Positions 1 to 64,000 of a stretch of 64,000 nt of DNA are shown in pieces. The stretch's first letter is position 1; each line of letters starts with the position of its first letter. This DNA comes from Pseudolabrys sp. Its GTDB lineage: Bacteria > Pseudomonadota > Alphaproteobacteria > Rhizobiales > Xanthobacteraceae. Where the stretch lies: contig JAFIGS010000013.1 of assembly GCA_017849615.1 (NCBI GenBank), positions 62,001 through 126,000 on the forward strand. Direction: 5' to 3'. The translations under genes were made by a program, and so were the position numbers. The notes beneath the pieces are model-generated. The model was not told the origin of the DNA, ran no database searches, and worked only from the letters and a program-made list of their open reading frames with translations.

Positions 1-804
1 GGCGGCGCGCCGGCCCATCTGCTCACCATGCCGGCCTGGCAGCGCGGCAAGTCGCTCGGCGTCAAACTGGTCACGGTGTTCCCGCAAAACGCCACGCGCG
101 GCCTCGGCGCCGTGTCGTCGCTCTATGTTCTGTTCGACGGCGAGACCGGCGTGCCGCGCGCCATGATCGACGGCGAGGCGCTGACCAACCGCCGCACGGC
201 GGCGGCGTCCGCGCTGGCCTCGACCTATCTGTCGCGTCCCGACAGTTCGACATTGCTGATGGTCGGCACCGGGCATCTGGCGCATCATCTGCCCGAGGCG
301 CATGCCGCGGTGCGGCCGATCGAGCAAGTGCTCGTCTGGGGCCGCAACGGCGAACGCGCCGCGGCGCTGGTGAAGAAGCTCGTCGCCAAGGGCCTGGCGG
401 CCACCTCGGTCAGCGATCTCGACGCGGCGGTCGGGCGGGCCGACATCGTCAGTTGCGCGACGACCTCCACCGAGGCGCTGGTGAAGGGCCGTCTCCTGCG
501 CCCCGGCTCCCATGTCGATCTCGTCGGCGCCTTCACGCCGCAGATGCGCGAATGCGACGACGACACCATGCGCCGCGCCAATGTCTTCGTCGATACGCGC
601 GCCGGCGCACTCAAGGAAGCAGGCGACATATTGCAGCCGATCGCGACGGGCGCGATCACCGCCGACGCCATTCGCGGAGATCTGCACGATCTCGCCAGCG
701 GCGCCGTGGTCCGCCGCGGCGATGACTCGGAGATTACATTGTTCAAGTCGGTCGGTGCTGCCATCGAGGATCTGACTGCGGCGTCGCTGCTGGTGCCGGC
801 ATGA
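1..804 (+). CDS. Ornithine cyclodeaminase / mu-crystallin family enzyme (5' end outside window)
   Basis: The reading frame is open from base 1, and the residues before the first ATG at 28 (…PAHLLTMPAW) continue the family alignment, so the true start lies upstream and roughly 50 residues are missing. Visible family features are the substrate-side segment GVKLVTVFPQNATRGL, the block IDGEALTNRRTAAASALA, the dinucleotide-binding loop VGTGHLAHH, and the C-terminal FKSVGAAIEDLTAA. Members are NAD(P)-dependent ornithine or lysine cyclodeaminases, alanine dehydrogenases, or ketimine reductases acting on piperideine-2-carboxylate. The stop codon overlaps the next ATG (ATGA), so it is translationally coupled to an FAD oxidase and then an ALDH7 dehydrogenase. 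That context favours a cyclic lysine-derived imine (ketimine reductase) role; this is inference. A second, complete homologue lies at 22163-23125. Confidence 0.88.
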   Translation, partial: GGAPAHLLTMPAWQRGKSLGVKLVTVFPQNATRGLGAVSSLYVLFDGETGVPRAMIDGEALTNRRTAAASALASTYLSRPDSSTLLMVGTGHLAHHLPEAHAAVRPIEQVLVWGRNGERAAALVKKLVAKGLAATSVSDLDAAVGRADIVSCATTSTEALVKGRLLRPGSHVDLVGAFTPQMRECDDDTMRRANVFVDTRAGALKEAGDILQPIATGAITADAIRGDLHDLASGAVVRRGDDSEITLFKSVGAAIEDLTAASLLVPA

Positions 805-2084
805 AAAACGATCCCCGCAGCCACGGCCTTTGGGAGCGCACCGCGCCGCCGCCGCCGGCCACCGTGCCGCTCGCCGGCGATATAAGGGCCGATGTGGCGA
901 TCGTCGGCGCCGGTTTCACCGGCCTGTCGGCGGCGCTGCATCTGGCCGAAGGCGGCGCCAAGGTGGTCGTGCTCGAAGCGGTCGAGGCCGGCTTCGGCGG
1001 CTCGGGCCGCAATGTCGGCCTGGTCAACGCCGGCATGTGGGTGATGCCGGACGAACTGCCGGCCGTGCTCGGCGACACATACGGCGCGCGGCTGCTCGAT
1101 CTGCTCGGCCATGCGCCCCGCGCGGTGTTCGATCTCATCGACAAGCACGGCATTGCCTGCGAGGCGGAGCGGCAGGGCACCTTGCATTGCGCGGTCGGCG
1201 AGGCTGGCCTTGCCGAGATCAGGGAGCGCGCGCGGCAATGGCAGGCGCGCGGCGCAGCGGTGCGATTGCTCGATGCCGCGGAGACGGCGCGCAAGGTGGG
1301 CACTTCCGCTTACGCAGGCTCGCTGCTCGACGAGCGCGCCGGCACCATCCAGCCTCTGGCATATGCGCGCGGCCTGGCGCATGCCGCTTTGCGCGCCGGC
1401 GTGACGATTTATACATCGAGCCCGGTGACGGCGGCTACGGACGAGGGCGCGCAGTGGCGGCTCACGACGCCGGGCGGTGCTGTCACCGCGCCACAGGTCG
1501 TCGTCGCCACCAATGCCTATACGACGACCTTGTGGCCGCAGCTCCGCACCGAGCTGGTGCATCTGCCCTACTTCAACATGGCGACGCCGCCGCTGTCCGA
1601 TAACCTTCGGCGCTCCATCCTGCCCGAGCGGCAGGGCGCTTGGGACACCAAGGAGGTTCTCAGCTCGTTCCGCTTCGACAAGGAAGGCCGCTTCATTTTT
1701 GGCAGCGTCGGTGCTTTGCGCGGCACCGGCGGGCCGGTGCATCGCGGCTGGGGCCGCCGCGCCATGACGAAGTTGTTTCCGCAGCTCAAGGGCATGGGCT
1801 TCGAGAGCGAATGGTACGGCTGGATCGGCATGACAGCCGACAACCTGCCGCGTTTCCACCGGCTCGGTCGCAACGTCATGTCGTTCAGCGGCTATAACGG
1901 CCGCGGCATCGCGCCGGGCACCGTATTTGGCCGCTGTCTGGCCGATCTCGTGCTGGGCAAGATCGGCGATGGCGATCTGCCATTGCCGGTAAGCGAGCCG
2001 CAGGCGGCGTCCTTGCGCGCGGCAAAGGAAATCTACTACGAGGTTGGTGCGCAGGTGGCGCATGTCGCCGATGCGCGGTTTTAA
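801..2084 (+). CDS. FAD-dependent amine/amino-acid oxidase (DAO family), candidate L-pipecolate oxidase
   Basis: This 427-residue protein carries a Rossmann FAD site near residue 30 (VAIVGAGFTGLSAALHLAE) followed by VVLEA and the GFGGSGRN segment typical of the PuuB/SoxB-like branch of the D-amino-acid oxidase family. A C-terminal FSGYNGRGIAPGTVFG motif closes the FAD domain. Length is normal for the family. There is no signal peptide, so it is cytoplasmic. It overlaps the upstream gene by ATGA and lies 12 bases before an ALDH7-family dehydrogenase. In Pseudomonas putida the pair AmaA (pipecolate oxidase) and AmaB (aminoadipate semialdehyde dehydrogenase) has this enzyme pairing, so oxidation of pipecolate to piperideine-6-carboxylate is the best guess. 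Other amines such as gamma-glutamylputrescine cannot be excluded. Confidence 0.85.
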   Translation: MKNDPRSHGLWERTAPPPPATVPLAGDIRADVAIVGAGFTGLSAALHLAEGGAKVVVLEAVEAGFGGSGRNVGLVNAGMWVMPDELPAVLGDTYGARLLDLLGHAPRAVFDLIDKHGIACEAERQGTLHCAVGEAGLAEIRERARQWQARGAAVRLLDAAETARKVGTSAYAGSLLDERAGTIQPLAYARGLAHAALRAGVTIYTSSPVTAATDEGAQWRLTTPGGAVTAPQVVVATNAYTTTLWPQLRTELVHLPYFNMATPPLSDNLRRSILPERQGAWDTKEVLSSFRFDKEGRFIFGSVGALRGTGGPVHRGWGRRAMTKLFPQLKGMGFESEWYGWIGMTADNLPRFHRLGRNVMSFSGYNGRGIAPGTVFGRCLADLVLGKIGDGDLPLPVSEPQAASLRAAKEIYYEVGAQVAHVADARF

Positions 2085-2096
2085 ACAGGCCAGTCC

Positions 2097-3608
2097 ATGA
2101 CAGATATCAGTAGCGAAGTCCGCAACGTTCTCGACGCGCTCGGCGTGCCGCCGGCGCAGACGCAAGGCGGCACGCTGAAAGTTGTGTCGCCGGTGGACGG
2201 CGCCGTGGTGGCCCAGGTGCCGGAGACGACGGCGGCCGAGGCGGGCAAGCTGATCGGCAAGGCGCATGAGGCTTATCTCACGTGGCGCTCGGTGCCGGCG
2301 CCCCGTCGCGGCGAATTCGTGCGCGTGCTCGGCGAGGAGTTGCGCGCGGCCAAGCCCGCGCTCGGCAAGCTCGTCAGCCTCGAAGTCGGCAAGTCGCCCT
2401 CCGAAGGGCTGGGCGAAGTGCAGGAGATGATCGACATCTGCGACTTCGCCGTCGGCTTGTCGCGGCAACTCTACGGTCTCGTCATCCAGTCCGAGCGCGA
2501 GGATCATCGTTTGACCGAGCAGTGGCATCCGGCCGGCGTGGTCGGCGTCATTTCGGCGTTCAACTTCCCGGTTGCGGTGTGGTCGTGGAACGCGGCGCTG
2601 GCTTTCGTCTGCGGCGATGCCGTTGTGTGGAAGCCCTCAGAAAAGGCGCCGCTGACGGCGCTGGCCGTCGCGGCGATCATGGCGCGCGCCGCGAAGAAGT
2701 TCGGCGGCGTGCCGGACGGCTTGCTCACCATGCTGATCGGCGGCCGCGACATCGGCGAAGCTCTGGTGGATGACGCGCGCGTGCCGGTCGTTTCCGCCAC
2801 CGGCTCGACGCGCATGGGCCGCCTCGTCGGCGAGCGCGTGGCGCGCCGTTTCGGCCGCGCCATTCTCGAACTCGGCGGCAACAATGCCTCGATCGTGACG
2901 CCGTCGGCCGATCTCGATCTGACGCTTCGCGCCGTCGCCTTCGGCGCCATGGGCACCGCCGGCCAGCGCTGCACCACCATGCGCCGCCTCATCGTGCATG
3001 AAAGCGTCTATGACAGGCTCGTGCCGAAGCTGGCGAGCGTCTACAAGTCGATCTCCATCGGCAACCCGATCACGTCAGACGCGCTGGTCGGGCCGCTGAT
3101 CGACGGCCGCGCCTATGAATCGATGCAGGCCGCGCTCGCGGCGGCAAAGAAATCCGGCGGCGTCGTGCATGGCGGCGAGCGCGTCGACATCAACGGGCCG
3201 AACTCGTTCTATGCGCGGCCGGCGCTGGTCGAAATGCCGGCGCAGACCGAAACCGTGTGCGAGGAGACCTTCGCACCGATCCTCTATGTGCTGAAGTACA
3301 AGGATCTCGATGAGGCCATCGCGCTCCACAACGGCGTGCCGCAGGGCCTGTCGTCGTCGATCTTCGGCACGGATATCCGCGAGATCGAAACCTTCCTGTC
3401 GGCGCGCGGCTCCGACTGCGGCATCGCCAATGTGAACATGGGCACGTCGGGCGCGGAAATCGGCGGCGCCTTCGGCGGCGAGAAGGAAACCGGGGGCGGC
3501 CGCGAAAGCGGCACCGACGCCTGGAAGGCCTATATGCGCCGCCAGACCAGCGCCGTGAACTACGGCCGCAAGCTGCCGCTGGCGCAGGGCGTCAAGTTCG
3601 ATATCTGA
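2097..3608 (+). CDS. amaB: ALDH7-family aldehyde dehydrogenase (alpha-aminoadipic semialdehyde / piperideine-6-carboxylate dehydrogenase)
   Basis: This is a full-length 503-residue aldehyde dehydrogenase. The catalytic elements are visible: the general-base glutamate in LELGGNN and the nucleophilic cysteine in GTAGQRCTTMRRL. The latter wording is characteristic of the antiquitin (ALDH7) branch rather than ALDH2 or ALDH9 types. NAD-binding residues are in GVISAFNFPVAVWSWN and KPSEKAPLTALA. ALDH7 enzymes oxidise alpha-aminoadipic semialdehyde, which is in equilibrium with cyclic piperideine-6-carboxylate, to aminoadipate in lysine degradation. It is the third gene of the operon starting before base 1, which supports this substrate. 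The start at 2097 follows the previous stop by 12 bases. Confidence 0.9.
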   Translation: MTDISSEVRNVLDALGVPPAQTQGGTLKVVSPVDGAVVAQVPETTAAEAGKLIGKAHEAYLTWRSVPAPRRGEFVRVLGEELRAAKPALGKLVSLEVGKSPSEGLGEVQEMIDICDFAVGLSRQLYGLVIQSEREDHRLTEQWHPAGVVGVISAFNFPVAVWSWNAALAFVCGDAVVWKPSEKAPLTALAVAAIMARAAKKFGGVPDGLLTMLIGGRDIGEALVDDARVPVVSATGSTRMGRLVGERVARRFGRAILELGGNNASIVTPSADLDLTLRAVAFGAMGTAGQRCTTMRRLIVHESVYDRLVPKLASVYKSISIGNPITSDALVGPLIDGRAYESMQAALAAAKKSGGVVHGGERVDINGPNSFYARPALVEMPAQTETVCEETFAPILYVLKYKDLDEAIALHNGVPQGLSSSIFGTDIREIETFLSARGSDCGIANVNMGTSGAEIGGAFGGEKETGGGRESGTDAWKAYMRRQTSAVNYGRKLPLAQGVKFDI

Positions 3609-3740
3609 GGCGCCGTCGATAGGTCTCTAAATACCCATGGCATCGGTCTTTTGACCGGTTCCGGCGCGGCGTGGTACGCACCTGCGCTATTCCCGGTCCT
3701 CGCCATCTTTCCGCACGCTTCCGCACGCACGCCAAGGTCC

Positions 3741-4427
3741 ATGACACGTCAACGTCGCTGGCTGTTACTGGCCCTGACTGCGCTCGCGGTCGCGGCAACC
3801 GTTCTCGCCATGATCTGGCTGTTCTGGGGCGTGACCGATGTCCCGTCGCTCAAGGCGCGCGTGGCGAGCCTTGGCCACTGGGCGCCGGCGGGCTTCATCC
3901 TGCTGTACGCCGTGAGCACGGTCGCGGGTCTGCCGGGCGGGGTGCTGGATGTGGTCGGCGGCGCCGTATTCGGTCCCGTCTATGGCAGCCTGATCAATCT
4001 CGTCGGCGGCACCCTGGGCGCGGCGGGGGCTTTTCTGCTGGCGCGCTATGTGGCGGCCAACTGGGTGCGCCGCCGCGCCGGTCCGCGCGTGCAGAAAGTG
4101 ATGAACAGTGTCGAGCAGGATGGCTGGCGCTTCGTCGCCTTCGTGCGTCTGGTGCCCGTGATCCCGTACACGATCGTCAACTACATGCTCGGGCTGACGC
4201 TCATCCCGTTCTGGCACTATGTCATCGCCACCATCGTCTTCATGGCGCCGTCGACGGTGGCCTACACCTATATCGGCCATGCCGGCACGCAGGCGCTGGC
4301 CGGCGACACCGACAACATTCGCTACGCGCTGCTGATGCTTGCGGTGATAGCGGTCGTGATCTTCGCGCCGCAGTTCTACAAGCGCTGGCGCAACGCCAGG
4401 ACCGAGCAGCAATCGCCGTCGGTTTAG
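3741..4427 (+). CDS. TVP38/TMEM64 (VTT domain) family membrane protein
   Basis: The reading frame opens further upstream, but the ATG at 3741 gives a natural bacterial N-terminus: MTRQRR followed directly by a hydrophobic helix. The 228-residue product has about five membrane segments. The VTT/DedA-like signature is clear around residues 60-110 (GLPGGVLDVVGGAVFG, then GGTLGAAGAFLLARYV) and again in FVAFVRLVPVIPYTIVNY. The family sits in the inner membrane; related DedA/VTT proteins act as lipid scramblases or transporters, but the substrate here is unknown. It stands alone, converging on the MetE-like gene with a palindromic repeat between them. Confidence 0.85.
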   Translation: MTRQRRWLLLALTALAVAATVLAMIWLFWGVTDVPSLKARVASLGHWAPAGFILLYAVSTVAGLPGGVLDVVGGAVFGPVYGSLINLVGGTLGAAGAFLLARYVAANWVRRRAGPRVQKVMNSVEQDGWRFVAFVRLVPVIPYTIVNYMLGLTLIPFWHYVIATIVFMAPSTVAYTYIGHAGTQALAGDTDNIRYALLMLAVIAVVIFAPQFYKRWRNARTEQQSPSV

Positions 4428-4432
4428 CCCGC

Positions 4433-4458
4433 GGATCGCCCGCGAAAGCGAGCGATCC
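4433..4458. repeat. Small palindromic intergenic repeat, GATCGCCCGCGAAAGCG type
   Basis: GGATCGC (4433-4439) pairs with GCGATCC (4452-4458) around a CGCGAAAGCG core, in the gap between two convergent genes. The same core, CGCCCGCGAAAGCG followed by GCGATCCAG, recurs at 42591-42614, so it is a dispersed element and not a local accident. It could also act as a bidirectional terminator stem, although it has no clear T-run. Confidence 0.75.
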
Positions 4459-4517
4459 AGTACACATAAACTTTCAAGAGAGCACTGGAGGCCCTGCTTT
4501 CGTGGGGCATGACGTGT

Positions 4518-5660
4518 TCACCAGAACTGCCTGGTCGCGATCCTCGCGCCCTCGGCCATCGCCTTGAGCTTGGCGAACACCACCTGCGGATCGACCGCGG
4601 CCTGACCCACCCAGGTGCCATAGCCGCAATCCGACCCGGCGATGACATTCTCGCGGCCGACGAGTTTGGCGTAGCGGCCGATGCGCTGCGCAATCAGCTC
4701 TGGATGCTCGATGAAGTTCGACTTGGATTCGAGCACGCCGGGGATCAGCACCTTGCCGTCCGGCAGCTTGACCGTCTCGAACACCGCCCATTCGTGGGCG
4801 TGACGCGGATTGGCGGCTTCGAGCGAGATCGCGACCGGCTTGGCCTTGAACACGACGTCGATGATGTCGGCGAGCGGCACATCGAAGTGATGCGGGCCTT
4901 CGTAATTGCCCCAGCACAGATGCATGCGGAGCCGCTCAGCCGGAATGTCGGCGACGGCGTGGTTGAGCGCCTCGATATGAAGCTGCGCGCGCTTGCGGAA
5001 ACCGGCGAGGTCGAGATCGGCATACTGGATGTGCCGGCCCATGCCGAGGTCGGGGCAGTCGATCTGCAGCACGAGGCCGGCGTTAGCCACCGCCTCGTAC
5101 TCGTACTTCATCGCGTCGGCGATGGCGTAGATATAGGTCTCGAAATCCTTGTAGTGGTCGTTGCGGAAGAACAGCGAGACCACGCCGGGCGAGGCGGCGC
5201 TCATGAAGCCGCCGGCATGCGGCACCGCCTTGAGCGCATCCTTAAGGTTGGCGATGTCGTCGAGCGGCGCCTGCCTGTCGCGCACGGTGATGTCGGCGTT
5301 GCAGGCCGGCGTCTTGCGGCGCGAGCGGCCGGGATCGCCGAACACCTTCTTTTCCAGCGCCGGAAATTCATGGACGTCCTGATAGACGAAGGTGTTGCCG
5401 GTGCCGCCGAAGCCGTTCAGACGGTCCTTGACGTAGGTGGCGTAGCTCGGCTTGGACATCTCGCCGTCATTGATCAGATCGACGCCGGCATCGGCCTGTT
5501 TCTTGACGACATCGGCGACGGCGGCGCGGATATGTTCGGCCAGCGCATGGGGCTCGACCGGCACGCCTTCTTCCTTGGCGTACATGATGCGGATGAGGTC
5601 TTCGGGGCGGGGCAGGCTGCCGGTGTGGGTGGTCAGAAAGCGGTCGCGGCTGCGCTGCAT
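4518..5660 (-). CDS. Cobalamin-independent methionine synthase (MetE C-terminal domain) family protein
   Basis: The ATG at 5660 begins MQRSRDRFLTTHTGSLPRP, the usual start of single-domain MetE-like proteins. The frame continues 104 codons upstream, but that stretch is low-complexity and does not resemble the family. The product has 380 residues. Zinc ligands expected for MetE folds are visible: His and Cys in HLCWGN, and a late Cys in GSDCGYGTW. Family members transfer methyl or alkyl groups to thiols (homocysteine or coenzyme M). The short single-domain form lacks the N-terminal folate half of true MetE, so methionine synthase activity with methyl-tetrahydrofolate is not assured. It is monocistronic here. 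Confidence 0.85.
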   Translation of the reverse strand: MQRSRDRFLTTHTGSLPRPEDLIRIMYAKEEGVPVEPHALAEHIRAAVADVVKKQADAGVDLINDGEMSKPSYATYVKDRLNGFGGTGNTFVYQDVHEFPALEKKVFGDPGRSRRKTPACNADITVRDRQAPLDDIANLKDALKAVPHAGGFMSAASPGVVSLFFRNDHYKDFETYIYAIADAMKYEYEAVANAGLVLQIDCPDLGMGRHIQYADLDLAGFRKRAQLHIEALNHAVADIPAERLRMHLCWGNYEGPHHFDVPLADIIDVVFKAKPVAISLEAANPRHAHEWAVFETVKLPDGKVLIPGVLESKSNFIEHPELIAQRIGRYAKLVGRENVIAGSDCGYGTWVGQAAVDPQVVFAKLKAMAEGARIATRQFW

Positions 5661-5793
5661 GGCTACTCCTCGGATTCCCAGGGGCGGCCCCCTCGGGGGC
5701 CTTTGGCCGGCGGACTGTAGAGCACGGACGCGCCGCAAACTACCCCGCACCTGGTCGATCCCGACAGGCTTTTCGTCGCCGCTGGCTTCTTCA

Positions 5794-7359
5794 TCAATTC
5801 TCGGGCCGTGACAGGAATAGCTGCGTGCCAGCCTCGGTGAACGCCAGCGACATGCGCTTCTCGATTGCTTCCCTGATGGGCCGCGGGATTCGTTGCTCGT
5901 TCTCCCAATCGGATCGTTTAACCGCGAACCAGACGCGCGGATACTTGTCGAGAATCTCGTTGGTGGCTTCAACTGTCGAGATTTGTGCTACGCCGAGAAA
6001 TCTGTTGACCAGCCCTTTGTCCGTTTTCATCAATCCGAGGCCGCAGGACCGCGCGCAAAGGTAATGGAAGTGCGGGTCTGGCCCGGCGAAGAGAAGCGCG
6101 GTTATGTTGGCGTTGAGCGACGCATCGCCTGGCTGCCAATGCTGGCCCATATAGCGGTATGCGGCGACCTGGCCGTCACCGGCGTTTCGCCCCATGTTTC
6201 TGCGGACATCGTCCAGTGAAGACCAGCAGAAGATCACGACGCACAGCATGAGCGCCGCGCGGCCGCCGGCGCTCGACGCTGCGTGCTCTCGATCGCCGGC
6301 GACGATGGCTATTGCGCCGGCCACGCCGATCGCGAACAGTGGGCCGAGCAACGCCAGCGCGTAGCCCGGCTGCTGGTACCGAAGCACGCTGAGGCCAAGG
6401 ATGGAGAGAATGAAGAACGTTCCGAGGGACATCGTGGCGCGATCAGTGGCCATGCGTGTGGCCCGGGGCGTTGCGAAATAGCGGAACACGCATCCGGCAA
6501 ACGTCACCAACGCCAGGATCAGCAACGCCGCGCGGTGCCAGTATTGATTGAAGAACGGCACATAGCGATGGAAATACTGCTGGAGTGCCGCGCTGTTAAG
6601 TTGCGGAGGCACAAGCGCGCCGCCTTCCATATCGGCCGACTGCAGGAGCCCCGGATCGCCGCGGACGATCCATAAATAAATCGCGACGCTGCCGGCCGCC
6701 GCCGCCAAAGCGCTCAAAAGCTCGGCGAGGGTCCGCCTCGGCTCCGCGAGGACTAGATATGCTGCGACGAAAGCCGGGAAAAACAGCAAGCTTGGCAACT
6801 GCGTCCACACTGTCACGAGATAGGCGGCCACCGCGGCCGCGCCGGACCAGCCCGCGCAGTTTCGTCGCGCGGCATTTTCCACGAAGATGAGGGTGAGGAA
6901 AACCAATAGCGGGACGATGGAGTATTGGCGGCCGTAGGCTCCCCACAGGATCGCGTCCGGATCGAGTGCCCAGGCCAGCGCGGCCGCCAGCCCGGCATTA
7001 GTGCCAAACGCCCGTGCCGTCAGCCGGTAGAGGGCGAGAATCGACAAGGTCGACAGCACGACACTGGGAGTGCGCGCCCATCTCGAGACTTCGCCTGCGA
7101 AGCCAACGAATGGCGCTTCAAGGTATGGCAGAAGCCCGCCTGCAGGCCACATCATCCCGGACGGGAATAAGGGATAGCCGTGCGAGAGGGTCGCCCGCGC
7201 CGCATAGAAATCGTAGGTCTCATCGGCATGGATTTCCGCCCGCGCCGCGGTGAGGATACGAAGCGCAAGGCCGCCCAGCACAACCGCAGCCAGCGCCCAC
7301 CGCGGGTCGCATGCGGCGTCCAGAATCCGGCGCGCCCGTCCTTTAGCCCAGTCGTTCAT
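5794..7359 (-). CDS. GT39/ArnT-type polyprenyl-phosphate-sugar glycosyltransferase (integral membrane)
   Basis: This 521-residue protein has about ten hydrophobic segments and an early acidic loop, AEIHADETYDFY (around residue 40-50). That matches the catalytic DE motif in the first periplasmic loop of dolichol/undecaprenyl-phosphate-sugar transferases. A periplasmic-type domain follows the last helix. Such enzymes move a sugar from a polyprenyl phosphate carrier onto lipid, glycan or protein. It is the last gene of a four-gene minus-strand cassette and overlaps the methyltransferase gene by 17 bases. The GT2 gene upstream is of the type that charges the lipid carrier, so the pair fits one pathway. 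Base composition across 5.8-9.9 kb looks lower in GC than flanking genes, suggesting acquisition. Confidence 0.8.
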   Translation of the reverse strand: MNDWAKGRARRILDAACDPRWALAAVVLGGLALRILTAARAEIHADETYDFYAARATLSHGYPLFPSGMMWPAGGLLPYLEAPFVGFAGEVSRWARTPSVVLSTLSILALYRLTARAFGTNAGLAAALAWALDPDAILWGAYGRQYSIVPLLVFLTLIFVENAARRNCAGWSGAAAVAAYLVTVWTQLPSLLFFPAFVAAYLVLAEPRRTLAELLSALAAAAGSVAIYLWIVRGDPGLLQSADMEGGALVPPQLNSAALQQYFHRYVPFFNQYWHRAALLILALVTFAGCVFRYFATPRATRMATDRATMSLGTFFILSILGLSVLRYQQPGYALALLGPLFAIGVAGAIAIVAGDREHAASSAGGRAALMLCVVIFCWSSLDDVRRNMGRNAGDGQVAAYRYMGQHWQPGDASLNANITALLFAGPDPHFHYLCARSCGLGLMKTDKGLVNRFLGVAQISTVEATNEILDKYPRVWFAVKRSDWENEQRIPRPIREAIEKRMSLAFTEAGTQLFLSRPEN

Positions 7360-8104
7360 GCTTCGATGTGTCTGCGACGATCGTGTAACGCCAGCAAAGC
7401 GAGGGAGCGAGGCCGCAGCGGCGCAACAGGCGCAGCAATACCTCGTCCAGGCGAATGACGGCTTCCTGCAAGCGTGCGCTCTTGATCATTGGCCTGCCGA
7501 CATAGCCGCCGCTGAGTGGGAACGCGATGACCTCGTGGAATTCGCGGTGTTGTATGGACCAGCCCGCTTGCCGCAGCACTTCTTCTGCCTGGCGGGCACT
7601 GCATTCGGGGTCGACATGGCCAATGAGTTTACGAGAAAGCCGGAGGATCAGCGTCGGATTGGGGTCCACGACAATGAGCCGCCGCCGGCACACCCGGCGA
7701 ATCTCGCCCAGGAAGGCCGAGACGTCTCCTTCCGCAATAATGTGATGAATGACATCCTTCAGGATGACGGTGTCGATGGACTGGTCCGCGAACGGCAATT
7801 GCTCGCCGGTTTGCAGAACCAGTTCGGCTAAGGGGTAGCGTCGCCGCCCGGCTTCGATGAAGTCGCCGAGCTTGTCGACGCCGACAGCGGCATATCCGAA
7901 GGCTCTCAGACGATCGACCAGTGAGCCGAACCCACATCCGAGGTCGAGGACGCGGTTGCCTTCGATCCAGGGCCGCAGCCGCAACGCCATGCTTTGCTCG
8001 ACGCGGCCGTAAAACCCATCGAGCCGCGCGATCTGATCGGCGGAATAGTGATCATAATGCGCGTGTCTGGACGCCGGAAAATTCGACACTTCCCTCGACT
8101 CCAT
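7343..8104 (-). CDS. Class I SAM-dependent methyltransferase
   Basis: The SAM-binding motif I is clear at about residues 52-60 (VLDLGCGFGSLVDRL), followed by the acidic end of beta-2 (VGVDK) and motif IV (DTVILKDVIHHI). The 253-residue product is cytosolic. The chosen start overlaps the end of the GT2 gene by 53 bases, which is long; a later ATG (MALRLRP, residue 39) would remove the overlap but would leave little ahead of motif I. The substrate is unknown. Placement between a glycosyltransferase and a GT39 enzyme suggests methylation of a sugar or lipid-linked glycan intermediate. Confidence 0.82.
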   Translation of the reverse strand: MESREVSNFPASRHAHYDHYSADQIARLDGFYGRVEQSMALRLRPWIEGNRVLDLGCGFGSLVDRLRAFGYAAVGVDKLGDFIEAGRRRYPLAELVLQTGEQLPFADQSIDTVILKDVIHHIIAEGDVSAFLGEIRRVCRRRLIVVDPNPTLILRLSRKLIGHVDPECSARQAEEVLRQAGWSIQHREFHEVIAFPLSGGYVGRPMIKSARLQEAVIRLDEVLLRLLRRCGLAPSLCWRYTIVADTSKHERLG

Positions 8105-8873
8105 GTGCAGCCGCCTTCCATTTCCCTTTCCGGAAGGTGAGCGTGAGCAGATTGTAGATCGTTCGCATGATCTTCATCTTGCTCTTCCCGACGCGACGGG
8201 AGGTGTCCAACACCATCGGCACTTCGGACAGCGACACGCGAAGATACACGGCCTTCATGAGAAACTCGACCATGCAGTCGAAGCCGGGGCGCTCGACGAT
8301 CTGCGGTCCATAGATCTGCTGCATGCGCCGGATCAGCGAGCCGCGGTACAGCCTGAAGAACGAGCTCATGGTCAGGATGCCGTGCAACTCGAGGAGTTCG
8401 CGCATGAACATATTGGCGCAATAGCTCAAGAAGGTGCGAAGCAGTGAGGTATTCTGGACAGTCCCTCCGTACATGTAAGGGCTGGCCAGTATCATTTCAT
8501 AGCCTTCACGCGAGCGCATGAGCATCTGCTCGACCAGTTCGGATCGGGACGTGTTGTCGCCCTCCATCGTGACGACCCAGTCGTCGTCGGCGAGCGAAGG
8601 CGCGACATGCGCGAAACCGGTCGCGAATGCGGCGCCTGGGCCGAGGTTGCGGGGATGTGAAATGATCTTGACGTCGACCGCGCCGCGGGAGGCTTCGAAC
8701 AGGTTTCGCGTTTCGTCGGCGCTGCCGTCGTCGACGATGAGAAACTGCGGATCGAAATCGGTGCGCAAGGTCTCATCGAGGGTTCGCAGGGAGTCCATCA
8801 GCCGAGGGACGTTACCAGCTTCGTTGAAAACCGGAATGATGAAGTAAATTGCCTTCCGCCGGGCCGTCCCCAT
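8052..8873 (-). CDS. Family 2 glycosyltransferase, polyprenyl-phosphate sugar synthase type
   Basis: The GT-A fold is recognisable: YFIIPVFNEAGNVPRLM at the N-terminus, LIVDDGSADET, HPRNLGPGAAFATGF, and the DXD-like MEGDNTS. The dolichol-phosphate-mannose-synthase-like ending RVGKSKMKIMRTIYNLL is present, without C-terminal membrane helices. The frame extends to 8918, but the ATG at 8873 overlaps the upstream stop as TGATG, a typical coupling arrangement, and begins just before the fold, so I use it (273 residues). It probably loads a sugar onto a polyprenyl phosphate for use by the GT39 transferase two genes downstream. Confidence 0.82.
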   Translation of the reverse strand: MGTARRKAIYFIIPVFNEAGNVPRLMDSLRTLDETLRTDFDPQFLIVDDGSADETRNLFEASRGAVDVKIISHPRNLGPGAAFATGFAHVAPSLADDDWVVTMEGDNTSRSELVEQMLMRSREGYEMILASPYMYGGTVQNTSLLRTFLSYCANMFMRELLELHGILTMSSFFRLYRGSLIRRMQQIYGPQIVERPGFDCMVEFLMKAVYLRVSLSEVPMVLDTSRRVGKSKMKIMRTIYNLLTLTFRKGKWKAAAHGVEGSVEFSGVQTRAL

Positions 8874-9859
8874 CAGGCCACCTGCTGGGCGAGGGCGTTT
8901 CGGCGAGAGATCTGCCACGCGATGGTGCGGGGCAACCCTTCCTCCAGGTCCAGCGTCGGCTCGAAGCCGAGCAGCGTCCGGGCCCTGGTGATGTCGGGCA
9001 CACGGCGACGCACATCCTCGTACTTGCCGAAGGTTTCATAGGGCACGTATTTGATCTTGGGCGGCTCGTCGCCGCGGATCATGGACCAGATCATCGTCGC
9101 AAGGTCGGCGATGCTGATCTCGCGGGTATTGCCGATATTGATGACTTTCCCATTGGCCTGCGGTCTTTCGATGGCGCGGATGATTCCGTCGACGTGATCC
9201 GCAACATAGGTGAAAGACCGGGTTTGCTGCCCGTCGCCATGGATTTCGATTTCGCGATTTTCCAGCGCCGCGTTGATGAAGACGGATTGCGGACCTCCCC
9301 ACCACGTCAGATGCTGGTGCGGACCGTAGCCGCCGAAGAATCGCAGCAGTACGACGTCCGCATCGCAACGATCCCGGTACGCGAACAGCAGTTGCTCCTC
9401 GAAAATTTTAGAAATTGCGTAAGCCCACCGCTTGACGTCGGGCCTGCCGAGCACAAGGTCGTCATCCTCGCTGAACGGGACCTTGGCATTCTTGCCATAT
9501 GCGTCGGATGTGGAGGCTGCCACCAGTTTGCATTTGTGATGGACCGCGGCTTTTACGATGGCTTCGGATCCGTAAGCGTTGATCTGAAGCGTATCGAGAG
9601 CGTCGCTATACCGGGGGATTTTGAAGGCGGCCAGGTGGGTGATCGCGCCACAGCCTTCCGCGAGCTCGATCATTTGAGCTTCATCGCGGATGTCAGCAAC
9701 TCGGAAAGTGAAGTTAGGGGCGGACAAAAGAGCCGCGACATTCAGTTCGGTGCCTTGCGACAGATTATCGACACCGACGACGTCGTATCCTCGTGCGACC
9801 AATTCTGACGACAGGTTTGATCCGATGAATCCGGCGGCGCCGGTTACCAGAACTCTCAA
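8873..9859 (-). CDS. NAD-dependent nucleotide-sugar epimerase/dehydratase (extended SDR)
   Basis: The Rossmann motif VTGAAGFIGSNLSSEL stands at the N-terminus if translation starts at the TTG at 9859, preceded by GGGGGCAGG as a ribosome site. The upstream ATG at 9964 would add 35 residues unlike the family and would translate AT-rich promoter-like DNA. Later features are YDVVGVDNLSQG, the active-site YAISKIFEE (YxxxK), and GDGQQTRSFTYVADHVDG. The product resembles UDP-glucose 4-epimerase or UDP-glucuronate decarboxylase-like enzymes, and would supply the sugar nucleotide for the cassette it leads. The substrate is not determinable by eye. Confidence 0.85.
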   Translation of the reverse strand: MRVLVTGAAGFIGSNLSSELVARGYDVVGVDNLSQGTELNVAALLSAPNFTFRVADIRDEAQMIELAEGCGAITHLAAFKIPRYSDALDTLQINAYGSEAIVKAAVHHKCKLVAASTSDAYGKNAKVPFSEDDDLVLGRPDVKRWAYAISKIFEEQLLFAYRDRCDADVVLLRFFGGYGPHQHLTWWGGPQSVFINAALENREIEIHGDGQQTRSFTYVADHVDGIIRAIERPQANGKVINIGNTREISIADLATMIWSMIRGDEPPKIKYVPYETFGKYEDVRRRVPDITRARTLLGFEPTLDLEEGLPRTIAWQISRRNALAQQVA

Positions 9860-10023
9860 AAGCCTGCCCCCAAGCAGTATGTAGACGTTGTATAAATTCA
9901 CTTTAGCATAATCGGTTTGAGATAATACCACGGACGGACGAGTTGTCGCGCCTGTTATGAACAATTCCAGGGAGGCTTTCCTAGTGCGCGCCAGGAGTTG
10001 CTTCCACCCGACGGGACGGCCGA

Positions 10024-10091
10024 CGAAGGTGTGCGGGGGGTATCAGGGCCCCGATCTGCACCTTTCGTTGACAGGGGGCCTCAGGACCCCT
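10024..10091 (+). promoter_or_regulatory. Structured leader upstream of rpmJ
   Basis: Two hairpins sit 36-100 bases before the rpmJ start. The first pairs CGAAGGTG (10024-10031) with CACCTTTCG (10059-10067, one bulged T) and has an inner GGGG/CCCC helix. The second pairs AGGGGGCC (10073-10080) with GGACCCCT (10084-10091) with one mismatch. Neither is followed by a T-run on the plus strand, so they are not terminators for incoming transcription. They may be a ribosomal-protein-type leader; this is inference from folding by eye only. Confidence 0.4.
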
Positions 10092-10126
10092 AAAAACCCG
10101 GCCAAAGCTGACCTAGTGAGATTGCA

Positions 10127-10252
10127 ATGAAGATCCGTAACTCATTGAAATCGCTGCGTGGGCGCCACCGGAATAACAAGCTGGTCCGGCGCAAAGGCCG
10201 CGTTTTCATCATCAACAAGACCAATCCGCGCTTTAAGGCCCGCCAGGGCTAA
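10127..10252 (+). CDS. rpmJ: 50S ribosomal protein L36, cysteine-free form
   Basis: The frame from ATG 10127 to TAA 10250-10252 encodes 41 residues: [18 protein letters not shown], then [18 protein letters not shown], then KARQG. This is the alphaproteobacterial C-minus L36, which lacks the Cys/His zinc ribbon of the classical form and has a few extra C-terminal residues. It is a component of the large ribosomal subunit. It is small enough to be missed by automated calls. It is monocistronic, preceded by a structured leader and followed by a likely intrinsic terminator. Confidence 0.95.
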
Positions 10253-10274
10253 GGCGACCGCCGCCAGGCCCTTT

Positions 10275-10299
10275 ACCGGCCTCGCGCCGGTTTCCTCTT
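10275..10299 (+). terminator. Probable intrinsic terminator of rpmJ
   Basis: ACCGGC (10275-10280) pairs with GCCGGT (10286-10291) around a CTCGC loop, followed by a pyrimidine-rich TTTCCTCTTC tract. The stem is short and the T-run interrupted, so efficiency is uncertain. Confidence 0.55.
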
Positions 10300-10347
10300 C
10301 AAAAGCCGCTGATTTGCCATGAAGCGTAGAGACGCTAGTCTCTGCCC

Positions 10348-10968
10348 ATGGATCGATTCCGCACGTCCGCCGTTCTGATCGCCGCCGCGCTGGCCATTGG
10401 CCTGACCGCGGCCGTCCCCGTGCGCGCCCTGGCCGAACCCCGCAGCTGGGTCGAGCCGCCGCCGAATACCCCCAAGCGCAAGCCGTTCAGCGAAGACCTC
10501 AATTTCCTGTTCGGGGCGCTGAAAGTCGCTCCGGACGACACCAGTGCCAAGGCTATCGAGCAGCGCATCTGGGCACAGTGGATGGTGTCCACCAGCGACA
10601 CCACGAACCTTCTGATGACCCGGGTGCGCACGGCGCTGGAAGCCAAGGACACCGACCTGGCGATCAAGCTCCTCGACAACATCGTCAAGATCCGCCCCGA
10701 CTATGTCGAAGGCTGGAACAGGCGCGCCACGCTCTATTACATGAAGAAGGATTACGGCCGCTCGCTCGCCGACATTCGCGAGGTTCTACGCCGCGAGCCG
10801 CGCCACTTCGGCGCGCTGGCCGGGCTCGGCCTCATCCTCCAGGACCTCGGGGACGACAAGCGCGCGCTCGATGCCTATCGCCGCGCCATCGACGTCTATC
10901 CGCGGCTGCAGCGCATTCCCGACGTCGTGAAGAAGCTGCAGGAAGAAGTCGAAGGCCGCGATATCTGA
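10348..10968 (+). CDS. Exported tetratricopeptide-repeat protein
   Basis: The 206-residue product begins with a Sec-type signal peptide (MDRFRTSAVLIAAALAIGLT, then an AxA-like cleavage site near VRALA). From about residue 95 the sequence shows two to three TPR-like helical pairs: DLAIKLLDNIVKIRPDYVEG, WNRRATLYYMKKDYGRSLAD and ALAGLGLILQDLGDDKRAL. It is probably periplasmic and protein-binding. No enzymatic domain is visible and no partner is indicated by neighbours, so the role is unknown. Confidence 0.85.
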   Translation: MDRFRTSAVLIAAALAIGLTAAVPVRALAEPRSWVEPPPNTPKRKPFSEDLNFLFGALKVAPDDTSAKAIEQRIWAQWMVSTSDTTNLLMTRVRTALEAKDTDLAIKLLDNIVKIRPDYVEGWNRRATLYYMKKDYGRSLADIREVLRREPRHFGALAGLGLILQDLGDDKRALDAYRRAIDVYPRLQRIPDVVKKLQEEVEGRDI

Positions 10969-11028
10969 TCGCGAGACCTCGCGCTCCTTCGCCAATGGCG
11001 GCTTCGACGCTATTTGTCTTGCGGGCCG

Positions 11029-11198
11029 CTAATGCAGCGCAAACAAAGCCTCCTGCGGCAGTTCCTTGCCGATGTCGCGCCCGACGTGACGATTTCGCCG
11101 GGCGGGCTGGCTTCGGTGTAGAGCACGCTCAGCATCGGCCCGACCCGCGCGAGCACCTCCATCGCAATCTCGGCGTTGTCGCACTGGATGACGCCCAT
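11029..11198 (-). pseudogene. Remnant of a response-regulator receiver domain (frameshifted, internally deleted)
   Basis: Reading the minus strand from 11198 gives VIQCDNAEIAMEVLARVG, then PMLSVLYTEASPPGEIVTSG, and after a one-base frameshift RDIGKELPQEALFALH and a stop. This order resembles the single-domain receiver proteins common in Bradyrhizobium-type genomes (…NVIQCESAEAA…, LSMMFTDVNLAG…, VIVTSG.. KALP…). The middle of the receiver (between the phospho-acceptor strand and the VTSG strand) and both ends are missing. The phospho-acceptor Asp is replaced by Glu (YTE). I therefore call it a decayed fragment; the family assignment rests on recalled similarity, not a search. Confidence 0.5.
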
Positions 11199-11300
11199 TT
11201 CGCGATGGGATCGCGGTTTCTACCGTTTGCTTCAGAAATGTTGAGGAAAGTAACCGCAAATCACACGGCCGGGCCGTCAGTCTCGCGGAACCGCGCCGGT

Positions 11301-12899
11301 TTATTCGTTCTGCTCGAGCGCGCGGCGCAGCCGGCGCACGATGACGCCGCGGGCGCGGTCGTCGGCGGCCGCCTCGATGCGGTCGTTGATGTCGAGGATC
11401 AGCTTCGACATGTCGTTGTGCCAGTCCAGCGCGATCACCGCTTCTGGCGCCAGCCGGCGCCGTTGCTTGCCGGCCAGCGGCGTCGGCGCCGCGGTGGTGA
11501 GTTCGTAGATGTCGTCGAGAATCGGCACATTCACCCTGGCGGCCGGCACGAGGCGCTCGGCGATACGGCCGGACAAAGCGGTGAGCGCCGGCTCTTCGCC
11601 GTGTACCAGAAATACCGCGCGTTCGATCGGCCGCCGCCCGGCGATCCAGCGCGCGAGTTCGGCCCCGTCGGCATGGCCGGAGTATTCGTCGAACGACGCG
11701 ATGCGCGCCTTGACCTTGATCTCTTCGCCCTGGATGCGAACGGCTCTGGCGCCGTCCACCAGAAAACGGCCGAGCGTGCCTTGCGCCTGGAAGCCGGATA
11801 GCAGCACGGTGGCATGCTCGCGCCACAGCCAGCGCTTGAGATGATGGCGGATGCGGCCGGCGTCGCACATGCCGCTGCCGGCGATGATGACGTGGAAGCC
11901 GGTGAACTTGGCGATGGACTTGCTCTCGTCAACCGTCTCGGTAAAGCGCAGATGCGGTGACGACAGCATGCGGCGGACGTCAATGTCGGTCGTGAGCTCG
12001 ACGGCGTGCTGGCGGAAGACTTCGGTGGCGCGGATCGCCAGCGGCGAGTCGAGAAAGATCGGCGCCGAGGACACCAGGCCTTCTTCCATCAGGTCGATCA
12101 GTTCGACGATCAGTTCCTGGGTGCGCTCGACGGCGAAGGCGGGAATGAGCAGGGGCCCGCCGGCGGCGTGCGCAGCGCGCACCAGTTCGGCGAGCCTGGC
12201 GCGGCGCGCCGGCGGCGTGATCGCAGGCCGGTCGGTGCCGCCGTAGGTCGACTCGCAGATGACATAGTCGAGTCCGGCCGGAGCTTCCGGGTCGGGCTGC
12301 AACAACTTCGCGTCCGGGCCGACATCGCCCGAGAACAGAAGGCTCAGCGGCTTGCCGTCCTTGCCTTCGCCGTCGAACTCGACTTCGATCGACGCCGAGC
12401 CGAGCAGGTGGCCGGCGTTCCAGTAGCGCGCACGCACGCCCGGCATTGGCGAAATCCAGGTCTCGTATTCGACCGGCTCAAATGAATGGAGCGTTGCTGC
12501 CGCGTCCGCCGCCGTGTAGATCGGCGTGACCTCGGGCCGTCCGCGCGCGGCGTTGCGGCGGTTGAGCGCGACGACTTCGGATTCCTGGATGCTGCCGGCA
12601 TCGGGGAGCATGTAGGAGCACAGGTCGATGGTGCCCCGCGTTGCGACAATACGGCCGCGAAAGCCGGCGCGTACCAGCTTCGGTAACAGTCCGCTGTGGT
12701 CGATATGGGCGTGCGTGAGCAGTACGGCATCGATGTCCACCGGATTGAACGGGAAGGCGCCGTAGTTGAGCTCCTTGAGAGTTTTGGAGCCCTGGTACAT
12801 GCCGCAATCGACCAGCAGCCGGCCGGCTTTGCTCTGGATGAGATAGCAGGAGCCGGTGACGGTTCGCGCCGCCCCACAGAATTGCAGTGTGACGCTCAT
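11301..12899 (-). CDS. Metallo-beta-lactamase / beta-CASP family nuclease-like hydrolase
   Basis: The 532-residue protein has the MBL zinc motif HAHIDHSG at residues 63-70, a second metal region at GHLLGSASIEV, and the beta-CASP and RNA-specificity (RMMBL) motifs in the second half, including SGMCDAGRIRHHLK and SGHADGAELARW. This is the domain order of CPSF73/YSH1-like RNases and archaeal-type processing factors, found in bacteria as proteins of uncertain RNA target. It is cytoplasmic with no signal peptide. It is probably an endo- or exoribonuclease acting on RNA. The neighbours do not narrow its role. Confidence 0.88.
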   Translation of the reverse strand: MSVTLQFCGAARTVTGSCYLIQSKAGRLLVDCGMYQGSKTLKELNYGAFPFNPVDIDAVLLTHAHIDHSGLLPKLVRAGFRGRIVATRGTIDLCSYMLPDAGSIQESEVVALNRRNAARGRPEVTPIYTAADAAATLHSFEPVEYETWISPMPGVRARYWNAGHLLGSASIEVEFDGEGKDGKPLSLLFSGDVGPDAKLLQPDPEAPAGLDYVICESTYGGTDRPAITPPARRARLAELVRAAHAAGGPLLIPAFAVERTQELIVELIDLMEEGLVSSAPIFLDSPLAIRATEVFRQHAVELTTDIDVRRMLSSPHLRFTETVDESKSIAKFTGFHVIIAGSGMCDAGRIRHHLKRWLWREHATVLLSGFQAQGTLGRFLVDGARAVRIQGEEIKVKARIASFDEYSGHADGAELARWIAGRRPIERAVFLVHGEEPALTALSGRIAERLVPAARVNVPILDDIYELTTAAPTPLAGKQRRRLAPEAVIALDWHNDMSKLILDINDRIEAAADDRARGVIVRRLRRALEQNE

Positions 12900-12967
12900 G
12901 GCATCGCCGTCCGTCGAGCCGCCAGATGATCGACTTTAGTTACCAGCAAGCGCGGCCAGCCGCCACG

Positions 12968-14182
12968 TCAGGCTGCGGCCACCGTAGCACTTGCCGACGC
13001 GGTGCGCTCGCTCAGGCGCTGGAGGGCGGCGACATTGGTCGCCATCGAGGCCATGCAGCAACGGCACTTGCCCAGCGATTTGGCTTCGTACAAGGCGATG
13101 TCAGCCGCGGCCAGCAAGTCTTGGATGGATGTGCCGTGCCCGGGCGCCACGGCGATCCCGATGCTGAGCCCCATGGGGGCCGACGCGCCGCCGATATCGT
13201 AGGATGTCGATACTTTGGCGATCAGCTTTTCCGCCAGCGCCAGGCTCGCCGTCTCGTCGAGGCCCTCGACCAGCATCACGAACTCATCGCCGCCGATACG
13301 CGCGGCGACGTCGCCGTCTCGCGCCATCTCTTGCAGGCGTTCGGCGACCAGCTTGAGCAAGCTGTCGCCCGCCGCATGGCCGTATGTGTCGTTGATGGTC
13401 TTGAAGCCGTCGAGATCGAGAAACAGCAGTGACAGCGGACGCTCATTGTCGCGGACCGCGGCGAGCTTTTTCTCCGCCGCATTCACCAGCCCGTGCCGGT
13501 TCGGCAGGCCTGTCAGCGAATCGTGACGCGCGCGATGATCGTTCTCGCGTTCGGCCAGCATCGTCAGGACCAGCATCTTGTTGAGCTTGAACGCGGCGGC
13601 GGCCATGGCGAAGAAATACATCGGCGCCTGGGCGAAGACGATGAACATCAACGGTTCGCCGGACAGCGCCGCGCCGGCCATGCTGGGCCCGATGCTGGTC
13701 AGGATCATCGCGGCGGCAAACCGCGGCGCGCCGAAATTGCGCATGCAGATGCCGCCGACCATCGCCGCGCCGGACAGGCAGGCCACGCAGGCCATGAGCC
13801 AGTCACCGCTCGCCATGCTGATGACGATGCCGTAGCCGACGCCGCTGCTCCAGGCGAGTCCGAGCAGAAAATAGAGATCGGTCGGCGTCGTGCGTCTCGC
13901 GAGTGCCGCGCGGCGCGCGATCAAAAGAACGACGAAGCGCGCCGCGCAAATGACGAATTCGAAAACAAACCAGGCAATGAAGGCGGGGCGCTGGGTCTTG
14001 GCGGCGATGGCGGCGGACACCAGCATCGTATTCAAGACGCCGCCGAAGAACACGGGAAGGCCGCCAAACAGGCCGCCGATCAGCGCCAGACGGATTTCCT
14101 CGGGGACGTCGCGGCCGGGATCGACCAGCCAGCGCATCAGCGGCCAGCGCGGCAAGCTGTAGACTCTGGACTCGCCCTGCAT
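12968..14182 (-). CDS. Membrane-bound diguanylate cyclase (GGDEF)
   Basis: The start at 14182 (MQGESRVY) is preceded by GGGGA at good spacing; an upstream ATG at 14227 is possible. Five to six hydrophobic segments occupy roughly residues 30-215, followed by a GGDEF domain with intact RIGGDEFVML, substrate-binding RHDSLTGLPNRHGL and LFLDLDGFKTINDTYGH. An intact GGDEF motif predicts synthesis of cyclic di-GMP from two GTP. No EAL domain is present. The N-terminal membrane region resembles MASE-type sensor modules. It stands alone between the beta-CASP gene and pyk. Confidence 0.9.
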   Translation of the reverse strand: MQGESRVYSLPRWPLMRWLVDPGRDVPEEIRLALIGGLFGGLPVFFGGVLNTMLVSAAIAAKTQRPAFIAWFVFEFVICAARFVVLLIARRAALARRTTPTDLYFLLGLAWSSGVGYGIVISMASGDWLMACVACLSGAAMVGGICMRNFGAPRFAAAMILTSIGPSMAGAALSGEPLMFIVFAQAPMYFFAMAAAAFKLNKMLVLTMLAERENDHRARHDSLTGLPNRHGLVNAAEKKLAAVRDNERPLSLLFLDLDGFKTINDTYGHAAGDSLLKLVAERLQEMARDGDVAARIGGDEFVMLVEGLDETASLALAEKLIAKVSTSYDIGGASAPMGLSIGIAVAPGHGTSIQDLLAAADIALYEAKSLGKCRCCMASMATNVAALQRLSERTASASATVAAA

Positions 14183-14311
14183 GCGTATCCCCGTTCTGGC
14201 TCCAAAGATACCCGGAGCCATTAACAACGGCTTTACGGCGTATTTTGACGCCCGGCGTCCTTGCTGAACGGTAAACTGCGGCGTTGGAAAGCTGGAAAAA
14301 GCCCTAAAATA

Positions 14312-15745
14312 TCAATCGCCGCTGTCGTCGGCCCCGACATAGGCGATTCGCAGCATGTTCGTCGCGCCCGGCGTGCCGAGCGGGACGCCGGCGACGACGA
14401 TGACACGCTGACCGGTCCTGGCGAAGCCTTCCTTGAAGGCGATGCGGCAGGCACGGTCGACCATGTCGTCCTGGTTCTGCGCGTCCTCGGTGACGACGCA
14501 ATGCACGCCCCATACCACCGCGAGCCGGCGACCGGTTTCCAGTTTGGGCGACAGCGCCACGATCGGCGGGCGCGGGCGTTCGCGCGCCACCCGCAACGCG
14601 GTCGAGCCCGACGAGGTCCAGCAGATCACCGCCGCCAGATCGAGCGTGTCCGCGATATGGCGCGCGGCATCGGCGATGGCGTCAGCGCCTGTCGCCTCGG
14701 GCTTGGTGCGCTGGGCATTGATGATTTCGCGATAAGGCGGATCGCTTTCGACCTGCGCCGCGATGCGGCTCATCGTCGAGACCGCCTCGAGCGGATACTG
14801 CCCGGCCGCGGATTCAGCCGACAGCATCACCGCGTCGGCGCCTTCGTAAATCGCGGTGGCGACGTCCGACACCTCGGCGCGCGTCGGCACCGGCGACGAG
14901 ATCATCGACTCCAGCATCTGCGTCGCGACCACGACCGGCTTGCCGGTGGCGCGGCCAAGCCGCGTCATCTGCTTCTGCACGCCGGGCACCTTCTCGAGCG
15001 GCATCTCGACGCCGAGATCGCCACGCGCCACCATCAGCGCATCGGCGATTTCGATGATTTCGCTGAGGCGCGCGACGGCCTGCGGCTTCTCGACCTTGAC
15101 CATCACCAGCGCGCGGCCGCGCGTGAGCTTCTTGGCTTCCGCGACGTCTTCGGGCCGCTGCACGAATGACAGCGCGAGCCAGTCGATGCCGGCCTCGAGT
15201 GCGGCTTCCAGATCGGAGAGGTCTTTCGCCGTGAGCGCCGAGACGGGGATCGTCGTGTCCGGGACGCTGACGCCCTTGCGGTCCGACAGTTTGCCGGCGA
15301 CCTCGACGCGCGACGTGACCCGGCCCGGTTCGACTTTGGTCACGGTCAGGCGCACCTTGCCGTCGTCAATCAACAGCGTGTGGCCGGGCTGGACCGCGGC
15401 GATGATCTCGGGATGCGGCAGATAGATGCGATCGGCGCCGCCGATAGCGGGATCGGAATCCAGCACCACGGTGTCGCCCTGCTTCACCGCGATCGAGCCG
15501 CCCTCGATCGTGCCGAGGCGAAGCTTGGGGCCCTGCAGGTCGGCGAGGATGCCGATCGGGCGGCCGTTGTCTTCTTCGACCTTGCGGATCATCGCCACCA
15601 GTTCGCGCAGGCGATCCTGGCTCGTATGGCTCATATTGATGCGGAAGACGTCGGCGCCGGCCTTGAACAACGCGTCGATCATTTCGGGGCTGGACGAGGC
15701 CGGTCCGAGCGTGGCCACGATCTTGGCGCGGCGGTGACGTCTCAT
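14312..15745 (-). CDS. pyk: Pyruvate kinase
   Basis: From ATG 15745 the 477-residue product opens MRRHRRAKIVATLGPASS, the standard pyruvate kinase N-terminus; the frame runs 46 codons further upstream but that part belongs to the overlapping neighbour. Visible active-site segments are DLQGPKLRLG, VKVEKPQAV, VMVARGDLGVEMPLEKVP (Mg and substrate binding) and VATQMLESMI. It converts phosphoenolpyruvate and ADP to pyruvate and ATP. The start codon overlaps the stop of the DUF1036 gene (ATGA), and glycerate 2-kinase lies just upstream, placing two enzymes around phosphoenolpyruvate in one transcription unit. Confidence 0.96.
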   Translation of the reverse strand: MRRHRRAKIVATLGPASSSPEMIDALFKAGADVFRINMSHTSQDRLRELVAMIRKVEEDNGRPIGILADLQGPKLRLGTIEGGSIAVKQGDTVVLDSDPAIGGADRIYLPHPEIIAAVQPGHTLLIDDGKVRLTVTKVEPGRVTSRVEVAGKLSDRKGVSVPDTTIPVSALTAKDLSDLEAALEAGIDWLALSFVQRPEDVAEAKKLTRGRALVMVKVEKPQAVARLSEIIEIADALMVARGDLGVEMPLEKVPGVQKQMTRLGRATGKPVVVATQMLESMISSPVPTRAEVSDVATAIYEGADAVMLSAESAAGQYPLEAVSTMSRIAAQVESDPPYREIINAQRTKPEATGADAIADAARHIADTLDLAAVICWTSSGSTALRVARERPRPPIVALSPKLETGRRLAVVWGVHCVVTEDAQNQDDMVDRACRIAFKEGFARTGQRVIVVAGVPLGTPGATNMLRIAYVGADDSGD

Positions 15746-16305
15746 CGGCGCAGTCCTTCCTTGTTCGCATCCGGCGGCGGCGAATTCGGCGCCGGGCCCG
15801 GCGTGCGCGGCGGCGGTCCGCCGCGCGGCAGCAGCGGACGGTCGACCGGCTGCTCGGCGGTGTCGGTCAGTTGCACGGTCCACGACCGCTGCTCCTGCGT
15901 ATCGACCTCGAAATAGCCGGTGCGGTCATAGCCGCGCGCGAGGCAATTGTCGGTGCCGCGGATGGTGAACTCCTTTTCGCGCGAGCACATGAAAGCGTGG
16001 CCCGACCATTCGCCGCCGCGATCGTAATCGATGGCGTAGATGTAATAGTAGCGCGCGACCAGCGTGCCGCGCAAAAGCGTATCGCAGCTTCGCGGAGAGA
16101 TGTTCCACCAGCCTTCGGTGATCCAGCCTTCGGCGTCCTTGTAGCCGAGGGCGACGCCGACGCGGCCACCGGTGTTGTTGCAGAGCCGGAAATCGGCGCG
16201 CGCCGGCGCGGCGCTCGCGAATGCACAGGCGATCAGCACCGGCAGGATGACGGCGGCGAGACGGAGGGCGCGGCAGTTGGCGGATGAAAAAGACAAGGCG
16301 GTCAC
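15742..16305 (-). CDS. DUF1036 secreted protein
   Basis: I take the GTG at 16305 as start (187 residues) because it places a typical signal peptide (CRALRLAAVILPVLIACAFA, ending SAAPARA) at the N-terminus; the frame stays open to 16584 but the extra residues are low-complexity and read into the neighbouring promoter region. The mature part begins FRLCNNTGGRVGVALGYK and contains several aromatic residues and paired cysteines, as in the DUF1036 family. The C-terminal tail is Pro/Gly-rich. Function is unknown. The arrangement DUF1036 followed by pyk with ATGA overlap is recurrent in Hyphomicrobiales. Confidence 0.85.
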   Translation of the reverse strand: MTALSFSSANCRALRLAAVILPVLIACAFASAAPARADFRLCNNTGGRVGVALGYKDAEGWITEGWWNISPRSCDTLLRGTLVARYYYIYAIDYDRGGEWSGHAFMCSREKEFTIRGTDNCLARGYDRTGYFEVDTQEQRSWTVQLTDTAEQPVDRPLLPRGGPPPRTPGPAPNSPPPDANKEGLRR

Positions 16306-16348
16306 GGTGCCGGCGTGTTCGGACGATTCGTCGTTGTAAAGCACACCG

Positions 16349-17641
16349 TCATGGCGTGTCGACGACGATCGCGCGGAAGTCGTTGACGTTGGTGAAAGTG
16401 GGTCCCGGTTCGAGCAAATCGCCGAGCCGGGAGAAGAATCCGGTCGAGTTATTGTCGGCAAGGAACGCGGCAGGATCGAGGCCAAGAGCCTTGGCGCGGG
16501 ATGCGGTCTCGCCATCCACGATGGCGCCCGCTGGGTCCGTTGCGGCGCCGCCGCCGCCATCTGTGCCGTCTGTGTCGGCGGCAACGGCGGCTACGGCTTG
16601 CAGGCCGGCCAGCGGCGCGACCAGCGCCAGCGCGTATTCCTGGTTCGGACCGCCGCGGCCCTTGCCGCGCATGGTGACGGTCAGTTCGCCGCCGGACACG
16701 ATCACGGCGCGCCGGCCCTTCGCCCGCAGGTCGAGGGCCATGGCCGCATGCGCGGCGGCGACCTCGCGGGCCTCGCCCTCGACATCGGCGCCGAGCGAGA
16801 TGCATTCGTAGCCTGCCGCGACAATGGCCTTCTCGGCCGCCTTGAGTGCGTCTATCGGACGCGCCGCAAGCACGAAGCTCGCATGCGCCAGCTTCGGGTC
16901 GCCCGGCTTGGGCGATTCATTGGCCGGATCGCTCAGCGCCTGCGTCACCGCGGCCGGCAGATCGAGCCTGTATTTGGCAACGATGGCGCGCGCGTCCGCC
17001 AAGGTGGTCGGATCTGGCACAGTCGGACCGGAGCCGATGGCGGAGGGATCGTCGCCCGGCACGTCGGAAATGGCGACCGTGATGACCTTGGCCGGAAAGG
17101 CATGCGCGGCCAGACGGCCGCCCTTGATGCGCGACAGATGCTTGCGCACGGTGTTGATCTCGCCGATATGCGCGCCGCTGCGCAGCAGGGCGCGCGTCAC
17201 CGCCTGTTTGTCCGCAAATGAAATGCCGTCCGCCGGCGCGATCCAGTTGGCGGAGGCGCCGCCCGACATCAGCACCAGCACAATGTCGTCGGCCCCGGCG
17301 CTGCCGGCGAGGTCGAGCGCGCGCGCCGCGCCCTTGAGGCCGGCTTCGTCCGGCACCGGATGACCGGCCTCGATCATGGTGACGACACGGGTGGGCCGGC
17401 CGTAGCCATGCCGTGCCACGGCAACGCCAGCCAGGCGCCCGGTGGGCAGCTTGAGCGTGTCGAGATAGTGGCGCTCGGCGCTTTCGACCATGGAGCCGGC
17501 GGCCTTGCCGGCGGCGAGCAGGATGATGCGGCCTTTCGGCGGTGTGGGCAGCAGCGCCGGAAGGAACGAAGCGGGGTGGGCGGCGGCCACCGCCGTCTCG
17601 AACAATCCTGTGAGAAATGGTCGCAGCCCGTCACTCATCAA
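16349..17641 (-). CDS. gckA: Glycerate 2-kinase (MOFRL family)
   Basis: The 430-residue protein matches class-II glycerate kinases: an N-terminal IILLAAGKAAGSMVESAE segment, the glycine-rich VLMSGGASANWIAPADGIS, NTVRKHLSRIKGGRLA, and the C-terminal MOFRL domain with GGELTVTMRGKGRGGPNQEYAL and AADTDGTDGGGGAATDP. It phosphorylates D-glycerate to 2-phosphoglycerate, feeding lower glycolysis. It leads the unit gckA-DUF1036-pyk with a 43-base gap, so glycerate can be channelled toward pyruvate. Two adjacent ATGs (17641 and 17638) make the exact start ambiguous by one residue. Confidence 0.93.
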   Translation of the reverse strand: MMSDGLRPFLTGLFETAVAAAHPASFLPALLPTPPKGRIILLAAGKAAGSMVESAERHYLDTLKLPTGRLAGVAVARHGYGRPTRVVTMIEAGHPVPDEAGLKGAARALDLAGSAGADDIVLVLMSGGASANWIAPADGISFADKQAVTRALLRSGAHIGEINTVRKHLSRIKGGRLAAHAFPAKVITVAISDVPGDDPSAIGSGPTVPDPTTLADARAIVAKYRLDLPAAVTQALSDPANESPKPGDPKLAHASFVLAARPIDALKAAEKAIVAAGYECISLGADVEGEAREVAAAHAAMALDLRAKGRRAVIVSGGELTVTMRGKGRGGPNQEYALALVAPLAGLQAVAAVAADTDGTDGGGGAATDPAGAIVDGETASRAKALGLDPAAFLADNNSTGFFSRLGDLLEPGPTFTNVNDFRAIVVDTP

Positions 17642-17826
17642 TCTTTTCCTACCCGTCCCGACGCCGATACCGGCTATAATTTATCCAGTTTTAACAAAGC
17701 AGTACGGACGCATCATCGACTTTGGACGCCAGGCGTGGCGCTAACCAGGGTCGATGAAAAGCTCCGGCTGCGACGAACGCGGAAAAACCGCGCCCGACAA
17801 CAGACATTCCTCGAGGGAGGGAACTG

Positions 17827-18288
17827 ATGGCGTCTATTTCGTTCACGATCAACGAAAAACCTGCGCGCGTGGACGCAGAGGCGGACACGCCTTTGCTCTG
17901 GGTGGTGCGCGAACAGCTCAAATTGACCGGCACCAAATTCGGCTGCGGCTCGGGCCTGTGCGGGGCCTGCACCGTCCATGTCGATGGCCAGCCGGTGCGC
18001 TCCTGCCAGACCTCGGTGTCGCAGGTCGAAGGGCGCAAGGTGACGACCATCGAGGGCCTGTCGCCGGATGGCCAGCATCCGCTGCAGAAGGCCTGGGTCA
18101 CCGAGCAGGTGCCGCAATGCGGCTACTGCCAGTCGGGACAGATCATGCAGGCGGCGGCCTTGCTCGCCACCAACAAGCAGCCGACGCGCGAGCAGATCGT
18201 CGAACACATGGACGGCAACATCTGCCGCTGCGGCACCTATCCGCGCATCGTGCGCGCCATCGAACGCGCGGCGGGAGGCCGGTCATGA
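17827..18288 (+). CDS. [2Fe-2S] subunit of a xanthine-dehydrogenase-family molybdenum hydroxylase
   Basis: The 153-residue protein has both iron-sulfur clusters of the family: the plant-type ligands in [18 protein letters not shown] and the C-terminal pair in [10 protein letters not shown] and NICRCGTY. It carries electrons between the Mo site and an acceptor. GAGGGAACTG before the ATG is a strong ribosome-binding site. It overlaps the large subunit by ATGA. The two-subunit layout without an FAD subunit is that of isoquinoline 1-oxidoreductase (IorA) and related periplasmic aldehyde oxidoreductases. Confidence 0.93.
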
Positions 18289-20489
18289 ACGTGATGGACA
18301 AATCCATGCGTAACGAGAGCGGCCTGACGCGCCGCCAGATGCTCGCCGGCTCGGCCGGTCTCACCTTCGCCTTTGCTTTCGCGCCCGCCATGGACGCGCT
18401 GGCGCAGGGCGCGGCCGGCAAGCTCAACGCCTATGTCACCATCGCGGCCGATGGCGCCATCACCATCCTGATGCCGGCGCCGGAAATGGGGCAGGGCGTT
18501 AACACCGCGCTGCCGCTGATCATCGCCGAAGAGCTCGATGCCGACTGGAGCAAGGTCAAGGTCGATCAGGCGCCGGTGAACCCGGCCTATAACCATCCGG
18601 TGTTCCGCGCGCAGTATCAGGTCGCGAGCCTGACGACGCGCGGCTACTGGATGCCGCTGCGCACCGCGGGCGCGCAGGCCCGCCGCGTGCTGCTCGATGG
18701 CGCCGCGGCGAAGTGGAACGTGCCGGTGACCGAACTCACCACCGAGCCGAGCACGATCGTGCATGCCGCCTCGAACCGGAAGATGGGCTACGGCGAGGCT
18801 GCCTCGCTGGCGCAGGTCACCGACAAGCTGCCGGAGATCAAGCCGGAGCAGCTCAAGCCGCCGGCGCAATTCCGCCTGCTCGGCAAGGACGTGCCGCGCC
18901 ACGATTTGCCGGACAAATCGAGCGGCAAGCTGACTTACGCCAGCGACGTGCAGGTGCCGGGCATGCTGTACGGCACCATCGTGCGCGCGCCGGCGCGCGG
19001 CTCGGGGCCGTCCTCGTTCAATCAGGACGAGATCAGGAAACAGCCGGGCGTCGTCGAGGCGGTGGCTTTCGACCATGCCATCGGCATCGTCGCGCAATCG
19101 GTGCCGCAGCTCTTCGCCGCGCGGCAGAAGGTGAAGGCGACCTGGAAGGACGCCAAGGCATCCAAGATGGATTCCGCGCGTGACCTGAAGGAGTATCTCG
19201 CCGCGGTGCGCGATACTGCGAAGAAGGGCGTTGTCGTGCGCAAGACCGGCGAAGCCGAGCAGGCCTTGGCGGGCGCGGCCAAGGTCATTTCCGCCGAGTT
19301 CACCTCGCCTTACGTCTATCACGCGCAGATGGAGCCCTTGAGCTGCACCGCGTCGGTGACCGCCGATGGCGTCGAGGTCTGGGCCGGCACGCAATGGCCG
19401 ACCAAGTCGGTCGAGGAAGCGGCCAAGGCGGCGGGCGTAACGCCGGACAAGGTCAAATTCCACACGCTGCAAATGGGCGGCGGCTACGGCCGGCGTGCTT
19501 TCGTCGAGTACGTCACCGATGCCGTCTTGCTGTCGAAGGCGGTCGGCAAGCCGGTGAAGATGGTGCAAAGCCGCGAGGACGACATCCGCGTCGGCCGATT
19601 CCGGCCGATGACGGCGCAGAAGGTCGATGTCGGTCTCGATGCGGACGGCAAGGTGGTGGCGTGGCGTCACCGCCTCGCCGCCGAGCCGGTCGCGCCCTAC
19701 GTCTACAGCCCGGCGCGGCTTGAGGCCGACAAGGGAGTCGATCTCATCGTCATCTACGGCGCAGACGTGCCGTTCTACGACGTGCCGGCGCATCTCACCG
19801 AGCATCTCTACGAGGATCGCGGCGCGCGCGTCGCGGCCTATCGCGGCATCGGCGCGGGCTACACCAACCTCGCCAATGAAGCGATGATCGACGAGATCGC
19901 GCTGGCGACCGGCAAGGACCCGTTCGAATTCCGGCTGGCCTTGCTCAAGGATCCGCGCGCCAAGGCCGTCATCTCGCGCGTTGCCGAGATGGCGGACTGG
20001 AAGCGCAAGCGGACCGACGGCCGCGCGCTCGGCATGGCCTTCTCCAAGCTCGGCCTGCCGCCGGTCGGCTTCTCGATGATCGGTACGGTCGCCGAGATTT
20101 TCGCCGACAAGGCGAGCGGCAAGATCAAGGTGCACAACATGTGGAGCGTCGCCGATGTCGGCCTGCCGTTGCAGCCGAACAATGTCGCCGCCCAGATCGA
20201 GGGTGCCCTGATCTACGGTCTCAGCGGCGCGCTCAAGGAGGCCATCTCGATCAAGGACGGCGCGGTGGAGCAGTCGAACTTCCACGATTACGAGGTGCTG
20301 CGGCAGTCCGACATTCCGCAGATCCAGGTCGAGGTGGTGCGCTCCGGCGACATTCCGCTGCCGGTCGGCGAACTGGCCATCGGCTGCACCGCGCCGGCGG
20401 TCGCCAACGCCTTCCTGGCGCTGACCGGCAAGAAGCTGCGCGATATGCCGTTCTCGCCGGATACCGTGAAAGCGGCATTGAAGACCTGA
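18285..20489 (+). CDS. Molybdopterin-binding large subunit of a xanthine-dehydrogenase-family hydroxylase (IorB-like), Tat-exported
   Basis: The ATG at 18285 overlaps the small-subunit stop (ATGA) and yields 734 residues beginning with a twin-arginine signal ([20 protein letters not shown]). The molybdopterin domain shows [28 protein letters not shown] and, near the C-terminus, [18 protein letters not shown], whose Gly-Glu corresponds to the catalytic glutamate region. With the adjacent [2Fe-2S] protein it forms a periplasmic two-subunit hydroxylase for N-heterocycles or aldehydes; the substrate cannot be read from sequence. The Tat signal on the large subunit is expected for this class, with the small subunit exported as a passenger. 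A strong terminator follows. Confidence 0.92.
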
Positions 20490-20510
20490 TATCGCCGCTG
20501 ACCTGAACGA

Positions 20511-20548
20511 CCCGCCGCGTTCCAGACCGGAATGCGGCGGGTTTTCTT
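20511..20548 (+). terminator. Intrinsic terminator after the Mo-hydroxylase operon
   Basis: CCCGCCGC (20511-20518) pairs with GCGGCGGG (20534-20541), extended inside by TTCC/GGAA, and is followed by TTTTCTT. This is a textbook rho-independent terminator and separates the Mo-hydroxylase genes from the DUF1244/enamidase unit. Confidence 0.9.
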
Positions 20549-20606
20549 ATGGAAACCGCCGCCCGGCGACCCTATCTTCGGAGAAACCGAGGAAAGGCCG
20601 TTTTCC

Positions 20607-20918
20607 ATGAGCGCCGAATTCGACGAAAAGACCCGCACCGAACTCGAGGCCGCCGTCTATCGCCGGCTGGTCGAGCATCTGCGCGGCCGCACCGACGTGC
20701 AGAACATCGATCTGATGAATCTCGCCGGTTTCTGCCGCAACTGCCTGTCCAACTGGATGAAGGACGCCGCCGACGCCAAGGGCATTCCGCTGTCCAAGGA
20801 CGAGTCGCGCGAGATCGTCTATGGCGAGCCTTACGATCAGTGGCGCGCGAAGCATCAGAAGGAAGCAACCGCCGAGCAGAAGTCGGCGTTTGACAAGAGC
20901 AACCCGCACCGGCACTGA
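20607..20918 (+). CDS. DUF1244 family protein
   Basis: From ATG 20607 the product has 103 residues. The family core is intact: TDVQNIDLMNLAGFCRNCLS followed by NWMKDAADAKGIPLSKDESR and IVYGEPYDQW. Two cysteines spaced CRNC are conserved and could bind metal. The protein is small and cytoplasmic, common in alpha- and gammaproteobacteria, and has no assigned function. A longer frame begins at 20532 but lies inside the terminator region, so the later start is preferred. Confidence 0.9.
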   Translation: MSAEFDEKTRTELEAAVYRRLVEHLRGRTDVQNIDLMNLAGFCRNCLSNWMKDAADAKGIPLSKDESREIVYGEPYDQWRAKHQKEATAEQKSAFDKSNPHRH

Positions 20919-20945
20919 ATCTTCCTGCAATGACAGGAGACGCGG

Positions 20946-22148
20946 GTGGCTACGCTTCACATCAAGAACATCGGTGAATTCTTCACCGGCGATCTCGCCA
21001 GGCCGCAATTGCCGGTGAAGTCGCTGCTGATCGCCGACAAGCGTATCGCCGCCTTCGATCCGCCGGCCGACACTAAAGCCGACGCCGTGCTCGACGCCGG
21101 CAACAGCGCGGTGATGCCCGGCCTTGTCGACGGCCATGTCCATCCCGTGTTTGGCGAATGGACGCCGACGCAGGATACGATCGGCTGGATCGGCAATTAC
21201 GTTCATGGCGGCACCACCACCATGATCTCGGCGAGCGAATTGCATGTGCCGGGGCTCGACTACGGCAACCTGACGCCCGACCTCGTCACATCGCTGGCCG
21301 TGGTCACCGCCTCCACCACCGGTCGCGTGCGCTGGAGTGGCGCCAAGGTTCACGCCGGCACGGTGATCCTCGTGCCCGGCATGAACGAGAGCCACTTCGA
21401 CCGGCTCAGGGATGCCGGCGCCATCCTCGCCAAATATCTGTTCTTTCCGCTGGCGCAGAACAAGGACGAGGCGCTTCGCTACAACGCCTGGGCGCGCGAG
21501 CGGGGCATCCGCATGAAGGTTCATACCGGCGGCGTATCGCGCTCCGGGCTGAGCCAGGTGTGCGGCTACGACATTCTCTCGTGGCTTCAGCCCGACATCG
21601 CCGCGCATATCAGCGGCGGGCCGATTCCGATGAGCGACGACGACCTCGACAAGGTGATCGACCGCACTGATTTCGCGCTCGAGATCTGCTCGTCCGGCAA
21701 TTACGGCTCGACGCAGCGCGCCGTGCGCCGCCTCAAGGATCGCGGCACGCTGTCGCGGCTCACGCTCGGCACCGACACGCCGGGCGGCACCGGCGTCATT
21801 CCGCGCGGCATGCTGCGCCAGCTCTGCTTCATCTGCTCGATCTGCGACGTCACGCCCGCCGAAGCGATCGCCATCGCCACCGGTAACACGGCGCGCGCGC
21901 ATGGTCTCGACGTTGGCATTCTCGCCGTTGGCAAGCCGGCCGATATCGTTATTTGCGGGCCGGTCGAAGGCTCTGCCGGCACCAGCGTCGCCGACGCCAT
22001 CGCGCATGGCGATCTGCCGGGCATAGCGTATGTGCTGATCGACGGCGAAATCATCGTCAGCGGCCGCAGCCGGCAGACGCCGCCGCCGCAACGCAAGTAT
22101 TTCTTCTCCTGCTGCGACGCCCATGCCGGCGCCTTCCAGGCGAGCTGA
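20946..22148 (+). CDS. Amidohydrolase, enamidase-like
   Basis: Translation starts at GTG 20946 behind AGGAG. The 400-residue protein is an amidohydrolase-superfamily enzyme: metal ligands in VDGHVHPVFGEW, a region MKVHTGGVSRSG, and the late metal-site aspartate in LGTDTPGGTGVIPRGM. The overall wording (GHVHPVFGEWTPTQD, TPGGTGVIPRGMLRQ) resembles bacterial enamidase, which opens 6-oxo-tetrahydronicotinate in nicotinate degradation. It is followed 14 bases later by a mu-crystallin homologue, and upstream lies an N-heterocycle-type Mo hydroxylase, which fits degradation of a nitrogen ring. Substrate is not established. Confidence 0.85.
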   Translation: MATLHIKNIGEFFTGDLARPQLPVKSLLIADKRIAAFDPPADTKADAVLDAGNSAVMPGLVDGHVHPVFGEWTPTQDTIGWIGNYVHGGTTTMISASELHVPGLDYGNLTPDLVTSLAVVTASTTGRVRWSGAKVHAGTVILVPGMNESHFDRLRDAGAILAKYLFFPLAQNKDEALRYNAWARERGIRMKVHTGGVSRSGLSQVCGYDILSWLQPDIAAHISGGPIPMSDDDLDKVIDRTDFALEICSSGNYGSTQRAVRRLKDRGTLSRLTLGTDTPGGTGVIPRGMLRQLCFICSICDVTPAEAIAIATGNTARAHGLDVGILAVGKPADIVICGPVEGSAGTSVADAIAHGDLPGIAYVLIDGEIIVSGRSRQTPPPQRKYFFSCCDAHAGAFQAS

Positions 22149-22162
22149 CGGAGCGCATCGCA

Positions 22163-23125
22163 ATGCTGATCCTGTCGCATGCCGATGTCGAAGCCGTGCT
22201 GCCGATGGCAGAGTGCATCGAGGCCGTGGACCAGGCCATGCGCGGCCTGTCGCGCGGCGACTATTTCAATCCGCTGCGCATGAAGGCGGTGCCGCCGGAT
22301 GCGCCGAACCGCATGGTGTTCATGCCGGCGCTGCGCGCGAGCGGCCGCAAGCTGTGGAGCAACAAGCAGATCGTCGTCACGCCCGGCAATAGCAAGCGCG
22401 GCCTCGACTCGCATCAGGGCGGCGTGCTGCTGCATGACGGCGACACCGGTGAATTGCTTGCAATGGTGCATGCCGGCGCCATCACCGCCATCCGTACCGC
22501 GGCCGCGAGCGCGGTGGCGACGCGCGCGCTGGCGCGCAAGGATGCGAAGACCGTCGCCATTCTCGGCACCGGCGTGCAGGGCCGCGCGCATCTCGACGCC
22601 ATGCGCTGCATTCTGCCCAATGCGACGTTCCGCATCTGGAGCCGCACGCGCGCCAATGCGCAAGCGATGGCGGGCGCCTCCGGCGCCGTGGTTGCCGACA
22701 CGATCGACGCCGCCTGCGCGGGCGCCGATGTCATCTGCGCGGTGACGGCGGCGCCCGAGCCGGTGCTGAGAGGCGCGGCAATTCCGCACGGCTGCCATGT
22801 CAACGCGGCCGGATCGAGCATCGCAACGACGCGCGAACTCGACGGCGCGGCGATGGCGAGAGGGTCGCTGTTCGTCGACCGGCGCGAGTCCACGATCAAC
22901 GAGTCGGGCGATTATCTTCTCGCTTTGAAGGAAGGCGCGATCGGTCCCGACCATATTCGCGCCGAGATCGGGGAAGTTCTGCTCGGCCGTCATCGGGGCC
23001 GCGCATCGGTTGAGGAGATCACGATCTACAAGTCGCTTGGCGTTGCCGTGCAGGATCTCACCGCCGCCGAGCTTGCCGTTGCGCGCGCGCGCGAACGCGG
23101 TATCGGAATAGAAGTGCCGTTCTAG
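22163..23125 (+). CDS. Ornithine cyclodeaminase / mu-crystallin family enzyme
   Basis: The ATG at 22163 gives 320 residues, the usual family length; the frame opens earlier inside the enamidase gene. Key segments are MVFMPALRASGRKLWSNKQI, HDGDTGELLAMVHAGAITAI, RTAAASAVATRALARKDA, and the NAD(P)-binding VAILGTGVQGRAH. The C-terminal IYKSLGVAVQDLTAAELA is typical. It could be a cyclodeaminase, an amino-acid dehydrogenase or a ketimine reductase. It is distinct from the copy at the left window edge and travels with an enamidase and a solute-binding protein, suggesting a different, possibly heterocycle-derived, imine or amino acid. Confidence 0.9.
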   Translation: MLILSHADVEAVLPMAECIEAVDQAMRGLSRGDYFNPLRMKAVPPDAPNRMVFMPALRASGRKLWSNKQIVVTPGNSKRGLDSHQGGVLLHDGDTGELLAMVHAGAITAIRTAAASAVATRALARKDAKTVAILGTGVQGRAHLDAMRCILPNATFRIWSRTRANAQAMAGASGAVVADTIDAACAGADVICAVTAAPEPVLRGAAIPHGCHVNAAGSSIATTRELDGAAMARGSLFVDRRESTINESGDYLLALKEGAIGPDHIRAEIGEVLLGRHRGRASVEEITIYKSLGVAVQDLTAAELAVARARERGIGIEVPF

Positions 23126-23173
23126 TTGCTCTATAGAAGTCTCCAGCCGGATATTTTCTCAGGAGACTTTTTG

Positions 23174-24208
23174 ATGCGTTTTGGATCGATTGCCCGCGTT
23201 GCGGCCGCTTTCGCGGCGCTGATGATGGTGAGCACCGCCGCTTCGGCGCAGGGCGCTGCCAAGAAAAAGGCGACCATCGCCGTGTCGGGTCCGCCGGCGC
23301 AGATCTACTTCCTGCCGGTCGTGCTGGCGAAGTACCTCGGTTATTTCGACGACGCGGGCGTCGATGTCGAATTGCAGCATTTCAATGCCGGCTCGCGCGC
23401 GCTTCAGGCGGTGACGGGCGGCAGCGCCGATATCGTCGCCGGCGCCTATGAGAACACGGTGCGCATGGCGGCGCGCGGCCAGCCGATGCAGAGCTTCGTG
23501 CTGTTCGGCCGCTATCCGCAGAACGTGCTCGGCATTTCCAAGGCCGAAGCCGCCAATTACAAGTCGCCCGCCGACCTCAAGGGCAAGCAGGTCGGCATCA
23601 CCGGGCCGGGATCGGCGACGCAGACCTTCCTCAACCTCATCCTCGCCAATGCCGGTTTGCAGCCGAACGACGTGACCACGATCACCGTCGGCGCCGGCGC
23701 GGTGGCGGTCGCGGGCATGAAGCGGTCGGGTGAGCTCTACGCCATCTCCAACCTCGATCTCGCCATCACCGAACTGTCGATGTCGGGCGACATCAAGGTC
23801 GTCGTCGACAGCCGCACCGAGGAAGGCACCAAGGCGGTCTATGGCGGCGATTACGCCTCGGGCAGCCTCTATGCGCCGGTCGATTATGTGGCGAAGAATC
23901 CGGAGACCGCGCAGGCGATCGCCAACGCCATGGTGCGCACGCTCAAGTGGATGGCGAAGGCCAAGCCGGAAGACATCATCGCCAAGGTTCCGGAGGATTT
24001 CTACAAGGCCAATCCGGCGGTTTACCGCCAGGCGCTGCTCAACAACCTGACGAGCTACACGCCGGACGGCCTGATGCCGGCGCAGGCGCCCGCCAATGTG
24101 CTCAAGGCGATGGTCAAGTTCGACCCCGAAATCGCCGCCGTCAAGGTGGACGTCGCCGCGACCTACACCAACGCCTTCGCGGAAAAGGCACAGGCCGCCG
24201 TCAAGTAG
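23174..24208 (+). CDS. NitT/TauT-family ABC transporter substrate-binding protein (orphan)
   Basis: ATG 23174, preceded by AGGAGA, starts a 344-residue protein with a signal peptide (SIARVAAAFAALMMVSTAA, cleaved near SAQG). The mature region follows the SsuA/TauA pattern: VVLAKYLGYFDDAGVDVEL, ALQAVTGGSADIVAGAYENT, LKGKQVGITGPGSATQTF. It would bind a small substrate in the periplasm. No permease or ATPase gene is adjacent; the next gene is gapR. It therefore either serves a transporter encoded elsewhere or has another sensing role. It follows the enamidase and mu-crystallin genes closely enough to be in their operon. Confidence 0.88.
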   Translation: MRFGSIARVAAAFAALMMVSTAASAQGAAKKKATIAVSGPPAQIYFLPVVLAKYLGYFDDAGVDVELQHFNAGSRALQAVTGGSADIVAGAYENTVRMAARGQPMQSFVLFGRYPQNVLGISKAEAANYKSPADLKGKQVGITGPGSATQTFLNLILANAGLQPNDVTTITVGAGAVAVAGMKRSGELYAISNLDLAITELSMSGDIKVVVDSRTEEGTKAVYGGDYASGSLYAPVDYVAKNPETAQAIANAMVRTLKWMAKAKPEDIIAKVPEDFYKANPAVYRQALLNNLTSYTPDGLMPAQAPANVLKAMVKFDPEIAAVKVDVAATYTNAFAEKAQAAVK

Positions 24209-24322
24209 AACGGCGCCCGGGCCGGCCGGCCTTGTGGAAAAGGGGGAGGGCCGCCGGCTCTCCTTGACCTTGAGGCCGGCAAACCCGAAACCTCCCTGAC
24301 GAATTTGAAGGAGTTTCAGGTT

Positions 24323-24598
24323 ATGGCGATGCCCGCAGCGCCCGATAAGGAAGAAACCTCGCACCGCTTCGCCAAGGATCAGCTCAAATCGATCATCGAG
24401 CGCATCGAGCGGCTGGAGGAAGAGAAAAAGGCGACGTCCGACGACATCAAGGACGTCTACGCCGAAGCCAAGTCGAACGGCTTCGACGCCAAGGCGCTGC
24501 GCACCATCGTGCGCCTGCGCAAGCAGGACGCCAACGAGCGCCGCGAGGAAGAAGAGATCCTCGAAACCTACATGCACGCTTTGGGGATGTTGCAGTAG
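24323..24598 (+). CDS. gapR: GapR-family nucleoid-associated protein (DUF2312)
   Basis: ATG 24323 follows AAGGAG at normal spacing. The 91-residue product matches DUF2312: [40 protein letters not shown] and [20 protein letters not shown]. It is mostly helical and charged. The Caulobacter homologue GapR is an essential chromatin protein that clamps overtwisted, AT-rich DNA ahead of replication and transcription and stimulates topoisomerases. Expected to be cytoplasmic, dimeric or tetrameric, and highly expressed. Confidence 0.93.
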
Positions 24599-24737
24599 GC
24601 GCTCTCTTGTCCCGGGCGCAGCGCGGCATGCAATGACGCGCTGCTGAACCGGGAGCTTGCCAAAATTCAGAATGTGAAACGGTCCCGGCTCTGCGAAGCA
24701 GCGTTTCACGCTGCATCGCGTCCGGGACAAGTCGTCA

Positions 24738-26327
24738 TTACCTCAGCGACGCCGTCGTCTGCGAGACGAAGGTCGCGGTGGCGAGGAAGGTCACGGCGCT
24801 GCCGGTGAAACGGCCGGCGACCAGCCCGAGGCCCGGATCGGCCGAGAAGCCCATCATCACCGCCTGCGCCGGCTTGTGGAACAGATGGCCGTACTGGCTC
24901 ATGTCGCGCGTGCCCATCTGCGTCGCCGTCATGAAGCTCGACAGGTCGGGCGACAGGATCGCCGCGCGCAGCCACGGGCTGTCGGTGCGGCCGCCGCCAC
25001 CGGCGATCGCGGGCGCGACCAGGGTCGCGGCGCTTGCGCCGGTCGAGGCCGCGGCGATCATCGCCGGCGGCGCCGCCGGAATATTGCCGCCCATCGGCGC
25101 GGCGCGTGACGGGCGCGGCTGCGGCAACTGCGTGGCGACGCGTGTCGGCTCGGCGGCGTAGCCCAGCGCGCTTCCGGTCGAAGCCGTGTTCATCGTATCG
25201 GCAAAGCTGAAGGGCGACAGCGCCACGGCCGGCGCCAGTTCGCCGCTCGCGGCGGCGTTGGCCCATTGCGGCGCGCGCGGCGGCGCGATCATGTTCGGGG
25301 CGGGCTGTGCCGGGGCGGCCTGCGCGACCGCGATCACCTTCGGCCGGGATGACGGCATCGGCACGATCCGCGCGGTTTCGACCGGTTTCGGCGCGGCGGC
25401 GCTCGCCGGGACGACCTTCGCCGGCGCCGCAGCCGGCGTATCGTCATCCGGTTCCTGCCGCTCTTCCGCGGTGGCGGAGCGGGTGAACAAGGCCGTCAGC
25501 AGATTGCGCGGCTTGCTGCCGTCGTAACGCGCTTCGGTGACGCCGGCCTCGCGCGCCTGCGCCATCAGCACGCCGGAGGGCGCGTTGCCCTGGCGCTGAA
25601 CGTCGGCCAGCGCCAGCGCATAGCCGGCCAGAGGCCGGCCGTCGGACGGGATATGGACCGTGCGCTGGTCGGGGAACACCTTGACCAGCTGATCGCGCGT
25701 CATGCGCGGCCAGTGACGGATCGAGCCGGTGTCGAGATGCACGAAGGGCGAGCCGGAGGTCGGATAGAAGCCGACGCCGCCGCGCTGCAGGCGCAGGCCG
25801 ACTTCGCGGATCTTGGCGAGCGGCACGCCGGGGATTTCGAAGTCGATGGCGTGGCCGGTGGTGTGGTTCGAATTCTCGGCGACGCCGCTGGAGCGCGCGC
25901 GCAGCATCTTGTTGGTGCCGGGAGAGCGATAGGCCGAGATGATCTCGATCGGCTGTTGGCCGCCGACCTCGCGATAGACTTCCCATAGGATATCGAACAG
26001 CCTGGGGTCCATCGTGGTCGGCTCGTCGCGCCGCCAGTCGCGCAGGAACCAGTTCAGCTTCTTCAGCGCGGCGTCGTCATAGCGGCCGTTGCGCTTGAAG
26101 GTGACGGTGGTGGTCTCGCGGGTATGCAGATGCAGGAAAGACAGGGTGCGGCTGTCGCCCTCGGCCGCGGCCGGCTGCAACGCATAGGTCGCGCCAAGCA
26201 CGGTGATGCCGGCGAGCGCCGCCGAGAGGCGGGCCTTGCCGCTCAGGCGGCGAATGGAAAGGGATTTAAGGCGAGACACGCCGCGTACCGACACTGACAC
26301 ATTCCACACGCTTGGTCCGTCAGCCAT
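24738..26327 (-). CDS. DUF882 (YcbK-like, peptidase M15_2) cell-wall hydrolase with long C-terminal tail
   Basis: The 529-residue protein has a hydrophobic N-terminal anchor or signal (SAALAGITVLGATYALQ) and a DUF882 domain up to about residue 210. The zinc-peptidase signature is SNHTTGHAIDFEI plus FVHLDTGSIRHW, as in D-Ala-D-Ala-type M15 enzymes. The last 300 residues are Ala/Pro-rich and poorly conserved, ending in a small hydrophobic region. It should act on peptidoglycan stem peptides in the periplasm. The YcbB-type L,D-transpeptidase gene lies directly upstream on the same strand, reproducing the ycbB-ycbK neighbourhood of E. coli. Confidence 0.88.
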   Translation of the reverse strand: MADGPSVWNVSVSVRGVSRLKSLSIRRLSGKARLSAALAGITVLGATYALQPAAAEGDSRTLSFLHLHTRETTTVTFKRNGRYDDAALKKLNWFLRDWRRDEPTTMDPRLFDILWEVYREVGGQQPIEIISAYRSPGTNKMLRARSSGVAENSNHTTGHAIDFEIPGVPLAKIREVGLRLQRGGVGFYPTSGSPFVHLDTGSIRHWPRMTRDQLVKVFPDQRTVHIPSDGRPLAGYALALADVQRQGNAPSGVLMAQAREAGVTEARYDGSKPRNLLTALFTRSATAEERQEPDDDTPAAAPAKVVPASAAAPKPVETARIVPMPSSRPKVIAVAQAAPAQPAPNMIAPPRAPQWANAAASGELAPAVALSPFSFADTMNTASTGSALGYAAEPTRVATQLPQPRPSRAAPMGGNIPAAPPAMIAAASTGASAATLVAPAIAGGGGRTDSPWLRAAILSPDLSSFMTATQMGTRDMSQYGHLFHKPAQAVMMGFSADPGLGLVAGRFTGSAVTFLATATFVSQTTASLR

Positions 26328-26530
26328 TCGGTACGCCCGGTTGAAGCGGCCGTGCTGACGACCGTCAGTGTTGGCGGGATTGGTTAATCAACCCTTGTCA
26401 TGGGCGAAAATCCCCCGTCGGCACTGTGGTTAGCCGGGAAAATTGTCGAAATAAGGTCGGTAGCGGAGGGAACTTCGGGGGCCGTGAACGTGGCGGGAGG
26501 ACTGAGAATCCGTGGGGCGCGCAGTCCGCT

Positions 26531-26639
26531 CCCTCTCCCCATTGGGGAGAGGGTTGGGGTGAGGGGGTAAGTGAGCCAGCGAGTTTGTAACCCCTCACCC
26601 GACGCACTTCGTGCGTCGACCTCTCCCCATGGGAGAGGT
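26531..26639. repeat. Compound palindromic intergenic repeat (CTCTCCCC family)
   Basis: Nested palindromes fill the gap before the DUF882 gene: CCCTCTCCCC-ATT-GGGGAGAGGG (26531-26553); GGGGTGAGGGG pairing with CCCCTCACCC (26590-26600); GACGCACTTCGTGCGTC (26601-26617); and ACCTCTCCCCATGGGAGAGGT (26619-26639, interrupted core). The wording is that of the dispersed CTCTCCCC elements common in Bradyrhizobium-related genomes. A minus-strand frame of 82 codons across it (26398-26646) is an artefact of the repeat. The remaining ~200 bases upstream of the DUF882 gene (26328-26530) show nothing I can assign beyond a likely promoter. Confidence 0.85.
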
Positions 26640-26650
26640 GAAGCAAGAAC

Positions 26651-28693
26651 CTACCTGAAAATCCGCTCGAAGAACTGGAACGGGTTGCCGGCCTCGCGGC
26701 GCTCGACGCGGCTGAGGATTTCCTGATTGCTCTTGAGCGTCGCCTGGTCGCGCGACTTGTCCTGCGGCGGCGCGACGTCGGCGACGCGGCGCTCGTCGGA
26801 CGTCATGATGGTGTGGATGCGCTTGTCGAAGCCGTAGATGTCGTCGCGGATCTGCAGCTTGCCGTCGTCGTCCACATAGGCCGACTGATAGGTGAGGTGC
26901 ACCATCGGCTTGTTGACCATCTTGAAGGTCTTCTCCTCCTGGCCGACGAGCTTCTCGATCTGCGGCTGCGTCGGCGTCGGTCCGGGAATGGACATCGCCA
27001 GCATGATCTCGCCGAACTTGGTCGGGTTCTCGACGCGCATGCAGCCATGGCTGAAGGCGCGCCTGTCGGCGGCGAACAGACGCCGTTCCGGCGTGTCGTG
27101 CAGATAGACGTGATACTTGTTCTGGAAGTTGAACTTGATGCGGCCAAGCGCATTGGCGGTGCCCGGCGGCTGCACCACGTTGATGTGGCCGTCGGCGCCG
27201 CGCTTCACCTCGAGGCCCATCTTCGCGAACACGTTCGGGTCCGACGCATAGGCCGGCAGCAATTCGTTCTGGATGATCGACTGCGGCACGTACCAGGACG
27301 GATTGACGATGATGTTGTCGAACTGGCCGGTGAGCAGCGGCGTCGGCGTCTGCGGCTTGCCGACGACGATCTTGGTACGCCAGACGACGGAATTGTCGCG
27401 CACGACCTTGAGCGTGTAGTCCGGCACGTTGACCATCACGTAGCTGGGACCGAGGCTGCGCGGCAGCCAGCGCCAGCGCTCCATGTTGGCGGCGACGGTG
27501 TCGATCTGCTGCTTCTGCGTCGGTCCGTTGATGGCGGCGATGGTCTTGTTGTCGATGACGCCGGTCGGCTTGATGTCGGCGCGCGCCTGCACGTTCTTGA
27601 TCGCGTTGAACAGCGCCTTGTCGTAGACGAGCTCAGCGGCCTTCGGATCCTCGCCCGCCACCTTGACGGTCTTCATGCGCCCGGTGCGCTGGTCGCGCAC
27701 CTGAACGGTGCGCGGGCCCTGCACCGCGAGCCGGACGTTGAGGCGTTCGCGCAGCATCGGCACGCGGGCGTCCTTGTCGCCGGGATTGATCGACGGGCCG
27801 CCGGCAATGCGTTCGATCGCGTCGGCGCGCGGACCGGCATCGCGCATCTCGGCGAGCTTGCGCTTGAGCGCCTTGTAGGGCTGATGCGGCGGCTCGAAGC
27901 CGTCGAAGGTGGCATTGGCGTCGCGGCCGTCGGCGAGCTTGCGCAGCACGTCGGCGTTGTCCACGTCGCGCTTGCCGTAATCGACTTCCACCGTCACGCG
28001 CGTCGGCGCGATGCGGCCGAGCGACAGATGGCGCGCATAATCCAGCGTCGCGAGCGTCAGCTTGACGTCGGCGGCGGCGAGCTGGTCCGCGCCGCCCGCG
28101 AATTCCGGCACGGCATAGTCGGCCGGCTCCAGGGCGTCGGCCTGCGCGTTCTTCATGCGCAGGATCGCCGACTTGGCGTTGCCGGTGAGGCGGCCGTCAC
28201 GAATCCACATCGGCGCGTAGTTGCGCGCGGCATAGAAGCTCGCGATCGCCTGGCGTTCGGCGTCGCTCTTGTCGGTCTTCTTGCCGGCCATGGCGGCGCG
28301 CAGCTTGTCGGCAATCTGGGCATCCGGCACGCCGAAGGACTTGTCGAGCGACGCCGCGGCGAAGCTGTTGTCGGTGCGGGCGGGCTCGGACGCCACGGCT
28401 TCCTGCCGCGGAGGCTCGACACGCACGGGTTCGGCGCGGACCGGTTCGGGGCGCGGCGCTTCGCGGCGGACCTCCGGCGGCATCGGTATCGGCGTCGGCG
28501 CGGCGGGCTCGGCGCGTTCCGGCTGCGGTTCGGCGCGGCGCTGAATGACGCGCGCACCGTTCAGCGAGGGCGGCAGCGGCGCGACCTGACGAATGCCGTC
28601 CGGCGTCGCGAAGGACGAGGTCGTCGCCGCAAGCGTTGTCGTCAGCGCCAGCATCGTGCCGGCCATCAAACGCTCGATCCTGGTTTTACGCAT
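26651..28693 (-). CDS. YcbB-type murein L,D-transpeptidase
   Basis: The ATG at 28693 (MRKTRIERLMAGTMLALTTT) starts a 680-residue precursor with a signal peptide; an ATG at 28738 is in frame but adds an unlikely extension. A Pro/Arg/Glu-rich linker spans roughly residues 45-110, followed by the YcbB scaffold, a peptidoglycan-binding-like segment, and the YkuD catalytic domain. The catalytic motif HGCMRVENP is at about residues 548-556 (Cys about 550), with the upstream YHVYLHDTP. It forms 3-3 cross-links or attaches proteins to murein in the periplasm. Rhizobiales rely heavily on L,D-transpeptidases for polar growth. Confidence 0.93.
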   Translation of the reverse strand: MRKTRIERLMAGTMLALTTTLAATTSSFATPDGIRQVAPLPPSLNGARVIQRRAEPQPERAEPAAPTPIPMPPEVRREAPRPEPVRAEPVRVEPPRQEAVASEPARTDNSFAAASLDKSFGVPDAQIADKLRAAMAGKKTDKSDAERQAIASFYAARNYAPMWIRDGRLTGNAKSAILRMKNAQADALEPADYAVPEFAGGADQLAAADVKLTLATLDYARHLSLGRIAPTRVTVEVDYGKRDVDNADVLRKLADGRDANATFDGFEPPHQPYKALKRKLAEMRDAGPRADAIERIAGGPSINPGDKDARVPMLRERLNVRLAVQGPRTVQVRDQRTGRMKTVKVAGEDPKAAELVYDKALFNAIKNVQARADIKPTGVIDNKTIAAINGPTQKQQIDTVAANMERWRWLPRSLGPSYVMVNVPDYTLKVVRDNSVVWRTKIVVGKPQTPTPLLTGQFDNIIVNPSWYVPQSIIQNELLPAYASDPNVFAKMGLEVKRGADGHINVVQPPGTANALGRIKFNFQNKYHVYLHDTPERRLFAADRRAFSHGCMRVENPTKFGEIMLAMSIPGPTPTQPQIEKLVGQEEKTFKMVNKPMVHLTYQSAYVDDDGKLQIRDDIYGFDKRIHTIMTSDERRVADVAPPQDKSRDQATLKSNQEILSRVERREAGNPFQFFERIFR

Positions 28694-28918
28694 CACGCTT
28701 CGCACTCCACATTGCGCGGCGCCGTTACCAAGATGCATCGAATGCGATGCATTTCGTTTACCGACGCTGGCCGGATTTCCGGCGAGACAAGTCCGCGGCT
28801 TGTTTTATCGGTGCATTATGCGGCCAAACGGCGCGCGGCGCGAAGTGAATTTCGCGTACGGTCGCCGCTTACCTTGCATCAAAGTGAACGCGGCAGGCGA
28901 TCGTTAAAATTTTAATGA

Positions 28919-30457
<1,539 letters not shown>

Positions 30458-30470
30458 GACTCTTCCTTAG

Positions 30471-30492
30471 GGCGCGCGGCTGCCCGCGCGCC
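30471..30492 (-). promoter_or_regulatory. GC hairpin in the 5' leader of the sigma-54 regulator
   Basis: GGCGCGCGG (30471-30479) and CCGCGCGCC (30484-30492) form a nine-pair stem with a four-base loop, ending about 14 bases before the ATG at 30457 and directly 5' of the AAGGAAGA ribosome site. It could hinder ribosome loading or protect the message. It has no T-run, so it is not a terminator. Confidence 0.4.
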
Positions 30493-30740
30493 AACGCGAC
30501 TCAGGCTGTGCCGATTTGGCGCAGTATTGGGAGGCGGCCTTAAGGGTTTCTTAAATGGATCGGGCAGGCCGACGCGCCCTCCCGACAGGGTGAAAAAGAC
30601 GGAAAAATTGGCGCGACCGCCATCGCGCCGCCATTGCCGGGCGCTTAATTGTAGGCGTGCTTTAGGTAAAGTGAGCTGAAGAGCCGATTCCACCCACTTT
30701 TTTGTCCCTAACGAAACGTATCCGAGAAACGCACCCAGCC

Positions 30741-32636
30741 ATGGCCAAATCCGCGACCCGCAAGAAGCCCGTTGCCCGCAAAGCCGCCAAGACGCCCGCC
30801 CGGAAGGTGGCCGCCAGGAAGGCGAGCAAGGCCAGGCCGAAGGCCGCTGGCGCCGTACAGCTCGGCGCGCTGCCGGACTGGAATCTCAACGATCTCTATC
30901 CGGGCATCGAGAGCACGGCGCTCAAGCAGGACCTGTCGTGGATGGACAGCGAGTGCGTGGCGTTCGAGGAGCTCTACAAGGGCAAGCTCGGCGTGCTGGC
31001 GGCGCAGGCGGGGGCCAGCGAAGCCTTGTGCGAAGCGGTCAGGCGCTACGAGAAGATCGCCGACGTGCTTGGCCGCATCGGCTCCTATGCCGGACTGCTG
31101 CATGCCGGCAATTCGACCGACCAGTCGATCGCCAAGTTCTACGGCGACATGAACGAGCGCATCACCACCGCGTACTCGCATCTCTTGTTCTTCGATCTCG
31201 AACTCAACCGCATCGACGACAAGCTGCTCGATGCCGCGATGGCGGACGGCCCGCTCAGCCACTACCGGCCGTGGATCGAGGATGTACGCAAGGAAAAGCC
31301 GTATCAGCTCGAGGATCGCGTCGAGCAACTGTTCCATGAGAAGTCGCTGACCGCCTATTCGGCGTGGAACAGATTGTTCGACGACACGATCGCGGCGCTG
31401 CGCTTCAAGGTGCGCGGCAAGGAACTGCCGATCGAGCCGACGCTCAACTTCATGCAGGACACCGACGGCGCCAAGCGCAAGGATGCCGCCGAGGCGCTGG
31501 CCGCGACCTTCAAGGCAAATCTCCGGCCGTTCACCCTGATCACCAATACGCTCGCCAAGGACAAGGAAATCTCCGACCGCTGGCGCGGCTTCAAGGACGT
31601 CGCCGATGCGCGGCATTTGTCGAACCGGGTCGAGCCGGAGGTGGTCGAGGCCTTGGTGTCGGCCGTGCGCGCCGCCTATCCGAAGCTGTCGCACCGCTAT
31701 TACGCGTTGAAGGCCAAGTGGTTCGGCAAGAAGAAGCTGGCGCATTGGGACCGCAACGCGCCGCTCCCGAAGGTCGAGCAGCGCAGCATTCCGTGGACCG
31801 ACGCGCGCGATACGGTGCTGACCGCTTATGGCGCATTTTCACCCAAAATGGCGGAAGTTGCCGACCGCTTCTTTGACCAGCACTGGATCGATGCCGGCGT
31901 CCGCCCCGGCAAGCAACCCGGCGCCTTCTCGCATCCGACCGTGCCGTCGGCGCATCCTTATGTGCTGATCAATTACCAGGGCAAGCCGCGCGATGTGATG
32001 ACGCTGGCGCATGAGCTAGGCCACGGCGTGCATCAGGTGCTGGCGGCACCGAACGGCGCGCTGATGGCCCCGACGCCGCTGACGCTGGCCGAAACCGCCA
32101 GCGTGTTCGGCGAAATGCTGACCTTCAGAAAGCTGCTCGCGGGCACCACGGACAAGAAGCAGCGCAAGGCCATGCTTGCCGCCAAGGTCGAGGACATGAT
32201 CAACACCGTGGTGCGGCAGATCGCGTTCTACACATTCGAGCGCAAGGTTCATCTCGAACGCCGCAACGGCGAACTCACCGCCGACAAGCTGTGCGAACTC
32301 TGGATGTCGGTGCAGTCGGAAAGCCTCGGGCCGGCGATCGATTTGAGGCCCGGCTACGAGACCTTCTGGGTCTACATCCCGCACTTCATCCACTCGCCGT
32401 TCTATGTCTACGCCTATGCCTTCGGCGACTGCCTGGTGAACTCGCTCTACGCGGTCTACGAGAAGTCGGAGAGCGGCTTTGCCGAGCGCTATCTCGCCAT
32501 GCTGTCGGCCGGCGGCACCAAGCATCACTCCGAGCTGCTCGCGCCGTTCGGGCTCGACGCCCGCGATCCGAAGTTCTGGGACGGCGGCCTGTCGGTGATT
32601 GCCGGCCTGATCGAAGAGCTGGAGGGGCTGGGGTAG
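30741..32636 (+). CDS. pepF: M3 family oligoendopeptidase F with lysine/alanine-rich N-terminal tail
   Basis: From ATG 30741 the protein has 631 residues. The zinc motif LAHELGHGVHQ places the metal histidines at 424 and 428 with Glu425 as catalyst; the third ligand glutamate lies in TLAETASVFGEML. The family core begins about residue 45 (LPDWNLNDLYPGIES). Ahead of it is an unusual tail made of Lys, Ala, Arg and Pro (KSATRKKPVARKAAKTPARK and onward), resembling histone-H1-like tails. Oligoendopeptidase F degrades short peptides in the cytoplasm. It is divergent from the sigma-54 regulator; the ~280-base region between them holds both promoters. Confidence 0.92.
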   Translation: MAKSATRKKPVARKAAKTPARKVAARKASKARPKAAGAVQLGALPDWNLNDLYPGIESTALKQDLSWMDSECVAFEELYKGKLGVLAAQAGASEALCEAVRRYEKIADVLGRIGSYAGLLHAGNSTDQSIAKFYGDMNERITTAYSHLLFFDLELNRIDDKLLDAAMADGPLSHYRPWIEDVRKEKPYQLEDRVEQLFHEKSLTAYSAWNRLFDDTIAALRFKVRGKELPIEPTLNFMQDTDGAKRKDAAEALAATFKANLRPFTLITNTLAKDKEISDRWRGFKDVADARHLSNRVEPEVVEALVSAVRAAYPKLSHRYYALKAKWFGKKKLAHWDRNAPLPKVEQRSIPWTDARDTVLTAYGAFSPKMAEVADRFFDQHWIDAGVRPGKQPGAFSHPTVPSAHPYVLINYQGKPRDVMTLAHELGHGVHQVLAAPNGALMAPTPLTLAETASVFGEMLTFRKLLAGTTDKKQRKAMLAAKVEDMINTVVRQIAFYTFERKVHLERRNGELTADKLCELWMSVQSESLGPAIDLRPGYETFWVYIPHFIHSPFYVYAYAFGDCLVNSLYAVYEKSESGFAERYLAMLSAGGTKHHSELLAPFGLDARDPKFWDGGLSVIAGLIEELEGLG

Positions 32637-32640
32637 AGCG

Positions 32641-33144
32641 CTAATCGCACCCCTTGCGCCCGCCGCGGGTCGACAGCGTGTATTCGATGCAGGTCATGGT
32701 CAGCGTGCGCGGCGGCTCGCCGTCGCGTTCGTAGCGATAGGCCTTGCGAAAGGTGTCGGTGATGTCGTCGCGGCCGCACACGACCTTGAACTTGTGCGAT
32801 AGCCGGCGCGACGATAGCTCGGTGAGCGTGATCTTGCTTTTGGGTTCGGCGTCGCGGGTGAAGGCGATGACTTAGTCCTGGAAGCCGGAATTGATGTTGT
32901 TCGGATCGTAAGCGTCGCGGGCGTTTTCGATCAGCGGGTTAAGCGCTTCTTCGCCGAGCAGGTCCTGCGGTTTGAGTGGCGGGCGCTTTCCATTCAGCAG
33001 CACCATCTGAAAGCGCGTGAAGATCACCGTCTGATCCGGCGCCGCGAGCCGGCCCTGACAGCCCCACGCCCAGACCGCGGCCTCGGCGCCGCCCGCGCTG
33101 GCGAGCAAAAGTCCGATGGCCATCCCTGCGATCTGCTGGCGCAT
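32641..33144 (-). pseudogene. Small secreted protein gene interrupted by an in-frame TAA
   Basis: From ATG 33144 a signal peptide (MAIGLLLASAGGAEA) and an ordered sequence run to a TAA at 32872-32874 (…NNINSGFQD stop). The same frame then continues without a break for 76 more codons of sensible protein (VIAFTRDAEPKSKITLTELS … ERDGEPPRTLTMTCIEYTLS … GRKGCD) to TAG at 32641-32643. A single base change in the TAA would restore one 167-residue protein with paired cysteines. It is either a recent nonsense pseudogene, a sequencing error, or much less likely readthrough. Family and function are not recognised. Confidence 0.75.
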
Positions 33145-33198
33145 TGATTACATCCGGGCCGGTGCCAATATGGGTGGGGCAGAGGATAGCCCAATTTC

Positions 33199-34557
33199 AT
33201 GTCCGATTCCGAACGAAACCGCTTCTCCGCTCGCGCCGCGCGCTACGCCAAAGTCGGTACCCGCGTCGGCGGCGTCGCCGCCCGCATGGCGGGCCAAAGG
33301 TTCCTTGGCGCGCAGGGCGATCGCGCGGGCAATGCCGAGGCTTTGGCCTCCGCGCTCGGCAATCTGAAAGGCCCGCTGATGAAGGTGGCGCAGTTGCTCG
33401 CCACCATTCCCGACGCGGTGCCGCCGGAATACGCCAGCGAACTGATGAAGCTGCAGAGCCAGGCGCCGCCGATGGGCTGGGCCTTCGTTAAGCGGCGCAT
33501 GTCCTCCGAACTGGGGCCGGACTGGCAGACGAAGTTCAAATCGTTCGAGCATACGCCAGCCGCCGCCGCCTCGCTCGGGCAGGTGCACCGGGCGCAAGCG
33601 CACGACGGCACGCAACTCGCCTGCAAGCTCCAGTATCCGGATATGCAGTCGGCGGTCGAAGCCGATCTGCAGCAGCTCAATCTCCTGTTCTCGCTGCGTA
33701 AACGCTTCGAGCCGGCCATCGACACCGACCAGATCGCCGTCGAGATCGGCGCCCGCCTGCGCGAGGAACTGGATTACGCGCGCGAGGCCAGGCACGCCGC
33801 GCTGTACCGGCACATGCTCAAGGACGAGCCGCTGATCCGCGTGCCCAATGTCTGGCCGGAGCTATCGACGAAGCGTCTCCTGACCATGGACTGGATGGAG
33901 GGCGACAAGATGCTGTCCCACAAGGAGGACAGCCTCGAGGTGCGCAACCGCCTCGCCACGGCGATGTTCACGGCCTGGTGGTTTCCGTTCAGCCGCTTCG
34001 GCGTCATCCATGGCGATCCGCATCTCGGCAATTACTCGGTCTTCGCCAGGGACGGCGAACCGGCCGGCATCAACCTCATGGACTACGGCTGCATCCGGAT
34101 TTTCCCGCCGCGCTTCGTCGCCGGCGTGGTCGATCTCTATCAGGGGCTGCTGCATGACGACGAGGCACGGGTGGTGCAGGCCTACGAGACCTGGGGCTTC
34201 CGCCGCCTGACCCGGGAGCTGATCGACACCCTCAATATCTGGGCGCGCTTCATCTATGGCCCGCTGCTCGACGACCGCGTCCGCTCCATCGCCGACGGCG
34301 TGAAGCCTTCGGACTACGGCCGCAAACAGGCTTTCCAGGTCCACCAGGCGTTGAAAAAGCTCGGGCCGGTGCAGGTGCCGCGCGAGTTCGTGTTCATGGA
34401 CCGCGCCGCCATCGGGCTCGGGGCCGTCTTCCTGCATCTCGATGCGGAATTGAACTTTTACCGGCTGTTCAATGAGGCGATCGAGCGCTTCTCGCACGCC
34501 GAGGTGGCGGCGCGGCAGGCCGCGGCGCTGGCGCAGGCCGGGCTGACGGCGGTCTAG
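33199..34557 (+). CDS. ABC1/AarF (UbiB/COQ8-like) family atypical kinase
   Basis: The 452-residue protein has the ABC1 core: AASLGQVHRAQAHDGTQLAC with the Ala-rich loop and lysine of the nucleotide site, LREELDYAREARHAALYR, and the catalytic-loop GVIHGDPHLGNY with metal-binding MDYGCIRIF. The usual KxGQ stretch is KVAQL here, a variation seen in this subfamily. Members support ubiquinone biosynthesis or lipid homeostasis through ATPase or kinase activity. No ubiquinone genes are adjacent and there is no C-terminal membrane pair as in E. coli UbiB, so it is likely a soluble or peripheral homologue. Confidence 0.88.
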   Translation: MSDSERNRFSARAARYAKVGTRVGGVAARMAGQRFLGAQGDRAGNAEALASALGNLKGPLMKVAQLLATIPDAVPPEYASELMKLQSQAPPMGWAFVKRRMSSELGPDWQTKFKSFEHTPAAAASLGQVHRAQAHDGTQLACKLQYPDMQSAVEADLQQLNLLFSLRKRFEPAIDTDQIAVEIGARLREELDYAREARHAALYRHMLKDEPLIRVPNVWPELSTKRLLTMDWMEGDKMLSHKEDSLEVRNRLATAMFTAWWFPFSRFGVIHGDPHLGNYSVFARDGEPAGINLMDYGCIRIFPPRFVAGVVDLYQGLLHDDEARVVQAYETWGFRRLTRELIDTLNIWARFIYGPLLDDRVRSIADGVKPSDYGRKQAFQVHQALKKLGPVQVPREFVFMDRAAIGLGAVFLHLDAELNFYRLFNEAIERFSHAEVAARQAAALAQAGLTAV

Positions 34558-34593
34558 CGGATAATCCCCGAACGTTGCCCACATACTCCGTTC

Positions 34594-34672
34594 ATTCCCG
34601 CGCAAGCGGGAATCCAGAAGCCGTCCTGAAATGCCTGACGTTTTGGCCCTGGGTCCCCGCCTTCGCGGGGAC
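34594..34672. repeat. Pair of palindromic intergenic repeats
   Basis: ATTCCCGC-GCAA-GCGGGAAT occupies 34594-34613 and GTCCCCGC-CTTC-GCGGGGAC occupies 34653-34672. The second type recurs near 59294-59312. They lie between the ABC1 gene and the cytochrome oxidase subunit gene and match the small dispersed palindromes seen elsewhere in this window. Confidence 0.8.
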
Positions 34673-34769
34673 GAGCGGGTTCGTCGGGTCGCCGCCGACC
34701 GTTGCCCTGCCGCCGCGATTGCGCTAACCCGTTTGCCTTAAGGATCAAAGCGAACCGGAGACTTCCCTC

Positions 34770-35066
34770 ATGGCCGACCACGGGCCCGTCGAATACGCCA
34801 CCGCGACCGGCAACGACTATCCGGAGCATGAGCGGACCTATGACAGCTTCATCAAATACTCCTTTGACGGCGCGATCCACGTCATCAACCTGCTGCTGGG
34901 CCTGACCGTCGGCGGCGTGCTCGGCCACTGGTTGACCTCGATCCCGGTGTTCCTGATCGCGATTCTCGGCCTGGTCGTGTCCCTCGGCTCCGGCTCGAAG
35001 ACGCCGAGCTACGTGGCATTTATCCTCAGCTTCCTGATCTTCGGCTTCACCGCCCTGTCGCATTAG
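34770..35066 (+). CDS. aa3-type cytochrome c oxidase subunit IV family protein
   Basis: The 98-residue protein has a short hydrophilic N-terminus containing YPEHERTYDSFIKY, the signature of the alphaproteobacterial aa3-oxidase subunit IV family, followed by two to three hydrophobic segments (VINLLLGLTVGGVLGHWL and onward). It is longer than the classical single-helix subunit (about 50-60 residues). It is a small membrane protein; family naming links it to cytochrome oxidase, but here it lies 76 bases before the transhydrogenase operon, an arrangement common in Rhizobiales. It may be co-transcribed with pnt. Confidence 0.82.
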   Translation: MADHGPVEYATATGNDYPEHERTYDSFIKYSFDGAIHVINLLLGLTVGGVLGHWLTSIPVFLIAILGLVVSLGSGSKTPSYVAFILSFLIFGFTALSH

Positions 35067-35142
35067 CGCATAATCTGCCCGGGTAGGGCTGGGGCCGCTT
35101 CAGGACCCTTGGCCTTCGGCTGGGCGAGCGGAGGCTGTCTGA

Positions 35143-36276
35143 ATGCGTATTGCGATTGCACGGGAAACCGAGGGCAATGAGCCGCGCGTCGCGGCCAGCC
35201 CCGAGACCGTCAAGAAATTCAAGGCGCTCGGCGCCGAGGTCGTGGTGGCGCGCGGTGCCGGCAATGCCTCCGGTTATCCCGACGCCGAATACGAGGCGGC
35301 CGGGGCGACCATCGCAGACGCGGTCGGCGGCGACGCCGACATGATCCTCAAGGTCCGCCGACCCTCGACCGGCGAGATCGCGTCCTACAAAAAGGGCGCC
35401 ATCGTCATCGCCATCATGGATCCCTACGGCAGCGAAGCCGCGCTCAAGGCGATGGCGGATGCCGGGCTGACCACCTTCGCCATGGAATTGATGCCGCGCA
35501 TCACCCGCGCGCAATCGATGGACGTGCTGTCCTCCCAGGCCAACCTGGCCGGCTACCGCGCCGTGATCGACGGCGCGGAGACCTATGGCCGCGCCATGCC
35601 GATGATGATGACCGCGGCCGGCACCGTGCCGGCGGCCCGCGTCTTCATAATGGGTGTCGGCGTCGCCGGCCTGCAGGCGATCGCCACCGCGCGCCGCCTC
35701 GGCGCCGTCGTCACCGCGACCGACGTTCGCCCGGCCACCAAGGAGCAGGTGGAAAGCCTCGGCGCCAAATTCCTCGCCGTCGAGGACGAGGAATTCAAGA
35801 ACGCGCAGACCGCCGGCGGCTACGCCAAGGAAATGTCGAAAGAGTATCAGGCCAAGCAGGCCGCTTTGGTCGCCGAGCACATCAAGAAGCAGGACATCGT
35901 CATCACCACGGCGCTCATTCCGGGCCGTCCGGCCCCGAAGCTGGTGAGCGCGGAGATGGTGGCGTCGATGAAGCCGGGCTCGGTGATCGTCGAGCTCGCG
36001 GTCGAGCGCGGCGGCAATGTCGAAGGCGCGGTGCCGGGGCAGGTGGTGCAGGTCGGCCCCGCCAAAATCGTCGGCCATCTCAACGTGCCCGGCCGCCTCG
36101 CGGCCTCGGCGTCTGCGCTTTACGCCAAGAACCTTCTCACCTTCATCGACACCATGATCGACAAGAAGGAGAAGACGCTCGCCATCAACTGGGACGACGA
36201 GCTGATCAAAGCGACCATGCTGACGCGCGACGGCGCCGTCGTGCATCCGAACTTCATGCCGAAGACAGCGGCCTAA
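35143..36276 (+). CDS. pntAA: NAD(P) transhydrogenase subunit alpha, part 1 (NAD-binding dI)
   Basis: The 377-residue soluble domain begins [20 protein letters not shown] and shows the alanine-dehydrogenase-like fold: [20 protein letters not shown], the Rossmann loop [20 protein letters not shown], and [12 protein letters not shown]. It binds NAD(H) for hydride transfer to NADP in the proton-translocating transhydrogenase. The three-gene split form (pntAA, pntAB, pntB) is normal in alphaproteobacteria. It lies 10 bases before pntAB. Confidence 0.96.
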
Positions 36277-36286
36277 GGGGGCATCC

Positions 36287-36610
36287 ATGCACGACATTGC
36301 AGCCGCGGTTGACCCCTTTGTCTTCCGTTTGTCGATCTTCGTTCTTGCCGTGTTCGTCGGCTACTACGTGGTCTGGTCGGTGACGCCGGCGCTGCACACG
36401 CCGCTGATGTCGGTCACCAACGCCATCTCCTCCGTCATCGTCGTCGGCGCCCTGCTCGCGGTCGGCGTGCCACTGGTGGTGGACGACAACGGCCCGCTCT
36501 GGGCGCGCGCCTTCGGCTTCGTCGCGCTGATCTTCGCGTCGATCAATATTTTCGGCGGCTTCCTGGTCACCTCGCGCATGCTCGCGATGTATCAGAAGAA
36601 AAAGAAGTGA
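36287..36610 (+). CDS. pntAB: NAD(P) transhydrogenase subunit alpha, part 2 (membrane segment)
   Basis: The 107-residue protein has three hydrophobic helices ([34 protein letters not shown], and [20 protein letters not shown]) and the conserved [13 protein letters not shown]. It supplies the first part of the proton channel. It sits 4 bases before pntB and ends with a lysine-rich tail (YQKKKK). Confidence 0.96.
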
Positions 36611-36614
36611 CGTC

Positions 36615-38012
36615 ATGAGCGCCAATCTCGCTGCTGTCCTTTATCTGATCGCCGGCGTCCTGTTCATCCTGGCGCTGCGCGGGCTGTCGAGCCCCGACTC
36701 ATCGCGCCGCGGCAACCTGTTTGGCATGGTCGGCATGACCATCGCCGTGCTGACCACGCTCGCCGCGCACCCGCCCGCCAGCGCCACATCCTGGGTGCTG
36801 GTGATCGGCGGCATCGCCATCGGCGGCGCCATCGGCGCGGTGATCGCCCGCAAGGTGCCGATGACCTCGATGCCGGAACTGGTCGCGGCCTTCCACTCGC
36901 TGGTCGGCATGGCCGCGGTGCTGGTCGCCGCCGGCGCCTATTACGCGCCCGCCGCCTTCGACATCGGCACCCGCGGCGCCATCCACAAGGCGAGCCTCGT
37001 CGAAATGGCGCTCGGCGTCGCCATCGGCGCGCTGACCTTCACCGGCTCGGTGATCGCGTTCCTCAAGCTGTCGGGTCGCATGAGCGGCGCGCCAATCATG
37101 CTGCCGGGGCGCCACTTCATCAACATCGCCCTGGCTTTGGCGCTGGTGTTCTTCATCTACGGCCTTGTGGTGTCGCAGAGCCAGATCGACTTCTGGCTCA
37201 TCACCATCCTGGCGCTGGTGCTGGGCGTCCTGATGATCATCCCGATTGGCGGCGCCGACATGCCGGTCGTGATCTCGATGCTTAACTCCTATTCGGGTTG
37301 GGCCGCGGCCGGCATCGGCTTCACGCTCGGCAACTCGGCGCTGATCATCACCGGCGCGCTGGTCGGCTCGTCGGGCGCGATCCTGTCCTACATCATGTGC
37401 CACGCGATGAATCGCTCGTTCATCTCGGTGATCCTCGGCGGCTTCGGCGGCGAGACCGCCGCGGCGGGCGGCGGTGGCGGCGAACAGCGCCCGGTCAAGC
37501 TCGGCTCGGCGGACGATGCCGCCTACATCATGAAGAATGCGCAGAAGGTCATCATCGTGCCGGGCTACGGCATGGCGGTGGCGCAGGCGCAACACGCGCT
37601 CAAGGAAATGGCCGACAAACTCAAGGCCGAAGGCGTCGAGGTGAAGTACGCCATTCACCCGGTCGCGGGCCGCATGCCCGGCCACATGAACGTGCTGCTC
37701 GCCGAAGCGAACGTGCCCTACGACGAGGTGTTCGAGCTCGAGGACATCAACTCGGAATTCGCGCAGGCCGACATCGCTTTCGTCATCGGCGCCAACGACG
37801 TGACCAACCCGGCAGCTGAAGAAGACAAGACCTCGCCGATCTACGGCATGCCCGTCCTCCAGGTCTGGAAGGCCGGCACCGTGATGTTCATCAAGCGCTC
37901 GCTGGCGTCCGGCTATGCCGGCATCGACAACCCGCTGTTCTACCGCGACAACACCATGATGCTGCTCGGCGACGCCAAGAAGATGACGGAGAGCATCGTC
38001 AAGGCGATGTGA
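36615..38012 (+). CDS. pntB: NAD(P) transhydrogenase subunit beta
   Basis: The 465-residue subunit has about nine membrane helices followed by the NADP-binding domain III from roughly residue 290. Signatures are MTSMPELVAAFHSLVGMAAV, SGRMSGAPIMLPGRH, GADMPVVISMLNSYSGWAAA and, in domain III, IVPGYGMAVAQAQHAL, HPVAGRMPGHMNVLLAEA and VIGANDVTNPAA. It couples proton entry to NADPH formation. It completes the pnt operon; the next gene begins 50 bases on and may be a read-through partner. Confidence 0.97.
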   Translation: MSANLAAVLYLIAGVLFILALRGLSSPDSSRRGNLFGMVGMTIAVLTTLAAHPPASATSWVLVIGGIAIGGAIGAVIARKVPMTSMPELVAAFHSLVGMAAVLVAAGAYYAPAAFDIGTRGAIHKASLVEMALGVAIGALTFTGSVIAFLKLSGRMSGAPIMLPGRHFINIALALALVFFIYGLVVSQSQIDFWLITILALVLGVLMIIPIGGADMPVVISMLNSYSGWAAAGIGFTLGNSALIITGALVGSSGAILSYIMCHAMNRSFISVILGGFGGETAAAGGGGGEQRPVKLGSADDAAYIMKNAQKVIIVPGYGMAVAQAQHALKEMADKLKAEGVEVKYAIHPVAGRMPGHMNVLLAEANVPYDEVFELEDINSEFAQADIAFVIGANDVTNPAAEEDKTSPIYGMPVLQVWKAGTVMFIKRSLASGYAGIDNPLFYRDNTMMLLGDAKKMTESIVKAM

Positions 38013-38062
38013 TTGGCGCGGGCGAGGGCGCGCCCGAACTGCGCGTGCCTACCCTGAATCCT

Positions 38063-38932
38063 ATGTCCAACCTTCTTGTCATCGGCCTCGGCTTTTCAGC
38101 GCAGCATTATCTCGCTTCGGATGCCGCGCGGTGGACGCGGATCGTCGCCACCGTGCGCGATCCGGCGCGCGCCGCCGCGCTCGACATGCAGCCGGCCGCC
38201 GTGCTGATTTTCAATGGCGGTTCGGTGTCGCCGGAGCTGGCCACGGCAGTCGAACAGGCCGATGCGCTGCTGATCTCCGCCCCGCCGGGCGAGACAGGCG
38301 ACCCGGTGCTCGCCCGCTGCGGCGAAGCGCTGATCGGGGCGGGCCGCGTTCGCGACGTCGTCTATCTCTCGACGCTTGGCGTCTATGGCAATCACGACGG
38401 CGCCTGGGTCGATGAGACGAGCGAATGCCGCGCCAAAGACGGCCGCACGCGCCGCCGATACGACGCCGAGCAGGCCTGGCTCCAATTCGGTGAGCGCACC
38501 GGCGCGGTGGTGACGGTCCTGCGCCTGGCCGGCATCTACGGGCCCGGCCGCAGCGCGCTTGATAATGTGCGCGCTGGCACCGCGCGCATCATCGACAAGC
38601 CGGGGCAGGTGTTCAACCGCATCCATGTCGAGGACATTGCGCAGGCGATCGAAGCCGCATTCGAAAAGCGCGCGGGCGGCATCTTCAATGTGGCCGATGA
38701 CGAGCCGACGCCGCCGGGCGATCCGGTTGTTTATGCGGCGAGTCTGCTTGGCGTGACGCCTCCGCCGGTCGTTCCGTTCGATATCGCCCGGCAGTCCATG
38801 TCGCCCATGGCGGTGAGCTTCTATGCCGACTGCCGGCGCGCGCGGAACGATCGCCTGAAAACAGTGCTGGGCGTTTCGCTGCGCTATCCGACCTACCGCG
38901 AAGGTCTGGACGCGGTCAGGCGCTCTTCTTGA
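38063..38932 (+). CDS. NAD-dependent epimerase/SDR family protein (YeeZ-like)
   Basis: Start ATG 38063 (MSNLLVIGLGFSAQHY) gives 289 residues; an earlier in-frame ATG at 38009 overlaps pntB and is unlikely. The N-terminal GLGFSAQHY replaces the classic GxxGxxG, as in YeeZ-type atypical SDRs. VVYLSTLGVYGNHDGAWVDE supplies the YG-containing catalytic region, and RLAGIYGPGRSALDNVRAG and RIHVEDIAQAIEAAF follow. The substrate is unknown, probably a nucleotide sugar or related metabolite. Its 3' end overlaps the convergent zinc-ribbon gene by 17 bases. Confidence 0.85.
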   Translation: MSNLLVIGLGFSAQHYLASDAARWTRIVATVRDPARAAALDMQPAAVLIFNGGSVSPELATAVEQADALLISAPPGETGDPVLARCGEALIGAGRVRDVVYLSTLGVYGNHDGAWVDETSECRAKDGRTRRRYDAEQAWLQFGERTGAVVTVLRLAGIYGPGRSALDNVRAGTARIIDKPGQVFNRIHVEDIAQAIEAAFEKRAGGIFNVADDEPTPPGDPVVYAASLLGVTPPPVVPFDIARQSMSPMAVSFYADCRRARNDRLKTVLGVSLRYPTYREGLDAVRRSS

Positions 38933-39143
38933 GCGCGACGAGTCCGAAGTCGACCGGCGCGCCGCAGTCGTCGCAGGCAAGGCCGCCCTGGCCGGTCGGC
39001 AATTCGCAGTCGGCGCCGAACTCCGCGATCATCTTGTTGACGTCATAGGACGCGGTCCAGCCGCAGCCGGGCTCGCGGCAGGCGGCTTGGAGTTGCAGGT
39101 TCATGTCGCGAATGGACCCGAGCGTCCAGGGTTTGCTGGCCAT
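38916..39143 (-). CDS. Small zinc-ribbon-like protein
   Basis: ATG 39143 (MASKPWTLGSIRDMN) yields 75 residues; the upstream in-frame ATG (39173) falls in terminator sequence. Four cysteines occur as CREPGC and CDDC, consistent with one zinc ribbon. No enzymatic motif is visible. It may be a regulatory or RNA-binding small protein; the family is not recognised. Its end overlaps the convergent SDR gene by 17 bases. Confidence 0.75.
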   Translation of the reverse strand: MASKPWTLGSIRDMNLQLQAACREPGCGWTASYDVNKMIAEFGADCELPTGQGGLACDDCGAPVDFGLVALKKSA

Positions 39144-39172
39144 CCTGATTCCTCCGCGTGCCGGCGTCGCCA

Positions 39173-39206
39173 AAATAAAACGCGGGCGTTCCTGAGAACG
39201 CCCGCG
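39173..39206 (-). terminator. Intrinsic terminator of rpsU
   Basis: CGCGGGCGTTC (39181-39191) and GAACGCCCGCG (39196-39206) form an 11-pair stem with a CTGA-type loop; on the minus strand it is followed by TTTTATTTT (39180-39172). It lies about 60 bases after the rpsU stop. Confidence 0.92.
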
Positions 39207-39268
39207 TCGAATACATGCGGTCAGATTAGCTTGCGATTCGCCGAAAGTCAGCGTCGCGGGAATACCGC

Positions 39269-39577
39269 CTAGAAGCGGGGCGCGCTGCTGCGGCCACCGG
39301 CACCAGCGCCCGGACCACGGCCTTCGCCGCCGCGGCCACCGGCAGCGCCGAACGCCGGCTTCGGCTTCATCGGCAGCAGGCCTTCGCGCTGCATCTTCTT
39401 GCGCGCGAGCTTGCGGGCGCGACGCACCGCTTCGGCCTTTTCACGGGCCTTCTTCTCGGACGGCTTTTCGTAGTGACCGCGAAGCTTCATTTCGCGGAAG
39501 ATACCCTCACGTTGCATCTTCTTCTTAAGCGCCTTGAGGGCCTGATCGACGTTGTTATCGCGAACGAGAACTTGCAC
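39269..39577 (-). CDS. rpsU: 30S ribosomal protein S21 with glycine-rich C-terminal extension
   Basis: The 102-residue protein opens [20 protein letters not shown], the S21 N-terminus, and continues with [20 protein letters not shown]. The ribosomal core ends near residue 70. The remaining ~30 residues are Gly/Arg/Ala-rich ([19 protein letters not shown]), a low-complexity tail found in some rhizobial S21 proteins but longer than the classical 70-residue form. S21 sits near the anti-Shine-Dalgarno region of 16S rRNA and aids initiation. A strong terminator follows. Confidence 0.95.
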
Positions 39578-39811
39578 GCTTGCTCCTTAGCTGAGGCCGG
39601 CTTCGGCCAATATCGGTCGAGGGTTCGAATTTCGGGTCGAAAACCGCGTAATCGCAAGGCTTTCGAGTCGGGTGCCTATAGCAGGCCCGCGCCCCTGAGT
39701 CCAACCAAACGCGCCAAATTGGCGGTTTTGCGCGCCGCGAGCCCTCTTTCCCATATAGGCCGGGCGTTTTCGGCCCGCCAGGGGCTTTGAGGCGCCGGAA
39801 AGCCCGGTATT

Positions 39812-40045
39812 TCAAGCGGGTAGCGCGACGGCCCGGGCGAAAAGGTCCTTCAGCCAGCCATTGACCGTGGCGTCGATGACCAGACGGACGCGGTCGGTTG
39901 GCCCTCGGTTGGTCACAGAATGCGGGTCGGCCAGCCGGAGGTACCAGCAGGTTCCGGCCGCCATGACGCAGCGGACCCCGTTGAGCCGGAAATCGACGGC
40001 CTCGTTGGTCACGGCCGGGATGTTCAGGCGCCGCGGCGAGCAAGA
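39812..40045 (-). pseudogene. C-terminal fragment of an aspartyl/asparaginyl beta-hydroxylase-like protein
   Basis: The minus strand encodes RRLNIPAVTNEAVDFRLNG, then CVMAAGTCWYLRLADPHSV, then RGPTDRVRLVIDATVNGWLK and a stop at 39812. This matches the last third of the Asp/Asn hydroxylase (PF05118-type) fold, including the iron-binding His in PHSV and the RVHLVID-like strand. The N-terminal two thirds, including the first metal histidine, are absent and the sequence upstream of 40045 does not continue the frame sensibly. No good start codon exists (only GTG 40012). I treat it as a truncated relic between rpsU and purK. Confidence 0.6.
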
Positions 40046-40123
40046 ACGTGTCCTCGAAGGCGGCGGCCGACGGGTTCGAGGGCTCGACCATGACCCCCTT
40101 ACAGGTTGTATTTTTAATCGACG

Positions 40124-41203
40124 CTACTTGGCTGGCCAGACCCGCGTGACATGGCCCATCTTGCGGCCCGGGCGGGCATCCGACTTGCCGTAGAGGTGCA
40201 GCGAGGTGCCGGGCAGCGCCAGCCACGGCGCGAGGTCGTGCACCTCGTCGCCGATCAGGTTGGTCATCTGCACCTTGCGGCCGAGCCGCAACGGCTTGGC
40301 CAGCGGCCAGCCGGCAACGGCGCGGATATGCTGCTCGAACTGCGAGACGGTCGCGCCGTCGAGCGTCCAGTGCCCGGAATTGTGAACGCGCGGCGCGATC
40401 TCGTTGACCATCAACGCCTGCCGGCCCTTGACCTTGACCACGAACATCTCGACGCCGAGCACGCCGACATAATCCAGCGCCTTGGCGATGCGGGCGGCGA
40501 TCTTCTCGGCTTCCTTCGCCGTATCCTCGGTAACCTTGGCCGGCACCGTGGACGTCTTGAGGATGTGGTTCTGGTGATCGTTCTCGGTCACCTCGAAGCA
40601 TTCGACCTTGCCGTCGGCGCCGCGCGCCGCGATCACCGACACCTCGCGCTGGAAGTTGACGAAGCCTTCGAGCACGCAAGGCTTGTTCTTGAGCGAGCGC
40701 CACGCCGCATTGGCGTCGTCGCCCGGCATGATCTTGACCTGACCCTTGCCGTCATAGCCCATCGTTGTCGTCTTCAGCACCGCGGGGCGTCCGAGTTTCT
40801 CGAGGCCGCTGGCGAGTTGCGCCGCCGAATGCACCGGCGCATAAGGCGCGACCGGAATCTTCAGGGCGGAAATGAAGTTCTTTTCGACCAGGCGGTCCTG
40901 CGTCGTTTCCAGTACCTTCGGATTGGGATGCACCGGCTTGCGCTTGCCCAGCACCTCCGCGGCGCGCGCCGGGATATTCTCGAATTCGTAGGTGATGACA
41001 TCGACCGCCGCCGCGAATTTGGCGAGCGCGGCTTCGTCTTCATAGGGCGCGCAGGTGTGAGCCTTCGCGATCTCGAACGCACCGGAGTCCTTCTCGGGCG
41101 AATAGACGTGGCAGTGCAGGCCGAGCCGTGCCGCCGCGAGCGCGAGCATGCGGCCGAGCTGGCCGCCGCCAAGAATGCCGATCGTCGAGCCTGGCTTGAG
41201 CAT
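40124..41203 (-). CDS. purK: 5-(carboxyamino)imidazole ribonucleotide synthase
   Basis: From ATG 41203 (MLKPGSTIGILGGGQLGRML) the 359-residue protein has the ATP-grasp fold: VITYEFENIPARA, VLKTTTMGYDGKGQ (lysine and glycine loop), CVLEGFVNFQREVSVI and the metal/active-site segment NEIAPRVHNSGHWTLDG. It makes N5-CAIR from AIR, bicarbonate and ATP in purine synthesis. purE lies 55 bases upstream on the same strand, with a palindromic repeat in the gap. The frame extends upstream of the chosen start but only into the purE-purK spacer and antisense of purE. Confidence 0.96.
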   Translation of the reverse strand: MLKPGSTIGILGGGQLGRMLALAAARLGLHCHVYSPEKDSGAFEIAKAHTCAPYEDEAALAKFAAAVDVITYEFENIPARAAEVLGKRKPVHPNPKVLETTQDRLVEKNFISALKIPVAPYAPVHSAAQLASGLEKLGRPAVLKTTTMGYDGKGQVKIMPGDDANAAWRSLKNKPCVLEGFVNFQREVSVIAARGADGKVECFEVTENDHQNHILKTSTVPAKVTEDTAKEAEKIAARIAKALDYVGVLGVEMFVVKVKGRQALMVNEIAPRVHNSGHWTLDGATVSQFEQHIRAVAGWPLAKPLRLGRKVQMTNLIGDEVHDLAPWLALPGTSLHLYGKSDARPGRKMGHVTRVWPAK

Positions 41204-41226
41204 CAGTCTTCTTTCTCGCGTATGAT

Positions 41227-41265
41227 CTTGTCCGAAAACCGGTACCCACTTTTCGGGATCATGCG
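41227..41265. repeat. Dispersed CCGAAAA…TTTTCGG palindrome in the purE-purK gap
   Basis: CCGAAAA (41232-41238) pairs with TTTTCGG (41250-41256), with an outer TGATC/GATCA pair and an ACCGGTACCCAC centre. This wording (ATCCCGAAAAGTGGG…ACCGGTTTTCGG on the other strand) is a widespread intergenic element of Rhizobiales. It overlaps the purE stop codon (41259-41261), so the last purE residues are encoded next to or within the element. Confidence 0.75.
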
Positions 41266-41756
41266 TCCTTCGGCTTCTTGCCGACCGAGTTGGTCTGCTT
41301 GGCGCGCCAGGCGTCGAGGCGCTTGGCGATCTTGTCATCCGACAGCGCCAGAATGGCGGCCGCAAGCAAAGCGGCATTGATGGCACCGGCCTTGCCGATC
41401 GCCAGGGTGCCGACCGGAATGCCGCCCGGCATCTGCAGGATCGACAGCAGCGAATCCATGCCTTCCAGCGCGTGCGTGTTCATCGGCACGCCGAGCACGG
41501 GCAGCGACGTCATCGACGCCGTCATGCCGGGCAGATGCGCGGCGCCGCCGGCGCCGGCGATCACCACCTTGAAGCCCTTGTCGCGTGCCGAATGAGCGAA
41601 ATCGTAAAGGCGCTTCGGGGTGCGGTGCGCGGAGACGATCAGGGCTTCATAGCCGATCTTCAACGCGTCGAGCGTGTCCGTGGCATGTTTCATCGTCGCC
41701 CAGTCGGATTGGCTGCCCATGATCACGGCGACCGGCTTTGCCACGTTCTTAGCCAA
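41259..41756 (-). CDS. purE: N5-CAIR mutase, purine biosynthesis
   Basis: The 165-residue protein is a class-I Pur[21 protein letters not shown] holds the substrate-binding GSxSD motif, [16 protein letters not shown] carries the catalytic histidine, and [20 protein letters not shown] follows. It converts N5-CAIR to CAIR in an octamer. It is the first gene of purEK; the ~170-base divergent gap to the GGDEF gene holds its promoter. The C-terminus ends in a Lys-rich tail next to a dispersed repeat. Confidence 0.96.
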
Positions 41757-41928
41757 GATTTCGCTCCCCCGAACGCGCCGCCCCGGCGCAGGAAAGCGGC
41801 GGATTATAGGTCTCGGACCCCCGCTGGCAAGGCGAAACGGGCGCTCTTCCCGTGCCGTTCGAGTCCGCTCGCGCTATGCTTGCACGACTGATTCTGGTCG
41901 TTTTCACCGCGTTTCGGCGAGGGACACC

Positions 41929-42552
41929 ATGTCTGCCGCAAAGCCCCAGCGTGCTGTCTCCGGATCCGCCGCCGATGCGCCTGCCCAGGATCTGCTGTCC
42001 CAGGATCTGCTCGCCGAGGTCCATCGGCTCAGGCGTGATCTGGCGCTTGCCCAGGAACGGATCGCCGAGCTCGAGGCCCGCGCCGACGTCGATCCGCTGC
42101 TCGACGTCCTCAACCGCCGCGGCTTCGAACGAGAGCTGACGCGTTCGCTGGCTTATTTCGCCCGCTACGGCACGCGGGCCGGGCTGATCTTCATCGATCT
42201 CGACGGCTTCAAGCCCATCAACGACATCTATGGACACACGGCCGGCGACGCGCTGCTCAAGGCGGTGGCCGCGACTTTGGTGTCGCGCGTGCGCGCCTCC
42301 GACGTGGTGGCGCGGCTCGGCGGCGACGAGTTCTGCGTGCTGATGTGGAATGCCGATGAGGAGCTGGTGGCGGCCAAGGCGGGCGACATCGAAACCATCA
42401 TCGCGCAGGCGCGGATTGAATTCGGTGGTGCACAACTGTCGGTCGGCGCCAGCGCCGGCGGCGTGGCGCTGCGCGCCGGCATCACGGCGGCGGACCTGAT
42501 CGCGGAGGCCGATCGCGCCATGTATGCGCGCAAGAAAGAAAAGCGGGCCTAG
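41929..42552 (+). CDS. Soluble diguanylate cyclase (GGDEF)
   Basis: ATG 41929 starts a 207-residue protein: a short N-terminal coiled-coil-like helix (LLAEVHRLRRDLALAQERIA) and one GGDEF domain with DVDPLLDVLNRRGFERELTR, FIDLDGFKPINDIYGHTAGD and an intact VARLGGDEFCVLM. It is predicted to make cyclic di-GMP in the cytoplasm; the N-terminal helix probably dimerises. No sensory domain is visible. The frame is open from 41674, but that part is antisense to purE. Confidence 0.9.
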   Translation: MSAAKPQRAVSGSAADAPAQDLLSQDLLAEVHRLRRDLALAQERIAELEARADVDPLLDVLNRRGFERELTRSLAYFARYGTRAGLIFIDLDGFKPINDIYGHTAGDALLKAVAATLVSRVRASDVVARLGGDEFCVLMWNADEELVAAKAGDIETIIAQARIEFGGAQLSVGASAGGVALRAGITAADLIAEADRAMYARKKEKRA

Positions 42553-42590
42553 CTAGGGCTGCTCAGGAAAGCTCAGCCACCACCCTTGTC

Positions 42591-42614
42591 ATCGCCCGCG
42601 AAAGCGGGCGATCC
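42591..42614. repeat. Small palindromic intergenic repeat, second copy of the 4433 element
   Basis: ATCGCCCGC-GAAA-GCGGGCGAT (42591-42612) continues TCCAG, matching the element at 4433-4460. It lies between the convergent GGDEF and DUF465 genes. Confidence 0.8.
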
Positions 42615-42668
42615 AGCAATTCCATTTTTCGGTTGAAAGCGCTGGTATGACGGCATCAGGCCGGGCGC

Positions 42669-42875
42669 CTACGCAATAATGTCCGGCGTGATCTGATCCT
42701 CGATCTGCCGGATCTTGTCGCGAAGCACCAGTTTGCGCTTCTTCAGCCGCTGCACCTGAATGAGATCGGAACCGGGCGATACGGCCAAAGCGGTGATGGC
42801 CGCATCAAGATCGCGGTGCTCCTGCTCCAATCGGGCGAGCAGGGCGCGCAGCGCGATCTCGTCATTGTCGTTCAT
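42669..42875 (-). CDS. DUF465 (YdcH family) small coiled-coil protein
   Basis: The 68-residue protein is almost wholly helical: ALLARLEQEHRDLDAAITAL followed by IQVQRLKKRKLVLRDKIRQI, the YdcH/DUF465 pattern of a helical hairpin with LKKxKLxLKDxI. Function is unknown in the family. A second member is encoded divergently at 43181, so the ~300-base region between them (42876-43180) should hold both promoters; I see no other feature there. Confidence 0.9.
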   Translation of the reverse strand: MNDNDEIALRALLARLEQEHRDLDAAITALAVSPGSDLIQVQRLKKRKLVLRDKIRQIEDQITPDIIA

Positions 42876-43180
42876 ATGTCTGGTCGTTCACAGCGGCCGC
42901 GGGGCGACATCCGGCAAGCGGGAACCATGAGAGGTATTCTGCAGCGCGGTGCGACACAAATTATCACGTTTTCCACAGAGGCGCACAAGCGATATCGAAA
43001 AATGACGGCCGCCGAAGGGGTTGCGACGTTGATAGATGCTTAACCGCCGCCCTTCGACACCCTTGAGGCAAGGTCGGGTCAGGCGTAGGCTTAAGCGGTC
43101 TCAAACAGGAGCGCCACACCAAGACAGAAAGCCTTGCTGCACTCACTCTCATCGAACCCAGGATTGAGGAGACATCTGAC

Positions 43181-43366
43181 ATGTCGATGCAATCGCATCT
43201 TGCGGAACTCGAAAAGAAGCATAAGGCCCTCGAAGATCAGATACACGACTGCCAAACCCACCCCGCTGTCGACGATCTCCAGGTGGTGGAGTTGAAACGC
43301 AAAAAGCTCCTTGTGAAGGACGAGATCGAAAGGCTGCGACATAACGCGCCACCCAGACTGCACTAG
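43181..43366 (+). CDS. DUF465 (YdcH family) small coiled-coil protein
   Basis: A 61-residue paralogue of the divergent neighbour: SHLAELEKKHKALEDQIHDC and VVELKRKKLLVKDEIERLRH. It follows TGAGGAGACA as a good ribosome site and is terminated by a hairpin at 43429. The family has no known activity. Possession of two divergent copies side by side is recurrent in Rhizobiales. Confidence 0.9.
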   Translation: MSMQSHLAELEKKHKALEDQIHDCQTHPAVDDLQVVELKRKKLLVKDEIERLRHNAPPRLH

Positions 43367-43428
43367 CCCTACCGACAATCCGACCGGCACGCGGCCCGAC
43401 CCCGGGTCGAGCGTGTTCTGACGGGCTC

Positions 43429-43463
43429 AACCGCCGGCTCTTCTCAAGTGCTGGCGGTTTTGC
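43429..43463 (+). terminator. Intrinsic terminator after the second DUF465 gene
   Basis: AACCGCC (43429-43435) pairs with GGCGGTT (43453-43459), extended by GC pairs inside, followed by TTTGCTTTT. It ends the DUF465 transcript ahead of the next gene. Confidence 0.75.
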
Positions 43464-43551
43464 TTTTGGCGCAGGCGGTACCGGCGTCCGGCCGCGCCTT
43501 GCAGTGGACATTATTTGGGGTAAATTCGGCAGGCGATTTGAGGGGCCTGCC

Positions 43552-43854
43552 ATGACACGTCGTCAGACCATGTTGTTCGCACTTGCCGGAGCCGCCGTGG
43601 CGGGCTTCGTGGCGTTCGCCGACCGGCCAGCCGCGGCGCTGATCATCGAGAACTACGGCGGCGCCGGCAACGGGCCGGCCAATGGCTGGACCGATCTCAA
43701 TTACAACGACCCCAACAAGAAACCGTCGCGCGACGGCGACAAGCGCACGCTCAACGACAACGGCCCGCGCGTCTTCTTCGGGCCGTCGGGCAGCGCCAAT
43801 CAGAACTTCAATCCGAACCAGTACTTCTCGCCGAATTATTTGATGGGCAAGTAG
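43552..43854 (+). CDS. Small exported protein of unknown function
   Basis: ATG 43552 (MTRRQTMLFALAGAAVAGFV) starts a 100-residue precursor with a twin-Arg-like but short Sec-type signal, cleaved near PAAA. The mature part is rich in Asn, Gly and Asp (IIENYGGAGNGPANGWTDLN, then NQNFNPNQYFSPNYLMG), giving a polar, probably disordered secreted peptide. No family is recognised. It stands alone. Confidence 0.75.
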   Translation: MTRRQTMLFALAGAAVAGFVAFADRPAAALIIENYGGAGNGPANGWTDLNYNDPNKKPSRDGDKRTLNDNGPRVFFGPSGSANQNFNPNQYFSPNYLMGK

Positions 43855-43889
43855 CCTGTTCGATCTTGCCGGCGCGGCGACGCGCGCCG

Positions 43890-44636
43890 CTATTTCTTCC
43901 GGCTCAGAAACGCCATGAAAGCCGCCTGCGCCTCGGGCGACTTGAGGCGCGCCTTGAACGCCTCGGCCTCCTCGTCGATGCGTCTGACGATCTCGTCCAC
44001 CGAACCGCGCATCAGTCGCCGCGACATCAGCACGCCCTCGGCCGGCAGCGCGGCGATCCTGCCCGCGGCGGCGAGCGCCGCGCTATCGGCCTCGCCGGGT
44101 TCGACAACGGCGTTGACGATGCCCGCGTCCTTCGCCTCCGGCGCGCCGAGCGGCTGACCCATGACCAGCAGTGCGAAGGCGCGCGCATGGCCCATCAGCC
44201 GCGGCGCAACGAGGCTGGACCCCGCTTCCGGCACAAGGCCCAGACCGACGAAGGGCGTGGACAAACGCGCGGTGCTGCCCGCGACCACGTAGTCGCAATG
44301 CAGCAGCATGGTCGTGCCGACGCCAACGGCATTGCCATTCACCGCCGCCACCACCGGCTTCTCGCAGCGCACCAGCGCATAGAGGAAATCGAGGATCGGC
44401 TGGCCGAGGCCGCCGCCTTGCGCGGCCTTCATGAAGTCGCCGATGTCGTTGCCGGCGCAAAATACATCGGGGCCGCCGGCCATCATGATGCAGCGGACTC
44501 TGGCGTCGCTGGCTGCACCGGCCACCGCTTCCGCCATGGCCGAGTACATCGGCAGCGTCAGGGCATTTTTCTTGTCGAGACGGTTCATGCGAATGACGCG
44601 AACCGGCCCTTGATCATCAATGATGATGTCGGTCAT
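43890..44636 (-). CDS. Enoyl-CoA hydratase/isomerase (crotonase family)
   Basis: The 248-residue protein has the crotonase fold: VRVIRMNRLDKKNAL, the first oxyanion-hole region AGNDIGDFMKAAQ, GNAVGVGTTMLLHCDYVVA, and a glutamate in LGLVPEAGSSLVAP at the catalytic position. Specificity cannot be told; it could be a general beta-oxidation hydratase or a specialised one. An acyl-CoA ligase, TauE permease and PrpE lie within 7 kb, suggesting organic-acid catabolism in the neighbourhood. Confidence 0.9.
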   Translation of the reverse strand: MTDIIIDDQGPVRVIRMNRLDKKNALTLPMYSAMAEAVAGAASDARVRCIMMAGGPDVFCAGNDIGDFMKAAQGGGLGQPILDFLYALVRCEKPVVAAVNGNAVGVGTTMLLHCDYVVAGSTARLSTPFVGLGLVPEAGSSLVAPRLMGHARAFALLVMGQPLGAPEAKDAGIVNAVVEPGEADSAALAAAGRIAALPAEGVLMSRRLMRGSVDEIVRRIDEEAEAFKARLKSPEAQAAFMAFLSRKK

Positions 44637-44737
44637 TGGATATCTCCCTTACCTATCTTACCCGCTCGCTCGCAGGAGTTCCAATGCGCATCGACATGTC
44701 GCGGTGAGGTTGCCCCGCTACGTCAGCGGCGCGTCGG

Positions 44738-45472
44738 TCAGTCGACGATGTCCAGGGCTCGCGCGACGTGACGCGCGAGGCGGCCGAACTCCTCGTCGCT
44801 GGGCCGATGCGGGGAATCGAAGTGCGTCGAGAGCATGCCGTGGATGCTGCCGTCGCGGCCGATCAGCGGCGTCGACTGCACGGCGCGAAAGCCGGCCTCG
44901 TGGGCGACGGCCAGCATCGGCTTCCAGCCGCCGTCGGCCTCGACGTCTTCGACGACGATGCGTTTCTTCTCGCGCAGCGCGACGCCGCAGGCGCAGTCGT
45001 CTCCCGCCGACACCGCGCTGAAATAATCGAGGAAGGGGAGGTCGAAGCCTTTGTGAGCGGCGATGAACAGCGTTTGGCTGAACCGGTCGAACAGCTGGAC
45101 GTTGCCCATGCCGGCGCCGAGGTCGGACATCGCCCGGTCCAGAAGGCCACTGAAGTGCTCGGCCGTCGATGTGGTTCGCTCGTCGATCTGGATATGGACG
45201 CAACGCGTGCAGCCGAAATAGGTCGTCACGATGCGGTCATGGGGAGGACTGTAGCGGGTGCCTTGAGTCAGCAGGTGCACAGAGCCGCCGCATTTCTCGC
45301 ACCACCGGCTTGAGGAGCGTTGCTGTCGCGATGACGCGCTGCCTGCTGCGTCTATGCTCTTCTGTTCTTCGGCGAGCAGTCTGACGAGCGACCGCCGTCT
45401 GTCCTCACTGGTCTCGGATTCGAGCAGCTTGCGAAAGCGCCGGATGTTGAGGCTGACGACCGCTTTGTCCAT
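44738..45472 (-). CDS. GAF-domain sensor protein with a zinc-ribbon-like insert
   Basis: The 244-residue protein has three parts: an N-terminal helical region (FRKLLESETSEDRRRSLVRL), a cysteine-rich patch with WCEKCGG and FGCTRCV that could form a zinc ribbon, and a GAF domain from about residue 90 (GNVQLFDRFSQTLFIAAHKG to GMLSTHFDSPHRPSDEEFGR). The GAF domain contains CACGVAL. No output domain is attached, so it may be a free-standing sensor or an oxygen/redox-responsive regulator partner; this is inference. Confidence 0.82.
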   Translation of the reverse strand: MDKAVVSLNIRRFRKLLESETSEDRRRSLVRLLAEEQKSIDAAGSASSRQQRSSSRWCEKCGGSVHLLTQGTRYSPPHDRIVTTYFGCTRCVHIQIDERTTSTAEHFSGLLDRAMSDLGAGMGNVQLFDRFSQTLFIAAHKGFDLPFLDYFSAVSAGDDCACGVALREKKRIVVEDVEADGGWKPMLAVAHEAGFRAVQSTPLIGRDGSIHGMLSTHFDSPHRPSDEEFGRLARHVARALDIVD

Positions 45473-45684
45473 GTGCTGTCCCGTACATGATTGTTAACAT
45501 CCTTGGGTTGTGAATGCCAGTGTTGTATCCGGTGGCGCGCTACCGTCCCGCCATAGATGTGGCGAGCCGGAGCGTCCGACGGTTCCCGGTTTCGGCGAAG
45601 CTGCAACATCGCTAGTGTCGATACCGGGCTTGCGAGGCTGGACGCTGACGCAGCATGCGCGATGCCCGTTACAAGGAGATTGTG

Positions 45685-45954
45685 ATGCGACTTGCTGCGG
45701 TGTTTGTGCTTGTGACGTTTCTCGGCGGTTGCGCGCAATACGATGAGGCGCGGAACGCCAACCTGGAGACGGCGGGACGGCAACAGGTCGCGGCCGATGA
45801 GGCGAATTGCCGGTCCGCAGGCGAGCCAGGCACACCGGCTTATGAGGATTGCCGCAAACGCCTGGCGGAGCAGAACGCCCGCGGTGCGCGCGGCTACCAG
45901 CGCATGCTCAATGTCATGGAGAATGACAGGGGCGGGCGCCCGTTCGGGCAATAG
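45685..45954 (+). CDS. Small lipoprotein of unknown function
   Basis: ATG 45685, preceded by AAGGAG, gives 89 residues. MRLAAVFVLVTFLGGCAQYD contains a lipobox (LGGC), so the mature protein is probably anchored in a membrane through its cysteine. The remainder is charged with two further cysteines (NCRSAGEPGTPAYEDCRKRL), which may form a disulfide. No family is recognised. Confidence 0.8.
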   Translation: MRLAAVFVLVTFLGGCAQYDEARNANLETAGRQQVAADEANCRSAGEPGTPAYEDCRKRLAEQNARGARGYQRMLNVMENDRGGRPFGQ

Positions 45955-45980
45955 AGCCGGACGAAGCGGCTGGATGAAAC

Positions 45981-47609
45981 TCACAGTCCCTTCGTCATCT
46001 CCCGCAGCTTGAACTTCTGGATCTTCCCCGTGCTGGTCTTCGGAATTTCCGCGAAGACGATGTGGCGCGGCACCTTGTAGCCGGCGAGATGCTTCTTGCA
46101 CCACGCGGTGAGCTCCTCGGCGCTCGCCGTCGCGCCGGCCTTGAGCTCGATGAAAGCGCAGGGCGTCTCGCCCCATTTGTCGTCCTGCTTGGCGACGACC
46201 GCGACCGCCATCACCGCGGGGTGCTTGTACAGCGCGTCCTCGACTTCGATCGATGAGATGTTCTCGCCGCCGGAGATGATGATGTCCTTGGAGCGGTCCT
46301 TGAGCTGGATGTAACCGTCGGGATGCATGACGCCGAGATCGCCGGTGTGGAACCAGCCGCCGTCGAAGGCGGCGTCGGTCGATTTGCGGTTCTTGAGATA
46401 GCCCTTCATCACCACGTTGCCGCGCATCATCACTTCGCCCATTGTCGCGCCATCGCGCGGCACCGGCTGCATGGTCTCCGGATCCATGACATCGAGCGCC
46501 TCGAGCGCGCCGTAGCGCACGCCCTGGCGCGCCTTCTTCGCCGCCTGCTCATCGACGGGCAGCGCATCCCATTCGTCGTGCCAGTCATTGACCACCGCCG
46601 GGCCGTAGCATTCGGTGAGGCCATACAGATGCGTGACGTTGAAGCCGGCGTCCTTCATCGCCGCCAGCACCGCCTCGGGCGGCGGTGCGGCGGCGGTGAA
46701 GAATTCGACGACGTGCGGCAGCGGCTTCTTTTCGGCATCCGGCGCATTGAGCAAGGTCGCCATCACGATCGGCGCGCCGCACAGATGCGTCACCTTGTGG
46801 TTGGCAATGGCGTCGTACATCGCCGAAGCACGCACATAGCGCAGACAGACATGCGTGCCGGCAACGACCGAGATCGACCACGGGAAGCACCAGCCGTTGC
46901 AATGGAACATCGGCAAGGTCCACAGATAGACCGGATGCTTGCCCATCGCGCAGGTGACGATGTTGCCGACCGCGAGAAGATGCGCGCCGCGGTGATGATA
47001 CACCACGCCCTTCGGGTCGCCGGTGGTGCCGCTGGTATAGTTGAGCGCGATCGCGTCCCATTCGTCGTCGGGCATCGACCAGGCGAAATCCGGATCGCCC
47101 TGCGCGAGAAACTCCTCGTACCCCATGTCGCCGAGGCGCTCGCCGAGGCCGGAATATTCCGGATCGTCGTAGTCGATGATCAGCGGCTTCACTTTCGCCA
47201 GTGCCAGCGCTTCCTTGACCACCTTGGAATATTCGCGGTCGGTGATCAGCACCTTGGTATCGGCGTGATCGAGCGAGAAGGCGATGATGGCGGCGTCGAG
47301 CCGCGTGTTCAGCGTGTTGAGCACGGCCTGGCACATCGGCACGCCGTAATGGGCTTCCAGCATGGCCGGCGTGTTGGCGAGCATCGCGCTCACGGTGTCG
47401 CCGCGCCTGAGGCCGCGCTTGGCCAGCGCCGAGGCGAGCCGCCGCGAGCGCGCGTAAAAATCGGCGTAGCTCCGTCGAAGCGCGCCGTGGACGATGGCGG
47501 TGCGATCCGGGAATACGCTCGCCGCGCGCTCGAGGAAGCCGAGCGGTGTCAGCGGCTGGTGGTTGGCCGGGTTGCGGTCGAGATCGGTATCGTAAGGCGT
47601 TTTCGCCAT
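45981..47609 (-). CDS. Acyl-CoA ligase, DmdB-like (AMP-forming)
   Basis: The 542-residue ANL-superfamily enzyme has the AMP-binding loop NYTSGTTGDPKGVVYHHRGA, the motif YGLTECYGP, GWFHTGDLGVMHPDGY and the C-terminal catalytic lysine in PKTSTGKIQKFKLR. The sequence style (LPMFHCNGWCFPWSISVVAG, VVEFFTAAAPPPEAVL) is that of the medium-chain/3-methylmercaptopropionyl-CoA ligase group. It activates a carboxylic acid with ATP and CoA. The nearby crotonase and TauE permease fit sulfur-containing or short-chain acid use, but other acids are equally possible. Confidence 0.9.
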   Translation of the reverse strand: MAKTPYDTDLDRNPANHQPLTPLGFLERAASVFPDRTAIVHGALRRSYADFYARSRRLASALAKRGLRRGDTVSAMLANTPAMLEAHYGVPMCQAVLNTLNTRLDAAIIAFSLDHADTKVLITDREYSKVVKEALALAKVKPLIIDYDDPEYSGLGERLGDMGYEEFLAQGDPDFAWSMPDDEWDAIALNYTSGTTGDPKGVVYHHRGAHLLAVGNIVTCAMGKHPVYLWTLPMFHCNGWCFPWSISVVAGTHVCLRYVRASAMYDAIANHKVTHLCGAPIVMATLLNAPDAEKKPLPHVVEFFTAAAPPPEAVLAAMKDAGFNVTHLYGLTECYGPAVVNDWHDEWDALPVDEQAAKKARQGVRYGALEALDVMDPETMQPVPRDGATMGEVMMRGNVVMKGYLKNRKSTDAAFDGGWFHTGDLGVMHPDGYIQLKDRSKDIIISGGENISSIEVEDALYKHPAVMAVAVVAKQDDKWGETPCAFIELKAGATASAEELTAWCKKHLAGYKVPRHIVFAEIPKTSTGKIQKFKLREMTKGL

Positions 47610-47658
47610 CGGTCGTTTCCCCTCAATAGGAAGAGGTTACGGGGCCGCCGGGCCGCAA

Positions 47659-48450
47659 TCAAGGAAACCACAGCTCCATCACGCCCTCGCGGGTCAGCTC
47701 CATAGCCAGCAGCAGCATGACGACCATCATGATGCGGTAGAAGCGCTCCTGCGGCGTGACCTTGACCAGCCAGAAGCCGAGCCAGTTGGCGGCCATGGCC
47801 AGCGGCAACAGCACCAAAGAGGTGCCGAGACTCCTGGTCGAGAAATTGCCGAGCGCGAAATAGGGGATCACCTTGATGGCGTTGATCAGCGCGAAGGTAA
47901 TCGCCGTGGTGCCGACGAAGGTCATCTTCGGCAGGCGCAGCCGCAGCGCATACATCTGATAGGGCGGGCTGCCGGCCTGAGCGATGGTCGAGGTGAAGCC
48001 CGACAGCGCGCCCCAGAATACGCCGGCGCCGACGGCCGGCCGGCCCGGCTCGCGCGGTACCCGAAACAGGCCTATTACTGAATAGGCGACGAAAGCGATG
48101 GTGAAACCGCCGATCAGCAGGCGCACCGCGGCGTCGGAGATATACGAGGCCAGCCACCAGGCGACGCCGATGCCGATCAGCGAGCCGGATACGAAGATGG
48201 TGACGATGCGTCCGCTCCAGTCCCTGCGATAGACCCACACGGCGTTGGCGTCCTGCACCAGCATGATCGGCAGCAGGATGGCGGCGGCTTCCAGCGGCGG
48301 CATGATGATCGCCAGCAGCGGCGTCGCGATCTGCCCCAGGCCGGCGAAGCCGCCTTTCGACAGGCCGAGTGTGATCACCGCCGGTATGGCAAGCGCGTAG
48401 AACAGGGGATCGGTGATGATGGTCACGGCGTCGCTTTCAACCGCCGTCAT
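47659..48450 (-). CDS. TauE/SafE family sulfite/organosulfonate-type permease
   Basis: The protein has about eight membrane helices with the family pattern LSKGGFAGLGQIATPLLAII early and GALSGFTSTIAQAGSPPYQM in the second half, a pseudo-twofold repeat. ATG 48450 gives 263 residues; GTG 48426 is an alternative, and the frame's upstream ATG (48492) lies inside a palindromic repeat and is rejected. TauE proteins export sulfite, sulfoacetate or similar anions from the cytoplasm. The substrate is unknown. The gene is downstream of nothing on its strand, with a dispersed repeat abutting its start. Confidence 0.87.
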   Translation of the reverse strand: MTAVESDAVTIITDPLFYALAIPAVITLGLSKGGFAGLGQIATPLLAIIMPPLEAAAILLPIMLVQDANAVWVYRRDWSGRIVTIFVSGSLIGIGVAWWLASYISDAAVRLLIGGFTIAFVAYSVIGLFRVPREPGRPAVGAGVFWGALSGFTSTIAQAGSPPYQMYALRLRLPKMTFVGTTAITFALINAIKVIPYFALGNFSTRSLGTSLVLLPLAMAANWLGFWLVKVTPQERFYRIMMVVMLLLAMELTREGVMELWFP

Positions 48451-48549
48451 TCCGGGACGCGAGCGCAGCTCGCGGGCCCGGAATCCATACACCGCAGCGC
48501 CGGGGATATGGATTCCGGGCTCGCGGCCTTCAGCCGCGCCCCGGAATGA
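48449..48549. repeat. Tandem palindromic repeats (ATTCCGGG…CCCGGAAT)
   Basis: ATTCCGGG (48449-48456) pairs with CCCGGAAT (48477-48484) enclosing GCGAGCGCAGCTCGC; a second unit follows, ATTCCGGG (48512-48519) with CCGGAAT (48541-48547) around GCGGCCTTCAGCCGCG. Both belong to the dispersed element type whose ends read ATTCCGG. They lie immediately upstream of the TauE-like gene. Confidence 0.8.
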
Positions 48550-48650
48550 CCGCTAGATCGTGCATTTCCTACGCAATCAACCGGATATCCGCCAGCCTTG
48601 TTTCAGCATACCCGGCGGGACACAATCGAGGGCAAGGTCGACTGTCGTCG

Positions 48651-48750
48651 TCATCCTGAGGAGGCGCGGAACGCGCCGTCTCGAAGGATGAGGCGAAGTC
48701 CGGGCCTCACCCTTCGGGACGCGCCTGGCGGCGCGCCTCAGGGTGAGGAT
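48651..48750. repeat. Palindromic intergenic repeat (CGTCATCCTGAGG type)
   Basis: CGTCATCCTGAGGAGGCGCG opens the element, with GGCGCG/CGCGCC and a second arm ending CTCAGGGTGAGGA; an inner CCTGGCGGCGCG segment is complementary to earlier GC-rich parts. The ends (CATCCTGAGG and CCTCAGGGTGAGG) are the classic arms of a dispersed Bradyrhizobium-type repeat. Together with the preceding repeat it fills the ~320-base gap 48451-48770; only a prpE promoter remains to be placed there. Confidence 0.8.
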
Positions 48751-48770
48751 TAGAGAGAGGGGAAACCGCC

Positions 48771-50693
48771 ATGGACGCTGCCACCAGCCGCTATCACCAG
48801 ACCTATGCCCAGTGGCGTACCGATCCGGAAGGCTTCTGGCGTGAGGCCGCCGAGGCGATCGACTGGATCGAAAAGCCCAAGACCGTGTTCGACGGCGTGC
48901 AGGGCGTCTATGGTCGCTGGTTCCCCGATGGCGTGTGCAACACCTGCTACAACGCGCTCGACCGCCAGGTCGAAGCCGGACGCGGCCAGCAGGCAGCGCT
49001 GATCTACGATTCGCCCGTCACCGGCCAGAAGATCACCTACACCTATGGACGCATGCTGTCCGAGGTGCAGATCCTCGGCGCCATCCTCACCGATTTCGGC
49101 ATCCGCAAGGGCGATACCGTCATCATCTATATGCCGATGGTGCCGGAAGCGGTATTCGCCATGCTCGCCTGCGCGCGCATCGGCGCGGTGCATTCGGTGG
49201 TGTTCGGCGGCTTCGCGCCGAAGGAGCTCGCCACCCGCATTGACGATTGCAAGCCCAGGCTGATCCTGTCGGCGAGCTGCGGCATCGAGGGCCAGCGCGT
49301 CGTCGCCTACAAGCCGTTGCTCGACGAGGCGATCAATCTCGCCACGCACAAGCCGGAAAACTGCATGATCCTGCAGCGCGCGCAATGCGAGGCGCGGCTC
49401 ACCGAGGGCCGTGATCACGACTGGCGCAAGACCTGGGAGAATGCCGTCCATTACGCCAAGACGTCGGACTGCGTGCCGGTAAAGGCGACCGACCCGCTCT
49501 ACATTCTCTACACCTCGGGCACGACCGGCATCCCCAAGGGCGTGGTGCGCGACAATGGCGGCCACATGGTCGCGCTGAAATGGTCGATGAAGAATCTCTA
49601 CGGCATCGACGCCGGCGAAGTGTGGTGGTGCGCCTCCGATATCGGCTGGGTGGTCGGGCACTCATATATCGTCTATGCGCCGCTCCTCCATGGCGCGACG
49701 TCGATCATGTATGAAGGCAAGCCGGTCGGCACGCCGGATGCCGGCGCCTTCTGGCGCGTCATCTCGGACCACAACGCCGTGGCCTTGTTCACCGCGCCGA
49801 CCGCCTTTCGCGCCATCCGCAAGGAAGACCCGGACGCCAAGCTGCTCAAGCAGCACGAACTCAAGAAATTCCGAACGCTCTTTCTCGCCGGCGAGCGCGC
49901 CGATCCGCCGACCATCGAATGGGCGGAGGAGGTGCTTGGCGTGCCGGTGGTCGATCACTGGTGGCAGACGGAGACCGGCTGGTGCATCGCCGGCAATCCC
50001 GTCGGCCTCGGCCTGCTGCCGGTCAAGCACGGCTCGGCCACGGTGCCGATGCCGGGCTATCAGGTCGATGTGGTGGACGAGGCCTGCAAGCCGGTCGCGC
50101 CGAACAAGATCGGCTCCATCGTCATCAAGCTGCCGATGCCGCCCGGCGCTTTCCCGACCTTGTGGCAGAACGACGAGCGTTTCCGCGAGGCCTACCTCGC
50201 GGAATTCCCCGGCTACTACAAGACGGCCGACGCCGGCTACAAGGACGACGACGGCTATGTCTTCGTCATGGGCCGCACCGACGACATCATCAATGTCGCC
50301 GGCCACCGGCTTTCGACCGGCGGCATGGAGGAGGGGCTGGCCTCGCACAAGGATGTCGCCGAGTGCGCCGTGCTCGGCGTGCGCGATCAGTTGAAGGGCG
50401 AGGTGCCGTGCGGCTTCATCGTGCTCAAGGCCGGCGTCGATCGCGACCCGGCGGCGATCGAGAAGGAGATCGTGCAGCTCGTTCGCGACCGCATCGGCCC
50501 GGTGGCGGCGTTCAAGCTGGTGGTCACCGTGCAGCGCCTGCCCAAGACGCGTTCGGGCAAGATCTTGCGCGGTACCATGAAGAAGATCGCCGATGGCGAC
50601 GAATGGTCGATGCCCGCGACCATCGACGACCCCGCCGTGCTCGGCGAAATTGGCGACGCGCTGAAGGGGCACGGGGTGGGCAACGGCGGCTAG
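48771..50693 (+). CDS. prpE: Propionyl-CoA synthetase
   Basis: The 640-residue AMP-forming ligase begins with the ACS-type N-terminal extension (YAQWRTDPEGFWREAAEAID). It shows PrpE wording throughout: GVCNTCYNALDRQVEAGRG, VHSVVFGGFAPKELATRIDD, SASCGIEGQRVVAYKPLLDE, the AMP loop YTSGTTGIPKGVVRDNGGH, DHWWQTETGW and the acylatable lysine region KTRSGKILRGTMKKI. It forms propionyl-CoA from propionate, ATP and CoA. It is monocistronic and divergent from the TauE gene across repeat sequences. Acetate may be a secondary substrate. Confidence 0.93.
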   Translation: MDAATSRYHQTYAQWRTDPEGFWREAAEAIDWIEKPKTVFDGVQGVYGRWFPDGVCNTCYNALDRQVEAGRGQQAALIYDSPVTGQKITYTYGRMLSEVQILGAILTDFGIRKGDTVIIYMPMVPEAVFAMLACARIGAVHSVVFGGFAPKELATRIDDCKPRLILSASCGIEGQRVVAYKPLLDEAINLATHKPENCMILQRAQCEARLTEGRDHDWRKTWENAVHYAKTSDCVPVKATDPLYILYTSGTTGIPKGVVRDNGGHMVALKWSMKNLYGIDAGEVWWCASDIGWVVGHSYIVYAPLLHGATSIMYEGKPVGTPDAGAFWRVISDHNAVALFTAPTAFRAIRKEDPDAKLLKQHELKKFRTLFLAGERADPPTIEWAEEVLGVPVVDHWWQTETGWCIAGNPVGLGLLPVKHGSATVPMPGYQVDVVDEACKPVAPNKIGSIVIKLPMPPGAFPTLWQNDERFREAYLAEFPGYYKTADAGYKDDDGYVFVMGRTDDIINVAGHRLSTGGMEEGLASHKDVAECAVLGVRDQLKGEVPCGFIVLKAGVDRDPAAIEKEIVQLVRDRIGPVAAFKLVVTVQRLPKTRSGKILRGTMKKIADGDEWSMPATIDDPAVLGEIGDALKGHGVGNGG

Positions 50694-50951
50694 GCGCAAC
50701 GAGCCGCGATAACCGCGTCACGGCTGCGGAGCCTTGCGCAAAAACGCCAGGGTGATCCTTCGGTCCAACACCCGGTGCGGTCGTGCCCGGTTTGGCGCGA
50801 CGCAGTTTTTTGTCGCGAAAGTAAAGAGGCGAAACCGCTCTTTAACAAACCGGATTATATGCTCGCATTGCAAATCGTGAATATATCCGGATACCGCAAC
50901 GGTCGCGGACGCACGCGCCAGTCTTCGGCAGCCCCAGAAAGGAATAACGCC

Positions 50952-52658
50952 ATGACCTTTGGTCTGCGCGCGCAACTCTACGCGATCGTCGGCGCCGTTA
51001 TTGCAGGTCTGGTCGTGTTCGCGCTCGCCAGCATTGGTAAGCAGCAAGGCGCGCTGAGCGAGGTTCGTACGCAGTCGCTGCGCGAATTGGACGACGTCGC
51101 CTACGGCATCGTCGCGCAACAGTTCGAGCGGGCGAAGTCCGGCGTTGTCAGCGAAACGGTGGCCAAAGCCGAAGCGGCGCGCCGGGTCGGCGAACTGCGT
51201 TACAAGGGCGACAACTACTTCTGGATCAACGATCTGCATCCGAACATGGTCATGCATCCGGTGCGTCCCGATCTGAATGGCAAGGACGTCAGTGACCTTA
51301 AGGACTCGAACGGCATGGCGCTGTTTGTTGAGTTCGCCAATGTCGCGCGCAACGGCGGCGGCACGGTGAACTATCTCTGGCCGCGGCCCGGTTCCGACAA
51401 GCCGGTCAGCAAGAGCTCCTATGTGCAACTGTTCGCGCCGTGGGGTTGGGTGCTTGGCACCGGCGTCTATGTCGACGATATCGAAGCGATGGAATCCGGA
51501 TTTCGCCTGCAAACCGCCGGTATCGGTCTTCTCATCGCGTTATGCGTCGGCGTCTTTGCCTGGTTCATGGCGCGAAGCCTCGGCAGGCGAATGGTGTCGC
51601 TGATGGCGGTCATTCGCGCCCAGGCCGCGGGCGACCTCTCGGCCATGTCGTACGATACCAAACGCACCGACGAGATCGGCGCCATTGCCCGCAGCGTCAA
51701 TGAAATGGCAGCGCGGCTCCGCGAGACGATCGCCGCCATCGCCGCTGCAACGCGTGAGTTCGGCAATGCGTCGTCCGAAATCGCCGCCGGCACCACCGAT
51801 CTGTCCGAACGTACTGAGGACCAGGCCGCCAGCCTCGAAGAAACGTCGGCGTCGATGGAGGAGATCTCCGCCACCATCCGGCAGAACTCAGCTTATGCGC
51901 ATACAGCCAACAAATCGGCAGCGGAAGCCCGTTCGGTCGCCGAGCGCGGCGGTGAAGTGGCGCGCCAAGCCGTGACCGCGATGGCCAAGATCGAGGATTC
52001 GTCGCGCAAGATTTCCGATATCATCGGCATCATCGATGAAATTTCGCGACAAACCAATCTGCTGGCCCTGAACGCCGCGGTGGAAGCGGCGCGCGCCGGC
52101 GAAGCCGGCCGTGGCTTTGCCGTGGTCGCCGCGGAGGTCCGCAGCCTCGCGCAGCGTTCGTCGCAGGCCGCCAGGGACATCAAGGAACTGATCACGAACT
52201 CATCGGGTCAGGTGCAGGAAGGCGTCGAACTGGTCAATCGCGCCGGTGTCTCACTTGGCGAGATTATCGCCGCGATGAAGAACGTCACCGACGCGGTCGC
52301 CGATATCGCCAACGCCAGCACCGAGCAGGCGGGCGGCGTCGAACAGATTGGCAAGGCGTTGACGCAGCTTGACGCCGCCACGCAACAGAATTCTGCGCTG
52401 GTCGAAGAAAACGCCGCGACCGCCAAGGCGCTTGAGGACCAGGTCAAATCGATCGATCAGCACATTGCCTATTTCAAGTTCGGCGGTGACGCGGCGCCGG
52501 CTGAGGCGAAGACGCCGCGCCACGCCCATTCGCATGGCACCGGCAGGCCGTCTTCCTCCAGACCGTCGATGTGGAAACGAACGGCATCTCGGACTTCCGT
52601 TTCGACGATCGCGACGGTTTCGCCCGTCGCGACGCAGCCGGGAAGGTCCGGCACATAA
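50952..52658 (+). CDS. Methyl-accepting chemotaxis protein with single-Cache sensor; C-terminal tail replaced by antisense toxin-antitoxin sequence
   Basis: ATG 50952 after GAAAGGAA gives 568 residues. Order: membrane helix near residues 10-30; periplasmic sCache_2 domain about 35-185 ([20 protein letters not shown], then [20 protein letters not shown]); second helix about 195-212; HAMP; and a signalling domain with hairpin tip [20 protein letters not shown] and [20 protein letters not shown]. All core elements are intact. The natural end should lie soon after residue 525; instead residues ~529-568 (Ser/Thr/Arg-rich) are the complement of a HicB-like gene on the other strand. The receptor therefore gained a random tail through a rearrangement, which may alter interactions but should leave signalling intact. 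Confidence 0.9.
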
Positions 52659-52966
52659 GCCGAATAATTTCCATCGGATTTTTCGATGGCAAGCACCGCG
52701 CGGCTCCCCTTGAGCCTACTTGCCTGGGGATGGGACCGCTTGATGTCCTCAGGCGTCCGCCATTGCGCGGCACTGGCGATTTCCAGCCAGACGTCGAACT
52801 GCGCCCGCGCCGCCGCCAGGCCTTTATGGCCAGCGCGGGCATGAATTCCAAAAATGGAAATGGCATGTACCGGTTGAGGTATAGAAATAAGTCCTAATTC
52901 TGGGGCGAGCCACCATTTGACATCGCCCCACGCGCCCGCGCACATACGCGCAACAATTTTCGTCAT
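52469..52966 (-). pseudogene. Chimeric remnant of HigB toxin fused to HicB-like antitoxin
   Basis: The 165-codon minus-strand frame contains two unrelated TA parts. Residues ~33-88 read like HigB mRNA interferase N-terminal half (GHKGLAAARAQFDVWLEIAS, then AAQWRTPEDIKRSHPQAS). Residues ~90-145 read like HicB ([20 protein letters not shown], then [20 protein letters not shown], then [14 protein letters not shown]). The HigB catalytic C-terminus and the HicB DNA-binding end are absent. The final ~20 residues are the antisense of the chemoreceptor. HigB's normal start Met is missing (VHAIS). It is most simply a deletion fusion of two TA loci, not a functional system. Confidence 0.7.
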
Positions 52967-52990
52967 GCATTTGGCAACAAGGGTTCAGCC

Positions 52991-53209
52991 ATGGACATCG
53001 TCGTCAAGGATTCGAACGGCACGCAGCTCACCGAGGGCGATACCGTCACCGTCATCAAGGACCTGAAGCTCAAGGGCTCGTCCACTGTCATCAAGCGCGG
53101 TACGGTGATCAAGAACATCCGATTCAACGGCAATGAAGACGAGATCGAGGGCCGCACCGACAAGGTGAAGGGCCTGGTGTTGCGCACCGAGTTCTTGCGC
53201 AAGTCCTGA
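52991..53209 (+). CDS. PhnA/YjdM C-terminal-domain protein
   Basis: The 72-residue protein is a stand-alone PhnA domain: VVKDSNGTQLTEGDTVTVIK, DLKLKGSSTVIKRGTVIKNI and RFNGNEDEIEGRTDKVKGLV, an SH3-like barrel. The N-terminal zinc ribbon of full-length YjdM is absent, which is common for the short form in alphaproteobacteria. Despite the historic link to phosphonate use, no biochemical role is established. It follows the toxin-antitoxin remnant and converges on trcR. Confidence 0.9.
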   Translation: MDIVVKDSNGTQLTEGDTVTVIKDLKLKGSSTVIKRGTVIKNIRFNGNEDEIEGRTDKVKGLVLRTEFLRKS

Positions 53210-53219
53210 GGGTCCAAAC

Positions 53220-53252
53220 AAGAAAAACGGCCGGAGCGGTTGCTCCGGCCGT
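53220..53252 (-). terminator. Intrinsic terminator of the TrcR gene
   Basis: ACGGCCGGAGC (53227-53237) and GCTCCGGCCGT (53242-53252) make an 11-pair stem; read on the minus strand it is followed by TTTTTCTTG. It lies about 35 bases after the stop of the DUF1013 gene and may also slow plus-strand transcription from the PhnA-domain gene. Confidence 0.9.
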
Positions 53253-53285
53253 CGGTATTCCTGCCCGCGCGGGCGCGCGAGGCGC

Positions 53286-54005
53286 TTATTCCTCGTCTTC
53301 GTCGCGCTCGTTCTTGCCGCCGAGCTGCTTGAGCTTGGCGAACACGGCGGACACGTCCACGTCGCCGGACTTTTCCTTCTCCTCGGCCGCGGCGGCCGCG
53401 ACTTCGGCTTCCTTGCGCGTGGTCTCGGCGGCCGGCAGCAGCGTCGCGCCGGACGCGGTCGGCAGCGGCTTTTCCTTGTTGGCGCGCGCGACTTCCATGT
53501 CGAGCTCGATCTGCGAGGTGAGGCCGAGCGTCACCGGGTCCATCGGCGCGAGGTTGGCGGCGTTCCAGTGCGTGCGGTCGCGGATCGCGGCGATGGTCGT
53601 CTTGGTGGTGCCGACCAGGCGCATGATCTGCGCGTCCTTGAGTTCGGGGTGGTTGCGCACCAGCCACAGGATCGCGTTCGGGCGGTCCTGGCGGCGCGAC
53701 ACCGGCGTGTAGCGCGGGCCCTTCTTGCCGCCGGTGGTGGTGCCGGTCAGCGGCACCTTGGGATCGACCAGCTTCAGCGAGGCCGACGGGTCGGCTTCGA
53801 CGGCGGCGATCTGCTCGCGGGTGAGCTGGCCGGTGGCGACCGGGTCGAGGCCCTTGATGCCCTGGGCGGAATCGCCGTCGGCGATGGCTTTGACCTCAAG
53901 CGGGTGCAGCTTGCAGAATTCCGCGATCTGGTCGAACGACAGCGCGGTATTGTCCAGCAGCCACACGGCGGTGGCTTTGGGCATCAGGGGGGCTGCGCTG
54001 GCCAT
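53286..54005 (-). CDS. trcR: Cell-cycle transcriptional regulator TrcR (DUF1013)
   Basis: The 239-residue protein matches DUF1013: MPKATAVWLLDNTALSFDQI, FCKLHPLEVKAIADGDSAQG, RRQDRPNAILWLVRNHPELK and DAQIMRLVGTTKTTIAAIRD, the last two resembling a helix-turn-helix. A charged, Ala/Glu-rich C-terminal tail ends in NERDEDEE. Family members are restricted to alphaproteobacteria and are named TrcR for an RNA-polymerase-linked cell-cycle role. It is monocistronic with a strong terminator. With gapR and rcdA, it makes three lineage-specific cell-cycle genes in this window. Confidence 0.9.
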   Translation of the reverse strand: MASAAPLMPKATAVWLLDNTALSFDQIAEFCKLHPLEVKAIADGDSAQGIKGLDPVATGQLTREQIAAVEADPSASLKLVDPKVPLTGTTTGGKKGPRYTPVSRRQDRPNAILWLVRNHPELKDAQIMRLVGTTKTTIAAIRDRTHWNAANLAPMDPVTLGLTSQIELDMEVARANKEKPLPTASGATLLPAAETTRKEAEVAAAAAEEKEKSGDVDVSAVFAKLKQLGGKNERDEDEE

Positions 54006-54203
54006 TAGGCAAATCTCCTCAAGCGCTCCGCCCGCAAATTCTTACGGGCCGGAACAAAAGATCATCGGCGATGATCGGGAAGTGGCCGGAATATAGGGGC
54101 ATGGCGGCAAACGCGCAACCGTTCCGGCTTGACAGGAACGGGCGGCCAACCCCATGTCGGGTGGGCGAACTGGCGGTAAATGCCGGGTTTTTCCGAGGTT
54201 TCG

Positions 54204-55205
54204 ATGGCGGTTCAGGGCGAAAATAGCGCAACCGGGGGTGCCGCAAGGCCGGCCCTCAAGGTGTTGCTGTGCTCCCCTCGCGGTTTCTGCGCCGGGGTGG
54301 TCCGGGCCATCGATTCGGTCGAGCAGGCCCTGAAAATCTACGGCCCGCCGGTCTATGTCCGGCACGAGATCGTCCACAACCGCTACGTGGTCGAAAGCTT
54401 GCGCGCCAAGGGCGCGATCTTCGTCGAGGAACTGGACGAGGTGCCGGAAGGCACCAAGGCCCCGGTGATTTTCTCAGCCCATGGCGTGCCGAAATCGGTC
54501 CCGGACGAGGCGGCGGGCCGCAACCTGTTCGCGCTCGATGCCACCTGTCCGCTGGTCACCAAGGTGCATCGCGAGGCCGAGATCCACCACAAGCGCGGCC
54601 GCGAGATCGTGCTGATCGGCCATGCTGGCCATCCGGAAGTCATCGGCACCATGGGCCAGTTGCCCCCCGGCGCCGTCAGCCTTGTCGAAACGCTTGAGGA
54701 TGCCGACCGCTTTTCGCCGCGTGATGCCGCTTCGCTTGCTTACGTGACGCAGACGACGCTGTCGGTGCAGGACACCGCGGCCATCGTCGAGCGCCTCAAG
54801 CAGCGCTTCCCCGCCATTGTCGGCCCGCACAAGGAAGACATCTGCTACGCCACCACCAACCGGCAGGAGGCGGTGCAGCGCGTCGCCCCCGTTGTCGATG
54901 CCATGATCGTTGTCGGCGCGCCGAACTCGTCGAACTCGCAGCGCCTGCGCGAGGTCGCCGAGCGCGCCGGCTGCGCACATGCGGCGCTGGTGCAGCGCGC
55001 CGCCGATATCGACTGGAATGCGTTCGGCAACATCGCCCGCCTCGGTATCACCGCCGGCGCGTCGGCGCCGGAAATCCTGGTGGAGGAAATCATCGACGCC
55101 TTCGCCGCGCGTTACGACGTCAGCGTCGAGACCGTGTCGTCGGCCGAAGAGGGCGTGTTCTTCCCGCTGCCGCGGGCGCTGCGCGAAAACCAGGCGGCGG
55201 AGTAG
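54204..55205 (+). CDS. ispH: 4-hydroxy-3-methylbut-2-enyl diphosphate reductase
   Basis: ATG 54204 has GAGG six bases ahead, better than the in-frame ATG at 54180. The 333-residue enzyme has the three [4Fe-4S] cysteine regions: [33 protein letters not shown] and [26 protein letters not shown] and [14 protein letters not shown] are also typical. It performs the last step of the MEP isoprenoid pathway, making IPP and DMAPP. It leads the conserved ispH-thrB-rnhA operon, 6 bases before thrB. Confidence 0.96.
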
Positions 55206-55211
55206 GCGCGC

Positions 55212-56174
55212 ATGGCCGTCTATACCGACGTCTCGACCGACGATCTCGCGCGCTTTCTCACCCGTTACGATATCGGCGAACTCTTGTCCTACAAGGGCAT
55301 CGCCGAGGGCGTCGAGAATTCGAACTTCCTCGTTCACACCAGCAAGGGCTATTTCATCCTCACGCTGTACGAGAAGCGCGTGGCGGAAGGGGACCTGCCG
55401 TTCTTCATCGGCCTGATGGAGCATCTGGCCGCGCGCGGGCTCAATTGTCCGCAGCCGGTGAAGACGAAGGACGGCGCCGCGCTGGGTGTGCTGGCCGGCC
55501 GGCCGGCGGCGATCGTCACCTTCCTCGACGGGTTGTGGATCAGGAAGCCGGGTGTCGGCCATTGCGCCGCGGTCGGCGAAGCGTTGGCGAAGCTGCATCT
55601 GGCCGGCGGCGACTTCGCCATGAAGCGGCCGAACGCTTTGTCGGTGGAAAGCTGGCGGCCATTGTTCGAGCATGCCGGTCCGCGCGGCGATACGGTGCGG
55701 CCGGAGCTGTGCAACGAGATCGTCGGCGAACTCGACGTGCTGGAAAAATCCTGGCCGCGCGGTCTTCCGCAAGGCGTCATTCACGCCGATCTGTTTCCCG
55801 ACAATGTGTTCTTTCTCGGCGATAGGCTCTCGGGCCTGATCGACTTCTATTTCGCCTGCACTGACACGCTCGTCTATGACGTGGCGATCTGTCTGAACTG
55901 CTGGTGCTTCGAGCCGGACCACTCCTTCAACGTCACCAAGGGCCGCGCGCTGCTGAAGGCGTATCAGGCGGTGCGGCCGCTCTCCAAAGCCGAATGCGAC
56001 GCGCTGCCCGTGCTGGCGCGGGGCGCGGCGATGCGTTTCCTGTTGACGCGGCTTGTCGACTGGCTGGCGGTGCCTGAAGGCGCGCTGGTCAAGCCGAAGG
56101 ATCCGCTTGAGTATTATCGCAAGCTGCGCTTCCACCAGTCGGTGACGAGCGCGCGTGATTACGGGCTGAATTAA
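55212..56174 (+). CDS. thrB: Homoserine kinase (choline-kinase-like ThrB type)
   Basis: The 320-residue protein is the alphaproteobacterial ThrB of the APH/choline-kinase fold: [39 protein letters not shown], the catalytic Brenner motif [13 protein letters not shown], metal-binding [11 protein letters not shown] and [13 protein letters not shown]. It phosphorylates homoserine for threonine synthesis. Its stop overlaps the next start (TAATG), coupling it to rnhA. The order ispH-thrB-rnhA is widely kept in Rhizobiales. Confidence 0.95.
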
Positions 56175-56644
56175 TGTCCGACCAGCGCGTCACCATTTAC
56201 ACCGACGGCGCCTGCTCGGGGAATCCGGGGCCGGGCGGCTGGGGCGCGATCCTCACGCTGGGTGAGACGCGCAAGGAAATCTTCGGCGGCGAAGCGCATA
56301 CCACCAACAACCGCATGGAGCTGATGGCGGCGATCTCGGCGCTGGAGGCACTGAAGCGGCCTTGCACCGTCGATCTGCACACCGACAGCCAGTATCTGCG
56401 CAACGGCATCATGTCGTGGATACACGGCTGGAAGAAAAACGGCTGGAAGACCGCCGACAAAAAGCCGGTGAAGAACGTCGATCTGTGGCAGCGCCTCGAC
56501 GACGCGCTCAAGCCGCACAAGGTGCATTGGCACTGGGTCAAGGGTCATGCCGGCCATCCGATGAACGAGCGCGCCGATGAACTGGCCCGCGAGGGCATTG
56601 TCGCCGCGCGGGCTGGCGCCAAGGGCGCGATGAGCAAGGCGTAG
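56174..56644 (+). CDS. rnhA: Ribonuclease HI
   Basis: The 156-residue enzyme has all four acidic catalytic residues in context: Asp in [19 protein letters not shown], Glu in [15 protein letters not shown], Asp in [13 protein letters not shown] and Asp in [11 protein letters not shown]. It degrades RNA of RNA-DNA hybrids. The start overlaps the thrB stop. The C-terminal 15 residues are variable. Confidence 0.96.
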
Positions 56645-56743
56645 TTTGTGGCGGGTGATGACGGTGAGGGTTACGCCGCCCTTTTCTCCGACAAATTCTG
56701 TGCTCTCATTTTCTCAACTGATTCGTTCCCATGAGAGTTCCGA

Positions 56744-56938
56744 ATGAGCTGGTTCCGCAATCATTACGTCTGCGTTGCCTGCGAAGGCCATTGGCTCGCC
56801 GAATCCGCCGAGGTGCAGGACGCCGATTGCCCGCATTGCCGCGCCTATGATGTCGTGCCGTATCGCAGCGATGACCTGACGCGCGTTGTCGTGCGCGCGC
56901 CGGCCGCCAAGGTGCGGGTAAAGGTCAAGGCGGCCTAG
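56744..56938 (+). CDS. Small zinc-ribbon-like protein
   Basis: The 64-residue protein contains paired cysteine motifs CVAC (residues 10-13) and CPHC (residues 30-33), spaced as in a rubredoxin/zinc ribbon, followed by a Val/Arg/Lys-rich tail. It is probably a metal-binding structural or nucleic-acid-binding protein; no family is recognised. It ends in a short tandem GGCCGCCTA repeat that also holds the stop of the convergent ABC transporter gene, leaving five bases between the two stops. Confidence 0.7.
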   Translation: MSWFRNHYVCVACEGHWLAESAEVQDADCPHCRAYDVVPYRSDDLTRVVVRAPAAKVRVKVKAA

Positions 56939-56943
56939 GCCGC

Positions 56944-58752
56944 CTAGGCCGCCTCGAACTGCAGCTTGGCCAGCCGCGCGTAGAGGCCGCCCGAGACTGA
57001 GAGCTGGGCGTGTGTGCCTTCCTCGACGATGCGGCCCCTATCGATCACCAGAATGCGGTCGCAGGACAGAACCGTCGCAAGGCGGTGCGCGATCACGATG
57101 CTGGTACGCTGCTGCATCAACTGTGTCAGCGCCTTCTGCACCAGCGTCTCGCTTTCGGCGTCGAGCGACGAGGTTGCCTCGTCCAGCAGCAGCAGCGGCG
57201 CGTCGCGCAGGATGGCGCGGGCAATCGCAATGCGCTGACGCTGGCCGCCGGACAGGGTGATGCCGCGTTCGCCAAGTGTGGTGTCGTAGCCCTGCGGCAG
57301 CCGCGCGATGAATTCGGCGGCGTGCGCCGCTTCCGCCGCGCGCCTCACCGCATCGTCGCCGGCATCCGGATTGCCGAAGCGGATGTTGTCGGCGACGCTG
57401 GAGGCGAAAACCACGGGGTCTTGTGGCACCAGGGCGGCGCGCTGGCGCAAGGCCGCCGGATCGGCCTGGCGCAGATCGACGCCATCGAAGCGCACACGGC
57501 CGCTTGCCGGATCGTAGAAGCGCAGGATGAGATGAAAAATCGTACTCTTGCCGGCACCTGACGGTCCGACCAGCGCGAGGCGCTCGCCCGGTTTCACGTC
57601 GAACGACAATCCATCCAGCACGAACGTTTCAGGCCGCGTCGGATAGGCGAAGCGCACGTTGTCGAACGCCACTGCGCCGCGCGCCGGCACCGGCATCGCG
57701 ACCGGACTTGCCGGCGTCTCGATCTCCGGCTCGACATCGAGAATCTCGAACAGCCGTTCGGCCGCACCGGAGGCCTGCGAGATCTCTCCCCACACCTGGC
57801 TGAGTTCGCCGAGGCCGCCGGCGGCGAACACGGCATACAGAACGAACTGGCCGAGCCGGCCCGCCGTAATGTCGCCGGCCAGCACATCCTGCGCGCCGAC
57901 CCACAGCACCAGTACGACGCTGGCGAAAACCAGAAAGATGGCGATGGCGGTCAGCACCGAGCGCGCCCGCGTCACGCTGCGCGCGGCGCCATAGGCGTCT
58001 TCGACCGCTGCCGTGAAGCGGTGCTTCGCCATCGTCTCGTTGGTGAAGGCCTGCAGGATGCGGATGGCGCCGATCAGTTCGCTGGCGTAGCTCGACGCTT
58101 CGGCGAGCCTGTCCTGCGCCTGACGGCCTTTCTTGCGCACCGCGCGGCCATAGCCGACCAGCGGCAGCACGATGATGGGAATGGCGCCGAGCACGAACAG
58201 CGACAGGCGCGGCGAGGTCACCACCATCATGGTCGCGCCGCCGAAAAACAGAACGAGGTTGCGCAGCGCGATCGACACCGAGGCGCCGACAGCGGATTTG
58301 ATCTGCGTGGTGTCGGCGGTGAGGCGCGAGATCATCTCGCCGGTCTTGGCCGTATCGAAGAAACCGGGCGACAGGCGCGTCAGATGCGCGAAGACGTCGG
58401 CGCGCAGATCGGCGACGATGCGCTCGCCGAGCGTGGTGACGAGGTAATAACGCAGCGCGCTGGACACGGCGAGCACGCCGACCACAGCGATGAGGACACT
58501 GAAGTAGGAGTTGATGAGCTCGGCCGCCTGCGCTGTGAAGCCGAAGTCGATCATGCGGCGAACCGCGACCGGCACGACCAGCGTCGTGAGGGCCGCGACG
58601 ATCAGCGCGACCAGGGCGGCCAGCGCCCGGCCGCGGTAGCGCACGATATAGGGCAGGAGCCGCCGCAGCGGTTTGACGTTGACCTTTCCGCCGGCAGCCG
58701 GGGCGCCCGGCTGTGGCACTCCCAAACCCCTGCCTTCACTGGCAAAACTCAT
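56944..58752 (-). CDS. ABC exporter, fused membrane and ATPase domains (ABCB/MsbA-like)
   Basis: ATG 58752 (MSFASEGRGLGVP) yields 602 residues; an earlier in-frame ATG at 58833 seems too far upstream. Six membrane helices occupy about residues 35-320, then the nucleotide-binding domain with Walker A LVGPSGAGKSTIFHLILRFY, signature ITLSGGQRQRIAIARAI, Walker B LLLLDEATSSLDAE and the switch histidine in IVIAHRLATVLS. It acts as a homodimer exporting a lipid or drug-like substrate. No partner gene indicates the substrate. It is divergent from rpmE. Confidence 0.93.
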   Translation of the reverse strand: MSFASEGRGLGVPQPGAPAAGGKVNVKPLRRLLPYIVRYRGRALAALVALIVAALTTLVVPVAVRRMIDFGFTAQAAELINSYFSVLIAVVGVLAVSSALRYYLVTTLGERIVADLRADVFAHLTRLSPGFFDTAKTGEMISRLTADTTQIKSAVGASVSIALRNLVLFFGGATMMVVTSPRLSLFVLGAIPIIVLPLVGYGRAVRKKGRQAQDRLAEASSYASELIGAIRILQAFTNETMAKHRFTAAVEDAYGAARSVTRARSVLTAIAIFLVFASVVLVLWVGAQDVLAGDITAGRLGQFVLYAVFAAGGLGELSQVWGEISQASGAAERLFEILDVEPEIETPASPVAMPVPARGAVAFDNVRFAYPTRPETFVLDGLSFDVKPGERLALVGPSGAGKSTIFHLILRFYDPASGRVRFDGVDLRQADPAALRQRAALVPQDPVVFASSVADNIRFGNPDAGDDAVRRAAEAAHAAEFIARLPQGYDTTLGERGITLSGGQRQRIAIARAILRDAPLLLLDEATSSLDAESETLVQKALTQLMQQRTSIVIAHRLATVLSCDRILVIDRGRIVEEGTHAQLSVSGGLYARLAKLQFEAA

Positions 58753-58974
58753 GCGACGCGCCGCCTTTTCCGCTATTTCCGGGGTCCCGGCGCCTCGCCC
58801 GGGCGTCAGAGGGTACTCCTTAGGGCGGACCATGCCCCGGGGCCTTGTCCTGGGTCAATTCCAGCGGCTTGCCGCAGCCTGTGCGCTCATGTATAGAGCC
58901 CGCAAATCCAAGACCTTTTGACGAATTTTCGGGTCGCCCGACCGGCCCGACCCTAGCTCGATGGAACCATAGCG

Positions 58975-59208
58975 ATGAAGGCCGAAATCCACCCCGACTA
59001 CCACACCATCAAGATCGTGATGACCGATGGCAGCGAGTTCACCACCCGCTCCACCTGGGGCAAGGAAGGGGACACGATGAACCTCGACATCGATCCGAAG
59101 TCCCATCCGGCCTGGACCGGTGGTTCGGCGCAGATCATGGATCGCGCCGGCCGCGTGTCGCGCTTCCAGAAGAAGTTCTCGGGCTTCCTCAAGGACGACA
59201 AGAAGTAA
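58975..59208 (+). CDS. rpmE: 50S ribosomal protein L31, cysteine-free form
   Basis: The 77-residue protein begins [20 protein letters not shown] and ends [14 protein letters not shown]. It aligns with L31 but has no cysteines, so it is the zinc-independent C-minus type. It is part of the 50S subunit near the central protuberance. Together with rpmJ at 10127, both zinc-ribbon ribosomal proteins in this window are C-minus. A perfect terminator follows. Confidence 0.95.
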
Positions 59209-59246
59209 GCGATTTCCGCGCCTTATCCGGCGCGATCGGAATACGA

Positions 59247-59278
59247 AAAACCCCGGGGTCAGGCCCCGGGGTTTTTTG
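59247..59278 (+). terminator. Intrinsic terminator of rpmE
   Basis: AAAACCCCGGGG pairs with CCCCGGGGTTTT around a TCAGG loop, and the run TTTTTT follows on the plus strand. The flanking A-run also gives T's on the minus strand, so it can act in both directions. Confidence 0.93.
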
Positions 59279-59293
59279 TTTGGTTGGGGTGTC

Positions 59294-59366
59294 GTCCCCG
59301 TGAAGGCGGGGACCCAACCCTGTCCGATGGTTGAGAAATGCCGGATCGTCCGCCTTCGCGGACGAT
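59294..59366. repeat. Pair of palindromic intergenic repeats
   Basis: GTCCCCG-TGAAGG-CGGGGAC occupies 59294-59312 and ATCGTCCGC-CTTC-GCGGACGAT occupies 59345-59366. The first shares its arms with the 34653-34672 copy. They lie between rpmE and the convergent rcdA gene. Confidence 0.8.
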
Positions 59367-59375
59367 GACGAGGGG

Positions 59376-59900
59376 CTACGCGCTTTCGCGGCCGAACGCG
59401 GCCTTTAGCAAACCGAGCTGATGCTCGACCGGATTGATCGACGGCGCCTGCTCGGCCGGCACGGTGTGAATGTTCTGATCGAGCCGGCGGACCTGAACGC
59501 GCAGTTTCTGCGCGCGGTCGATGAGGTCGCGAAGCTGCTGCGGCAGAATCTCGACATTGTTCGGATCGTGATTGTCGAGCGCGGACAGCTTGACCTTGGT
59601 TTTTTCCTTGTTGGCCTGGGCGAGCGACATCTCGCCTTCCTTCACGGCGCGGTGCAGCAGCAGCCAGGAGGCGATCTGCATCAGCCGCGTGGTCAGCCGC
59701 ATGCTTTCGGTGGCGTAGGCCAAGGCCGCGGCGCGGCCGAGCTGCTTGGATTCGGCGCGGCCCGGACCGTCGAGATAGGTCGCGGTTTCCTCGACCAGCG
59801 CCATGCCGCCGCGAAACAGATCGGAGAAGGCCTGAGAATTCGCCAACCGCTCGCCAAAGGCCACCGGTTCATGCGGGTTAACCATGCTGTACTCGGACAT
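59376..59900 (-). CDS. rcdA: RcdA-family regulator of CtrA degradation (DUF1465)
   Basis: The 174-residue, mostly helical protein matches DUF1465: SQAFSDLFRGGMALVEETAT, YLDGPGRAESKQLGRAAALA, YATESMRLTTRLMQIASWLL and HDPNNVEILPQQLRDLIDRA. In Caulobacter, RcdA is an adaptor that delivers CtrA and other substrates to ClpXP with CpdR and PopA. A CtrA-type box and a candidate small RNA lie 260-400 bases upstream on the same strand. Confidence 0.93.
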   Translation of the reverse strand: MSEYSMVNPHEPVAFGERLANSQAFSDLFRGGMALVEETATYLDGPGRAESKQLGRAAALAYATESMRLTTRLMQIASWLLLHRAVKEGEMSLAQANKEKTKVKLSALDNHDPNNVEILPQQLRDLIDRAQKLRVQVRRLDQNIHTVPAEQAPSINPVEHQLGLLKAAFGRESA

Positions 59901-60162
59901 ACGCTACGCCTCACCAAAACTCTAACCGCGCCGCTTGTGATTATTATTGCGGCTCGTGCCGTTACCGGACCTGTGTCGAAAACGTCAACGCGGCCGGGCG
60001 TCGTTTACGATTGAGTAAGGATGCGCGCGGCCGGCCGTTCTGTCCATATCCTCGGCCGGCAAACCTTGCGACATAGTTGCCGCGATCGCGGAAACCACAG
60101 CCCAGATCGGACCTTTGCGTCAAAACGGCACATTGGCCGCGAACAAATATAAAACAGCCGAC

Positions 60163-60191
60163 AAAAAAGGAGCCGCCGTTGCCGGCGGCTC
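60163..60191 (-). terminator. Intrinsic terminator of the candidate small RNA
   Basis: GAGCCGCCG (60191-60183) and CGGCGGCTC (60178-60170) pair perfectly around a GCAA loop on the minus strand, followed by C and six T's (60168-60163). It lies about 175 bases past the DUF1192 stop, too far to be merely that gene's terminator unless transcripts read through. Confidence 0.93.
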
Positions 60192-60258
60192 AAGTTCGAT
60201 AACAGGGAGGCGTCAAACAGAGTGGACAGGAGCCACTCAAGGTCCATGAAGATGGACA
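60163..60258 (-). ncRNA. Candidate trans-acting small RNA (about 96 nt) with anti-Shine-Dalgarno loops
   Basis: On the minus strand, in order: hairpin 1 GTCCAT-CTTC-ATGGAC (60257-60242); hairpin 2 GAGTGG-CTCCTGT-CCACTC (60238-60220), whose loop exposes CTCCT; an unpaired stretch containing GCCTCCCTG (about 60210-60202); and a terminator hairpin of nine pairs with GCAA loop ending in CTTTTTT (60191-60163). No sensible protein frame accounts for it. Anti-Shine-Dalgarno C/U stretches in a loop and between stems, plus a rho-independent end, are the design of rhizobial trans-sRNAs such as EcpR1 and the CuCKoo/alpha-r families. The start is inferred from a CtrA-type box 25 bases upstream. Homology to EcpR1 is a suggestion, not a demonstrated match. 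Confidence 0.68.
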
Positions 60259-60281
60259 GTTATTAGTAATAGCCGAGAAAG

Positions 60282-60297
60282 CTTAATGCCGTCTTAA
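60282..60297 (-). promoter_or_regulatory. CtrA-type binding box (TTAA-N7-TTAA)
   Basis: TTAAGACGGCATTAAG on the minus strand has both half sites with exactly seven bases between them, and TTAA-TGCCGTC-TTAAG reads the same way on the plus strand. The established CtrA consensus in alphaproteobacteria is TTAA-N7-TTAAC. Its centre lies about 32 bases before the inferred small-RNA start, the usual activating position, and about 390 bases upstream of rcdA. Confidence 0.6.
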
Positions 60298-60364
60298 GTT
60301 GTGAATTGCAGGTGTCGCTTAATCATTGCGACAACGCATCAGCGTACCACCCGCGTTAACCATA

Positions 60365-60559
60365 TCAGCGTTTAAAGAACTGATCGGCGGCGGCGCGCTT
60401 GGCGTGCTTCTGGGCCCTGTCGGCTTCGAGCCGTTTTATTTCTTCCTGCAGCAGGCCGATCCGCGCCGCAATCTCATCGACCGACAGCAGGCTGAGATCC
60501 TGCCCGATCTCATGGGCGATTTTCTTTTTCGGCCGGTCGTCTTCGTCGAAAACTGCCAT
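60365..60559 (-). CDS. DUF1192 small protein
   Basis: ATG 60559 (MAVFDEDDRPKKKIAHEIGQ) yields 64 residues; a longer frame from 60610 adds a poor N-terminus. DLSLLSVDEIAARIGLLQEE followed by IKRLEADRAQKHAKRAAADQ is the DUF1192 pattern, a single amphipathic helix. Function is unknown. The ~460 bases between it and rcdA (59901-60364) contain the candidate small RNA and the CtrA-type box. Confidence 0.88.
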   Translation of the reverse strand: MAVFDEDDRPKKKIAHEIGQDLSLLSVDEIAARIGLLQEEIKRLEADRAQKHAKRAAADQFFKR

Positions 60560-60663
60560 GTCGTCGTCCTCCCGCGGCGCGAAACTACCTCCCGAGGGGC
60601 GGGTTGTCACATCCCGGCGCGCTGCCTACACAGGGGCCGGTCCCGTTATGAAAGGCCTTTGCC

Positions 60664-61659
60664 ATGCCCGCGTTACCCACCCGCATGACCGTCATCGGTA
60701 TCAAGGAACCCGGCGGTCCGGAGGTGCTGGTCCCCGAGCAGCGCGACGTGCCGGAACTCGCGGCCGATGAGGTGCTGATCAAGGTCGCGGCTGCAGGCGT
60801 CAACCGGCCTGACGTCATGCAGCGCAAGGGCCTCTATCCGCCGCCGCCGGGCGCGCCGGATATTCCGGGCCTGGAGGTCGCTGGTGAACTGGCCGCCGTC
60901 GGCTCCGCCGTCAAACGCTGGAAGGCCGGCGACCGCGTTATGGCGCTGGTGGTTGGGGGCGGCTACGCCGAATACTGCAAGGCGCATGTTTCGCACATTC
61001 TCGCGGTGAGCGGGCTGCCGATGGTGGAGGCGGCCGCGGTGCCGGAGACCTTCTTCACCGTCTGGCACAACGTGTTCGAACGCGGCGCCCTGAAGGAGGG
61101 CGAGACGTTGCTGGTGCATGGCGGTTCGTCCGGCATCGGCACCACGGCGATTCAACTCGCCAAGCATTTCGGCGCTAAAGTGATCGTCACCGCCGGCTCC
61201 GAGGACAAGTGCGAGGCCTGCCTCAAGCTCGGCGCGGATGTCGCCATCAATTACAAGACCCAGGACTTCGTCGCCGAGGTGAAGAAGGCAACCGAAAAGA
61301 AGGGCGCCGAGGTCATTCTCGATATGGTCGGCGGCGACTACATCGAACGGAATTACGAGGCGGCCAGCGTTGAGGGCCGCATCGTGCAGATCGCGTTCCA
61401 AGGCTCGCCGAAGGCGACCGTCGATTTCCGCCGCATCATGCTCAAGCGGCTGCACCACACCGGATCGACCCTGCGCTCGCGCTCGGTCGCCGACAAGGGC
61501 GCCATCCGCGATGCCATCGAGATGCGCGTCCTGCCGATTCTGGCCGCCGGCACCGTGAAACCGGTCATCTTCAGAACCTTCCCCCTCAAGGAGGCGGCCG
61601 CCGCACACGCCTTGATGGAATCCAGCGCCCATATTGGCAAGGTCGTGCTGACCGCCTGA
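60664..61659 (+). CDS. NAD(P)H:quinone oxidoreductase, zinc-independent MDR family
   Basis: The 331-residue protein has the quinone-oxidoreductase pattern: EVLIKVAAAGVNRPDVMQRK, GLYPPPPGAPDIPGLEVAGE, the NADPH loop LLVHGGSSGIGTTAIQLAKH and VIVTAGSEDKC. No structural zinc cysteines are present, so it is a zeta-crystallin-like reductase (PIG3-type), probably reducing quinones or enones with NADPH. An alternative start at MTVIGIKEPG (60685) is possible. It is divergent from DUF1192. Confidence 0.9.
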   Translation: MPALPTRMTVIGIKEPGGPEVLVPEQRDVPELAADEVLIKVAAAGVNRPDVMQRKGLYPPPPGAPDIPGLEVAGELAAVGSAVKRWKAGDRVMALVVGGGYAEYCKAHVSHILAVSGLPMVEAAAVPETFFTVWHNVFERGALKEGETLLVHGGSSGIGTTAIQLAKHFGAKVIVTAGSEDKCEACLKLGADVAINYKTQDFVAEVKKATEKKGAEVILDMVGGDYIERNYEAASVEGRIVQIAFQGSPKATVDFRRIMLKRLHHTGSTLRSRSVADKGAIRDAIEMRVLPILAAGTVKPVIFRTFPLKEAAAAHALMESSAHIGKVVLTA

Positions 61660-61807
61660 CATCGGGTCCGCCAAAGCCGGGGAAAACCCCGGCGGCGGGG
61701 CTTAACCCACGAAAATACCGTATGTTTTGGCGTTAAGCCTATTCGCTGCCACATTCTACGGGCATCCGTAAAAGCTTGCCGGGGGGCCTCTTGGCCCGCT
61801 ACTCATC

Positions 61808-64000
61808 ATGGCGGGGCGCCCAGCGGGAAATCGTCTGGTCGAAAAACGGGTTCAGGTGTTGAAAGCTGCCGTGCATGGACTGTTGAGTGCGCTCGTCCTC
61901 GCCGCAGCTTTGCTGGCGAGTGTCGCCGCGCATGCCGTGGAAGCGGTCAATGTCCGTCTCGACACCCCGGCCATCGACCTCACCGCTGCGACGCAGCGCC
62001 AGCGCACCGAGAACGACCGCATCCAGGTCTCCACCGCGCCCGGCGCCGACGGCATCGTGCGCCGCATCGAAGTGCGCGCCCGCGAAGCCAACACCAACTG
62101 GGCGGTGTTCGCGCTCACCAATAATTCCGACGAGCAAATCGATCGGCTGATCGTCGTACCGCACTATCGCATGGTCGGCTCGGGCCTGATCTGGCCGGAC
62201 CTCGGGCTGTCGCGCATCGCGGGCATTACGCCATCGTCGGGCGATCGGCCGGTCCGGCAGGAGAGCAATGCCGCCGACATCTTCCGCGTCACGCTCGATC
62301 CGGGCACGGTCATCACTTTCGTCGCCGAATTGCGCACCGGAAATCTGCCGCAGATCTATCTGTGGGAGCCGGACGCCTACAAGGACAAGGTCAACTCCTT
62401 CACGCTCTATCAGGGCATCGTCATCGGCATTGCCGGTCTGCTCGCGCTGTTCCTGACCATCCTGTTCGTGGTGAAGGGCTCGGTGATGTTCCCGGCGGCC
62501 GCCGCGCTCGGCTGGGCGGTGCTGATCTATATCGGCATCGATTTCGGTTTTTGGGGCAAAGTGTTCGACATGTCGGCCGGGGCGGAGCGCGTCTGGCGCG
62601 CCTGCGGCGAGGCGATCCTGTCGGCAACCTTGCTGGTTTTCCTGTTCGCCTATCTCAACCTGTCGCGATGGCATGTGCGCTACGCCCATATCACCATCGC
62701 CTGGCTGGCCGCGCTGGCCGCGCTGGTCGCGGTCGCGGTGTTCGATCCGGCGGTCGCCTCCGGCATTGCCCGTATCTCGCTGGCGCTGATCGCCGTGTTC
62801 GGCCTGGCGCTGGTGATCTATCTCTCGACGCACGGCTTTGACCGCGCCGTGCTGTTGATCCCGACCTGGATATTGCTGGTGGTATGGACTTTCGCCGCCG
62901 GCCTCGCCGTCGTCGGCATGGTGCAGAACGACATCGTCGGGCCGGCGCTGCTCGGCGGCCTGGTGCTGATCGTGATGCTGATCGGCTTCACCGTGATGCA
63001 GCACGCTTTCGCCGGCGGCATCACCCACGGCATCGTCTCCGATGTCGAGCGCCGCGCTCTGGCGCTGACCGGCGCCGGCGACATGATCTGGGACTGGGAC
63101 GTATCCGCCGACAAGGTGTTCACCAGCCCCGAGACCGAACACACTCTGGGCCTCAAGCGCGGCGCCCTCGAAGGGCCGGCCGCGAGCTGGCTCGAATTCC
63201 TGCATTCGCTGGACCGCGACCGTTTTCGCGCTTCGCTCGACAGCGTGCTGGAGCAGCGCCGCGGCCGTCTTTCGCAGGACTTCCGCCTGCGCTCCGCCGA
63301 CGGCCATTATTTCTGGTTCACGCTGAAGGCGCGGCCGGTCGTCGGCTCCGACGGCGAAGTGGTGCGTGTCGTCGGCACATTGACCGACGTGACCGACTTC
63401 AAGAACGCGGAGGAGCGTCTGCTGTTCGATGCCGTGCACGACAACCTGACCGGCCTGCCGAACCGCGAGCTATTTATCGACCGCATGGAGGCAGCCTTCG
63501 CCTTCGCGCGCTCGGACACCAACATCCGGCCGTCGATCATCGTAATCGACCTCGATCGCTTCAAGCAGGTCAACGACTCGGTCGGAATCGCGGTCGGCGA
63601 CTCGATCCTGCTGACCATTGCGCGCCGCCTCGGCCGGGCGCTCAAGCCGCAGGATACCTTGGCCCGCCTGTCGGGCGATCAGTTCGCCATCATCCTGCTG
63701 TCGGAGAAGGAGCCGGCGCGGATCGTCTCCTTCGCCGAAACATTGCGCCGAGCGCTGCGCGCGCCGATCGCGTTCAACGACCGTGAAATCTTCCTCACCG
63801 CCTCGATCGGTCTGGCGCTGGCCGAGGGCGCGCCGCATCGCACCGAGGAAGTGCTCAAGGATGCAGAGCTGGCGATGTATTACGCCAAGCGCATCGGCGG
63901 CGACCGCATCGAGATCTTCAAGCCGGCGATGCGCGCGCGCAAGACCGACCGGCTCACTCTGGAATCCGAACTGCGCCGCGCCATCGAACGCCAGGAAATC
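61808..64000 (+). CDS. Membrane GGDEF/EAL protein with degenerate GGDEF motif (3' end outside window)
   Basis: The frame from ATG 61808 is open to the window end (731 codons). Order: signal or first helix (VHGLLSALVLAAALLASVAA); a periplasmic domain to about residue 195 with DISM-like strands; seven membrane helices about 200-405; a PAS domain (about 415-535: LTGAGDMIWDWDVSADKVFT); then a GGDEF domain whose signature reads ARLSGDQFAIIL in place of GGDEF; and the beginning of an EAL domain (TLESELRRAIERQEI). The GGDEF residues that bind and cyclise GTP are altered (Gly to Ser, Glu to Gln), so cyclase activity is unlikely. It is probably a cyclic-di-GMP phosphodiesterase or receptor. The long minus-strand frame opposite (61799-63439) is an artefact. 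Confidence 0.9.
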   Translation, partial: MAGRPAGNRLVEKRVQVLKAAVHGLLSALVLAAALLASVAAHAVEAVNVRLDTPAIDLTAATQRQRTENDRIQVSTAPGADGIVRRIEVRAREANTNWAVFALTNNSDEQIDRLIVVPHYRMVGSGLIWPDLGLSRIAGITPSSGDRPVRQESNAADIFRVTLDPGTVITFVAELRTGNLPQIYLWEPDAYKDKVNSFTLYQGIVIGIAGLLALFLTILFVVKGSVMFPAAAALGWAVLIYIGIDFGFWGKVFDMSAGAERVWRACGEAILSATLLVFLFAYLNLSRWHVRYAHITIAWLAALAALVAVAVFDPAVASGIARISLALIAVFGLALVIYLSTHGFDRAVLLIPTWILLVVWTFAAGLAVVGMVQNDIVGPALLGGLVLIVMLIGFTVMQHAFAGGITHGIVSDVERRALALTGAGDMIWDWDVSADKVFTSPETEHTLGLKRGALEGPAASWLEFLHSLDRDRFRASLDSVLEQRRGRLSQDFRLRSADGHYFWFTLKARPVVGSDGEVVRVVGTLTDVTDFKNAEERLLFDAVHDNLTGLPNRELFIDRMEAAFAFARSDTNIRPSIIVIDLDRFKQVNDSVGIAVGDSILLTIARRLGRALKPQDTLARLSGDQFAIILLSEKEPARIVSFAETLRRALRAPIAFNDREIFLTASIGLALAEGAPHRTEEVLKDAELAMYYAKRIGGDRIEIFKPAMRARKTDRLTLESELRRAIERQEI

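Follow-up and report, generated by a model that had tools for sequence, protein, structure and literature searches.

What is encoded in the short gap between a DUF1192 gene and the cell-cycle gene rcdA in Pseudolabrys, and could its product act on the CtrA circuit? Proteolysis of CtrA by RcdA, CpdR and ClpXP is central to the cell cycle of Alphaproteobacteria. A sequence-only reading of a 64,000-nucleotide stretch of this genome (the window) had proposed that a CtrA box in this gap drives a small RNA resembling the EcpR1-type RNAs of rhizobia, and that it might form a feedback loop with the adaptor that destroys CtrA. Every part on which this proposal was built lies where it had been placed, in the DUF1192-rcdA gap on the minus strand: the box, a pair of hairpins, a pair of C/U-rich stretches and the terminator. 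In window coordinates, the locus is laid out as follows:

60365 to 60610, minus strand: DUF1192 gene, upstream of the sRNA (PF06698, 78.5 bits)
60283 to 60297, minus strand: CtrA-type box TTAA-GACGGCA-TTAA, a perfect match to TTAA-N7-TTAA
60266 to 60271, minus strand: -10-like TATTAC, in columns conserved in the window's family and in the named loci
60163 to 60259, minus strand: BjrC1505-family sRNA of about 97 nt with predicted ends (RF02356 match, fold, covariation)
60242 to 60257, minus strand: hairpin 1 (GUCCAU/AUGGAC), two-sided changes in 6 of 6 pairs, 84-86% of cells paired
60220 to 60238, minus strand: hairpin 2 (GAGUGG/CCACUC) with loop CUCCUGU, two-sided changes in 3 of 6 pairs, 89.4% of cells paired
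Inside hairpin 2, minus strand: C/U-rich stretch CUCCUGUCC, of anti-Shine-Dalgarno type
60210 to 60203, minus strand: second C/U-rich stretch CCUCCCUG, of anti-Shine-Dalgarno type
60201 to 60217, minus strand: core UUUGACGCCUCCCUGUU with the anti-Shine-Dalgarno CCUCCC, the proposed mRNA-pairing seed
60163 to 60191, minus strand: intrinsic terminator of 9 pairs, 8 of them G-C (stem 60191-60170, T run to 60163)
59906 to 59912, minus strand: GAGGCGT around the Shine-Dalgarno of rcdA, a candidate site for pairing with ACGCCUC of the core (60213-60207)
59376 to 59900, minus strand: rcdA (DUF1465), regulator of CtrA degradation (PF07323, 190 bits)

We infer a 5′ start of the sRNA near 60259 from the conserved TATTAC and from the position at which hairpin 1 begins. 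Perfect TTAA-N7-TTAA matches number 2 in the 64 kb, against 0.01 expected. The other one (TTAAGGGTTTCTTAA, 30540-30554) lies between a response regulator that appears from its sequence to be of the sigma-54 type (28919-30457, minus strand) and a long divergent frame with an oligopeptidase-like look (30702-32636, plus strand).

The RNA itself is not new. The sequence-only reading had suggested a comparison with Rfam but had missed the family: RF02356, the Bradyrhizobium japonicum sRNA BjrC1505, covers 60306-60163 over model positions 1-140 with 110.2 bits (E 4e-22, cut-off 50), and no other Rfam family exceeds its own cut-off within the window. The window RNA therefore belongs to this catalogued family as a full-length member; it has the same hairpins, core and terminator as BjrC1505 and does not differ from it in kind. 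The founding study of BjrC1505, by Madhugiri and colleagues in 2012, reportedly found it expressed in B. japonicum and Rhodopseudomonas palustris. In the literature that we searched, the only mention of BjrC1505 was a table entry in a paper on Herbaspirillum; no paper was found that places it in the CtrA circuit or discusses its control by CtrA, and a search with the letters of the core returned no paper on bacterial sRNAs by title. BjrC1505 is a catalogued family whose function is unstudied.

Folding of 60259-60163 gives -39.8 kcal/mol (z -5.7), which none of 200 shuffled sequences equalled. Covariation was assessed on the three-hairpin structure in 64 sequences from an unguided MAFFT alignment. 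The three hairpins are paired in 89.9% of 1318 cells, and the compensatory changes that the sequence-only reading had anticipated in relatives are present, two-sided changes being seen in 14 of the 21 pairs; the terminator is paired in 93.7% of cells with such changes in 5 of its 9 pairs. The covariation score is 0.244, compared with 0.125 after shuffling (0/500 as high) and 0.026-0.090 when the structure is slid. The loop of hairpin 2 is variable in other families. That this is a real sRNA we regard as virtually certain.

The first ~45 positions of RF02356 (60306-60260 in the window) overlap the CtrA box and the -10 region, and when 122 distinct sequences were mapped without gaps their model pairs formed in 52% of 1708 cells (29-44% when slid). 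Because so few of these cells pair compared with those of the three hairpins, the 5′ third of the model is probably promoter sequence and not RNA, and the boundary of the family may need revision. The 3′ half of the locus (60238-60156) bears a weak Rfam likeness to SorY (21.7 bits) and to suhB/MmgR (21.5 bits), far below the cut-offs, possibly through a shared 3′ module of anti-Shine-Dalgarno stretch, ACUU and terminator.

The conserved core could in principle code for a small protein rather than act as RNA, and in the window the ATG of hairpin 1 does open a frame (60005-60247) that takes in the core. This candidate was rejected, and we give it next to no credence: among exact-core loci, to which the test was confined, 44 of the 113 distinct sequences lack a start codon in that frame, and the lengths of the frames vary.

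The family is widespread around the window's genome. RF02356 matches 37 of 40 relatives (the window's genome counted in), 132 of 149 genomes of the window's family and 45 of 387 class genomes, 19 of these above the cut-off. A model of our own, R1, which was made with 64 sequences from which the box was excluded and which gives rough E-values, matches 265 of the 297 genomes sampled from the order (Hyphomicrobiales) and 87 of the 387 sampled from the class; 49 of these 87 score below 47 bits, among which 14 lie next to rcdA and the remaining weak matches are uncertain. The exact central 12-mer GACGCCTCCCTG is present in 86 of 89 Rfam-found loci and in just 47 of 80 named rcdA loci, the latter being the best 80 of 505 relatives and hence biased towards the window. 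A further 27 named loci match R1 at E <1e-3, which brings the count to 74/80; L069, L072, L080, L083, L093 and L102 have neither the exact core nor an R1 match. The named-locus core search and the box-bits and small-protein analyses were limited to exact-core loci, so that the invariance of the core there is partly a product of selection. The second anti-Shine-Dalgarno stretch is better kept than the first, and records of Methylobacterium, Shinella and Sinorhizobium show a degenerate core. In G217 and in G358 (L140, G358:C6:79514-79816) the sRNA is present more than once, in tandem or as an extra copy, and both L140 copies have a perfect CtrA box of their own.

Is this RNA made under the control of CtrA? 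The sequence-only reading had pointed to relatives that keep the hairpins as the place where loss of the box would tell against it. In the fetched relatives the box has been retained: at least 7 of the 8 half-site bases are found 64-77 nt 5′ of the core in 85 of 86 scored loci. These 86 are the exact-core loci among the 89 found with Rfam (L123, L124 and L132, without an exact core, were left out); among the named loci, too, the box was scored where the exact core is present and not in the 27 that R1 alone detected. Within the window's family the box stands 5′ of the RNA in 54 of 54 loci, and the 17 other families represented by fetched exact-core loci each have at least one locus at 7/8 or better. 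Conservation per position is 1.75-1.81 bits in the half-sites and 0.39-0.62 bits in the spacer; the half-site values are inflated, since the box was picked as the highest-scoring site within 90 bases (the per-locus shuffle p averaged 0.06). A fairer control is the gap between the terminator and rcdA, where a box of at least 7/8 occurs in 9/54 loci of the window's family, 9/45 named loci and 5/20 others. CtrA is encoded in the window's genome (425 bits). Since the box is conserved before the RNA and rare in the gap between the RNA and rcdA, control of the sRNA by CtrA is very likely on these comparisons. The hexamer GCTTTC straight after the second TTAA is also strongly kept in the window's family and in the named loci, and is not kept in other families.

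The position next to rcdA is real and deep across relatives. For 76 of the 89 sRNA loci the flanking sequence that was fetched includes the gene, and in the loci of the order Hyphomicrobiales where both were measured the RNA usually ends 90-360 nt before it. Among the 38 class genomes with an R1 match of at least 47 bits, rcdA follows the RNA on the same strand, no more than 2.5 kb away, in 22, elsewhere in 14 (in some of these merely on another contig) and without a DUF1465 match in 2. The sRNA and rcdA also tend to occur together (38/44 versus 105/342 genomes, p 1e-12, uncorrected for phylogeny and linkage).

Such an arrangement invites the view that the element is a cis-acting leader, in which a CtrA promoter makes the rcdA mRNA, the hairpin is an attenuator and the short RNA is a by-product. 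In the window rcdA indeed lies 263 nt downstream of the sRNA on the same strand, linkage to rcdA is common among relatives, and the parts available of earlier papers credit the CtrA sites there to rcdA (PMC2877005; PMC3616915). However, the RNA and rcdA lie apart in families f52, f75 and f83 (40-45 kb apart on the same contig in three f52 genomes, on different contigs or not resolved in the rest), and the f52 and f75 RNAs, distant from rcdA, retain both structure and box, which argues against a mere rcdA leader. The unlinked and rcdA-less cases among the strong class matches and the extra RNA copies in G358 and G217 also tell against it, as does the report that rcdA expression is unchanged in Sinorhizobium meliloti upon CtrA depletion (PMC4433202, in the part available). 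We consider a leader improbable.

The 17 genomes of the window's family in which no RNA was found comprise 12 without DUF1465 and 5 with a divergent copy (76-84 bits). We had considered them as a natural experiment and set this idea aside, as loss of the whole locus accounts for the 12 equally well and a match to the core persists in two of the five divergent copies. Genera g281, g286 and g315 of this family contain 12 genomes that have neither the sRNA nor DUF1465, and RcdA is reported as absent in Xanthobacter in the available text of PMC2877005. One genome, G031, has a full DUF1465 (166 bits), yet no RNA was found in it; another, G040, has a good sRNA (65 bits) and no DUF1465 match, and rcdA therefore cannot be the sole target.

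If the RNA acts in trans, on which mRNAs might it act? The sequence-only reading looked to the EcpR1 type and to dnaA, gcrA and ctrA as targets. The broad layout and the cell-cycle theme are indeed in common, EcpR1 of S. meliloti being a rhizobial cell-cycle-linked sRNA with stem-loops, and single leaders score well: that of ctrA in L341 is in the best 10% and that of gcrA in L306 in the best 8% (wide window). The likeness does not extend further. The conserved SL1 loop UCCGCCGCAUCU described in the accessible part of PMC4414408 is absent from the window RNA; both of its copies in the window's genome appear to be coding sequence, where no sRNA family turned up, and we rejected them as an EcpR1 encoded elsewhere. 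The same source places the EcpR1 gene between divK-pleD and rpmG, whereas the window RNA has DUF1192 and rcdA as neighbours, and the portions available of PMC4414408 and PMC7143759 report control by ppGpp and stress, unlike the CtrA-box RNA of the window. Nor do the leaders of gcrA and ctrA stand out in their complementarity to the core: those of the window's genome rank at the 66th and 38th percentile respectively, and as groups they are unremarkable among the readable leaders (14/17 for gcrA, 11/16 for ctrA). Neither gained support as a target. The comparison with EcpR1 is not supported and should be dropped, and we consider an RNA of that type acting on dnaA, gcrA and ctrA highly improbable.

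Two other RNAs invite comparison. CcnA of Caulobacter crescentus is an ncRNA thought to be controlled by CtrA and to work in the CtrA circuit; as described in the available text of PMC8959179 it is located at the replication origin and presents a CCCC loop to ctrA and gcrA, whereas the window RNA lies beside rcdA and the CCCC of CcnA loop A does not occur in 60259-60163. This comparison was made on described features. The Sinorhizobium sRNA GspR likewise feeds into the level of CtrA, but the accessible part of PMC5928217 reports it in Sinorhizobium only, with ctrA and cspA5 as targets.

A more direct candidate for the feedback suggested by the sequence-only reading is found in the core itself, which may pair with rcdA's own Shine-Dalgarno region. 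Its ACGCCUC is complementary to a GAGGCGT lying over the Shine-Dalgarno of rcdA, a motif present in 40 of the 53 distinct rcdA leaders of the window's family and in only 2 of 396 sampled genes of the window's genome, one of which is rcdA. We compared the core with 300 others in which the flanks were shuffled and CCUCCC was kept, thus separating the anti-Shine-Dalgarno effect. On the family's rcdA leaders the mean duplex is -16.6, against -10.9±1.6 for the shuffled cores, and 0/300 were as low; these leaders are related by descent, and the result does not amount to 49 independent cases. The named Xanthobacteraceae-like loci gave 4/300 as good. The same test gave 274/300 for the neighbouring MDR gene, 119/300 for L31, 83/300 for DUF1192 and 105/300 for 99 of the 396 background genes. 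By rank, rcdA stands 34th among the 396 sampled genes, which is not significant alone.

Outside the family the match fades (90/300 in distant Xanthobacteraceae, 17/300 in other Hyphomicrobiales, 5/300 in other families), and no GAGGCGT was seen in the rcdA leaders of other families, 22 of 35 being readable. In f52 and f75, the match of the unlinked rcdA genes is poor, with -12.7 as the best value at any candidate start, while one genome of f83 attains -17.4. We therefore discarded rcdA complementarity as a rule for the whole class. Two RNA-less loci with divergent DUF1465, L172 and L174, reach -17.6 and -18.6 at one candidate start, as good as the family, and four other RNA-less genomes match weakly (best -5.6 to -14.3). 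At that start L172 and L174 have a GGAGGCG Shine-Dalgarno that matches the sRNA core well. A scan of the window's genome for GAGGCGT followed by ATG gave 87 matches, too many to be of use.

How is this pattern to be read? A serious competitor is that the RNA is CtrA-driven, that its conserved targets are other mRNAs and that the family's rcdA match is a coincidence fixed by descent. The core is kept in many lineages while the rcdA complementarity is limited to one family, the RNA is retained where rcdA is unlinked or absent, and two RNA-less genomes show the same complementarity. On the other hand, the rcdA match beats flank-shuffled cores and neighbouring genes, and our analysis identified no other conserved target. 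We would put this reading only slightly short of an even chance. Within the window's family rcdA is the best target candidate, a lineage-restricted and testable hypothesis; that it is a real target there is possible, and the complementarity leaves us rather more doubtful than convinced. We find it probable that the RNA acts through its core on mRNAs, whichever these are, and the conjunction of a real sRNA, control by CtrA and pairing of the core with mRNAs, with no part required of rcdA, is the account towards which we lean.

On this basis a circuit can be proposed. CtrA would bind the box at about -38 to -24 and would activate the ~97-nt RNA, a trans-acting molecule made up of two hairpins, the anti-Shine-Dalgarno core and the intrinsic terminator. 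By pairing with Shine-Dalgarno regions, the core would keep mRNAs from being translated. The best candidate among these mRNAs in the window's family is that of the neighbouring rcdA, which would be repressed through ACGCCUC : GAGGCGU; less RcdA would mean slower degradation of CtrA by ClpXP. CtrA would thus induce an sRNA that represses rcdA, whose product acts against CtrA, a double-negative and self-reinforcing loop. In this circuit both the target and the sign of regulation are proposals.

Published data touch on several steps of such a loop. As far as the available text of PMC4433202 goes, CtrA in S. meliloti is bound upstream of rcdA by ChIP-seq while rcdA expression does not change when CtrA is depleted, and depletion of RcdA raised CtrA while its overproduction lowered it. 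The S. meliloti record (L353) has the annotated order DUF1192, DUF1465, L31. The gap between the first two holds a divergent homologue of the RNA (36.3 bits with R1; 27.2 bits with Rfam, below the cut-off) whose core has shrunk to CTCCCTGTT. Perfect boxes occur there at 2165-2179, before the RNA, and at 2339-2353, between the RNA and rcdA, and the ChIP peak therefore does not single out the RNA: the published binding fits the idea of an sRNA box and is no proof of it. This record is labelled pSymB, yet it is 3.7 Mb long and carries rcdA. In agrobacteria, several rcdA start sites have a CtrA motif upstream (PMC10469942, in the part available). Hyphomonas provides a counter-example, rcdA being described in the accessible part of PMC7200025 as not CtrA-regulated and CtrA as not under proteolytic control.

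In its fullest form, the hypothesis would make BjrC1505 an ancient alphaproteobacterial CtrA-box sRNA embedded in the module for CtrA proteolysis. It would then be the sRNA, and not rcdA, that owns the conserved box found upstream of rcdA in this lineage, and CtrA would make an RNA that silences the adaptor of its own destruction, a double-negative loop that could give a bistable CtrA switch. Taken whole, this is a tentative picture that we think unlikely to hold in every part. CtrA sites so far credited to rcdA may nevertheless belong to the RNA and, if true, the hypothesis would help explain how CtrA can bind upstream of rcdA in S. meliloti without a change in rcdA expression.
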